A stretch of DNA of 42,434 bases from assembly GCA_003647275.1 (NCBI GenBank), contig QMMN01000018.1:1-42434 (forward strand). The letters run 5' to 3'. The notes under the pieces were generated by a model that did no database searches, was not told the origin of the DNA, and saw only the letters and a list, made by a program, of their open reading frames with translations. The stretch comes from Deltaproteobacteria bacterium. GTDB taxonomy: Bacteria > Desulfobacterota > Desulfobacteria > Desulfobacterales > C00003060. Below are positions 1 through 42,434 of this stretch, piece by piece (within the stretch, counting starts at the first letter, position 1; every line of letters begins with the position of its first letter). Both the position numbers and the translations under genes were made by a program.

Positions 1-21
1 ATATCTAAATTCTAGTATACA

Positions 22-49
22 AGGCACTTTAGTTCACTTTAGGCACTTA
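22..49. repeat. AGGCACTTTAG/TTCACTTT dispersed repeat, copy 1
   Basis: The block alternates AGGCACTTT and AGTTCACTTT units (AGGCACTTT, AGTTCACTTT, AGGCACTT). The same units recur at 25653-25670, 28121-28161 (inverted) and 28272-28310, always between genes. This copy lies downstream of the decayed exporter. Function is unknown; it looks like a non-coding dispersed repeat family of this genome. Confidence 0.75.
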
Positions 50-106
50 TAAGTCTTCAACCCATCTAAGGTTAACACCTAATATATATTAAATACGTGA
101 CCGTAT

Positions 107-873
107 TTACGAATTAGAGCACTTAGTCGTTTTTTCTAATCGATTGCACATAATGGTCATCAGGTTAAAGAAAAAGTTTTGTGCTGTTGGCGTGTATAGC
201 CAATGAAGCCTTTTGATCATTTTATCGTTTATTTCTAACAATTCGGTCGGTGCCGTGGCGATAACTGTCGCAGATCTCTGGCAGCGCCTTATCATCCCCA
301 TTTCACCTACCACGTCCCCTTTCTTAATAGTCGTAATGAGTCTTCTTGTGCCATGGTTGTTGTATTCATCCGTAATACGCAAGGCATCAACTACGTCCAA
401 CATCCCTGAGATCACAGCGTACATGGAGTCGCTTACCTCCCCTTTCCGGAACAGGATGTCGCCGCTATTATATTTTCTCAAGGACCCTGCCATTAAAAGA
501 TAATGAACCTGAGCCCTGGATAAGCCATTGAAGAGGGGGATACCCTTTTGGGGGGCCTTGCCAAGTTTCAACCTTAGCAGATCCCACAGCGTCACCAACT
601 GGATCTTGAGCAGGATGGCCGCCAAAATAAACAGGTCGCCAACAAGGGCCGACGTCACAGTCACTACCATTAAAAATCCAAAGATGATGGTGGGAACAAA
701 GCTGGAAAAGAGAAGCACGGAGAACCCGAGTCCGATGGTCACAGAGGTAAACACAATACAGATGTATCGACGTGAAGTTTGGTGAGGTGAGAGGCAAAAA
801 AAGCGGTGATGCCCAGGATAAGGGCTAAGATAAGAAAGGCTTGCCGGGTTACCACATCAAAGAAGCGTTGCAT
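107..873 (-). pseudogene. Decayed RND/MMPL exporter with C-terminal cyclic-nucleotide-binding domain, internal deletion
   Basis: Two pieces of one gene remain. From the ATG at 873 the frame encodes a typical RND/MMPL N terminus: a first membrane helix (about residues 12-30), then the start of the first large periplasmic loop (LTKLHVDTSV), and stops about 40 codons in. At about 755-762 the homology jumps, in another frame, to the last membrane helices of the same kind of protein (FTSVTIGLGF, then FVPTIIFGFLM). These are followed by a cytoplasmic cNMP-binding domain of about 120 residues with the motif GDVVGEMGMI and ending in a stop at 107. Most of the transporter, several hundred residues, is missing and the join is out of frame, so no exporter can be made. 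The 215-residue downstream frame could in principle still be translated from 754. It lies last in the carD-rluD direction of transcription. What was exported cannot be told. Confidence 0.8.
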
Positions 874-996
874 GAGGCCACCCTTTGTGGAGGAGACGTG
901 TGGTAGCAAAGTCGCTGCCAACCATAGCTGTTTGGGCAACAGCCCGTCAAGAAAAAAGACTTGTGGATTCCAGGTTGTTAGTGGCGGGCTTGCTGA

Positions 997-1950
997 TTAC
1001 AGGAGGGTACGCAGAGACTCCAACACAGAGGCCATATCCTCAGGCACAGGCGATTTAAAGCTCATCCATTTCTTCGTGCGCGGATGCATAAATGTAAGCT
1101 CCCAGGCGTGGAGCATTTGCCGGCGTATTGCCTTAAAGATATTTTGCATAGGCCCCGGGACAAGGTCTTTCCACCTTTTTTTCCCCCCGTATGTGGCATC
1201 TCCCACCACAGGATGACCGATGGCTGCACAATGGACACGGACCTGATGGGTTCGCCCAGTCTTCAAATGGATTTCCAGGAGGGTCACACCGGAAAAGGCC
1301 TCTTTGATCTTCCATTGGGTCTCAGCGGGTCGACTCCGGCAACTTTTTGTGGACATCTTTTTCCGATTGGTGGGATGGCGGCCTATAGGCAAATTGATGA
1401 CCCCGGCCGATGCCTTCATTTCTCCATACACCAGGGCTAGATATTGTTTCCGTACTTGGCGCTTTTTAAATTGTTGGCTCAGGTCCTCGTGGGCCATCTC
1501 ATTCTTTGCCACCACCAGCGTACCAGAAGTGTTCTTATCAAGACGGTGGACGATGCCTGGGCGCTGCTTGCCGCCAATCCCCTCAAGATCGCGACAATGG
1601 TAAAGCAAGGCATTCACAAGGGTTTGGCTCTGGTGTCCTGGCGCAGGATGAACCACCAAGCCGGGGGGTTTGTTCAAGACAATGACATCACCGTCTTCAT
1701 ACAGGATAGAAAGGGAAATCGGCTCAGGCTGACACGTGATCGGTTGGAGGGAAGGGATTTCAGATCGGACAACATCTCCAACTTTGGTCAAATATCCAGG
1801 TTTTTTGGTGAGACCATTGACAGTGATGTGGCCAGCGTGAATCAACCGGCTCACAAAGGATCGAGATAGGGTGGGCTGACGTGTGGCCACAACCGTATCA
1901 AGCCGGTGACCAGCCTCTGATTCGGTTGTCGTAAAACTAAGAACAGGCAC
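997..1950 (-). CDS. rluD: 23S rRNA pseudouridine synthase, RluD/RluA family
   Basis: This is a 317-residue protein of usual RluD length. An N-terminal S4 RNA-binding domain spans about residues 15-60. The RluA-type catalytic domain follows, with the diagnostic HRLDKNTSG motif at 135-143; Asp138 is the expected nucleophile. RluD-type enzymes convert uridines of helix 69 of 23S rRNA to pseudouridine during late 50S assembly. The exact target is inferred from family resemblance, and RluA/RluC-like specificity is possible. The start is a GTG at 1950 with an AAGGA element just upstream that overlaps the end of carD. Only 9 bases separate the two genes, so they are probably co-transcribed. Confidence 0.9.
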   Translation of the reverse strand: MPVLSFTTTESEAGHRLDTVVATRQPTLSRSFVSRLIHAGHITVNGLTKKPGYLTKVGDVVRSEIPSLQPITCQPEPISLSILYEDGDVIVLNKPPGLVVHPAPGHQSQTLVNALLYHCRDLEGIGGKQRPGIVHRLDKNTSGTLVVAKNEMAHEDLSQQFKKRQVRKQYLALVYGEMKASAGVINLPIGRHPTNRKKMSTKSCRSRPAETQWKIKEAFSGVTLLEIHLKTGRTHQVRVHCAAIGHPVVGDATYGGKKRWKDLVPGPMQNIFKAIRRQMLHAWELTFMHPRTKKWMSFKSPVPEDMASVLESLRTLL

Positions 1951-1959
1951 ATTTCCTTA

Positions 1960-2448
1960 TTATTCTTCTTGGTTAAATATCGCCTTAATGTCTGACATGA
2001 TATCACCCTCATCGGTTTTCTTGGCAATGGAAAGTTCTTTGAGCAGGAGACCTTGGGCCGTGTCAAGCATCTTACGTTCGCCAAAAGAGAGATCTTTATC
2101 CACCTTGAGGAGGTAGAGGTCCCTGAGAACCTCGGCCACCTCGTAGACTGATCCGGTCTTAATCTTTTCCATGTAGTCACGGTAACGGCGGTTCCAGGTC
2201 TGATTATCTGCGGGAATATCTCGCTTCTTCATGATTTCATAGACTTTTGCCACCTCCTCCTTGTCTATGACATCCCGAAGACCCACAGACGCCACATTGT
2301 TCACAGGTATCATGATGATCATATTATTTTCAAGGATCTTCATGATATAAAAATCTTGCTTTTGCCCTGAGATCTCCCGCGTCTCGATCGCCTCGATGCG
2401 TCCCACGCCGTGGGCCGGATACACTGCAAGATCTCCAACCTTAAACAT
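1960..2448 (-). CDS. carD: CarD/CdnL-family RNA polymerase-binding transcription regulator
   Basis: The 162-residue protein has the N-terminal Tudor-like RNA polymerase-interacting domain (MFKVGDLAVYPAHGVGRI, then a methionine-rich strand and MIPVNNVASVGLRDV). A helical C-terminal DNA-interacting domain follows (about residues 75-155, with NRRYRDYMEKI). CarD/CdnL proteins bind the RNA polymerase beta subunit and stabilise open complexes at rRNA and other promoters. I chose the ATG at 2448: it gives the family's normal length and N terminus and has a CGGAG ribosome-binding site 8 bases upstream. The frame stays open a further 54 codons upstream but those residues do not match the family. It is followed at once by rluD. 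Confidence 0.9.
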   Translation of the reverse strand: MFKVGDLAVYPAHGVGRIEAIETREISGQKQDFYIMKILENNMIIMIPVNNVASVGLRDVIDKEEVAKVYEIMKKRDIPADNQTWNRRYRDYMEKIKTGSVYEVAEVLRDLYLLKVDKDLSFGERKMLDTAQGLLLKELSIAKKTDEGDIMSDIKAIFNQEE

Positions 2449-2633
2449 ATGAAAGACTCCGTTTTTTTGAGATGTAGACTTCGCAGACTCCATGTACAAA
2501 TTAATAGTATCATTTTTTCTAAAAATAATCAACTCAAAACCCACATTCTTGCTTAGCCCTTTGTATGATTCTAATCGGTCAAGCAGGCTAGTCAGGCCGA
2601 TCAGGCCCATCCGAGGTTACATTTTACCCCCCC

Positions 2634-2669
2634 AAAAAAAAGGATTGGTGTGATCGCCACACCAATCCT
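2634..2669 (-). terminator. Rho-independent terminator of hppA
   Basis: A perfect 12-bp stem (2641-2652 paired with 2658-2669, loop of 5) is followed on the minus strand by a run of eight T. It starts about 34 bases past the hppA stop codon. It closes the long minus-strand housekeeping run and separates it from carD. Confidence 0.92.
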
Positions 2670-2702
2670 TTCATAATAGTCAATTAACAGGAGGTACTGA
2701 GA

Positions 2703-4748
2703 CTAAACCAGGAACGGCACCATCAGAAGGGCCACCACGTTCAGGATCTTGATCATGGGGTTGATCGCCGGTCCTGCTGTGTCTTTGTATGGGTCGCCGA
2801 CTGTATCGCCAGTAACTGCAGCCTTATGGGCGTCGCTTCCCTTACCACCAAAGTGACCGTCCTCAATGTGCTTCTTGGCGTTATCCCAGGCAGCGCCTCC
2901 TGTGGTCATGGAAATAGCCACAAAAAGCCCTGTTACAATGCTACCGATCAACATGGCTCCAAGAGCAACCTTGCCAAGAAAAAATCCGACCAGGAGGGGA
3001 GCCACTACTGGCAGAAGGGCTGGCACGATCATCTCTTTAAGGGCATACTGGGTCACAATATCCACACAAGTTGCATAATCCGGTTTGGCCGTTCCTTCCA
3101 TGATCCCGGGGATTTCCCGGAATTGGCGTCTAACCTCGTCCACGACTGTGGCACCAGCTCGTCCTACTGCCTTCATGGCAATAGAACCAAACAGATAGGG
3201 CAGGAGGCCTCCAAGGAAAAGGCCGACGATCACATACACGTCACTTAGCCGGAAAACCAACTCCGATCCCTCACCGCCGGCAGCATGGACGGCTTCAGTG
3301 AGGTCCTGAATGTAGGCAGCAAAAAGCACCAGGGCTGCCAGACCGGCCGAACCAATGGCATAGCCCTTGGTCACGGCCTTGGTGGTATTTCCGACCGCAT
3401 CCAGGGGATCGGTGACCGCGCGCACGCTTTCATCCATCTCTGCCATTTCAGCAATACCGCCCGCGTTGTCGGTGATCGGCCCATAGGCATCAATGGCAAT
3501 CACCATACCGGTCATGGAGAGCATGCTCATGGCAGCTAAGGCAATACCAAAAAGACCGGCCAGGAGGTAAGCGGCCAAAATAGCAGCACAGATCAAAAGG
3601 ACCGGAATGGCTGTGGCCTGCATGCTCACTGCAAGACCTGCGATGATGTTGGTTGCATGGCCTGTGGTGGAAGCCTGGGCAATACCCTTAACCGGGCCGC
3701 GAACCCCTGTATAGTATTCAGTCACGATCACGATCCCTACCGTGAGAATCAGACCGACCAGGGTGGCCAGATAGAGGTTTATGACCGGAATCTCCAACCC
3801 CCCCATCATTTTTTTGGTTGCAAAATAGAACAGAATGCCAGCGATAATGGCCGCGCCGAACATCCCCTTATAAAGGGCGCCCATAATATAGCCGCCCGCA
3901 CCTAATCTTACAAAAAACGTTGCAATAATGGAGGCCACAATCGAGATGGCGCCCAGTACAAGCGGGAAGACAACCGCGTGATGATACACTATCTCACCGA
4001 CTTTTTCGACCGGAAAAAGTAGATGGGCCAGCAGCATGGCAGCCACAGCCGTCACCGCATAGGTCTCAAAGAGGTCTGCGGCCATACCCGCGCAGTCACC
4101 CACGTTGTCACCTACGTTGTCGGCGATCACAGCAGGATTTCTGGGATCGTCTTCCGGGATCCCGGCTTCCACCTTACCGACCAGGTCTGCGCCCACATCT
4201 GCGCCCTTGGTGAATATGCCTCCGCCGAGTCGGGCGAAGATCGAGATCAGGCTTCCCCCAAAACCAAGAGCTACTAAGGATCTGATATCATGTGTAATGG
4301 TATAGTAGCCCGCCACTGATGTCAGGGCAAGGCCTGCCACCATCATGCCCGTTACAGAGCCTCCTTTAAAGGCCAGAGAGAGCCCGGCCGCAAGCCCCTT
4401 TTTGGAGGCCTCTGCTGTTCTCACGTTGGCAATGACCGATACGCGCATGCCAATGTAGCCTGCAAGGTAGGAAGCTGTAGCGCCGACCAGGAAACCGATG
4501 GCCGTCGTGATCCCAAGTGTGGCCCCGATAACCACCACAATGATGGCGGCCGCAATAGCAACCGTCTTCAACTGACGGTTAAGATAGGCTATGGCTCCTT
4601 CCTTGATGGCGTTAGCCACTTCGTTCATTTTTTCGTCCCCCTTGGGGGCGCTTTTTACAATGCCGATTAGAAACAGGGTGTAAATTACACCGCCTATACC
4701 CACCAGCGTACTATAAAGCTCCAGATTCTTAGCAAGTGCACTTAACAT
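2703..4748 (-). CDS. hppA: Membrane-bound proton-translocating pyrophosphatase, K+-independent type
   Basis: This 681-residue integral membrane protein with about 16 hydrophobic segments couples PPi hydrolysis to H+ transport across the cytoplasmic membrane. The PPi/Mg-binding motifs are visible: [11 protein letters not shown], the run [12 protein letters not shown], and a C-terminal [13 protein letters not shown]. The signature position that separates the subfamilies reads GNTTKAVT, with Lys and Thr where K+-dependent enzymes have Ala and Gly. By the published rule this makes it K+-independent and therefore most likely a pure H+ pump rather than a Na+ pump. The start at 4748 has a strong GGGAGGAAGG site, and an in-frame ATG 10 codons earlier overlaps the end of pth. 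It lies 16 bases after pth and ends at a terminator. Such pumps help low-energy anaerobes recover energy from PPi made in sulfate activation or biosynthesis; that role here is inference. Confidence 0.95.
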
Positions 4749-4764
4749 AACCTTCCTCCCAACA

Positions 4765-5358
4765 TTATTTTTGTCCAATTTCCTTTCTACTAAACTGGTT
4801 CATTCCCTCTGTTAAGCCTTTTAACAGGATAGTCTCCACAGCATCCTGTGCCATGGTGATTACTTTGTCCACGACCGCCTCCTGTTGGGCGTCAAATCTG
4901 TTCAGCACGTATTCTTTCACCTCTTGGTTGGTGCGCGGACGGCCAATGCCAATACGAATACGGGCAAATGCGCCGCTCCCAAATGCTTCTATCAGAGACT
5001 TTACACCGTTATGTCCTCCATCCCCTCCTTTCTGCTTGATTTTTATTTTTCCAAAGACAAGGTCGATGTCGTCGTGAATCACCAACAGGTCTTTTTGGTC
5101 CAAATTGAAAAAATGGGCTACCTTCCGAATTGGCGGGCCGCTTAGATTCATAAAGGTCATAGGCTTGGCAAGGATCACAGACCGTCCATCCATTTCGCCA
5201 AGGCCAAAAACGACCCCAAACTTTCGTTTATCCAACAATATGCGGTGCCTGTAGGCGAGCCGATCAACGACCCTGAACCCCACATTATGCCGGGTCAGCC
5301 GGTATGCCTCTCCGGGGTTTCCCAGACCCACAATCAGCTGAAACCTACGTTCCGGCAT
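4765..5358 (-). CDS. pth: Peptidyl-tRNA hydrolase
   Basis: The 197-residue enzyme is full length. It starts with the family signature [19 protein letters not shown], which includes the catalytic His24. It continues with [10 protein letters not shown], the HDDIDL segment that carries the catalytic-site Asp, and [12 protein letters not shown]. It cleaves peptidyl-tRNA released from stalled ribosomes and recycles the tRNA in the cytoplasm. It starts at an ATG 9 bases after the rplY stop and has no strong ribosome-binding site, so translational coupling to rplY is likely. The rplY-pth pair is a common conserved arrangement. Confidence 0.95.
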
Positions 5359-5367
5359 CCACTGCTA

Positions 5368-6021
5368 CTAATCAGAAGCCTCTCCTGTGGCTTCAGCTTC
5401 CACAGCTTGAGCCTCTTCAGCTTCCTCTGCCTCCTCTTCGGATACAGCTTCTTCCTCTACTTTGGGTGCCACAACCGTGACCACAGTAAGATGGGTGTCA
5501 GTCAACAGCCGTATCTTATCGCCCAACTCAATGTCTTCAACGTGAATCGAATCTCCGATGTCGAGGTTCGTCACATCAACTTCGATCTTATCAGGCATGT
5601 CTGCAGGAAGACAGGATATCTCGAGTTCGTGGCGCACTACCTGTAAAAAGCCTCCGCGTTCAACCCCTTTTGACTTTCCTGTTACCTCAACTAGCACGCT
5701 TACCGTAATTTCCTGATCCAGGGATATTTCGTAAAAATCAACGTGAAGATATTGGTCGGTCACGGGAGAGGTCTGAAGTTCTTTTACCATCGCGGTAACG
5801 TCCTGGGTGCCACCGTTTTTAATGATAAGGTTTAGAATCACCCGTTCAGTTCCGCTCTCCTTGTAAACCTTGTCCAGTTCAAACGGAGAGACGGTTAGGG
5901 GCATGGACTCCCTTTGGGGGCCATAGAGCACGGCTGGGATCAGGCCTTGCCGTCTGAGTGCCCGTGCCGAGTTCTTACCGAAGGTATTTCGGTGAAAGGC
6001 TTTGAGATCAAATATTTCCAA
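5368..6021 (-). CDS. rplY: 50S ribosomal protein L25, long Ctc-type form
   Basis: The 217-residue protein has the L25 5S-rRNA-binding domain (about residues 1-93, with RRQGLIPAVLYG). The C-terminal TL5/Ctc beta domain follows (about 100-185) and then a very acidic, alanine-rich tail of about 30 residues. It binds 5S rRNA in the central protuberance. The start is a TTG at 6021, supported by a GAAGGAGG site 7 bases upstream; the second codon onward matches the family. It sits 56 bases after prs and directly before pth, as in many bacteria. Confidence 0.95.
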   Translation of the reverse strand: MEIFDLKAFHRNTFGKNSARALRRQGLIPAVLYGPQRESMPLTVSPFELDKVYKESGTERVILNLIIKNGGTQDVTAMVKELQTSPVTDQYLHVDFYEISLDQEITVSVLVEVTGKSKGVERGGFLQVVRHELEISCLPADMPDKIEVDVTNLDIGDSIHVEDIELGDKIRLLTDTHLTVVTVVAPKVEEEAVSEEEAEEAEEAQAVEAEATGEASD

Positions 6022-6077
6022 AAGTTTCCTCCTTCACTCGTTAGTGATTGTTCGTGATTAAATCCGCGTTTGCGCGG

Positions 6078-7016
6078 CTACACAAACAGGGAGCTGACCG
6101 AACTGCCTGTGTGGCAGCGGTGAATCGCCTCTGCCAAAAGCTTGGAGACAGACAATACACGGATCTTGTCACATCCCTTGGCGTTTTCACCCAGAGGGAT
6201 GGTATTTGTAACCACAAGGGTTTGAATTTCCGACTCCGTGATACGCTTTATCGCTGGACCTGAGAGGACCGGATGAGCACAGCAAGCATGAACCTCCGAA
6301 GCCCCACGTTCTTTCAAGGCCAGAGCGGCCTGAGTCAAAGTTCCGGCCGTGTCCACCATGTCATCTAAGATCACCGCAATCTTTCCCTTAACGTTACCGA
6401 CAACATTCATCGCTTCAGCCTTGTTGGGCGCATCACGTCGTTTATCGATAATCGCCAGCAGGGTATTAAGGCGCTTGGCAAAGGCCCGAGCTCTTTCTAC
6501 GCCCCCGGCGTCCGGAGAGACAATGACCGTATCGTTCTTAAAATTTTCTTGGATATATTGTAGAAGGACTGGAGCTGCAAAAAGGTTGTCCACTGGAATA
6601 TTGAAAAAACCCTGTATTTGGCCTGCATGCAGGTCCATCGTGATCACGCGATTGGCGCCAGCCACTGTAATCAGGTCTGCCACCAATTTAGCGCTAATCG
6701 GCACGCGTGGGGCAACCTTCTTGTCCTGACGCGCATACCCGTAATAAGGGACTACGGCCGTGACCCGTTGCGCTGATGAGCGTTTGAAGGCATCTATCAT
6801 CAAAAGCAGTTCGACCAAGTGGTCGTTCACGGGTGCACATGTAGACTGCAATACGAACACGTCCTTTCCCCGCACGTTTTCACCGATCTCGACCCGAATC
6901 TCACCGTCGCTAAAGGCCTTCACCTGTGCCTCACCTAATCTAATACCAATGTGACGGCAAATACCCTGAGCTAATTCGGGGTTAGAATTTCCAGCAAACA
7001 GGATAAGGCTATGCAT
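6078..7016 (-). CDS. prs: Ribose-phosphate pyrophosphokinase (PRPP synthetase)
   Basis: The 312-residue enzyme is of usual length. It makes PRPP from ribose 5-phosphate and ATP for nucleotide, histidine and tryptophan synthesis. Visible motifs include [10 protein letters not shown] at the N terminus, SDGEIRVEI, the ATP-site stretch [21 protein letters not shown], and the PRPP-binding loop [12 protein letters not shown]. It starts at ATG 7016, about 100 bases downstream of the tRNA-Gln gene on the same strand. Since ispE, tRNA-Gln and prs are closely packed, one transcript may be processed to free the tRNA. Confidence 0.96.
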
Positions 7017-7119
7017 AAGTCACCGTGTATGATTGGCGGGAGTTTTCGGACAGATATGTCTGAAATAATAATACCATTGATTTACCATTACCCAGCGGAA
7101 GTAAGACAAATAGCTCACC

Positions 7120-7194
7120 TGGCTGGGGTGGGAGGATTCGAACCTCCGAATGCAGGATCCAAAATCCTGTGTCTTACCGCTTGACGACACCCCA
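7120..7194 (-). tRNA. tRNA-Gln (anticodon TTG), CCA encoded
   Basis: The minus strand reads a complete cloverleaf. The acceptor stem TGGGGTG pairs with CACCCCA, the anticodon loop reads TTTTGGA with anticodon TTG, and the T arm GGAGG-TTCGAAT-CCTCC is perfect. A discriminator G is followed by an encoded CCA (7120-7122). It lies between ispE and prs on the same strand, an order I associate with Desulfobacterota and some other proteobacteria. Confidence 0.96.
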
Positions 7195-7204
7195 GCACCG
7201 CTCA

Positions 7205-8056
7205 TCAAGGAAGCAACAACGCTGCCAGAAATGCGTTCCATCTTCCTTGATGTCTTATGGCTTGAATCGCCTTTTTGGCCTGCTGGGTATCCCTGAACAG
7301 ACCAAACACACTTGGCCCGCTCCCGGACATAAGAGCACTTTCAGCACCGAGATTGAGGAGGGCCTTCTTGATGGTCTTTATTTCTGGAAACTTTCTGATG
7401 GTTACTTGCTCTAAATCATTACACAAAAGGTCCTTGACCTTGGAGAAACCCTCTTCAAACTTGTGATTTCTAAAATTTTTTTCACAATTTGTCAATCGTA
7501 AATTTAAGTTTTTGTAAACCCAGGCCGTAGATACCTCAAATTTTGGGCAGACCAGAACGACAGATAGCGGCGGCAGATCTTCATACGCTTCCAGATCATC
7601 TCCAATCCCCCGGGCAACTGCCGCATGCCCAAACAGGAAAAAGGGGACATCAGCCCCAACCTTAACCCCAATATCCATAAGTTCACGCTTGGTAAAAGGA
7701 AGCCCATAATGCTGGTTCAATCCCATCAGCACGGCCGCAGCATTGCTGCTGCCACCGCCAAGGCCTGCAGCTACAGGGATGACCTTATCAATGAAGATAG
7801 CGATGCCATCGTGTTTGGACAGGGCCTCAAAAAAAAGTGAAGCCGCCCGATGTGCCAAATTGGTGCTGTCTTGCGGTACCCTGGGGTGAGAGCAATCAAC
7901 GCTTATGGAGGGTTGATCAAAGGTCAGCACAACAGTATCAAACAGACCAACCCGAGAAAGCAGGGTTATGATTTCATGGTATCCGTTTGGCCGTTTCCCA
8001 ACGACCTTTAAAAAGAGGTTAATCTTGGCGGGTGATGGTATGACAAGTCTATTCAT
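7205..8056 (-). CDS. ispE: 4-diphosphocytidyl-2-C-methyl-D-erythritol kinase
   Basis: This 283-residue GHMP-family kinase carries out the ATP-dependent 2-phosphorylation of CDP-ME in the MEP pathway to isoprenoid precursors. The N terminus has the family's SPAKINLFLKVVGKRPNGYHEI. The ATP-binding glycine motif PVAAGLGGGSSNAAA lies at about residues 91-105, and the C-terminal GHMP motif ALMSGSGPSVFG is present. It starts at ATG 8056 and ends 10 bases before the tRNA-Gln gene. It is the only isoprenoid gene in the window. Confidence 0.95.
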   Translation of the reverse strand: MNRLVIPSPAKINLFLKVVGKRPNGYHEIITLLSRVGLFDTVVLTFDQPSISVDCSHPRVPQDSTNLAHRAASLFFEALSKHDGIAIFIDKVIPVAAGLGGGSSNAAAVLMGLNQHYGLPFTKRELMDIGVKVGADVPFFLFGHAAVARGIGDDLEAYEDLPPLSVVLVCPKFEVSTAWVYKNLNLRLTNCEKNFRNHKFEEGFSKVKDLLCNDLEQVTIRKFPEIKTIKKALLNLGAESALMSGSGPSVFGLFRDTQQAKKAIQAIRHQGRWNAFLAALLLP

Positions 8057-8057
8057 C

Positions 8058-8187
8058 GGTTTAGCCGGTTTTGCCCGTTTAGCCGGTCTAGCCGGTTAAC
8101 TGCAAAATCGTGAATCGGAAATGGGAGAACGGAAAGCACATAACGAATAACCGGTAACGACTCCAAACAGGCCAAACCGGCTAAACC
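8058..8187. repeat. 14-bp perfect inverted repeat and GCCGGT tandem units between htrA and ispE
   Basis: GGTTTAGCCGGTTT at 8058-8071 is repeated in exact inverted form at 8174-8187. More AGCCGGT units stand at about 8080-8097 (TTTAGCCGGT, CTAGCCGGT). The right arm touches the htrA stop codon and the left arm touches the ispE start region. It could fold into a long hairpin in the mRNA or be a dispersed repeat. No T tract is present, so it is not a standard terminator. Confidence 0.7.
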
Positions 8188-9662
8188 TACTTTGTTATGT
8201 TAAGAGCCAAAAAACCTCTTTTTCTCTTCACGAGGAGGGAAACAGTCTCGCCCTTTTTTACTTCTTGTATTTGTGACTGATAATCTTTAAGGGTCTTGAT
8301 AGGCTTGTGGTTTATCTCGAGGATGAGATCCCCTTCTTGGACATCGGCCTTGTCTGCGGGCCCACCATCCTCTACACTGACAACCACAACGCCTTCGGCT
8401 TCTGATATATTGAATCGCATAGCAAGTTCTCTGGTTAGCGGAGAAACCGTCATGCCCAAATCGGCTTCTTCCATCGGCTTTTTCATGGCAAGGCCTTCTT
8501 TGTCTTCCGTGCGTTTGGCAATCGCTACCCGAAAGGTGTGTTTCTTTCCATTCCTCAGTACCTTAATGGTGATTTTTTTCCCTACTGGAACCTCTGCAAT
8601 CTTTCGGGACAGGTCGCGACTGTCCTGAATCTTGTCGCCATCCACCTCAATGATCACATCCTTCGGCTTGATTCCAGCCTTGTCTGCGGGGTCTCCCTTA
8701 AAAGTTTCCCCTACCAATGCTCCCTTGCCATCCTTTACACCATAATACTCGGCAAGTTCTGGTGTGAGGTCCTGGATGCTAACACCAAGCCAGCCTCGCG
8801 TGACTGTCCCCGAGGTCTTGAGTTGCTCAATGATCCCACGGGCCAGGTTGATAGGGATGGCAAAACCGATCCCCACGTTCCCGCCACTTCTGGAAACAAT
8901 GGCGGTGTTTATGCCTATGACCTCTCCTTTCAAGTTGATAAGTGGCCCACCACTGTTTCCAGGATTAATGGAGGCATCGGTCTGGATAAAATCATCGTAC
9001 GGTCCAGAACCGATGACGCGACCCTTGGCGCTCACAATACCGGCCGTGACTGTGTTTTCCAGCCCAAAGGGGCTTCCGATGGCCACAACCCACTCCCCCA
9101 CTTTCAGGGCATCCGAGTCGCCCATCTTTATCGCCGGAAAGTCTCGCCAAGAGTCTATCTTGATTAAAGCAATGTCGGTCTTGGCGTCTCGCCCAACAAT
9201 CTTGGCGTCATACTCCTTACCGTTCTTCAATTTCACCTTGATCTTATCGGCATTCTCGATCACATGATTGTTGGTCACGATATAGCCTTCTTTATCAATG
9301 AAAAATCCCGAACCAAGGCTTCGCTGTTTAAAATCACGGCGCGGGGTATCTCCAAAGAATTTTTCAAAAAAATCAAAAAAAGGATCTTCCTTCCCAAAAG
9401 GGCTTTGAAAATGTCTAAAAACCGGCCCGCCCCCCTTAATGATCTTTTCAGTCCGAATATTTACGATGGCCGGACTCACCGCCATGGCCACATCCGTAAA
9501 ATTGGCCGGAATCATGACAGTTGAAGATGGATGTGAGGCCGAGGTGTCTTGGGTGATGTTGAAACCCGCGGCCAGGAACACACCTACCAGTATGGAGACC
9601 AGCACCGCAGCCACAATGGGAAGGCGCCAGGCACCTTTCTTATCGGGTTTATTTAAATTCAT
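8187..9662 (-). CDS. htrA: Periplasmic serine protease, DegP/HtrA family (Do-type)
   Basis: The 491-residue protein has an N-terminal membrane anchor or uncleaved signal (about residues 13-33). A trypsin-like protease domain follows with the triad His133 (NNHVIENA), Asp163 (KTDIALIK) and Ser237 (GNSGGP). Two PDZ domains complete it (about 285-375 and 395-490). Do-type proteases degrade or refold misfolded envelope proteins. The start ATG 9662 has an AAGGAGG site upstream. It is 51 bases downstream of the DUF1844 gene and probably shares its promoter. Confidence 0.95.
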   Translation of the reverse strand: MNLNKPDKKGAWRLPIVAAVLVSILVGVFLAAGFNITQDTSASHPSSTVMIPANFTDVAMAVSPAIVNIRTEKIIKGGGPVFRHFQSPFGKEDPFFDFFEKFFGDTPRRDFKQRSLGSGFFIDKEGYIVTNNHVIENADKIKVKLKNGKEYDAKIVGRDAKTDIALIKIDSWRDFPAIKMGDSDALKVGEWVVAIGSPFGLENTVTAGIVSAKGRVIGSGPYDDFIQTDASINPGNSGGPLINLKGEVIGINTAIVSRSGGNVGIGFAIPINLARGIIEQLKTSGTVTRGWLGVSIQDLTPELAEYYGVKDGKGALVGETFKGDPADKAGIKPKDVIIEVDGDKIQDSRDLSRKIAEVPVGKKITIKVLRNGKKHTFRVAIAKRTEDKEGLAMKKPMEEADLGMTVSPLTRELAMRFNISEAEGVVVVSVEDGGPADKADVQEGDLILEINHKPIKTLKDYQSQIQEVKKGETVSLLVKRKRGFLALNITK

Positions 9663-9713
9663 CCCTATTCCTCCTTATATATAAGGCACAATACATGCTC
9701 CCATCCATTTATC

Positions 9714-10121
9714 TTATCCCGTCTCTTTTACATAGCGCATTCTCAGATCATACAGGATGTTTTTGAAAAGCTGTTCCTCATCAGAGGTCAGGTTTCCCCT
9801 TGTCTTTTCTTCCAGCATTCCGAGGATATCAATGGTATGTTTGGCCATGGCAAGATTTTTCTTCTTTGTGCCGGTTGAAGGGTCTGGTATCTCACCAAAA
9901 TGAAGAAGGGCTGATGAACTGAGAGAAAAGATAAAAGTGGAAAAATTCACCTCTGGAAGCTGGGTCTCTTCACCTGCTGATTTGGCCTCACCCCTTGGTG
10001 CCTCCTGGCTTGCCCCTTTTTCCTCTTGGACTTCCTGGGGTTCCTCAGTCCTGGGTTCTCCTGTTTCCGGGGAAAATGTTCGTTTATCCTTTATGACGAA
10101 TCCCTTTTCCTCCTCGGCCAT
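9714..10121 (-). CDS. DUF1844 domain protein
   Basis: The 135-residue protein has two parts. Residues 1-55 are charged, low-complexity and rich in Glu, Pro and Lys. The DUF1844 domain (about 56-135) has LPEVNFSTFIFSLSSSALLH, GEIPDP, then NLAMAKHTIDILGMLEEKT and a C-terminal YDLRMRYV. The biochemical role of the family is not established. The start ATG 10121 has a strong GGGAGGAGG ribosome-binding site, and a near-consensus promoter lies about 65 bases upstream. It precedes htrA. Confidence 0.9.
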   Translation of the reverse strand: MAEEEKGFVIKDKRTFSPETGEPRTEEPQEVQEEKGASQEAPRGEAKSAGEETQLPEVNFSTFIFSLSSSALLHFGEIPDPSTGTKKKNLAMAKHTIDILGMLEEKTRGNLTSDEEQLFKNILYDLRMRYVKETG

Positions 10122-10186
10122 GGGTGCCTCCTCCCTTATATGAGCTTTGCCGTTTTGTACTGGAACAACTTTACCGAAATTATATA

Positions 10187-10215
10187 TTTATAAATATTTT
10201 ACATACCCTTGTCAA
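10187..10215 (-). promoter_or_regulatory. Sigma-70-type promoter for DUF1844-htrA
   Basis: On the minus strand TTGACA (10210-10215) and TATAAA (10187-10192) are separated by exactly 17 bases, one mismatch from the sigma-70 consensus. It lies 66 bases upstream of the DUF1844 start and points toward it. The rest of the 333-base gap between serA and DUF1844 (10216-10454) shows nothing I can name. Confidence 0.85.
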
Positions 10216-10454
10216 GGTGCTGGACTGTGAGCAGTGGTGTTCTCTGCGAGTTTTTGCCTGCGGCGTCCGCTGTCGAGACGAAAAGCAGGGGGCCAGAGGC
10301 CAAGGGCAAGTTTCTGTTTCTTGTTGCCGATCGCCCAATGCCCATAGCCTAGGCCTTGCTCATCGAGATTCCTCATGTATGCGTTGAAAACTTATTTAGT
10401 GCCAGCCTTTTTTACAAATTAATGGATGGACACGAACGAACTTGGCATCGTTTT

Positions 10455-12035
10455 TTACAGCTCCAGAGGGGTCACTGATTTGACTAAAGGGAGTGCTCTC
10501 AGTTCTTTCAGAGCCTGGTTAGGTGTCGGGGTATCAGTAACCAGGAAGATCACGTTGCGACCTCCATCCTTTTCCTGACCAACATGCATTCGGGCGATAT
10601 TCACATTGTGTCGTCCCAGCACGGTCCCGATGCTTCCAATGGCACCTGGCTTGTCCATATTGTTGATGAGAAGGAGATGCCCTTCGGGGATAACCTCCAA
10701 CCTGAAGGTGTTCACCCGCACAATCCTGAGTTCATGCTTGCCAAATATGGTTCCTGAAACTGTGGAGGAACCCTTAGAGGCTTTAACACGCATCGTAATA
10801 AGATTGGTAAAATCTTCCGCTTCCATACGACGCGACTCGGTTACCTGAATCCCCCTTTCCTTGGCAATGATAGGGGCATTGACAAAATTGACTTCGTCTC
10901 TGAGGGCAGGCGTGAGTAGCCCCTTCAGTGCGGCAATGGTCACAGGGGCCATGTCAAGGCCTGAAAAATCCCCCAAATATTCCATTGTGACTGCCTTCAC
11001 AGCCCCTTTGGCCAACTGGGCCTGAAGGCAACCCAAACGGTCAGCCAAGGTGATGTATGGCTGGAGCTTAACCAATAACTCGCCGGTTACCGATGGCACA
11101 TTGACCGCATTGACGATTGTACCGGTTTGAAGGTAGTCGATGATCTGTGTTGCCACGGAGACCGCCACATTGGTCTGGGCCTCGGCCGTGGAAGCCCCCA
11201 GGTGGGGAGTCGCAATCACATTATCAAATTCAAAGAGCGGTGAAGGACCTGGAGGCTCGGTTTCAAATACATCCAAGGCTGCACCAGCCACTTTTCCCGA
11301 CTTGAGGGCCTCGACGAGGTCTTTTTCATTCACAATGCCACCGCGGGCACAGTTGATGATCATCACGCCTGGCTTCATCTGGTCAAAGGCCTTTTTGTTA
11401 ATAAGGCCTGTGGTATCTTTTGTCTTAGGAACATGAACTGTAATATAATCAGAGCGTTTGTAGAGTTCCTTTAAGGAAACCAGCTCAAAGCCCCCCTGCT
11501 CCACCAGTTCCTTGGTCGCATACGGGTCATGTACAATGACCTCCATCTTGAGTCCGCGAGCCCGGTCCGCCACAATACTGCCGATACGCCCGTAGCCAAT
11601 AACCCCCAGGGTTTTGTTAAAGAGCTCCCTACCCTGGAGATTTTTCTTCTCCCACCGACCAGCCTTCAAAGATGCAGTACCCTGAGGAATATTCCGGGAA
11701 AGGGCGAGCATCATGGAGATGGTATGTTCGGCTGTGGTCACGATATTTCCACCAGGGGTGTTCATGACGACCACCCCTCGTTTACTGGCTGCTGCGATGT
11801 CCACGTTGTCGAGTCCAATTCCGGCCCTTCCTATCACCTTGAGCCGGGTGGCCGCTTTGAGGAGGTCCTCGGTCACCTTCGTGGCACTCCTAATAACCAA
11901 TGCGTCATAGTCTTTTATGATGGCCTTCAGTTTGTTTGGCGGAAGACCGACTTTTACATCGACGTCAATGCCATCGGCTTTTCTGAACATCTTAATGCCG
12001 ACATCTGCCAGTTTGTCACTTACCAGAACCTTCAA
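10455..12035 (-). CDS. serA: D-3-phosphoglycerate dehydrogenase, long form with ACT domain
   Basis: The 526-residue protein oxidises 3-phosphoglycerate to 3-phosphohydroxypyruvate, the first step of serine synthesis. It shows the substrate-binding N domain, the NAD-binding fold (LGVIGYGRIGSIVADRA at about 144-160), catalytic-site stretches (INCARGGIVNEKDL and TPHLGASTAEAQ), the intervening ASB domain (about 315-450) and a C-terminal ACT domain (about 453-526, DKPGAIGSIGTVLGRHNVNIARM). The ACT domain usually mediates serine feedback. The start is a TTG at 12035 with an AAGGAGAGG site upstream. It is divergent from serC, which performs the next step. Confidence 0.95.
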   Translation of the reverse strand: MKVLVSDKLADVGIKMFRKADGIDVDVKVGLPPNKLKAIIKDYDALVIRSATKVTEDLLKAATRLKVIGRAGIGLDNVDIAAASKRGVVVMNTPGGNIVTTAEHTISMMLALSRNIPQGTASLKAGRWEKKNLQGRELFNKTLGVIGYGRIGSIVADRARGLKMEVIVHDPYATKELVEQGGFELVSLKELYKRSDYITVHVPKTKDTTGLINKKAFDQMKPGVMIINCARGGIVNEKDLVEALKSGKVAGAALDVFETEPPGPSPLFEFDNVIATPHLGASTAEAQTNVAVSVATQIIDYLQTGTIVNAVNVPSVTGELLVKLQPYITLADRLGCLQAQLAKGAVKAVTMEYLGDFSGLDMAPVTIAALKGLLTPALRDEVNFVNAPIIAKERGIQVTESRRMEAEDFTNLITMRVKASKGSSTVSGTIFGKHELRIVRVNTFRLEVIPEGHLLLINNMDKPGAIGSIGTVLGRHNVNIARMHVGQEKDGGRNVIFLVTDTPTPNQALKELRALPLVKSVTPLEL

Positions 12036-12070
12036 TTTTGCCTCTCCTTAATGTGATTTTTGAGTGTTTT

Positions 12071-12218
12071 GAACCGCAAAACCGAGTGCATTCCCTGCAG
12101 CCTGCCCCGTAGAATCGTTACTTTGGAATCAATATGATGATACAACCTGATTAAGGAACTTGAGATTAGTCGCTTATAACCAGAGCACATGATTCAACGG
12201 GACTTGCTGCAGGGAGCT
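12071..12218. repeat. Imperfect inverted-repeat element between serA and serC
   Basis: CCCTGCAGC at 12093-12101 is matched by GCTGCAGGG at 12206-12214, and similarity extends outward and inward (a TAGAAT / ATTCAA pair). The left flank GAACCGCAAAACCGAGTGCATTC resembles the flank of a second element at 16777-16835 (GAACTGCAAAAGCGAGCGCATTC). This suggests one family of short palindromic elements. No coding potential is seen between the arms. Confidence 0.55.
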
Positions 12219-12289
12219 TTAATAAGCATTCTTACTTTCAAAACGGACGGCTTGTCAAGAAACTCTTCGCCAAGTCACTGGTTTTCTAC

Positions 12290-12317
12290 TTGACACACGG
12301 GACCTTTTCCCTATAGC
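12290..12317 (+). promoter_or_regulatory. Probable serC promoter
   Basis: TTGACA at 12290-12295 is followed after 16 bases by TATAGC at 12312-12317. The -10 is imperfect, but position and strand fit a short 5' leader ending at the GGGAGG site of serC. Confidence 0.55.
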
Positions 12318-12343
12318 TTCGCCGCAAAACCCGGGAGGTGAAA

Positions 12344-13429
12344 ATGAAAGGGAGAATCTTTAACTTTAATGCGGGGCCTGCAGTCCTCCCCTTACCAGTT
12401 TTAGAGGAAATTCAGGCAGAATTGCTGAACTTTAAGGGCTCGGGTATGTCCATCGCGGAAATAAGCCATCGATCTAAATGGTTTGATGAAGTCATTGACG
12501 ACGCTACTGCCCGGGTTAAAAGACTCCTCAAGTTGAATGAAAGTTATCATGTGCTCTTCCTGCAGGGTGGGGCAAGCTTGCAGTTTTGCATGATACCCAT
12601 GAACCTGCTGCCTGATGGTCAGTCAGCCGATTATGTAAACACCGGCACCTGGGCCACCAAGGCTATAAAAGAGGCCAGGAGTCAGGGAAAAGCGGTCAAG
12701 GTGGTTGCCTCGTCTGAGGATAAGAATTTTTCCTATATTCCTAAGGCTATCCCCTTCAGCCCGAATGCTGCCTATGTCCACCTCACCTCCAACAATACGA
12801 TCAAGGGTACGCAGTGGGCATCTTTTCCTGACACAGGCGGGGTTCCCCTTATCAGCGACATGTCTTCTGATATCATGAGCCGACCTATTGACGTTTCTCC
12901 TTTTGGCTTGATCTATGCGGGGGCGCAAAAAAACCTGGGTCCGGCGGGCGCCACCTTGGTCATTATTCGCGAGGACATGTTAGAGCGTGTGCCTCAACAC
13001 CTTCCCACAATGCTCAAGTATACCACCTTCGTCGATCACAAATCGATGTTCAACACCCCCCCCTGTTTTGCCATTTACACGATTCAACTGGTGCTGAAAT
13101 GGCTGGAGGAGACCATCGGCGGACTTGAAAAAATTGAAGAAATCAACCGGGTAAAAGCAGCTCTTCTTTATCGGGCCATTGATGAGTCCGGGTTTTACAG
13201 GGGCACCGCGGAAAAGGAGAGTCGGTCTTTGATGAATGTGACCTTTCGTCTGCCCAACGAGGACCTGGAAAAACAATTTGTTCGGGAGGCCCTTGAGAAT
13301 GGCCTAGGTGGACTCAAGGGGCACCGTTCGGTGGGCGGGTGCCGGGCCTCCATCTATAATGCCACGACGCTGGAGGCGGTTCAGGCCTTGGTCGATTTTA
13401 TGGCCGAATTTGCCCGCAAGAATGGCTGA
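12344..13429 (+). CDS. serC: Phosphoserine aminotransferase
   Basis: This 361-residue PLP enzyme converts 3-phosphohydroxypyruvate and glutamate to O-phosphoserine, the second step of serine synthesis. The N terminus NFNAGPAVLP, the phosphate-site stretch LQGGASLQF and the PLP-lysine motif AGAQKNLGPAG (Lys196) are all present. The C-terminal GHRSVGGCRASIYNA is also characteristic. ATG 12344 is the best start: GGGAGG ends 5 bases upstream. A GTG at 12338 overlaps that site and is less likely. It is divergent from serA, so the two could share regulation from the 308-base gap. Confidence 0.96.
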   Translation: MKGRIFNFNAGPAVLPLPVLEEIQAELLNFKGSGMSIAEISHRSKWFDEVIDDATARVKRLLKLNESYHVLFLQGGASLQFCMIPMNLLPDGQSADYVNTGTWATKAIKEARSQGKAVKVVASSEDKNFSYIPKAIPFSPNAAYVHLTSNNTIKGTQWASFPDTGGVPLISDMSSDIMSRPIDVSPFGLIYAGAQKNLGPAGATLVIIREDMLERVPQHLPTMLKYTTFVDHKSMFNTPPCFAIYTIQLVLKWLEETIGGLEKIEEINRVKAALLYRAIDESGFYRGTAEKESRSLMNVTFRLPNEDLEKQFVREALENGLGGLKGHRSVGGCRASIYNATTLEAVQALVDFMAEFARKNG

Positions 13430-13476
13430 TGCCCCTTTTTTCAGGGACTACCCTCACGGGATCTTGGAATGGACAC

Positions 13477-13887
13477 TTAATATTCGTGGTCTTCGGGCCG
13501 AATCCTGCTTGTAATGCGCCAGCCCCCTCGGTTTCTTACAAAAAAAACGGTTTCCATATAGTGGCCTTCTGAAAACTGCACGGCCACACAGTCATCAAGG
13601 AGAAAGATTTTGTCCAGGCGCCATTCGGCTTGTGCATGTGCTCTTGTCTCGACCAGTTTGGCCGGTGGGGTTAGGGCCAGGAACGTCAGGAGGGTCTGTA
13701 GGGGTTTAGAGATTTTTTTTTGTGGGGGGACCGGTGGCATCGCTATGTGACCTATTAACCGATCTACGGCCTTCTCATCAATTTCGACCGCATCTGTGCT
13801 GATTTGAAGACCCGGCTTCCTGGGCGTTGTTGCAGCGCATCCGACGATCAGCCAGACGACAACAGATAGCAGAATGTTTTTTTTCAT
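13477..13887 (-). CDS. Small predicted lipoprotein, unknown function
   Basis: The 136-residue protein has an N-terminal Lys-Lys, a short hydrophobic stretch and a lipobox (LIVGC, Cys17), so it should be lipid-anchored in the envelope. A Pro-rich segment lies near the middle. The C-terminal half has alternating strands (AQAEWRLDKIFLLDDCVAVQF, VFFVRNRGGWRITSRI) reminiscent of small NTF2-like or lumazine-binding folds, but I do not recognise a family. It is convergent with serC and follows the TPR lipoprotein gene by 12 bases, so both probably come from one transcript. Confidence 0.7.
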   Translation of the reverse strand: MKKNILLSVVVWLIVGCAATTPRKPGLQISTDAVEIDEKAVDRLIGHIAMPPVPPQKKISKPLQTLLTFLALTPPAKLVETRAHAQAEWRLDKIFLLDDCVAVQFSEGHYMETVFFVRNRGGWRITSRIRPEDHEY

Positions 13888-13899
13888 GAGTTTACACTA

Positions 13900-14580
13900 T
13901 CATTCCTGTTCAATTTTTTCCAGAAACATGCGTGCTGCCGTGTGAGTCGGGTCGATTTCCAGGATTTTATGAAGGTGCTTTCGGGCTCTCTGTAGGTCAC
14001 CCATATCCGTGTAGAGCATACTCAGGTACAATCGGGCGCCGACGTGCCCAGGATCGATCTCGATGGCCTTCAGGAACGCTTCCTCTGCCAGTTTGTCGAT
14101 ACTGCTTCTTTGATAGGCCATGGCCAGCCCAAAATGGTTATCAGCATTGTCGGGATTGAGGGCAATGGCCTTTTTGAAGGCATCACAAGCCTTTTCTATC
14201 TGATTCAACTCCCCATATGCCATGCCGAGGTTGAAAAAGACATGGTCTCCCTTAAACCCGAGGGCAATGGCCTTTTCATAATGCAACACTTCCTTCAGGT
14301 GGTCCCCTGTCTGGCCGTAAGCATACCCAAGGTGGTACCAAGCAAGCCCGTTTGTAGGTTCTTTTGCCAGAAATCGTTCGTGCAGTAAGATACCCGTCTC
14401 ATGATCTTGCCGTTGCATGGCCTCATCCGCCTCTTTATCACAAACCCATCCCTTTCTAAGATCCGACTTGGTTCTTAAAATACCATTCGAACACCCAACC
14501 CCCGAACACAATGCAACCAGGCAGAAAACAAGGCCGGACCAGTAAATAAACCTGAAGATTTTCTGCCGTTGTCCAGACAT
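13900..14580 (-). CDS. TPR-repeat lipoprotein
   Basis: The 226-residue protein has a signal peptide with lipobox GVGC (Cys30). About four to five tetratricopeptide repeats follow from residue 55 on (for example NGLAWYHLGYAYGQTGDHLK, VFFNLGMAYGELNQIEKACD, ADNHFGLAMAYQR, VGARLYLSMLYTDMGDLQRA). TPR lipoproteins usually act as scaffolds in envelope assembly; no partner can be named. The start ATG 14580 is adjacent to the stop of the upstream frameshifted DUF4405 gene. Confidence 0.85.
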   Translation of the reverse strand: MSGQRQKIFRFIYWSGLVFCLVALCSGVGCSNGILRTKSDLRKGWVCDKEADEAMQRQDHETGILLHERFLAKEPTNGLAWYHLGYAYGQTGDHLKEVLHYEKAIALGFKGDHVFFNLGMAYGELNQIEKACDAFKKAIALNPDNADNHFGLAMAYQRSSIDKLAEEAFLKAIEIDPGHVGARLYLSMLYTDMGDLQRARKHLHKILEIDPTHTAARMFLEKIEQE

Positions 14581-14581
14581 A

Positions 14582-14850
14582 TCACTTTATAAAACCGTAT
14601 TTTTTCAAATGGGTCTTTATGTAGCTCCAATGTAGCATAATATGTATCACAATAATAATCATAAACAGCAGGCTTGTCCATTCATAGACTTCGACCAAAG
14701 AATGTCTCAAGGAAATCAGGAAACCGCTTCTGGTGCCGTACCCTTTAGGCAGGATGAGCCAATGGATCACACCGGTGAAGCTCAACAAACTGAAAAGGAC
14801 AAAGGAACGGCATTGATGACCCAAAGCTTAAACGTCCTGTCGTGCTTCAT
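14582..14850 (-). pseudogene. DUF4405-type membrane protein gene with a frameshift
   Basis: An ATG at 14850 with a good GGAGGG site starts MKHDRTFKLWVINAVPL, a typical DUF4405 N terminus. That frame stops after 22 codons. The family pattern continues in the neighbouring frame (FVLFSLLSFTGVIHWLILP, then EVYEWTSLLFMIIIVIHIMLHW). Two membrane helices and several His residues that could hold haem are seen. One base appears to be missing at about 14790-14805, near a T-rich stretch. It may be a true pseudogene, a sequencing error or, less likely, a programmed shift. DUF4405 proteins resemble cytochrome b561-like membrane subunits. The gene sits between the GDT1-like and TPR genes with almost no spacing. 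Confidence 0.7.
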
Positions 14851-14851
14851 T

Positions 14852-15130
14852 CTATTTCCCTCCAGGGAAAAATATCATCCACGCCCCCAGCAAAACGAAG
14901 AGCACTCCAGCCCCTATCTTAATATAATGGGCCGGGATGAGCCTGCCCAACCCAGCTCCAAGTACGACGGCCAGCAATGAGGTGAGGACCAAGGCACCCG
15001 CTGAACCGAAGAAAACAGAAAGCCGTGACTTGCTTTCAGCAGCAAAACAAAGGGTAGCGAGTTGCGTCTTGTCTCCCAGTTCGGCCAGAAAGATCATCCC
15101 AAAGGTGGTGAAGAATACCTTGAGATCCAT
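14852..15130 (-). CDS. GDT1/TMEM165 (UPF0016) family membrane transporter, single-domain form
   Basis: The 92-residue protein has three hydrophobic helices and the family motif E-x-G-D-K-T (AELGDKTQLAT at residues 17-27). Full-length GDT1 proteins have two such halves; bacterial half-size forms presumably dimerise. The family transports Mn2+ or Ca2+, and bacterial members usually export manganese. No yybP-ykoY-type leader could be seen upstream. The gene ends 2 bases before the DUF4405 start. Confidence 0.88.
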   Translation of the reverse strand: MDLKVFFTTFGMIFLAELGDKTQLATLCFAAESKSRLSVFFGSAGALVLTSLLAVVLGAGLGRLIPAHYIKIGAGVLFVLLGAWMIFFPGGK

Positions 15131-15365
15131 CTGTTAACCTCCCATTTGACTACAAGTTGGTTTCGATGATGCTAAATAGGACTCTGCCCACGGTGAAACT
15201 GACATTACACAGTATCACCTTGTCCGCTCGTATGTAAAGGCCTGGGTCCATGTATGCGGGTACAAGATTCTTTGTGTTGTAAAATCTCGTGAGAAGGTCT
15301 ATCTGCCCTCAATGCCCCTGCTTGGGACAGGAGACTCTGTTTCAGGTGGAAAGGGACGAACAAAC

Positions 15366-16025
15366 ATGATATCAGAAATCTTTATGATGGCCACCATAGA
15401 GGACATCAAGGCCTTTGCCGTCAAACATTTTTCCAGCGCCCGTGGGAGCCACGACTGGGAGCATACCCAGCGGGTGTACAACCTGTGCATGCATATCGGC
15501 CGAGTTGAAGGGGCCGACTTGGAGGTATTGGAGATTGCCGCTTACCTTCATGATGTGGGCAGATCTTATGAAGATGAGTCAAAGGGTACGGTTTGCCATG
15601 CAGAAAGAGGGGCAGAAATAGCCTGTGGCCTCCTGGAGAAATACCCCATTTCCGATAAGCAAAAGGCCAATATCATCCACTGCATTCGATCTCACAGGTT
15701 TCGTGGAAACCGCCAACCAGAGACCCTGGAGGCCAAGGTGCTTTTTGATGCCGACAAACTGGATGCCATTGGTGCCGTGGGCATCGGCAGGGCTTTTCTG
15801 TTTGCAGGCGAGGTGGGGGCCAAGCTTCACAATCCTTATATCAATGTCGAGGAGACAGAGGCCTACACCGAGGAGGATACAGGATATCGAGAATTCAAGT
15901 TAAAGCTTTCCAAGATCAAGGACCGTATGCTCACAGGAGAGGGGAAGCATATGGCCCAGGAGCGTCATGCATTCATGGAGATGTTTTTTCAAAGGTTTAA
16001 TGAAGAATACGAGGGGCACAAATAG
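15366..16025 (+). CDS. HD-domain phosphohydrolase (YedJ-like)
   Basis: The 219-residue protein has the HD metal-site pattern HDWEHTQRV (first His), YLHDVGR (His-Asp) and downstream His/Asp residues (IRSHRF, LFDADKLDAIG). This matches the small stand-alone HD hydrolase family of unknown substrate (YedJ/YpgQ-like). I chose ATG 15366, which has an AAAGGGA element upstream; an in-frame ATG 18 codons earlier has none. The substrate may be a nucleotide, but this is only family-based. Confidence 0.82.
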   Translation: MISEIFMMATIEDIKAFAVKHFSSARGSHDWEHTQRVYNLCMHIGRVEGADLEVLEIAAYLHDVGRSYEDESKGTVCHAERGAEIACGLLEKYPISDKQKANIIHCIRSHRFRGNRQPETLEAKVLFDADKLDAIGAVGIGRAFLFAGEVGAKLHNPYINVEETEAYTEEDTGYREFKLKLSKIKDRMLTGEGKHMAQERHAFMEMFFQRFNEEYEGHK

Positions 16026-16214
16026 CAGAGGACAAAGTTAATTTAGTTTATACCAAAACAATCCCATTTAGAGTCAAGAGGAAGGTGTTTGCCAGAGCAG
16101 CATATTATCCATTGGAATCCTTGGTAAAAACGCGGTTTACTGGTCGCCTTCCCTTAAAATTTGGCACTGAATGTTTTTAACCATAAATAAGAGGATGGCA
16201 TGAGCTGAATACTG

Positions 16215-16256
16215 AAACCCCATTTCTCGTAAAGAGCGCGGGGTTTTGCAATTTTT
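16215..16256 (+). terminator. Possible terminator downstream of the HD hydrolase
   Basis: AAACCCC (16215-16221) pairs with GGGGTTT (16240-16246), with an inner CTC/GAG pair. A T-rich stretch with T6 follows about 6 bases later. It lies about 190 bases past the HD gene, so it is a weak candidate. The rest of 16026-16380 shows no gene. Confidence 0.4.
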
Positions 16257-16384
16257 TGGAAACTGCCCATTACCCATCCACGCATGGAGTTTTAGATATA
16301 CTATTGATATCATTACATTTTAGAAGATATTGATCTTGGCAAAAAGCCTGCAATTTTCGAGCATAGGAACCAACAGCAATGTTC

Positions 16385-16480
16385 TGGATTTGACCGGCCT
16401 GCTCCCCGGACGCGAAGCACTGCCGTCAGGCAGAACCCCCGCCCGGAAGGGCGGGGAGACTTCACTCCCGCTTAGCCGTT
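16385..16480 (+). ncRNA. GC-rich hairpin element, candidate HEARO/omegaRNA-like RNA, copy 1
   Basis: This segment folds strongly. CTGCC/GGCAG forms a small hairpin at 16419-16432. CCCCGCCC/GGGCGGGG closes a GGAA tetraloop at 16437-16456. GAAG (16414-16417) and CTTC flank both as a closing stem, and CGGC/GCCG could close further out. A second, inverted copy at about 32470-32575 shares the exact blocks TTTGACCG-x-CCTGC and CCCGGACGCGAAGC. Paired hairpins with conserved linkers suggest a structured RNA of the type tied to IscB or TnpB (HEARO/omegaRNA, or an IS200/IS605 end), but no nuclease gene is near. The family name is from memory of general appearance, not from a search. It could instead be an unrelated palindromic repeat. 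Confidence 0.4.
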
Positions 16481-16776
16481 TCCATTTGCTATCCAGCCTG
16501 GTTCGATCCTTCCGACGCACTAGGGGTACGAGCCGCTAAACAATGCCTGAAGTTACCTTGTCATAGGTCAAAAGTTTGACACGTTGGCAAGCTCAGAGTC
16601 AAATTTGGTCATACCGCACATATAGATGCCTCAATAGATAGGCGTAAGTATCTGCAATATAATTGACAAATATTTCTATGCGCTATTCTGGCATGATTCC
16701 TGCTCACAGGGAGGGATGGTAGCGTATTCGCTATTGGAATTGTCAGTAAAGAATTTTTTGGCCTTTTCTCCTTTCT

Positions 16777-16835
16777 GAACTGCAAAAGCGAGCGCATTCC
16801 CTGTCCGCCTCAGACGGACTTCAGGGAGCTTCAAT
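16777..16835. repeat. Short palindromic element related to 12071-12218
   Basis: GAACTGCAAAAGCGAGCGCATTCCCTG is followed by a hairpin GTCCG-CCTCAGA-CGGAC and then TTCAGGGAGCTTCAAT. The flanks closely match the two outer parts of the element between serA and serC (GAACCGCAAAACCGAGTGCATTCCCTG and GCAGGGAGCTT). It directly abuts the histidine-kinase relic. Confidence 0.55.
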
Positions 16836-17166
16836 CTTGTTTCAGGGATAAAGGAGACTATGGCTGCAGAAGAAGGTCGAGCCGCCATTTCAGATAAGTT
16901 GGACCGTATCGCCGCTCAATGCTGCCCAGGCCATTGATGGCTATGTGGAGATTAATAAGTGACACGGGAATGGGAATTCCAAAAGAACATTTCTCTAAGA
17001 TATTCTACCCATTTTTTACGATTAAGGGTGTGGGCAAGGGCACAGGCCTGGGACTGAATGTCACCTGCAATATCATTAAAAGCATAAAAGAAGGATTGAT
17101 GTGAAGAGTACAGTGGGCATAAGGACTACATTTATCATCAGAATTCCTGTTGAGAGGGATAGATGA
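16836..17166 (+). pseudogene. Relic of a third sensor histidine kinase
   Basis: The fragments follow the order of the intact kinases at 17979 and 24170, with parts cut out. First comes [16 protein letters not shown] (dimerisation-domain loop). It jumps to AAQAI (N box region) with about 85 residues missing, then DGYVEI. Next is [20 protein letters not shown] and [11 protein letters not shown] (G1 to G2 boxes), and, in another frame, IDVKSTVG and TTFIIRIPVE (C-terminal end). Several stops and shifts interrupt it. Its final TGA overlaps the ATG of the DUF6901-like gene, as expected if the two were once a coupled kinase-partner pair. Confidence 0.85.
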
Positions 17167-17849
17167 AAATTAGTTACCGCTTTATATTTGAAGGCGGTAT
17201 CCAGAAGGTGTTTACAGTTAAATTGCATGCTGAGAGCTTGAATGTGATTTCCCCTGATGATCAGGCAAAGCCGGAGTGGACAAAACTGGCAAATTGTCGG
17301 TGTCAACACTGTCAGCTTGAGGAAAATAAGGTCCAATATTGCCCCATAGCCGTCAATATCAGTAAAGTGGCCGATTCTTTCAAGGCTTATACCTCCTACA
17401 ATAAGGTTAAGGTTTTGGTGGTAACCGAGGAAAGGGTCTATGGTAAAAAGACAACTGTCCAGAAGGCGCTCGGTTCTCTCTTGGGCATTTACATGGCTGC
17501 CAGCGGTTGCCCTTCCATGGAAAAATTAAAACCCATGGTCCGCTTTCATCTTCCCTTTGCCACAGTTGAAGAGACCGTATTTCGTTCCGCCAGTGCTTAT
17601 TTGTTAGGCCAATACTTTCTGAGAAAACAGGGGAAGCAAGCGGATCTAGACCTGATTGAATTGGCAGATTTTTATAAGGGGATTCAAATGGTCAATCGTG
17701 GTATGACCGAACGTCTCCGGGGGGTGGTTCGCAAAGATGCACTCAACAATGCAGTTATTTGTCTCGACATGTTTGCCAAAGAGATCCCTTATGCCATTGA
17801 AGATGGGCTGGATGAACTGGAGGGATTGTTTGGTGTTTACTGGCAATAG
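17163..17849 (+). CDS. DUF6901-like protein, unknown function
   Basis: The 228-residue soluble protein has a beta-rich N terminus (KISYRFIFEGGIQKVFTVKL) and a cysteine cluster at about residues 46-61 (CRCQHCQL, then QYCP) that could bind a metal. A helical C-terminal part contains GIYMAASGCPSMEKLKPMVRFHLPFAT. I associate this pattern with the DUF6901 family, often found next to signalling genes, but its role is unknown to me. The start overlaps the stop of the upstream kinase relic (ATGA), and another kinase-tail remnant lies directly downstream. It looks like the survivor of a duplicated kinase-DUF6901 unit. Confidence 0.75.
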   Translation: MKISYRFIFEGGIQKVFTVKLHAESLNVISPDDQAKPEWTKLANCRCQHCQLEENKVQYCPIAVNISKVADSFKAYTSYNKVKVLVVTEERVYGKKTTVQKALGSLLGIYMAASGCPSMEKLKPMVRFHLPFATVEETVFRSASAYLLGQYFLRKQGKQADLDLIELADFYKGIQMVNRGMTERLRGVVRKDALNNAVICLDMFAKEIPYAIEDGLDELEGLFGVYWQ

Positions 17850-17867
17850 GCAAAGGAAGAGCCTTCA

Positions 17868-17937
17868 ACGGGTCGTAACTTTTACAATCACCGTTCCTGT
17901 TGACCAGAGATGTATTAAGGATCAGTTACCAAAATAG
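17868..17937 (+). pseudogene. Second histidine-kinase C-terminal remnant
   Basis: The frame reads VVTFTITVPVD and then a short tail to a stop at 17937. This matches the last residues of the neighbouring kinases ([11 protein letters not shown]). Nothing of the rest of the kinase remains between the DUF6901-like stop and here. It suggests recombination between repeated kinase ends. Confidence 0.6.
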
Positions 17938-17978
17938 CCATCAAAATGAATTGGTGCCGAATTTCAGGAGAAAAAAAC

Positions 17979-20015
17979 GTGGGAAACTTAACTTTGAGAG
18001 GTAAAATAACCATCTTTGCGGTAACATTATTGTTGTTGATGGGCTGTTCTATAGCAGCAACAGTGTATGCCTTGCATCGAATTCACATTGTCATGTATGA
18101 GGCGAAGTCTATTTTTATTATTGAAAGACAATTCCAAAAGATGGCGCTTTGTTTTGAAAAAAGCCTGATGGGGCCGCATGACTATCTCATACGGAGAACA
18201 GAGGACGAAAAGAAGAGGTTTGCAAAGGTTTTTGAAAAACTAATGATTGAAAATGCCAACCTAAAAGGCTTGATTATGGACACAAGACTCAAGGCTACCC
18301 CCCGCCTTTGTCAACAACTGAGAGAAACAGAAAAAAGGCTTTTGGCTTTAGAAGAAGTGTTCTCACAGTATGAAATCGCAGCAGGAAAGGTTCTGGGCCT
18401 CAAAAACCCGTTTGGTAACCCCAAGGCTGGATCTTACATGGAAGAGATGGATGCGATCGTGGACAAAGTGACCGATGTCCTGGCAGAAGAGGTAATGTTA
18501 TTGTCGGAAATATCAGATGCAGCAATAGAGCAAATTCATACACTCTATCAGCACATTATGATTTTAATGACCATATTGGGCATCGTGGCTGTTTTGGCAG
18601 GAAGCCTTCTCAACTATTATGTGATCCAAAGCATCACCGGCCCGGTAGGGCATCTGGTTGCCACCACCCGAAAGATAACAAGCGGTGATTTTACTGCAAG
18701 GGCAAAAGTAGAAACACACGATGAAATCGGCGAACTGGCCTGCCAGTTTAATGAGATGGTTGACAATCTGGTAGGTGCCCGGGAACTGACGTCTGCCATC
18801 TTGCATGGGTCAGGAGATGGTATGCGTGTGATCGACAAAGATTTTAACATCTTCCAGTCTAATGTAGAGATGGAAAAGCTCACAGGCATTGCCAGTGGAG
18901 AATCTGTGGGGCAGAAATGTTATGAACACTTCCACCATGAGGTTTGTCACACAGAAATGTGCACTCTCAGGCGTGTCCTGATGGGCGAAGAACGGATTGT
19001 ATCCGAAGTCATCAAGGAAACAAGAGATGGTCGAAAGATACCTGTTCAATTTGTTGCTACCCCTTTAAAAAAGGGGGGTGAAATAATAGGTGTTATTGAA
19101 TCCTTCCGCGATATTAGCGAACGTAAGCAAGCCGAGGAGGCGCTGCAAAAATCACATGACGAATTGGAACAAATGTTGCAGAGACTAAAAGAGACGCAGG
19201 CTCAAGTGTTACAGTCTGAAAAGTTGGCCTCCATCGGCCAATTGGCCGCAGGTGTGGCCCACGAGATCAATAATCCTACTGGATTCATTAGCAGCAATTT
19301 ACATAGCTTGGCGAGCTATGAGAAGGATATCAGTGCGTTGATCGCAGAATACAGGTCCTTGATTTCGGAATTGAACAAGGCTGTGGCGACCGAAGAAGGT
19401 CGAGCCGCCATTTCAGAGAAACTGGAGCGGATCGCTGCCCTTGAAAAGGAAATCGACATCGAGTTTCTCCTGGATGATACCCCGAACCTGATCAAAGAGT
19501 GCCGGGAGGGCACTGAACAGATCAAGAAAATCGTCATCGACTTGAAGGATTTTGCTCATCCCGGCGAGGGTAAGCTAAAATATGCGGATATTAACAAATG
19601 CCTGGATTCAACCCTTAACATTGTTTGGAATGAACTCAAATACAAGGCCACAGTCACAAAAGAATACGGGGACCTGCCAGAGGTGCAATGTTATCCCCAG
19701 CAACTCAATCAGGTTTTCATGAACCTTTTGGTCAATGCTGCCCAGGCCATAGAAAATAAGGGGGAGATCCGGATTGTAACCCAGGCCAATGATGGCTATG
19801 TGGAGATTAAAATAAGTGACACTGGGGTGGGGATCCCCAAAGAAAATCTCTCTAAGATATTCGACCCTTTTTTTACCACCAAAGAGGAGGGAAAGGGGAC
19901 GGGTTTGGGCCTTAACGTTACTTATCAGATCGTTAAGAAGCACAAGGGAACTATCGACGTGGAAAGTACTGTTGGCGCGGGGACCACATTTACGATTCGG
20001 ATACCGGTGGATTAG
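17979..20015 (+). CDS. Membrane sensor histidine kinase with HAMP and Cys-rich PAS domains
   Basis: The 678-residue protein starts at GTG 17979, backed by AGGAG 8 bases upstream; an ATG at 17946 lacks such a site. Order: TM1 (about 9-32), a helical periplasmic sensor region, TM2 (about 194-216), HAMP (217-269), PAS (270-381), coiled coil, a dimerisation domain with the phospho-acceptor His428 in [14 protein letters not shown], and an HATPase domain with GVGIP, FDPFFTT and GKGTGLGL. The PAS domain has Cys and His residues ([18 protein letters not shown]) that may bind a metal or redox cofactor. The kinase core is very similar to that of the kinase at 24170. The HD-GYP regulator follows after 61 bases and is the obvious partner. 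Confidence 0.92.
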
Positions 20016-20076
20016 GCATTGGTAATTGATTGACTCAATGACCTGATGACTAACGACGAATGACCGGGGGTCTGAT

Positions 20077-21438
20077 ATGGCGCTAAAATACAAACATACT
20101 CTGCTGCTCGTAGACGACGAGGAGTCGATCACAAAATCGCTCCAGCGGCTATTTCGCCAAGAGGCTTATGAGATCTATACCGCATCGAGCGGGCAGGAAG
20201 GTCTGAAGATGCTCAAAGAGGCCCAAAAGCCGTTTTCCCTTATTATTTCTGATCAGCGAATGCCGGAGATGACAGGTGTGCAGTTCCTTGAAAAGACGAA
20301 AAAAATCTTTCCCTGGGCTGTACGAATCCTTTTGACCGCTTATTCTGACATCGATGCCATTGTGGATGCTGTAAACAGGGGAGAGATCCACAGGTATTTT
20401 CCCAAGCCATGGAATGAGGAGGATCTTTTGCTTCAAGTCCGACAGTGCCTTGAGCAATATGAGCTGGTCGTGGAAAACCGCCGGCTGCTTGCCCTCACAA
20501 AAAAGCAGAACAAAGAACTCGGTGAGCTAAACAAGAACCTTGAAAACAAGGTGGCAGAGCGCTCCAGGGAAATTGTTGAAAAGAACAAAGAGCTGTCCCG
20601 TTTAAACCAGGAACTCGAATCGAGCCTCTATAACACGGTCCGGGCCTTTGCCTCGCTTGTCGAGATGCACACCCCTTCATTGGCAGGGCACGGAAGGCGC
20701 GTGAGTGTTATGTCGCGCGAGATTGCCCAGCTTCTTGACCTGCCCGAAGACGAGGTCACCCAGATAGAAATCGCCGCTCTTTTGCATGACATTGGGAAGC
20801 TCGGGTTTCCTCAAAGACTCTTGAAATATGAAGAGAACAAATGGACTTCGCAAGACAGGACATTGTTTCGGAACCACCCGCAGGAGGGTCAGGCAACGGT
20901 TCAGTTTATCAACAAGCTGGACCATGTTGGGTTATTGATCAGGAGTCACCACGAGCACTATGACGGCCAGGGGTATCCGGATCAACTGGCCGAGGAGGAG
21001 ATACCATTAGGCTCCAGGATTATCGCTGTAGCAGATGCCTATGACAAGATCGTTAACCTGAAGATTGATGTGGACAGATCGCTTAAAGAGGTTACAAAAG
21101 CGAGCAAGGTAACCCAGGATCATTTACCTGAAGATGAAGTCTTGCAAAAGGCCGCGATCCTCCATTTAAGGGAACACGGCTTTACCCGGTATGATCCGGA
21201 TATTGTCAAGGTCTTTTTGAACCTTCTCAAGACAAGAGGGATAACTTATGGGAGGGAAAAGGAGGTATCAATCAACGATTTGAAGGAAGGTATGATTCTG
21301 TCAAGGTCGATCTATTCTTCCAGCGGGCGGTTCTTACTTCCCCATAATACGACCTTAACAAGAGATTATATCAGAAAACTAACGGCGCTTCATAAGAACG
21401 ATCCGATCACTGATGTGATTTACGTGAGGGGAGAGTGA
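20077..21438 (+). CDS. Response regulator with HD-GYP domain (RpfG-like)
   Basis: The 453-residue protein has a receiver domain (1-125, Asp59 in ISDQRMPEM, Lys110 in FPKPW), a coiled-coil linker (about 130-185) and an HD-GYP domain. That domain has HDIGKLGFP at 237-245, HHEHYDGQGYP at 291-301 and VADAYD at 318-323. HD-GYP enzymes degrade cyclic di-GMP to pGpG or GMP. All visible catalytic and metal residues are present, so it should be active. It also has a C-terminal extension with DLKEGMILSRSIYSSSGRFLL, a module often seen in this subfamily. Neighbours are a sensor kinase upstream and an HDOD protein 30 bases downstream, a common trio. Confidence 0.93.
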   Translation: MALKYKHTLLLVDDEESITKSLQRLFRQEAYEIYTASSGQEGLKMLKEAQKPFSLIISDQRMPEMTGVQFLEKTKKIFPWAVRILLTAYSDIDAIVDAVNRGEIHRYFPKPWNEEDLLLQVRQCLEQYELVVENRRLLALTKKQNKELGELNKNLENKVAERSREIVEKNKELSRLNQELESSLYNTVRAFASLVEMHTPSLAGHGRRVSVMSREIAQLLDLPEDEVTQIEIAALLHDIGKLGFPQRLLKYEENKWTSQDRTLFRNHPQEGQATVQFINKLDHVGLLIRSHHEHYDGQGYPDQLAEEEIPLGSRIIAVADAYDKIVNLKIDVDRSLKEVTKASKVTQDHLPEDEVLQKAAILHLREHGFTRYDPDIVKVFLNLLKTRGITYGREKEVSINDLKEGMILSRSIYSSSGRFLLPHNTTLTRDYIRKLTALHKNDPITDVIYVRGE

Positions 21439-21468
21439 AATAAGGACCAGCAACAAAAGGGGTAACCA

Positions 21469-22329
21469 ATGGACGCACAGACATTTTTCAGGAAACTGGA
21501 TCGTATCCAGGAGATTCCGACACTGCCCACTGTAGCACTCAAAGTTAACAAGATGCTCCAGGACTACGACACTTCCATCAAAACCTTGAGCAAAACAATA
21601 GAAAAGGACCAGGCCATGGTTTCCAAGATTTTAAGGCTGGTCAACTCGGCCTTTTACGGATTCCAATCCAGAATTAACAACATTCCCCATGCTGTGACTA
21701 TATTAGGTTTCAACACCGTTCGCAATGCGGTTATTTCGGTTTCGATTATAGATACTTTTTCAGAAAAAGGTGCCTTTGAAGGCTTTAACGTCACAGACTT
21801 CTGGAAACATTCGGTTGCGGTGGCCGTGACAAGCAGGTACTTGGCCGAGAAAACCCGCCTGGCCATCCCTGATGAGAGTTTTGTTGCAGGGCTCCTGCAT
21901 GATGTGGGGAAGGTGGTTCTAGCTCAGCATTTTAAGGAGTTTTTCGGACAGGTATGGGAATCAATGCACAAGGATGATCTATCCTTTTATGAGGCTGAAA
22001 AGAAGTTGTTGCCCGCCAACCACGCACAAATCGGAGCGCATTTGGCCAAAAGATGGCACCTCCCTGCTGGTCTCATCGATGCTATGAGGTATCATCATGC
22101 TGTGAGAAAAACTGCCTACAATCTAAATTTATTAATATCTGTTCATGTTGCTGACATCATTGTAAACAATTACAAGATTGATCCGGAAAGCGAATCTGAC
22201 TTTTCTGTCACCCATCCCGAGGCCGTAAAGCTCATGGCGGCCGAATTGGAAACCGTGTCAGATTGGTTTCCTAATGTGTCAACCGAGATTGAGTCAGCCT
22301 GCGACTTTTTTCTTGAAGAAGGGGAATAG
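21469..22329 (+). CDS. HDOD-domain signalling protein
   Basis: The 286-residue protein is a stand-alone HDOD domain. It starts with IPTLPTVALKVNKMLQDYD, then ISKIL-type helices (DQAMVSKILRLVNSAFYG), the turn VTILGFNTVRNAVIS, and GLLHDVGKVVLAQHF with the HD pair retained. HDOD proteins act as signalling scaffolds and are not known as c-di-GMP hydrolases in general. It lies between the HD-GYP regulator and the first heptamer repeat junction. Confidence 0.92.
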   Translation: MDAQTFFRKLDRIQEIPTLPTVALKVNKMLQDYDTSIKTLSKTIEKDQAMVSKILRLVNSAFYGFQSRINNIPHAVTILGFNTVRNAVISVSIIDTFSEKGAFEGFNVTDFWKHSVAVAVTSRYLAEKTRLAIPDESFVAGLLHDVGKVVLAQHFKEFFGQVWESMHKDDLSFYEAEKKLLPANHAQIGAHLAKRWHLPAGLIDAMRYHHAVRKTAYNLNLLISVHVADIIVNNYKIDPESESDFSVTHPEAVKLMAAELETVSDWFPNVSTEIESACDFFLEEGE

Positions 22330-22404
22330 TCATTGGTCACTGGTCATTTGTCATTGGTAATCCGTAACCCGCAACTAATGACTACTGACAAGTGACAAAT
22401 CACA
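22330..22404. repeat. Heptamer repeat pair, junction 1
   Basis: Four tandem 7-mers (TCATTGG, TCACTGG, TCATTTG, TCATTGG) at 22330-22357 are followed by four inverted 7-mers (AATGACT, ACTGACA, AGTGACA, AATCACA) ending at 22404. The two arms can pair as a hairpin with an AATCCGTAACCCGC-type loop. Directly after comes the leader GAACGGAGTAGGAGCG and the next ATG. Confidence 0.9.
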
Positions 22405-22422
22405 TCGAACGGAGTAGGAGCG

Positions 22423-23247
22423 ATGAACGATTACAAACATACAGTCCTTTGTGTGGATGACGAGGAGAATATCTTAAGCTCCTTAAAACGATTGCTCCGA
22501 AAGGAGGGCTACCGTCTCTTGACGGCTACAAGTGGCACTGCGGGCCTTAAACTTCTTGAAGAAAACGAGGTTCATTTAGTCATATCCGATCAGCGGATGC
22601 CCGAGATGAGCGGCACTGAGTTTTTATCTGTCGTAAAAGAACGGTATCCTGATACGATTCGTGTCGTCCTTACAGGGTACACGGACGTGGACGCCATTAC
22701 CGAGTCAATAAACAAAGGGCATATCTATAAATTCCTCCTAAAACCGTGGAACGATCAAAATCTGAAATTGGAAATCAAACAGGCCCTGAAACAATATGAC
22801 CTTATCCAGGCCAATGAGGAGCTGCACCAAAAGGTTCTGCACCAAAACAAAGAGTTAAAGAGAATGAATGAGAACCTGGAGGCACTGGTTCAAGAAAGAA
22901 CAAAGGAGCTTGAGATTCAGAACCAGGCCCTGGAGCTCTCACGGGCTGTGCTGGAGGACCTGCCCATACCCATCATCGGTGTCAGCGCTGAAGGGGGTAT
23001 TGTCCTAATAAATCAAGGGGCCCAGGCGTTATCATTCAACGGCAAGAGCATTGAGATAGGAAAAGAACTTGTAGATTACTTTTCAACTGATGCGGAAAAG
23101 AAAATGGCCGATGTAGTCGAAACCAACATGCCCCAAACACTTCAGGACTACCGGCTGTCAGATGGGGTCTATGATATCTATTTTACCCCTCTGTCTGGAA
23201 AGTTTCGAGGTAAAGGGGTTATCATGGCCTTTGTCATTTGTCATTAG
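22423..23247 (+). CDS. Response regulator with C-terminal PAS-like domain
   Basis: The 274-residue protein has a receiver domain (1-125, Asp56 in ISDQRMPEMSG, Lys109 in LLKPW), a coiled coil (about 128-175) and a PAS-like domain (about 180-270, beginning RAVLEDLPIPIIGVSAEGGIVLIN). There is no enzymatic or DNA-binding output, so it probably relays or tethers signals. Its last five residues FVICH and the stop codon are encoded by the adjacent heptamer repeat (TTTGTCATTTGTCATTAG). The native end may therefore have been replaced by repeat sequence. The start ATG 22423 has the shared GAACGGAGTAGG leader. Confidence 0.88.
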   Translation: MNDYKHTVLCVDDEENILSSLKRLLRKEGYRLLTATSGTAGLKLLEENEVHLVISDQRMPEMSGTEFLSVVKERYPDTIRVVLTGYTDVDAITESINKGHIYKFLLKPWNDQNLKLEIKQALKQYDLIQANEELHQKVLHQNKELKRMNENLEALVQERTKELEIQNQALELSRAVLEDLPIPIIGVSAEGGIVLINQGAQALSFNGKSIEIGKELVDYFSTDAEKKMADVVETNMPQTLQDYRLSDGVYDIYFTPLSGKFRGKGVIMAFVICH

Positions 23248-23405
23248 TCATTTGTCATTACTCAATAGAAGCGGACAAAGTGAGCTAAAGCGTCTTGAGT
23301 TGCAATGTTTATTCTCGTCTCGAGTTGCGAGCCACCTATTACGAGTTTAACTTATGCCAAACCCGCAATCCGCAACTAATGACAAATGACCAGTGACCAA
23401 TGACA
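23231..23405. repeat. Heptamer repeat pair, junction 2 (overlaps a gene end)
   Basis: Tandem units (TCATTTG, TCATTAG, TCATTTG, TCATTAC) begin inside the 3' end of the preceding gene and run to 23262. Inverted units (AATGACA, AATGACC, AGTGACC, AATGACA) stand at 23378-23405. About 115 bases with GAGTTGC-type motifs lie between. The leader AAACGGAGTGGGCC and the next start follow. Confidence 0.88.
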
Positions 23406-23424
23406 CCAAACGGAGTGGGCCGAC

Positions 23425-24069
23425 ATGGCTGAACTAAGTGAGAAAGAAAAGAAAATGGTGGTCAAGGTTGTTTACTACGGTCCTGCATTGAGCGGGAAGA
23501 CGACCAATCTCATGCAACTTCATGACATTCTGAATCCGGCCAGGTGCGGTGAATTCATGACCTTTGAGACCAAGGGAGACAGGACCCTCTTTTTTGATTT
23601 CCTTCCATTGATGATAACATCGGAAAGCGATTTTAGAATCAAGATAAAACTTTTCACGGTTCCGGGCCAGGTAGCGCACGATGCCACGCGAAAGGCGGTT
23701 TTGTCCCGGGCAGATGCGGTGGTATTTGTAGCTGATTCCCAGATAAGCCAGTCGATGAGCAATTTTGAGAGCTTTGACAACCTGGAAAAAAATGCAGGCC
23801 GTGTGGGCCTTGATTTTGACAATCTCCCACTGGTGGTACAGTTTAATAAGCGAGACCTGAGGGATATCATTAGCGAGGAGGAGGTGTTAGATCGATGGCG
23901 GCCCACAGGGCTTCCGATTACGTTCAGCTCGGCCCTTTACGGCCGTGGTGTGAAGGAGACCTTTGAAATAGTATTAAAACAGATCTATCAAAAATTGAAT
24001 AATATCTATAGATTGAAGGGAAAGTATTTGGTCACGGAGAATAATTTCTTGAGCATGATTCCAAGGTGA
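23425..24069 (+). CDS. MglA-like small Ras-family GTPase
   Basis: The 214-residue protein has the P-loop GPALSGKTTN (19-28), the switch II motif TVPGQ (78-82) with MglA-like features, and the guanine-specificity motif NKRD (141-144). MglA-type GTPases set cell polarity and place type IV pili and gliding machinery in myxobacteria and others. No MglB/roadblock partner is in the window. The gene sits between two heptamer-repeat junctions within the two-component cluster and two genes ahead of a PilB-like ATPase fusion, which fits a role in pilus or surface-machine positioning. That role is inference. Confidence 0.88.
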   Translation: MAELSEKEKKMVVKVVYYGPALSGKTTNLMQLHDILNPARCGEFMTFETKGDRTLFFDFLPLMITSESDFRIKIKLFTVPGQVAHDATRKAVLSRADAVVFVADSQISQSMSNFESFDNLEKNAGRVGLDFDNLPLVVQFNKRDLRDIISEEEVLDRWRPTGLPITFSSALYGRGVKETFEIVLKQIYQKLNNIYRLKGKYLVTENNFLSMIPR

Positions 24070-24073
24070 GGGG

Positions 24074-24151
24074 TCATTTGTCATTTGTCATTGGTCACTG
24101 GTCATTGCGAGTTGCGAGTTGCAAATGACAAATGACGAGTGACAAATGACA
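24074..24151. repeat. Heptamer repeat pair, junction 3
   Basis: Units TCATTTG, TCATTTG, TCATTGG, TCACTGG, TCATTGC fill 24074-24108. After GAGTTGCGAGTT come inverted units (AAATGAC, AAATGAC, GAGTGAC, AAATGAC) to 24151. A 3' ATGAC unit gives a false upstream start for the next gene. The leader GCGAACGGAGTGAGCGAA follows. Confidence 0.9.
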
Positions 24152-24169
24152 GCGAACGGAGTGAGCGAA

Positions 24170-25549
24170 ATGACAAAGGATTTTGACCGAGAATATGGCC
24201 TGACCGAACTCCTCTCAACCTCGGTGCTTGACGACCTGTGGGCAGAGGTACAAAAGGTTGCGCCCGTTGTCGTCGTGATGCTATTGCCGGACGGCACACC
24301 ATACTACCCCAAGGACTCCCTGTCTCCGGAAGAGGCGGCCACTATTGGCAGGATCTTGCACCGGGAAAGGCTGGATTCGCTTAAGACATTCAGATCGGCA
24401 CAGAGCAGAATCACTATTTTACCCATTACGCACGAACTTGAAACTATAGGCTATCTGGTTCTCCGATATGAGAAAGATGGAGATCGCTCATCATGTCCGG
24501 TTGTCCCTCTCGGGTGCTTTCTCCTGAAGGTACTAAACCATCTTATAATCTGTAACTATAAGAATCAGTTGACAGCAGGGCTTCATGAGCACGTAGTCAA
24601 AGAGTCATATGACCAGCTCAAGGAGAAGGCTGCTCTCCTGGAAAAATCAGAGCGAAAATACCGGCGCCTGGCCGAAAGCCTTGAAATAGAGGTGGAAAAG
24701 AAGACCCAGAAAATAAAAGAGACCCAGGCCCGGTTAATGCAGCAGGAAAAAATGGTTTCCATTGGGCAATTGGCTGCTGGTGTCGCCCATGAGATCAATA
24801 ATCCCATGGGATTTATCAGCAGCAACTTGAATACCCTGGAAGGCTATGAGAAGGACATCGGATCATTGATTCAGGAATACAGGCTCCTCGTTTCAGGGAT
24901 AAAAAAGGGGGCCATGAGTTCCGAAGAAGATCGAGCAGCGATTTTAGAGACATTGGACCGTATTGTTGCACTGGAAAAGGACATGGACATCGATTTTATC
25001 CTGGATGATGTCCCGAATTTGATCAAAGAGTGCCAAGAGGGAGCTGAACGTATCAAAAGGATCGTAATCGACTTGAAGAATTTTGCCCATCCGGGCAAGC
25101 AAAAGCTTGAATACGTGGATATCAATCGTAACCTCAACTCTACGCTGAACATTGTCTGGAACGAACTCAAGTACAAGGCCACGGTCACAAAGGAATACGG
25201 AGACCTACCGCAGGTGCAATGTTATCCCCAGCAGCTGAATCAGGTCTTCATGAATATTTTAGTCAATGCAGCCCAGGCAATAGAAAAACAGGGTGAGATA
25301 AACATTACGACAAGGGCACTAGAAGATGGGAAAGTGGAGATTACGATCAGTGACACGGGATCAGGCATCCCCAAAGAGAACCTCTCCAAGATATTCGATC
25401 CATTTTTCACCACCAAAGAGGTGGGAAAAGGGACAGGTTTGGGGCTCAATGTTGCCTATAACATTATCAAGAAACACGAAGGCACCATTGATGTTCAAAG
25501 CGAGGTAGGCAAGGGAACTACATTTACGATTCGAATACCGGTGGGATAG
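24170..25549 (+). CDS. Cytoplasmic sensor histidine kinase
   Basis: The 459-residue protein has no membrane segment. An N-terminal domain of about 130 residues looks like a sensor (VVVVMLLPDGTPYYP, then IGYLVLRY) of unknown ligand. A coiled coil (about 145-190) leads to the dimerisation domain with His207 in [14 protein letters not shown] and an HATPase with GSGIP, FDPFFTT and GKGTGLGL. The catalytic core is nearly the same as in the kinase at 17979, including the long insert between H box and N box. I chose ATG 24170 because it follows the shared ribosome-binding leader; the in-frame ATG at 24146 lies inside the heptamer repeat. No cognate regulator is adjacent except the REC-ATPase fusion downstream. 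Confidence 0.9.
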   Translation: MTKDFDREYGLTELLSTSVLDDLWAEVQKVAPVVVVMLLPDGTPYYPKDSLSPEEAATIGRILHRERLDSLKTFRSAQSRITILPITHELETIGYLVLRYEKDGDRSSCPVVPLGCFLLKVLNHLIICNYKNQLTAGLHEHVVKESYDQLKEKAALLEKSERKYRRLAESLEIEVEKKTQKIKETQARLMQQEKMVSIGQLAAGVAHEINNPMGFISSNLNTLEGYEKDIGSLIQEYRLLVSGIKKGAMSSEEDRAAILETLDRIVALEKDMDIDFILDDVPNLIKECQEGAERIKRIVIDLKNFAHPGKQKLEYVDINRNLNSTLNIVWNELKYKATVTKEYGDLPQVQCYPQQLNQVFMNILVNAAQAIEKQGEINITTRALEDGKVEITISDTGSGIPKENLSKIFDPFFTTKEVGKGTGLGLNVAYNIIKKHEGTIDVQSEVGKGTTFTIRIPVG

Positions 25550-25652
25550 GGATTGGCGATTTTGGATTGGGGTTGTGGCTTGCGGGTTTGTTGCAGGTTA
25601 AATCGTAATACGTAACTTGCAACTCAAGACGAGACCAAACATTACAACCTTG

Positions 25653-25670
25653 GGCACTTTAGTTCACTTA
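25653..25670. repeat. GGCACTTTAGTTCACTT repeat, copy 2
   Basis: One GGCACTTT-AGTTCACTT unit sits in the gap before the REC-ATPase fusion, 26 bases upstream of its start. It matches the copy at 22-49. Confidence 0.7.
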
Positions 25671-25695
25671 TTACCAACAAATAATAGGAGTTAAC

Positions 25696-28116
25696 ATGTC
25701 CAGATTAGCGTCTCTTTTCATTGGGAAGGAAAAGGATTCAGAACAACCGAACGGGCATAAGGCGGCCGAGCAGGGAAAGACTACTTATAAGGTTCTGTTT
25801 GTTGATGACGAAGAAAATGTATTAAAGGCCATGCGCCGCATTTTCAGGCAAGAAAATTACACCATACTGACTGCGAGTTCCGGAGTCGAGGCCCTGAAGC
25901 TTCTCGAAAAAGAGCCGGTCCACGTCGTGATCTCCGATCACCGCATGCCGGGCATGACCGGGGCAGACCTGCTGCGCAAGGTCAAGGAACTGTATCCCCA
26001 GACCATCCGGATTATGCTCACCGGGCATGCCGACGTGGACGCGATCATGGGGGCCATCAATGAGGGGGCTGTTTACAAATTTATCACAAAACCCTGGAAC
26101 GACGCTGACTTGCGTCTTACGGTTAGCCTTGCTCTTGAGCAATATGATTTGATCCAGGAAAATAAGGCCTTAAAAAAACAGCGGGAGGCCCAAAAAAAGA
26201 AAATCAAGCAACTGAGTCGCTTTGTCAACATAAATCGGAGCCAACTTGGACGTATCCTGCTCCGGGAAAAACTGATCCAAAAGGAGGATCTGGATAAAGC
26301 TTTGGCGGTGCAGGCCAAGACGAATAAGATTTTGCCGAGGATCCTGATAGACATGGGGCTTGTGGATGAAGCAACCATTATAAAGACGATCCAATCAGAA
26401 CTTAGAATAAATCGGGTCTATCCGAATGAATTTGCGGTGCCAAAGGAGCTGGCATTACTCATCCCCAAAGAAATCTGTGAAAAAAATGTACTTGTGCCCC
26501 TCAAACGTGCTGATGGCCGATTAATCGTTGCTATGGCCGATCCCACTGATTTTATGAAGGTGGATGATCTGAAGTTTATTGTTGGGCTACCGGTTCAACC
26601 TGTTCTGTCTACCCAGAAAGAGATCATCGACAAATTACAGGAGCTTTATGGCGAGTCCAATATCGTTGAGGAAATAATATCTGAAGTCGATATGTCCGAC
26701 CCTTATGATACTATAGAAATCCTCTTAGACGAAGAGGATGAAGAAGCAGATATTGATGAGTTGCTGCGCGCCAAGGATCAACCGCCCGCCATCCGGATCG
26801 TCAATGCTATTATCTCTGAAGCCTTACGCTATAATGCCTCGGATGTTCACATTGAACCCAAGGCCAAGTATGTTATGGTGCGTTATCGCATAGACGGACT
26901 CCTTCACGATAAAATCCACATCCCACTTACGATGCATGCCTCCATTGTCTCCAGGATCAAGATCATAAGTGAACTGGATATAGCGGAACGGCGCAGACCT
27001 CAGGATGGCCGCGTGACCGTAAAAACTTCCTCTAAGATGGTAGACATGCGCATTTCCACGCTTCCCACGATTACCGGGGAAAAGGTAGTACTAAGGATAC
27101 TGGATAAGAACGCGGCCATCAAGGATATTGCAGAGCTGGGCCTTTCAGACAGGGACATGGAAAAACTTGTGCGATTGGTTTCACGGCCCCAGGGGGTTAT
27201 TCTGAGCACAGGGCCTACCGGCAGCGGAAAGACTACCACGCTCTACTCGCTTTTGCGGCAAGTGGCCACTACTATCAAGAATTATACAACCATTGAAGAT
27301 CCGGTAGAGTATTACATGGGCCTGGCGGAGCAGGTACTTGTCCGTGAAAAGATTGGTCTTCGGTTTCCCATTATCCTGCGGGCTCTCTTACGTCAGGACC
27401 CGGATGTGATTATGCTGGGGGAGATTAGGGACTTTGAAACCGCTGAAGTGGCCCTTCATGCGGCCATGACAGGGCACTTAGTGCTGAGTACCCTGCACAC
27501 AAACAGCGCCATAGCCTCGATTACACGCCTGAGGGATCTTGGGATCAAACCTTATGTGATCAGCGAAGCCTTGACCGGTATCATTGCCCAGCGGCTTGTA
27601 CGGCGTATCTGCCCGCATTGCAACAAGGTAGACGAGGATCCGACCGAAGAACAGCTCCGCGCCCTAAAATTGCACAAGAAAAGCCTCGATTTTACGCCTC
27701 AAAAGGGGGCCGGGTGTCAGCACTGTAACCAGACCGGGTACGCAGAAAGAATAGGGATTTTCGAAGTGTTCCAGATTGATGAGGAACTCAGGAAAATGAT
27801 CCACAGAGATGCTAATGAGACAGAACTTCTGAGGGCGGCACGGTGGTCGGGTATGACGACTCTCCTGGAGGATGCCATCAACAAAGTGAAAGCAGGTATC
27901 ACGACCTGTGAGGAGGTCCTGAGGGTCCTCGGACCACAAAACACCCTGGAAATTCCATGCCCGCATTGTGGTGTTCAACTGGAGGAACGATTTCAATTTT
28001 GCCCGTTTTGTGGGGGAACGGTTATCCCTTCTTGTGCCAGCTGTGGCAAATTCTTGGCTTCAACCTGGAAGGCCTGTCCTTACTGCGGGGGGAAGGTTGG
28101 TATTGGTCATTCATAA
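25696..28116 (+). CDS. Receiver domain fused to PilB/GspE-type ATPase with C-terminal zinc ribbons
   Basis: The 806-residue protein joins parts normally made separately. A receiver domain (about 31-150, Asp81 in ISDHRMPGM, Lys132 in TKPWN) and a helical linker are followed by an MshEN-like domain (about 180-320). This has two 24-residue-type repeats (QLGRILLREKLIQ and LPRILIDMGLV). The T2SS/T4P motor ATPase (about 360-745) has Walker A GPTGSGKT (506-513), Walker B VIMLGEIRD (571-579), the His-box stretch TGHLVLSTLHT, and the zinc site CPHC (639-642) with CQHC (674-677). A tail of two further zinc ribbons ends it: Cys pairs 755/758 with 769/772, and 780/783 with 794/797. PilB/GspE ATPases power pilus extension or secretion. 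MshEN domains can bind c-di-GMP, but these repeats are degenerate. The start ATG 25696 has an AGGAGTT site. Confidence 0.93.
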   Translation: MSRLASLFIGKEKDSEQPNGHKAAEQGKTTYKVLFVDDEENVLKAMRRIFRQENYTILTASSGVEALKLLEKEPVHVVISDHRMPGMTGADLLRKVKELYPQTIRIMLTGHADVDAIMGAINEGAVYKFITKPWNDADLRLTVSLALEQYDLIQENKALKKQREAQKKKIKQLSRFVNINRSQLGRILLREKLIQKEDLDKALAVQAKTNKILPRILIDMGLVDEATIIKTIQSELRINRVYPNEFAVPKELALLIPKEICEKNVLVPLKRADGRLIVAMADPTDFMKVDDLKFIVGLPVQPVLSTQKEIIDKLQELYGESNIVEEIISEVDMSDPYDTIEILLDEEDEEADIDELLRAKDQPPAIRIVNAIISEALRYNASDVHIEPKAKYVMVRYRIDGLLHDKIHIPLTMHASIVSRIKIISELDIAERRRPQDGRVTVKTSSKMVDMRISTLPTITGEKVVLRILDKNAAIKDIAELGLSDRDMEKLVRLVSRPQGVILSTGPTGSGKTTTLYSLLRQVATTIKNYTTIEDPVEYYMGLAEQVLVREKIGLRFPIILRALLRQDPDVIMLGEIRDFETAEVALHAAMTGHLVLSTLHTNSAIASITRLRDLGIKPYVISEALTGIIAQRLVRRICPHCNKVDEDPTEEQLRALKLHKKSLDFTPQKGAGCQHCNQTGYAERIGIFEVFQIDEELRKMIHRDANETELLRAARWSGMTTLLEDAINKVKAGITTCEEVLRVLGPQNTLEIPCPHCGVQLEERFQFCPFCGGTVIPSCASCGKFLASTWKACPYCGGKVGIGHS

Positions 28117-28120
28117 AAAC

Positions 28121-28310
28121 AAGTGCCTAAAGTGAACTAAAATGCCTAAAGTGAACTAAAGTTAAGGATAGGATTAAGATCATAAACATTTGCCAAAGAA
28201 GTTGAAAAACGGACTTGAAGATTTGCAAGGTTGATATTTTTTAGAATGAAGCCACTGAAACACAAATAATTTTAGGCACTTTAGCTCACTTTAGGCACTT
28301 TAGCTCACTT
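28121..28310. repeat. AGTGAACTAA / TTTAGGCACTT inverted repeat array
   Basis: At 28121-28161 the order is AAGTGCCTAA, AGTGAACTAA, AATGCCTAA, AGTGAACTAA. The inverted forms TTTAGGCACT, TTAGCTCACT, TTAGGCACT, TTAGCTCACT stand at 28272-28310. About 110 bases without coding potential lie between the two arrays. The whole could form a long imperfect hairpin. It belongs to the same family as 22-49 and 25653-25670. Just after it comes AACGGAGTGAGCCAAC, the same leader motif as at the three heptamer junctions, but here it is followed by ATAG rather than a start codon. Confidence 0.85.
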
Positions 28311-28398
28311 ACCAATGACTAACCCAACGGAGTGAGCCAACATAGCTGCGAATTACGTAAGAGGAACGGCAATTAACCAACGACGCGAGGACATTGTG

Positions 28399-29574
28399 AT
28401 GGAAACGCGAACCGTACTTTTTGTCGATGATGATCAGGAGACATTAAACGCCCTGAAGAGGACGCTACGCACCGAGCCGTATACGTCGTTTTTTGCCAAA
28501 AGCGGACAAGAGGCACTCGATCTCTTGGCGAGAGAGAGGATCCATATTGTTGTGACTGACCTATCCATGCCGGAGATGGGGGGCCTCGCATTGCTCATAC
28601 AGGTCGAGCAAAAGTATCCCGAGATTATTCGCCTGGTATTGTCAGCTCATGGTGATCGGGATTCCATTCTTGATGCCATTAACAAAGGGAGCATATACCG
28701 TTACATTCTCAAGCCCTGGGATAACACTGAACTAAAGCTGATTGTGAGGAAAGCCATCGACGTGTTCAACTTGCAGCAGCAAAGAAGGAACTTGCTTAAA
28801 AAACTGGAGGAACATAACCGGTTATTGGAAAAGAGGGTAGAAGAAAGAACCAAGCAGCTCTTAGCCGTTGAGAGAGAGGCGGAGATTGGCAAGTACGCCT
28901 CACAAATCGTTCATAACTTGAATAACCCTCTTCAGGCCATCCATGGTGGGTTGGAGCTGGCCGATATGATAATGTCCGATGAGAACATAGACTTGAAAGA
29001 CTTGAGAGAATGTCTTCACGTTGTCAAATCGAGCGCCTTTGGTTTAAAAGAGATAATTTCGGGCATCCTGATTCACGCAAGGAATAAGGCCCTCCACAGG
29101 AGCGAACAGATTGACATAAACGAGATTATTAAAAGAGAACTCGATTTCTTCAGGCTAAATCCTATTTACAAGTACCAGATAGAAAAGCATGTTGACCTCT
29201 CAGATAACCTGCCGTGCATTGTAGGAAACCCCATTCAAATCAAGCAGATTATAGATAACCTTGTAAAGAATGCCATTGATGCCATGGAGCATTCCCCAGA
29301 GAAACGGCTGACGGTAGAGACCCGTCTGGAGGACAAGGCTGTGGTTATCAGAATATCTGACACTGGTGAGGGGATTGCAGAAGAAGACCTTGCCAGGATA
29401 TATTCTCCGGACTTTACCACCAAGCCGATTGGTAAGGGAACAGGTCTTGGTCTGGCGAGCGTCAAGACGATGGTGGATGCCTATTCAGGTGACATTCAGG
29501 TTGAATCCAGGAAAGGTGAAGGGACAACATTTACTGTCAGAATCCCTATAGAACGGCCCATAGGCCGAACTTAG
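28399..29574 (+). CDS. REC-histidine kinase hybrid (receiver first)
   Basis: The 392-residue soluble protein has an N-terminal receiver (1-120, Asp54 in [12 protein letters not shown], Lys105 in ILKPW), a coiled coil (about 125-160) and a histidine kinase core. The kinase His is His172 in the variant H box [14 protein letters not shown], with Asn where most kinases have Glu after the His. The HATPase has [21 protein letters not shown] and [19 protein letters not shown]-type H boxes occur in a known minority of kinases. Start ATG 28399; a GTG one codon earlier is also possible. The layout suggests phosphotransfer in either direction between its domains or from an upstream kinase. Confidence 0.9.
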
Positions 29575-29592
29575 CTCCGCAAGTTGAAGACA

Positions 29593-30855
29593 ATGAAGAC
29601 AAATGCGTTCGAAGCAATACTTATTATTGATGACGACGAAAACAATCTCCACGCATATACGCGAATTCTGAGGAGACGTGGCAGGAAAATTATTACGGCA
29701 AAGTCAGGAAAAGAGGGCCTTCGACAGCTTTTAAAGCACGATATTTGCTTGATAATACTCGATGTAAAAATGCCCGGGATGAGTGGATTTGAAACTGCTG
29801 AACTCATAAAATCGCAAGAAAAGGGCGCGAATATCCCGATCATATTTGTCACGGCAGTGTACAAATCGGATCACTTTATAAAACTGGGATTTGATATTGG
29901 AGCTGTTGACTATGTCACAAAACCCGTAGATTCGTATATTCTGCGAAGTAGAGTTGAAGTATTTTTAAGATTATATCACCAACAACAAGAATTAGAAAAA
30001 CGAAATCGGTCTTTGAGGGAGAGCGAGAAGGCACTTCGGAAGGCTTACGATGAACTGGAGGTGCGGGTGGCAGAGCGCACGGCTGATCTTGCGGCGGCCA
30101 ACGAAAAGCTACGATTAGAGATTAGCGAACACAAGCGGGCCAAGGTGGCACTGAGGATACAGGATAAGATGGCTGCATTGGGACGGGTTGCTGCTGGCAT
30201 TGCTCATGAAATAAGAAACCCGCTTTCCGGCATCAATATGTATTTGGACACCCTGGAAAAGATTTACGACAGTCAAGACTCCCTGGATCAGGTAAAGGAA
30301 ATTATTGGAGAACTTAAATCTGCTTCAAATAGGATAGAAGCTGTTATTAAAAGGGTGATGGACTTTTCCAGGCCCACTGCGCCTAAATTAGAGTTGAAAG
30401 ATATTAACAAGGCTGTCGAAGACGCTATTAACCTTTCTTCGGTTACCTTACGAAAAAGTGGGATTGAGTTAGAAAAAGCATTGGCCCTGGACTTGCCACA
30501 GTGCTATGCGGATCACCATTTAATCGAACAGGTCATTTTAAATCTGATTACCAATGCCGCTGAGGCCCTGAAAAACATGAATGGACCTAAGAAAATAGAG
30601 ATAACTACATCTAAGGGAGACAACTGTATTCTCATAACGGTTTCCGATTCAGGACCAGGCGTGCCTTTAGAACTTAGAGACAAGATCTTTGATCCTTTTT
30701 TTACTACCAAAAACGAGGGGTCAGGCATAGGTCTCAGCCTCAGTCATAGAATTATCACAGACCACGATGGAACTATGCGGGTATTTACGAGTCAATGGGG
30801 CGGGGCTGAATTCAGGATTGAACTTCCAATCGAAAAAACGACGAACTCAAGATGA
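29593..30855 (+). CDS. REC-histidine kinase hybrid, probable partner of the NtrC-type regulator
   Basis: The 420-residue protein has a receiver domain (1-125, Asp57 in [12 protein letters not shown], Lys110 in VTKPV), a long coiled coil (about 128-190) and a kinase core. That core has His205 in [15 protein letters not shown] and HATPase boxes [26 protein letters not shown] chose ATG 29593; a TTG three codons upstream is in frame. The ribosome-binding site is weak and the gene begins 18 bases after the previous stop. Its TGA overlaps the ATG of the NtrC-type gene, which strongly suggests that the two form a pair. Confidence 0.9.
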
Positions 30856-32258
30856 TTTTATATTCCATATATGTCGTTGATGATGAAGAAGCCATCAGGA
30901 AAGGGGTCATCCTTAGTATGGGGAAGGATTACCAGATAAAGGCATTTCCTACAGCCGAAACCGCAATTGAGACCATAGAAAAGGATCCTCCCGACCTGGT
31001 GTTGCTCGATATCGGACTTCCTGGTATGAGTGGAATCGATGCCCTTAAAGAAATCAAGACTCGATACCCCGATATTCTCGTTATCATGATAACCGCTTTT
31101 GAGGATGTAAAGTCCGTGATCTCCGCTATGAAGCTTGGGGCTTACGATTATGTGGTAAAACCCATTCAGATGAATGCCTTTGAGGTAAGCATTCGGAACG
31201 CCCTTGAAACTATCAGGTTGAGGAAAGAAGTTCAGAGCCTACAAGAAAAATATCTTAAGGAAAACCTCCCGTGCTTTATTGGAGAAAGCAACGCTATCCA
31301 GGATGTGATGGACTTTGTGGACAATGTGGCAAGAAGCCCGGACACCCCTGTTCTTATTCTTGGTGAGACAGGCACCGGCAAAGAGTTGATAGCCAGTGCG
31401 ATCCATTACAAGAGCCCGAATTTTAGGGGGCCTTTTGTCACCCTGAACTGCGCTGCCATACCAAAGGAGCTTATCGAAAGCGAGCTGTTTGGATATGAGA
31501 AAGGAGCCTTTAGCGGAGCGGCTGCATCAGGCAAGAAGGGATTAATAGAACAGGCCGCAGGTGGAACACTGTTTCTTGATGAGGTGGGTGACCTGAGCAT
31601 TGAGGCTCAGGCAAAGCTCCTTCGCTTCCTTGAAGATGGCGAATATTACAAAGTTGGTGGGTCTAAAAAGCTCAGCATCCGAACCAGAGTCGTCTCTGCC
31701 ACCAATAAAGATTTGGAAGGCATGATAGAAGAAGAGCTTTTTAGAAGAGACCTCTATTTCCGGATAGCAGTTATTAAGGTAGAGGTTCCATCCCTAAACG
31801 AACGCCGTGATGATATTATTCCTATTGCCAGGCACTTTCTGGTAGAGTTTAATCAAAAGTACTGTAAATCCTTTATCCGTCTTTCTCCCCAGGCCGAAGA
31901 CGCCCTGAAGAATTATCACTGGAAAGGGAACGTCCGTGAATTAAGAAACCTCGTTGAAAGAGGGGTTCTTACTGGCAAGGAGCCAGAGCTAACACTCCAC
32001 GACCTTGGGATACAGCCGGTGAGTAAAAGTAGCCCTTTCAACTCCCGATCCACAATCCGCAATCGGCAATCCGAAATGCCATTCCATCCTATTCCCTCGG
32101 CAGGGGTGGACCTTCCCGCCCTACATGAATCTTTAGACAAATATTATTTTAGAGAAGCTCTCAAAATAGCTAAGGGCAATGATACCAAGGCCGCACAGCT
32201 TGTTAATATGAACTACTACAATTTTCGCTACCGCAGAAAAAAACTGCAAATTAGATAG
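30852..32258 (+). CDS. NtrC-family sigma-54 activator with GAFSGA variant
   Basis: The 468-residue protein has a receiver (1-120, Asp53 in VLLDIGLPGMSG, Lys103), an AAA+ domain (about 140-375) and a C-terminal Fis-type helix-turn-helix (about 425-466). The AAA+ domain has Walker A GETGTGKE (171-178), the sigma-54 contact loop GAFSGA (218-223) instead of GAFTGA, and Walker B GTLFLDE. The recognition part NDTKAAQLVNMNYYNFRYRRKK is unusual in sequence. Such proteins hydrolyse ATP to open sigma-54 promoters. The linker before the HTH holds residues coded by four tandem 7-mers (32048-32075). No -24/-12 promoter was identified with certainty in the cluster. It starts at an ATG overlapping the upstream kinase stop. 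Confidence 0.93.
   Translation: MILYSIYVVDDEEAIRKGVILSMGKDYQIKAFPTAETAIETIEKDPPDLVLLDIGLPGMSGIDALKEIKTRYPDILVIMITAFEDVKSVISAMKLGAYDYVVKPIQMNAFEVSIRNALETIRLRKEVQSLQEKYLKENLPCFIGESNAIQDVMDFVDNVARSPDTPVLILGETGTGKELIASAIHYKSPNFRGPFVTLNCAAIPKELIESELFGYEKGAFSGAAASGKKGLIEQAAGGTLFLDEVGDLSIEAQAKLLRFLEDGEYYKVGGSKKLSIRTRVVSATNKDLEGMIEEELFRRDLYFRIAVIKVEVPSLNERRDDIIPIARHFLVEFNQKYCKSFIRLSPQAEDALKNYHWKGNVRELRNLVERGVLTGKEPELTLHDLGIQPVSKSSPFNSRSTIRNRQSEMPFHPIPSAGVDLPALHESLDKYYFREALKIAKGNDTKAAQLVNMNYYNFRYRRKKLQIR
32048..32075 (+). repeat. Four tandem heptamers inside the NtrC coding sequence
   Basis: ATCCACA, ATCCGCA, ATCGGCA, ATCCGAA follow each other without gaps. They encode part of the linker between the AAA+ domain and the HTH, where length changes are tolerated. 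Related ATCCGCA units occur in the intergenic junctions (for example GCAATCCGCAACTAATG near 23365-23380), so a non-coding repeat seems to have entered a gene. Confidence 0.8.
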
Positions 32259-32469
32259 CTCACTTCGTTCCTCCTACTTTTTCACTCCCCTTTAACCATC
32301 TGTAGATATTCTCATCATTAGCAATGTCCTTTTCTATTTTGGTGATTTTACCAAATCCATTCGGAAATGTTCCCAAACTTAGTCCCAAAATAGAATTTAT
32401 TTGCAAAAGCAGACAAGGATAACTTGCTGAATGTATAGCTATTATCAAGATCAGCTTTTTCTTGGCACA

Positions 32470-32575
32470 CCCCGTGCTATTGGAGATAATGAAGCCCACC
32501 CACAGGGCAGGGGTTTTGTCTTACGGCCGCGCTTCGCGTCCGGGAGGCAGGTCGGTCAAAGCAGGTTGGTTTAGA
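32470..32575 (-). ncRNA. Hairpin element copy 2, candidate HEARO/omegaRNA-like RNA
   Basis: Read on the minus strand, TTTGACCGACCTGC (32547-32560) and CCCGGACGCGAAGC (32531-32544) match copy 1 at 16389-16402 and 16405-16418 with the same spacing. After them come CCGTAAGACAAAACCCC and a C-rich/G-rich stem-like stretch, parallel to copy 1. It lies in a 359-base gap (32259-32617) between the NtrC gene and the CheY-like gene. The rest of the gap holds only an open minus frame of 79 codons from a GTG that overlaps the element, which I do not count as a gene. Confidence 0.4.
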
Positions 32576-32617
32576 TATTCAAGATAATTTTCGTAATCGA
32601 CACGCGGGGGTAAGAAT

Positions 32618-33052
32618 ATGGACTTATTCAGCAAACTAAAAGACATAAAGATACTGCTTGTAGACGATGACGAGTGGATAAGAGGCTCAATGACGTTATC
32701 CTTTCGAAGCAAAGGGTGCCATTTGCTGGCGCTTGAGACTGCCGAAGATGGTTTGGAAGCAATCAAGAGGCAAAGATATGACATTATTATCTGCGATTAC
32801 AGACTTCCGGGAATGGATGGCCTGAAATTCCTTAAGTTGGTAACAAAGTCTCGCCCTGACACCATGAAGGTTCTCATGACAGCCTACGCCAATATTGAGG
32901 TTGCCGCGGAAGCTATCAAGATAGGCGTCCATGATTTTATCCAAAAGCCCATCTCAGCTAAGACAATTGAAGCGTCTCTGACTCGATTGATCGAAAAGCA
33001 TGAAAAAAGCTTATGTGCCTTACGTCAATGGCAAAAAGATGACAGGGATTGA
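32618..33052 (+). CDS. Single-domain response regulator (CheY-like)
   Basis: The 144-residue protein is one receiver domain. The acidic pocket is at VDDDEW (about 15-20), the phospho-acceptor is Asp60 in ICDYRLPGMDG, then comes MTAYAN (Thr/Ala switch region), and Lys109 lies in FIQKPI. A short basic tail of about 20 residues follows. It has no output domain and probably works as a phosphate relay or binds a partner. The start ATG 32618 has a GGGGGT-type weak site upstream. A receiver-domain relic lies right after it. Confidence 0.9.
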   Translation: MDLFSKLKDIKILLVDDDEWIRGSMTLSFRSKGCHLLALETAEDGLEAIKRQRYDIIICDYRLPGMDGLKFLKLVTKSRPDTMKVLMTAYANIEVAAEAIKIGVHDFIQKPISAKTIEASLTRLIEKHEKSLCALRQWQKDDRD

Positions 33053-33069
33053 CGGCATTAGAGGTTATG

Positions 33070-33310
33070 CCTATGGGCTACTGGGTACTCATAGCCAAGG
33101 ACGGAAAAGAGGCCGTATGGGTGTGGTGGTGAGACCTATGACCGCATGAAGGAGATCAATCCAGGCATAAAAGTGTTGCTTTCAAGTGGTTTTAGCATTA
33201 ATGGTGAAGCCAGCGGGATCTTGGCACGAGGCTGTAACGGTTTTATTCAGAAGCCCTTCACCATCAAAGAGCTGTCTGGAAAAACAAGGGAGATTCTGGA
33301 AGAGAAATAG
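33070..33310 (+). pseudogene. Receiver-domain relic from a hybrid kinase
   Basis: Two pieces of a CheY-like domain remain: an early part (YWVLIAKDGKEAV) and, in another frame, the whole end (YDRMKEINPGIKVLLSSGFSI, ARGCNGFIQKPFTIKEL and EILEEK then TAG at 33308). The middle, with the phospho-acceptor Asp, is gone. The pattern, with the LLSSGFS and GCNGFIQKPF segments, is that of receivers at the end of hybrid kinases. Together with the kinase relics near 17 kb it shows ongoing gain and loss of signalling genes here. Confidence 0.75.
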
Positions 33311-33376
33311 GATTTGTTGGCTTGATATGTTGTTACAATTCGAACTGTATGATAGACACACAAATGTATCGTATTG

Positions 33377-33940
33377 GTGAAGACACGATTGATACCTACC
33401 CGAGAACAATGTTTTGAGTTGATCCAGCGATATAAGATGTTGCCCCATATTGTCCGGCACAGCGAGCTGGTGACAGATGTGGCCCTGCTCATTGCCCGTG
33501 AACTAAACAAGCATGGCCAGCACCTTGACCTTGCCTTAATAGAGGCAGGGGCTTTGCTCCATGATATTACAAAGACCATGTCCATTCAGACCATGGAGGA
33601 CCACGCTCAAACCGGGGGGGAGCTACTTACCTCCTTGGGCTATCCTGCAGTGGCCAATATCGTACGCCAGCATATCCGTGTCGATCCGGGAACCTCTGAC
33701 CCGGATGCTGTCACCGAGGCAGAGGTTGTCAACTACGCTGATAAACGGGTCAAGCACGAAGAGGTGGTGGACATTGAGGAGCGGTTTCGGGACGTGCTGA
33801 ATAGGTATGCCAAGAAAGTATCTGGTCTTCGAGCTCGCCTTGAAAAGGTTCAGCGAGAAACACGGCTTCTTGAAGAAAAAATATTTTCTAAAATCAATAT
33901 CTTACCCGAACAAATTAAAGATATTGTTTCCAATCCATAG
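33377..33940 (+). CDS. HD-domain phosphohydrolase
   Basis: The 187-residue protein has an HD domain with LPHIVRHSELVTDVA, GALLHDITKTMS (His-Asp) and downstream HIRVDP and NYADKRVKHEEVV. The C-terminal third is a charged coiled coil. This resembles small stand-alone HD/HDIG hydrolases of unknown substrate. The likely start is GTG 33377; a TTG one codon earlier is possible. No good ribosome-binding site is visible. It closes the plus-strand run; convergent genes follow. Confidence 0.8.
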   Translation: MKTRLIPTREQCFELIQRYKMLPHIVRHSELVTDVALLIARELNKHGQHLDLALIEAGALLHDITKTMSIQTMEDHAQTGGELLTSLGYPAVANIVRQHIRVDPGTSDPDAVTEAEVVNYADKRVKHEEVVDIEERFRDVLNRYAKKVSGLRARLEKVQRETRLLEEKIFSKINILPEQIKDIVSNP

Positions 33941-34054
33941 GGTATCAGTATCGGCCCTTATAATGCCATCCGGGAGATGTATCAGTATTTGTGCAAAAAA
34001 ACCTGGACTCCATGATGAATAGCCAGATTACTAATTTGTCAATTTATCACGACC

Positions 34055-34822
34055 TCACGGTAGCGCTATTTCCATAAGGTCCTCTGCCAGCACAAGGGGC
34101 CCGCGGTAGGTTTTTCGGCACTGCTTGGCCACATCGGCCGAATCGCATTCGGGGTAAAAGTGGGTGAGCACAAGCTTTTTCACGCCTGCCTGGGTCGCAA
34201 CCTTGCCTGCCAGCGATGGTGTAAGATGCCCGGGAACCTTCATGTCGTCTGGTAAGGCAGATTCGCAAATCAGCACATCCACCCCCTTTGCCAGTGTCAC
34301 CAGGTTGTCGCAGAGATCAGTATCCCCTGAATAGACAACAGATCTTCCGTCGGGTGTGGTGATGCGGTAGGCAAGGCTCATGTCCGTATGGTCCATGGGA
34401 AGGGAGTCCACATCAAATAGGCCACAGTCGAGGTGATCACGGTCCTTTGTGTCAAGCTCTAAAATCTTCAAAAGGCCGGGTGCCAGTTCGATCCACTCCC
34501 CATAAGCCAGTTTGAGTTTTTCATAAAAACCTGTAAATCCCTTAGCCGCCACAATGGTAAATGGTTTCCGTGGCCGATAAGTTTGGGGGTACTTTGAGGC
34601 AAACAAGAAAGGGACCAGCTCGCCTGTATGATCTGGGTGAAGATGGCTGTAAAAGATGTGGGAAAGCTTATCAATGGTGACCCCGGCTTCAAGGAGTCGT
34701 TTCATGGTACCTGCACCGGAATCGAACAGGAGCAGGTTTTGGGCGATTTCAATCAGAACCGAACAACTGCTCCGCTTCAGTGAGGGCACACAGGTCCCTG
34801 AGCCGAGTATGGTTATTTTCAT
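34055..34822 (-). CDS. Metallo-beta-lactamase-fold hydrolase, ribonuclease Z-like
   Basis: The 255-residue protein begins MKITILGSGTCVPSLKRSS and has the metal motif SHLHPDHTGE. Further metal ligands are likely in YSGDTDLCDNL, the SALPDD region and VLTHFYPEC. It lacks the usual long exosite of tRNA-processing RNase Z, so a role as a general phosphodiesterase or other MBL hydrolase is equally possible. I chose ATG 34822; 25 codons of open frame upstream do not match the family. It stands alone, convergent with the HD gene. Confidence 0.85.
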   Translation of the reverse strand: MKITILGSGTCVPSLKRSSCSVLIEIAQNLLLFDSGAGTMKRLLEAGVTIDKLSHIFYSHLHPDHTGELVPFLFASKYPQTYRPRKPFTIVAAKGFTGFYEKLKLAYGEWIELAPGLLKILELDTKDRDHLDCGLFDVDSLPMDHTDMSLAYRITTPDGRSVVYSGDTDLCDNLVTLAKGVDVLICESALPDDMKVPGHLTPSLAGKVATQAGVKKLVLTHFYPECDSADVAKQCRKTYRGPLVLAEDLMEIALP

Positions 34823-35017
34823 CTGTCGTGCCTGAGATGTATTGACCCCAAACGATGTGTTAGAGACCTCTGTGGGCGAGGAGACAATTTCCCTCAAAAG
34901 CTGTGATAATATTCATCGCGCTTAATTGAAACATCCTGCCAAGTCTTCGGTATCACGGCTTTTTCAGAAACCCACTCCTCACCCAACAAGAAAACTCGTA
35001 GGGTGGGGGTGTCCATC

Positions 35018-35668
35018 TTACAGATTTGGTCCACATAGCGCCATATTCCGCGCGATGCCGATTACCTTGTACACCACCGCACCTGCCAGGTAAGCAATAT
35101 CCTCTGTGGGCAGGTAGGAAACAATCGATTGATCAAAATAGAGATTCGCTTCGGGCGGAAACTCCTCATCCCCCTTCCATAAAGAGAGCACCACAGGTAC
35201 ACGGGGAAGCGCTAAGACCTTCAGGGCCTTGTCCCCAGGCGATGGCAACACCTGGCCGATCGTGTGGGCAACCTCTTCCAGAAGGGAGGGGCTTCCTCCG
35301 AAACATTTTACCAGCGGGGTGATTGCCCGTTTTATAAAGGCCGCATAATAAAAAGGCCCAGACGGCACTTCCCGGAAAGTAATCCACTCGTCCCCAACAG
35401 GGACGCCCTGGGCCGTAATCAAATAGTGAAGCAAGAGCACCTGATCAGGGATTTTAAGGGGACCCGAGGCATCGTCGAAGCAAATCTGCTCATTGCACAC
35501 GGTGAGGCTGTATGTATCGCCCAGATATGGAATGGGCACCCGCTTTATCCCGGGAGAGATCAACTCCGGTAAAAGGCCTGCGTTGATGCAGCACCTTTCT
35601 ATGTCAACTTTTGACAGCGTATCGAGCGCCAGTGCCCGTGCTGTTTTATAATCGTCCTGTGTTGGCAT
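35018..35668 (-). CDS. DUF3786 domain protein
   Basis: The 216-residue soluble protein has the pattern of DUF3786: VPYLG-type strand (IPYLGDTYSLTV), LLLHYLITAQGVPVGDEWITFREVPSGPFYYAAF, then LALPRVPVVLSLWKGDEEFPPEANLYFDQS and a hydrophobic C-terminal helix. The family is common in anaerobic Desulfobacterota and Firmicutes and sometimes linked to corrinoid or acetyl-CoA pathway proteins, but no function is established. The ATG at 35668 is preceded by a long perfect hairpin at 35731-35767. Confidence 0.82.
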   Translation of the reverse strand: MPTQDDYKTARALALDTLSKVDIERCCINAGLLPELISPGIKRVPIPYLGDTYSLTVCNEQICFDDASGPLKIPDQVLLLHYLITAQGVPVGDEWITFREVPSGPFYYAAFIKRAITPLVKCFGGSPSLLEEVAHTIGQVLPSPGDKALKVLALPRVPVVLSLWKGDEEFPPEANLYFDQSIVSYLPTEDIAYLAGAVVYKVIGIARNMALCGPNL

Positions 35669-35730
35669 ACTCGAATGCGCCTGAGGAGGAAGTCCCTATG
35701 AAATACCTTGCACCCGCAGCTTTCAGATCA

Positions 35731-35767
35731 CCTTTTACCAGCAATCCCTGGAATTGCTGGTAAAAGG
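35731..35767. repeat. Perfect 15-bp inverted repeat upstream of DUF3786
   Basis: CCTTTTACCAGCAAT (35731-35745) pairs exactly with ATTGCTGGTAAAAGG (35753-35767) around a 7-base loop. No T tract follows in either direction. It lies between the DUF3786 start and the tRNA fragment, so it might be a regulatory site, an mRNA leader hairpin or a mobile-element relic. Confidence 0.8.
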
Positions 35768-35824
35768 TCTGTAACAAAAATAAAACGGCATGATGATGTG
35801 AAATTTTTGATTGGCTAATTTATT

Positions 35825-35871
35825 TGGCACGCCCGGCCCGACTCGAACGGGCGACCTACGGATTCGAAGTC
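35825..35871 (-). other. 3' fragment of tRNA-Arg (TCG), probable attachment site of the island
   Basis: On the minus strand the segment reads the anticodon loop CTTCGAA, the 3' anticodon strand TCCGT, a variable loop, a perfect T arm GCCCG-TTCGAGT-CGGGC, the 3' acceptor strand CGGGCGT, a discriminator G and an encoded CCA (35825-35827). Upstream of the anticodon loop the sequence stops matching a tRNA: there is no D arm, no 5' acceptor strand, and the 5' anticodon strand has a mismatch. Elements that integrate into tRNA genes leave just such 3' copies. The orientation predicts an island to the right with the intact tRNA at its far end, outside this window. The remainder of 35872-36133 has no gene that I can name; an integrase was not recognised. 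Confidence 0.75.
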
Positions 35872-36133
35872 AGTACCCCTGAGTTTCGCAACCTTCTCAA
35901 ATTACACTAAGACACTGACATCATTACATATCGGTTTGTCAGACTTTTTCCGAAAATATCACGTTTTGGCATATTTTGGAAACATTTTCTCACACGGATT
36001 CTCACACAGCAGATCCATGACAACCCTTTCCAGCCAGATCGTTCTCCTTTCCAATCTCTCCCAAGTAGCGGATGGTTGCGGACACTTCATTCAAATTGTC
36101 ATTCAATCAATTTGGAGATGGCAAAGACGGTCT

Positions 36134-37496
36134 TCATACCTGCATCGCCAGCCGGTAGAAGCCTTTTTTCGGCGAACCGACGAATTCGACCAATCCATGT
36201 TTCTTCAGATACGCAATATCGCGTTTCGCGGTCTTCTCGGATACCTCCCAATGAGCAGCTAGATCAGCCGCTCTCGCCTGTCTGCCGGCCGCAAGTTGTT
36301 CCAGGAACCATTCTTGGCGATCATTTACAGGGACATTTACAGGGACATTTACAGGGACACGTGCCGCAGAATGTTCCACGACTTCAGGGTGGGGGTAAAA
36401 CAACACCCGCAAAGCCACGCCAAGTTCTCGCCATGCCGGCTCCGGGTAACCATCTGTCCGGCAAGCCTCCATCACCCGCTTGTAACCGCTCCCCCACTCC
36501 TCGATCAAGCCTAACTCTCGAAACACACGCGATGACCCGATTACGAATCTTGCTTACGCCTGCCTTGAATTCTTCCATGGTCATACCAAAAGGAAGCATG
36601 CCCGGATTCTGAATTTCCATACGATCCGCGTAGATCGCTACCAGGATACGCATGCCGGTCAAAGAGTAGTCAGCATGGGCGATGGCGTTCACTAGTACTT
36701 CGCGAATAGCCACCTCGGGATACTCCGGGATGTCCCTCCGGCGCATGGTCTCAATTTTTGCGGCGAGCCGCGTATTGCGGCGTATGAACCTTGGAACCTC
36801 CTCAACCGCATTCAGCACACCGCCGTCAATGTCCATACGGTCGATAAACTCGGCCTTGTCTGTTCCCCTGAACCGAGCGCAACTCACCCTCGCATCCGGA
36901 AAGTATCGTTGCCGAGCAGTATCTGTCCCGAACAAGATAACTCCCCCATAGGAAAGCACCCGTCTTCCCGCATACGCAACCAGCACGCCCAGAGATTCCA
37001 ATTTCTGTTTGTCTATTTTTCGCCCCACAGTGGCGAAGGCACGGTGAATCTTTTCCATATCCAGGTCACCAACGGACAGATCCGGGCACGGCGTTTGGTC
37101 ATACGAAAAACCCACCAACGAACGTTGCAACTCGGCCACAATCTCCGGACCCGCAACTCCCTTTTCCGCTCCCTCAGCCTTCAAGTAGAATGGGCCTCGC
37201 CAGTGAGGAACACGCACAACCAATAGTGGTTTCCCCTCATGAGAATAGATTTCAATCTCTGGTGTCATTGCAGGACGAATACCATCCGAGATGGCGCTGG
37301 CCAACCGTTCTTCAGCACGAAGCACATTCGGCACTCCTTGCAGCTCTCCATCATCCTTGCGCCCGATAATGAGCGTGCCGCCCGCCGTATTGGCAAACGC
37401 AACCAAGGTCTTCAGGATGGGCTTCATCGAAGAAAGGTCCCGCTTGAACTCAAGTGTCTTTCCCTCGGAACTGTTGAGAAGCTCGGCGATATTCAT
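36134..37496 (-). pseudogene. AlbA_2 (Schlafen-type) domain regulator/helicase-like gene, frameshifted
   Basis: The protein begins with an AlbA_2 domain (LEFKRDLSSMKPILKTLVAFANTAGGTLIIG). It continues with an RecG/HATPase-like middle (VAIREVLVNAIAHADYSLTG and NPGMLPFGMT). At about 36522-36530 one base is missing: the frame with NRVIA changes to RVFRELGLIEEWGSGYKRV, which continues through a VPVN repeat linker to a C-terminal winged helix (ARAADLAAHWEVSEKTAKRDIAYLKKHGLVEFVG). Repaired, it would be about 454 residues. Such proteins are often transcription regulators on mobile DNA. It may be a sequencing error instead of decay. It lies next to the tRNA-type att site. Confidence 0.85.
36323..36358 (-). 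repeat. Three exact 12-bp repeats encoding a VPVN linker
   Basis: ATTTACAGGGAC occurs three times in a row on the plus strand. On the coding strand it gives a VPVN tetrapeptide repeat, in frame, between the ATPase-like and winged-helix parts of the AlbA_2 protein. It may vary in number by slippage. Confidence 0.95.
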
Positions 37497-37590
37497 GATT
37501 CATCCAGTCCAACGAAGTATAGGTATTCCTGCCATTTATACCACCCGACAACAATTAGGGCAACAGTCCGTCCCTACGTTCTTCAAGTAA

Positions 37591-37875
37591 TTAACGTCTA
37601 TTCACCCTATCCCTTAAGACCCCGGAACATTTGAAAGTGACCACCCTCCTCGATCCCAGCATCATATCTTCACCGGTCTGGGGATTTCTTCCCTTCCGTT
37701 CCTCCTTGTTCTTGACACAGAATTTCCCGAAACCGCTGATAAGGACATCCTCGCCGTTTGCCAGGGTTTGCTTGATGATTTCCAGGATGGATTCGACAAG
37801 TTCGGCGGACTTGGCCTTTGAACAGCCAAGCTTCATGTGGATGGCGTCAATGATGTCGGCTTTGGTACGGGCCAT
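37591..37875 (-). CDS. Integration host factor / HU family DNA-binding protein
   Basis: The 94-residue protein has the bacterial HU/IHF fold with the DNA-arm signature ERKGRNPQTGEDMM and GSRRVVTFKCSGVLRDRVN; the N-terminal helices read KADIIDAIHMKLG. It most resembles the IHF alpha type, but HU is not excluded. I chose ATG 37875, with GGGAG 9 bases upstream; 26 open codons before it do not match the family. It lies upstream of the AlbA_2 gene inside the island, so it may be an element-borne copy. Confidence 0.9.
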   Translation of the reverse strand: MARTKADIIDAIHMKLGCSKAKSAELVESILEIIKQTLANGEDVLISGFGKFCVKNKEERKGRNPQTGEDMMLGSRRVVTFKCSGVLRDRVNRR

Positions 37876-38448
37876 GGGCTGGGCTCCCTTTATTGATTTT
37901 TGCGGGAAGTTAGCTTTAAGTGCGTGATTTGTCAAGGGATTCGGAAAGCACAAGGATCGTTTTCGGCCAGATTAGATCAGTGATATCTGTATTTCCCGAT
38001 CACCGCACCACCACACGGAGAATCCTGGTCTCGTGGTTGTGGAGAATGATCGGCTTCATTATTCAATCTTCCTTCTCATCCTTGAGACGTTCGATTTCCG
38101 ACCTTCCTAGGAGTATGTCAGTTCAGTTTACGGTCACCTTACGGTCACCAACTCGGGCAAATACGGAAAGGTGCAAGAGCTGGTCATCAAGAGCTAGGGC
38201 AAAGCCGGTTATGTTTCTGAATCCCAGGCGACAGCCTATACCCATCCGACCGATGGACGCTTCTCCACCTATGCGAAGGCCGAAGCCTTCAGGAATTTTG
38301 TCACATCGCCCTTCGGCTTGAGGGAAAAACTTAACCTACCCGATAGAGATGCCGATAGTTATGTTGCAATGGAAACTCGGGAAACTGGATTTGGCTGTTT
38401 ACAAAACCTTCCTGATGATATTATATAAAACCAATCGTATTCTTCGTC
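37876..38448. other. 573-base gap, possible decayed reading frame
   Basis: No complete gene is convincing. A plus-strand frame is open from just after TAG 38195 to TAA 38426 (76 codons) and is protein-like before that stop as well (SGKYGKVQELVIKS), which hints at a gene broken by a stop codon. I do not recognise it. A direct repeat TACGGTCACC occurs twice around 38131-38150. Confidence 0.25.
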
Positions 38449-39219
38449 ATGTTTGAGGATGATAAGCCATTGAAAACACCTGACATCGAGAAGATAGATC
38501 TCCTTTTACAATACATCCTCGCTGTGGCCGGCCGGGATGATGATAGTTGGAATCGTGAATTAGGTATGATTCACCTCATCAAGTATGTTTATCTTGCTGA
38601 CCTAGCCTATGCCGAACATAACAAGGGTGAAACATATACTGGACTTCCTTGGAAATTCCATCATTTTGGCCCATGGTCGGTAGAGCTATATCATCGTATC
38701 GAGCCCGCACTCCAAGCAATCGGAGCTCGGCAAAGAATGATTCCGAATCCAAAAGACGAGAAAGATTTTGCGCGGTGGTCAATCGAAGACGATCATCTTC
38801 TCGAAAGCCTTGAAGACCAACTAGACCTTGTTATTATTGGGTCTGTGCAACAGTCGGTGCGTAGGTTCGGCTCTGACACCAAAAGCCTTCTTCATTTTGT
38901 CTACCAAACTAGGCCGATGCTTCGAGCTGCTCCTCAGGAATTTTTGGACTTTACCCCGCCAGAATCAACACACTCCGATACCGGACAACTGGAAGTTGCC
39001 GATTCTTCAAAGGGTTTGACTGCAAGACAAAAAAAGAAGAGAAAAGAAAAACTTTTGGCACTGAAGAAACGGATCGCTGAAAGGTTAGATTCAGAAATCA
39101 AGGAAACGAAGATTCCTCCTACGCCGCCGAGGTATGACGATGTTTTTTTTGAAGGAGTGGAGAATCTCAACTCCATAATGACCCACCCCATGAGCCCCAT
39201 GGAGCTCTCGGTTTGTTAA
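38449..39219 (+). CDS. Panacea/SocA-like (DUF4065-type) protein, end replaced by an IS21 end
   Basis: The 256-residue frame carries a Panacea/SocA-like domain in its first 150 residues (MIHLIKYVYLADLAYAEHNKGETYTGLPWKFHHFGPWSVELY). A linker with a Lys/Arg-rich helix (QKKKRKEKLLALKKRIAERLD) follows. Panacea domains serve as antitoxins in many toxin-antitoxin systems or as phage-related proteases' adaptors. The last two codons and the stop come from the IS21-type end that begins TGTTAACGCC at 39214, so the natural C terminus may be lost. No clear ribosome-binding site is seen. A toxin partner was not identified. Confidence 0.6.
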   Translation: MFEDDKPLKTPDIEKIDLLLQYILAVAGRDDDSWNRELGMIHLIKYVYLADLAYAEHNKGETYTGLPWKFHHFGPWSVELYHRIEPALQAIGARQRMIPNPKDEKDFARWSIEDDHLLESLEDQLDLVIIGSVQQSVRRFGSDTKSLLHFVYQTRPMLRAAPQEFLDFTPPESTHSDTGQLEVADSSKGLTARQKKKRKEKLLALKKRIAERLDSEIKETKIPPTPPRYDDVFFEGVENLNSIMTHPMSPMELSVC

Positions 39220-39560
39220 CGCCGATTAAGTTTGCCCCCTTTTCACCGGCCTTATTTTCCCCCCAAAAGTCATCATCTTGGTGATTGGGACAAACTTATA
39301 GGGCATCCCAGAAACCAGATAATGGAAGGAGGATCCATCATCAATAGGTTGGGACATGGTTAGCTGATGGATTCAATGATGCTGATGATCATTCTACCAG
39401 AGAGCAGCCTCCTTTCGTTTGTACCAGGCTCCCCTGGTGGACCAGCCGATCTGTAGTGGCAGAGGCAATGATATTGCCCTCGTTTTGAATCTTTGTCCAA
39501 TTCCGGAAGGCTCGGTTGCTGGCGATCGCGGTTGAGCCCCATTCACAGTGATTGGAGATC
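39214..39560 (-). mobile_element. IS21-family remnant (right end)
   Basis: The terminus TGTTAACGCCGATTAAGTTTG at 39214 has the TGT start and the GCCGATTAAGTTTG pattern I know from IS21-like elements. Just inside it, on the minus strand, lies the end of an istB gene, in the expected position near the right end. The left part of the element is not seen; istA is absent. The right boundary (about 39560) is approximate. It cuts the Panacea-like gene. Confidence 0.65.
39389..39547 (-). pseudogene. istB: istB 3' remnant (IS21 helper ATPase)
   Basis: The minus strand reads CEWGSTAIASNRAFRNWTKI, then NEGNIIASATTDRLVHQGSL and a short tail to TGA at 39389. This matches the C-terminal part of IstB-like ATPases (the YERGST-x-x-TSNR, FRNW and A-x-x-DRL-x-HH pattern). 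Walker motifs and the N-terminal two-thirds are missing. A further 200 bases to 39748 hold nothing coding, only a repeated TAGGAATTA-type motif. Confidence 0.8.
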
Positions 39561-39748
39561 TATGGAAAGACGAGTTGTGTGCACCATGCTTGTCCACTGT
39601 CAGATAGCCTGATCGTTCATGATAAGGAGCCCGGGGAAAAAGGAATCAGACCAACAATAGGAATTATAGGATCAAACCGAATAAAAGAAAAGTGAATAAT
39701 AATTCTTCCTCTCCTTTCTCGAATAATAGGAATTAGAAGGGGGGAACC

Positions 39749-41454
39749 TTAGATCGTTGATAAAGGGGGAGTTTTAAATTGGGGATAACACTTTTTAAAA
39801 AACACAGCGCCCTTCTTGACCAAGTCTTTCAGATAGGCTTCAACCTGTTTCTTCTCGGCTTTACTCAAACAGTACAGGCCGAACTGGATGTTTTCCAGAC
39901 TCGTGGGAATCTGGCAAAGCTGGTATATCAGGATCGTTTTGAGAACCTGGATGCGTTCGTCTTCCTGGAACCCGAAGAGTTCCCCTTCGGCAGCCTTTCG
40001 CAGCGCATCCATGCTGGCGTAAACCCCGTTTACAAACTGGCGCTGTCTATCCCGCAACTCCGGGTTTTTCTGTGACAGTTCCTTCTGGAAGAACGTAAAC
40101 AAGCGGTCTACCGTATACAGGTTCAGTTTCCCGCCGCCCACCGTAATCTCGGCATTTTCAATGAAGTCCGCATATGAACCCTTCTCGCCGCCCACATCGC
40201 CCGAGAAGAATGTAAATGTGCTGCGAGCATCCGATCCGATCTCCGAGGAAAGCTTGAGTAAGCAGGCCAAAGCCATCGGGTGAACGCCGTAAATGTTCTC
40301 CAGTACCCGCTGACGGATGCGGTCCACATCCTCGATCCACGGGAACAGGTCTAACGATTTACATGGTGGCACCAATTGATCAAAGACGCCCGTTTTGGGG
40401 GCAATCTCTTTCTTCCAGACGTCACACTCTTTGTCTGTTTCGACGATAGCGCCTATAATCTCTTCGATCCCCTCGTTCAGCAGGTCCACCTGGGTAATGC
40501 GGGCACTCATGACGGCCGCATCGTCTTTACTGAACCGGTCAGCGTAAGATTTGAAATCTTTGTGAATACATCCTATAAAAAGAACGTTGGGCTCGTTCTT
40601 GCAAATGGTTTCCATGAACCCCTGCAGTATGTCCTTTGAGTAAGCCGCCTTCTCCAGGGTAAAGCCAAATTCGTCAAAGAAGATTGCGAGCCCTTTGAAC
40701 CGCTTCTTGAACGCCCGACTGTGGACCATTTTTTTAAGTATAGGGATGAGGTTGCCGGCCTGAGCCTGAAATTCCACACCCCCCATCATTTCCTTGAAGG
40801 CGGCGCGGAATTTGCCGAACACGTCCGAGTCATAATTTTTGAGTCCGGCCCGAAGTTGATCCGCAGAAAGACCTGGCGCGACCGCTCCAAGCGCCTTGCC
40901 AAAGTCCTCATAAAAATTGTGCGGATACCGCCCTTGTCGCCCTTTTCCTCCCACTCGGCCAATTGGCGCTCTGCTTCATCGAATTCCGTCTCAATCCCGG
41001 TGTCCAAGCCTTTGGCCTCACAGGCCTCGAAAACCGCCTTCATAACCACGTCTTCAAAATGTCTGCCCGAATGGTAGTCGCAGATTGCAACCAGATACTG
41101 CCCGTCTTTCCGAATGTTCTTGAGCAGCTTGGCCTTGTCCGGATCAAGCTTGGCATAATTTTCATAAAATCCGGCGATTTCCGGGTCACCACTGGAGCGG
41201 CTCAGGAAATTTGCCGTCATCAGGCACAGGTGCGACTTACCGGTCCCATAAGAGCCGCTAAGCAGATAAAACTTCTTGTCGTTGGGCTGGTAGAGGCCTC
41301 GACAAATGCGCTCGAAGGCCTGGCGATGCGCCTTGGTCGGGCGATACATTGCCATACGGTCAGCGTTTTCCTGGGCCGCCTCAAAGGCACTCTTCAGCTC
41401 CACGAAATTCGCGTAGCCCGTTTTGAGCCTTACCAGATCAGCGATCTTTGCCAT
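39749..41454 (-). pseudogene. P-loop ATPase of defence-island type, frameshifted and perhaps truncated
   Basis: The N-terminal part (from ATG 41454, AAAGGGAT site upstream) has MAKIADLVRLKTGY and Walker A GSYGTGKS (residues 67-74). At about 40912-40925, next to an A5 run, the frame changes; the continuation has FYEDFGKALG, a Walker B-like LAIFFDEFGFTLE, and FIGCIHKDF. Repaired, it would be about 570 residues. The overall look is like the big ATPases of BREX/Pgl-type defence systems (BrxC/PglY), but I cannot assign the family securely. Those proteins are about 1,200 residues, so this could be a truncated copy, ending where the IS21 remnant lies nearby. AbiEii toxin gene lies 60 bases upstream, same strand. 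Confidence 0.65.
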
Positions 41455-41514
41455 GATTTTTTATCCCTTTGATTTGAGATCAATTACTATGTCCAGAATG
41501 GGTTATCTGGAAAC

Positions 41515-42303
41515 CTATATTCGGGATACGATTTGCTCACTTATGAAGGAGAAAGCAGCATTAACATCATACTTCATGTCGGCGGACAATAGAGGTTTGA
41601 CGTCATCAAGAAACCCCGGATGTTTCATTTTTGCTTCAATATTTTTCTCGTAATCCTCTCTTGTTATGCCGTGCCCTTCAGCCTTCATGTATTCCTGAAA
41701 AATCTTCACGACTTTCCCTGCATCGGCCTTTCCTTCTGTAAGGCCAAGCCACAAATCAAAAAGGTCGCGCCCTTTTCGTCTCTGGTACAAGGCCCTCACT
41801 TTTGTAGCAAGCAGCTCCTCCAGTTCGAAGGTAGTGATCGCGCATTCTCCTAAAAACCAGCGTGAGTGGACGTTGAACGGTCGTTTGTGAAGTCCGTAGA
41901 CCGTGAAATGCTCACGTGTATTGATTTCCACCTTCAGGCGCAATGGCACAACAGGTGGGCCCTCCGATTCCATCCTGTAAGTCAGTGTAACCGATCTTTC
42001 CTTTTGGTTACGCCGCGGCTTTCCAAGAAACACATTCAAGATTTCCTGCAAGGTATCGAGGAGCCCTCCTATTGGTCCAGGCACGATCTGTACCAGATCA
42101 ATATCCTCTGAATAGCGACGCGGGGGGTTGAAGTATAGCTTATGCAAGGCTGTTCCGCCCCTGAATGCCAGTTGTTCGGAAATTGATGTATTCTGGAACA
42201 TGGACACCAAGGCCCTGCTGATGATCAGGTCCTGTTCTACCTGTGCATCCGAAACCCAAGGTGCTATCTGCCTCCATGCCACGATATCTGCCTTCGGGAT
42301 CAT
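41515..42303 (-). CDS. AbiEii/AbiGii-type nucleotidyltransferase toxin
   Basis: The 262-residue protein has the nucleotidyltransferase core: LAFRGGTALHKLYF (GGT at 49-51) and RRYSEDIDLVQI (acidic pair Asp67 and Asp69). A C-terminal part with EELLATKVRALYQRRKGRDLFDLW is typical of the AbiEii group. AbiE systems are type IV toxin-antitoxin modules that give abortive phage immunity; the toxin transfers nucleotides to tRNA or other targets, per studies of MenT relatives. The start ATG 42303 overlaps the stop of the upstream gene (ATGA). This fits coupled antitoxin-toxin translation. Confidence 0.9.
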   Translation of the reverse strand: MIPKADIVAWRQIAPWVSDAQVEQDLIISRALVSMFQNTSISEQLAFRGGTALHKLYFNPPRRYSEDIDLVQIVPGPIGGLLDTLQEILNVFLGKPRRNQKERSVTLTYRMESEGPPVVPLRLKVEINTREHFTVYGLHKRPFNVHSRWFLGECAITTFELEELLATKVRALYQRRKGRDLFDLWLGLTEGKADAGKVVKIFQEYMKAEGHGITREDYEKNIEAKMKHPGFLDDVKPLLSADMKYDVNAAFSFISEQIVSRI

Positions 42304-42434
42304 AGGTCACCCTCAACATCGATGTTGACCAGGATCTTCCAGCGTTCATTCTTCTTACATCCCCGGGTCGGCATGGAGGGTTCCAGTTTAGCAGGCAAAG
42401 GTTCCCTTTCTTGCACCCATTGTGACAGCCTGTG
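42300..42434 (-). CDS. 3' end of a gene upstream of the AbiEii toxin, probable antitoxin
   Basis: Only the last 44 codons lie in the window; they end with WKILVNIDVEGDL and TGA at 42300-42302, overlapping the toxin ATG. By position it should be the AbiEi-type antitoxin, but the fragment is too short to recognise, and it could be another small partner protein. Confidence 0.6.
   Translation of the reverse strand, partial: HRLSQWVQEREPLPAKLEPSMPTRGCKKNERWKILVNIDVEGDL

Follow-up and report, generated by a model that had tools for sequence, protein, structure and literature searches.

A single gene in the analysed DNA encodes a PilB/GspE-type motor ATPase with a receiver (REC) domain at its N-terminus, and it is probable, at about 0.6, that phosphorylation has taken over from c-di-GMP as the signal acting directly on a pilus-type motor. 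The window, that is, the whole stretch of 42,434 nucleotides that was analysed, is the entire contig C18 of a 3.0-Mb draft genome in 172 contigs, which is about 96% complete. The motor, its domains and the signalling genes upstream of it are listed in Table 1.

Table 1. Features of the REC-motor gene and of the signalling genes upstream of it; positions refer to the window.
Feature	Position	Strand	Remarks
HAMP-PAS histidine kinase	17946..20015	+	75% identity to the soluble kinase in the catalytic core
REC-HD-GYP, predicted c-di-GMP phosphodiesterase	20077..21438	+	HD and HHExxDGxGYP motifs intact by sequence
HDOD protein	21469..22329	+	domain search
REC-PAS response regulator	22423..23247	+	domain search
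MglA-like small GTPase	23425..24069	+	MglA structures are the best PDB matches, E 1e-41
Soluble histidine kinase, likely cognate partner of the REC-motor	24146..25549	+	may in fact start at 24170
REC-MshEN-T2SSE-double zinc ribbon motor ATPase, 806 aa	25696..28116	+	single uninterrupted ORF
REC domain, residues 33-142, phospho-acceptor Asp81	25792..26121	+	Pfam Response_reg, 8e-26
REC helix 5 and linker helix, residues 136-177	26101..26226	+	one continuous helix in the model
MshEN (N1D) domain, residues about 178-320	26227..26655	+	both c-di-GMP motifs degenerate
PilB/GspE-type ATPase core, residues 359-743	26770..27924	+	Pfam T2SSE (PF00437), 1.4e-129, 432 bits
Double zinc ribbon, residues 755-798, eight Cys	27958..28089	+	Pfam DZR, 6.1e-8

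The initial annotation had described a receiver, MshEN-like repeats, a complete T2SS/T4P ATPase and four extra CxxC pairs in one gene, and this layout was confirmed by Pfam searches, which also returned an MshEN match (residues 241-320, 2.8e-19), and by inspection of individual residues. The receiver contains the full phospho-acceptor set of a response regulator, comprising the acidic pair D37 and D38, the phospho-Asp D81, T109 and K132. The ATPase retains the Walker A lysine K512, the catalytic E534, the Walker B E576 and the histidines H594 and H601; these core motifs, together with the four-cysteine zinc site (C639, C642, C674 and C677), place the protein in the PilB/GspE secretion ATPase superfamily (T2SSE). 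The phospho-acceptor set and the key ATPase residues (Walker A, Asp box, Walker B and His box) are invariant in 76/76 REC-motors, and the zinc site is likewise invariant in the REC-motor alignment. Eight further cysteines form the pairs 755/758, 769/772, 780/783 and 794/797 in the tail. Just 3' of the gene, a 19-bp unit occurs as two tandem pairs (28124-28160 and 28271-28310) that look like mutual reverse complements; this may be a hairpin or terminator region.

The architecture search and taxonomic mapping proposed in the initial annotation located REC-motors in several bacterial groups, with about a hundred sampled relatives. A full-length orthologue is encoded by 26 of the 389 genomes of the same order (own genome counted) and a truncated one by two further genomes, while a phylum sample of 395 genomes yielded 18 more full-length REC-motors outside the order, and in addition one REC-motor that lacks the zinc tail and one that is truncated. 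A second collection, holding one genome per species, was scanned with two REC peptide patterns; 168 stretches matched, 149 of them encoded a relative, and among the best 80 of these 149 both REC and motor are encoded by 78 and the four CxxC pairs by 73; many organisms of the best 80 already occur in the first sets, so that the genome sets overlap. The hosts are uncultured and cultured Desulfobacterales (including Desulfatibacillum alkenivorans, Desulfoluna, Desulforapulum, Desulfosarcina cetonica and Desulfatitalea), Geobacter-type Desulfuromonadia (Geobacter argillaceus, Geomonas, Geotalea and Trichlorobacter) and many Nitrospirota bins; the relatives at 87% identity are metagenome bins of Desulfobacterales or Deltaproteobacteria. 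The suspicion that a frameshift or an assembly join of two genes near residue 150-180 had created the fusion can be dismissed in view of the 26 full-length orthologues, the 78 of the best 80 relatives and a connector that is constant in 76/76 proteins.

In the tree built from ATPase core sequences, one branch (support 100/98) has 45 REC-motors on one side, and 20 zinc-ribbon motors without REC form another group (98/95). Judged by sequence, the full-length REC-MshEN-ATPase(-zinc ribbon) proteins are one clade, strongly supported in the tested set. A single clade uniting both zinc-ribbon groups, with and without REC, was not rejected (p-AU 0.17), so that the zinc ribbon may have arisen once or more than once. 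The same double-zinc-ribbon tail occurs on PilB proteins without REC, in loci without the GTPase or an adjacent kinase; it does not depend on the receiver and was rejected as a hallmark of the fusion. For the same reason the proposal that the zinc ribbons are a docking part of phospho-control found no support, and the sequence and locus comparisons gave no sign that the tail docks any phospho-pathway component.

The kinases, HD-GYP enzyme and MglA-like GTPase that had been noticed around the motor are all present, and an HDOD protein is encoded as well. A histidine kinase gene lies directly 5' of the motor in 36 of the 38 REC-motor loci read with flanks, and a gene for an MglA-like GTPase is found on the same strand within about 3 kb in 34; in one more locus the GTPase is 7.8 kb upstream, and for one exception among the 38 hardly any sequence is available on the upstream side. 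The named set, which overlaps with these loci, offers 72 loci with sufficient DNA upstream; 70 of them have the kinase and 67 the GTPase. No GTPase was found in the 20 loci of REC-less zinc-ribbon motors, where the only kinase is not adjacent to the motor. The distance from the kinase stop to the motor start is mostly -17 to +30 bp, the stop usually overlapping or abutting the start, which suggests translational coupling. Genes for REC-HD-GYP or HD-GYP-like, HDOD and REC-PAS proteins are common companions, less constant than the kinase and the GTPase. Shared descent accounts for part of the kinase and GTPase linkage; nevertheless, the same gene order recurs in different classes and in Nitrospirota bins, with proteins down to about 50% identical, which is more than chance. 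On the evidence of gene order and sequence, the GTPase, histidine kinase and REC-motor make up a conserved cassette. Its conservation across orders and in Nitrospirota bins supports the earlier suggestion of an integrated control unit that includes the GTPase and the HD-GYP enzyme.

The adjacent kinase contains no strongly hydrophobic segment and is predicted to be soluble. The P-loop, DRT, TVPGQ and NKRD motifs expected of an MglA GTPase are conserved across 67 copies of the small GTPase. No Robl_LC7 match for an MglB/roadblock partner was obtained in the own genome (about 96% complete), and roadblock/MglB matches occur elsewhere in the genomes of several relatives. PADLOC reported nothing relevant for the motor, the GTPase or the kinase.

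The intact receiver, its invariant phospho-acceptor site and the abutting gene for a soluble kinase bear out the idea that a kinase may control the motor directly. Alternatively, the receiver might have no part in phospho-gating and serve in dimerisation, as a scaffold or in polar localisation, bringing a constitutively active ATPase to the GTPase, as could be expected from the conserved GTPase gene beside the motor and from the interaction of Myxococcus MglA with the REC proteins RomR and FrzS (PMC4316618). However, all five phospho-acceptor residues are unchanged even in proteins of only about 50% sequence identity, whereas a pure scaffold would tolerate the loss of Asp81, and a kinase gene is adjacent nearly always; a receiver without phospho-gating is thus unlikely, though it fares best among the alternatives.

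Several other kinases besides the adjacent one are encoded in the signalling island. In their catalytic cores the HAMP-PAS kinase (17946-20015) and the soluble kinase (24146-25549) correspond in DNA blocks of about 71-79% identity, while their sensor parts differ, as if the genes had been duplicated or converted; with near-identical cores, the two may be differently tuned sensors feeding the same receivers. A third, related histidine kinase core remnant with many stops occupies 16660-17160. Degenerate 7-bp repeats (AATGACN, in both orientations) crowd the intergenic gaps of the island between 20052 and 24150, where the two-unit pattern has 18 matches against 0.28 expected. Members of a 60-bp leader family immediately precede the REC-PAS and GTPase genes, and one overlaps the start of the soluble kinase as listed, which suggests the downstream start given in Table 1. 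The DUF6901 protein encoded at 17163-17849 has counterparts close to the REC-motor at loci L069 and L137. The gene at 36384-37496 codes for a Schlafen AlbA_2/RecG-C-like protein, for which PADLOC gave weak matches to models of the Argonaute type. In Trichlorobacter thiogenes (L252/L141) the REC-motor is present; the GTPase and adjacent kinase were not found upstream, and large REC/kinase genes are located there instead.

As to the machine served by the motor, its closest sequence and fold matches are PilB. Foldseek places the core fold closest to Geobacter and Thermus PilB/PilF, with 46-48% identity in the aligned core. No pilin gene is present in the signalling island and no PilC (platform) gene was recognised in the window, so that the pilus role rests on homology. 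It is rather improbable that the motor drives a type II secretion system or another GspE-type machine instead of a type IV pilus: the NCBIfam scores against TIGR02538 (type IV-A pilus PilB equivalog; 578 bits, curated cut-off 675.65) and TIGR02533 (GspE equivalog; 553.4 bits, cut-off 630.25) are close to each other and both under the cut-offs, but the top matches are PilB and no secretion genes were recognised near the motor within the window.

The suspicion that a stand-alone PilB could be missing from the genome proved wrong, and the REC-motor was rejected as its sole PilB. Further PilB/GspE-type ATPases are encoded on contigs C4, C14, C48 and C99, and two of the other motors have a PilC-like gene just downstream. 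The C99-type ATPase clusters with those of two congeneric genomes that yielded no REC-motor. The idea of a PilC dedicated to the motor and encoded next to it was also discarded; none was recognised in the window and, by coordinates, every PilC of the complete genomes G484 and G701 is near another motor gene. The most economical reading is that of an accessory extension motor, which we infer to work in trans on a shared platform. A 772-aa motor ATPase of contig C48 (G000:C48:3816-6134, L088), with a long N-terminal part judged by eye to be GAF-like, is a second candidate for a signal-fused motor.

The MshEN c-di-GMP receptor consists of two 24-residue motifs with RLG at the beginning and Gln at the end (Wang et al., PMC5013675). 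The basic first residue, which stacks on guanine in c-di-GMP binding, is found in motif I of 0/76 REC-motors versus 41/48 controls, and in motif II of 0/76 versus 44/48. The glycine of motif II is kept in 23/76 REC-motors (replaced in 53/76) versus 46/48 controls, and its terminal Gln in 4/76 versus 44/48, while the K/R and the first Gly of both motifs are retained in all 20 REC-less zinc-ribbon motors. The REC-motors therefore lack the combination of basic first residue and Gly in two RLGxx motifs that marks an MshEN c-di-GMP receptor; of the MshEN-like repeats initially annotated, the fold stands and the signature residues are missing. Within the REC-motor clade the mean distance is 0.57 for MshEN versus 0.29 for REC. 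Control by c-di-GMP through MshEN has probably been lost in the REC-motors. The hydrophobic motif positions are largely kept and single charged-residue changes in MshE altered affinity at most about fivefold (PMC5013675), which makes the loss of c-di-GMP binding probable, not certain. Least probable of the alternatives is a dual input, in which the altered MshEN would still bind c-di-GMP and phosphorylation would modulate the motor, a reading favoured by these hydrophobic positions, some conserved glycines, an HD-GYP gene linked in many loci and the GGDEF proteins encoded in the own genome, but opposed by the loss of both guanine-stacking residues in all 76 REC-motors, of the terminal Gln in 72 and of the motif II Gly in most.

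In the AlphaFold model of the motor (mean pLDDT 72.7, pTM 0.42), one helix is predicted to join REC to MshEN, while the packing of REC on the hexamer is left unsettled by this pTM. The segment from K132 to G185 is 54 residues long in 76/76 REC-motors. A helix of constant length between receiver and output is a requirement for rigid signal transmission.

If phosphorylation has indeed replaced c-di-GMP, the upstream soluble kinase, as the likely partner, would phosphorylate Asp81, and in this genome the membrane HAMP-PAS kinase might perhaps do the same. The signal would pass along the continuous helix to the MshEN/N1D ring and would set the assembly or activity of the hexamer, presumably by activation rather than inhibition. 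The motor would then serve, in trans and alongside the housekeeping PilB, PilC platform proteins encoded elsewhere, while the MglA-like GTPase would determine the cellular site of its action, probably by positioning it. The linked HD-GYP enzyme could lower c-di-GMP and so damp the c-di-GMP-dependent motors, not the REC-motor. More tentatively, the proteins may represent a class of pilus motors that swapped c-di-GMP for two-component phosphorylation as the allosteric input, with REC placed on a c-di-GMP-blind MshEN ring and with genes for a Ras-like GTPase and for an HD-GYP enzyme in the same cassette, in which one signal would both activate the motor and lower the messenger of other motors.

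How the N-terminal ring of PilB-type motors turns a signal into activity is an open question in the field. Should the proposed control hold, a covalent phosphorylation switch, a helix of fixed length and an adjacent candidate kinase would make this coupling testable in vitro from just two purified components; Geomonas, G. argillaceus, D. alkenivorans and Desulfoluna are hosts available in culture. In addition, the cassette provides a genetic link between a Ras-like GTPase and a pilus motor. REC is named among the MshEN-associated domains in the main text of the MshEN study (PMC5013675). In a 2024 review of PilB control, the inputs given are c-di-GMP, PilZ and FimX, and where response regulators or REC domains are discussed no fused-receiver motor is mentioned (PMC11656802). 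In the open-access literature that was searched, neither experiments with the cis fusion nor an account of the GTPase-kinase-REC-motor cassette turned up; the domain combination itself is already indexed.

Among known systems, the extension ATPases PilB/PilF of Geobacter (5tsh, 5zfr) and Thermus (5oiu) share with the REC-motor the MshEN/N1D and ATPase core, the Walker motifs and the four-cysteine zinc site, but have no REC or fused kinase control. In the c-di-GMP-controlled ATPases of the MshE type MshEN also precedes the ATPase (PMC5013675), whereas the REC-motor has lost the c-di-GMP signature and has REC as an alternative input. The PATAN-REC regulators (PixE) of cyanobacterial PilB1 offer a case of a CheY-like protein acting on a pilus motor, as proposed here; however, PixE acts in trans and its release is attributed to a BLUF photoreceptor (PMC7690835), while the receiver described here is in cis and has an adjacent histidine kinase. 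In the MglA/RomR/SofG polarity systems of Myxococcus an MglA-like GTPase is likewise linked to REC proteins and to the positioning of PilB/PilT (PMC4316618), but the own genome has no MglB/roadblock match and its GTPase is in a cassette with the motor itself. The REC-less zinc-ribbon PilB proteins of other phylum members, mostly 620-660 aa, have the same MshEN-ATPase-double zinc ribbon layout at about 41% identity, and differ by the absence of REC, GTPase and adjacent kinase and by keeping the basic residue and first Gly in MshEN. The NtrC-type REC-AAA+ activators are hexameric ATPases with an N-terminal REC attached through a helical linker. They belong to another ATPase superfamily and have another output, but by analogy we infer that REC may gate the motor hexamer much as it gates the NtrC-type AAA+ hexamers.
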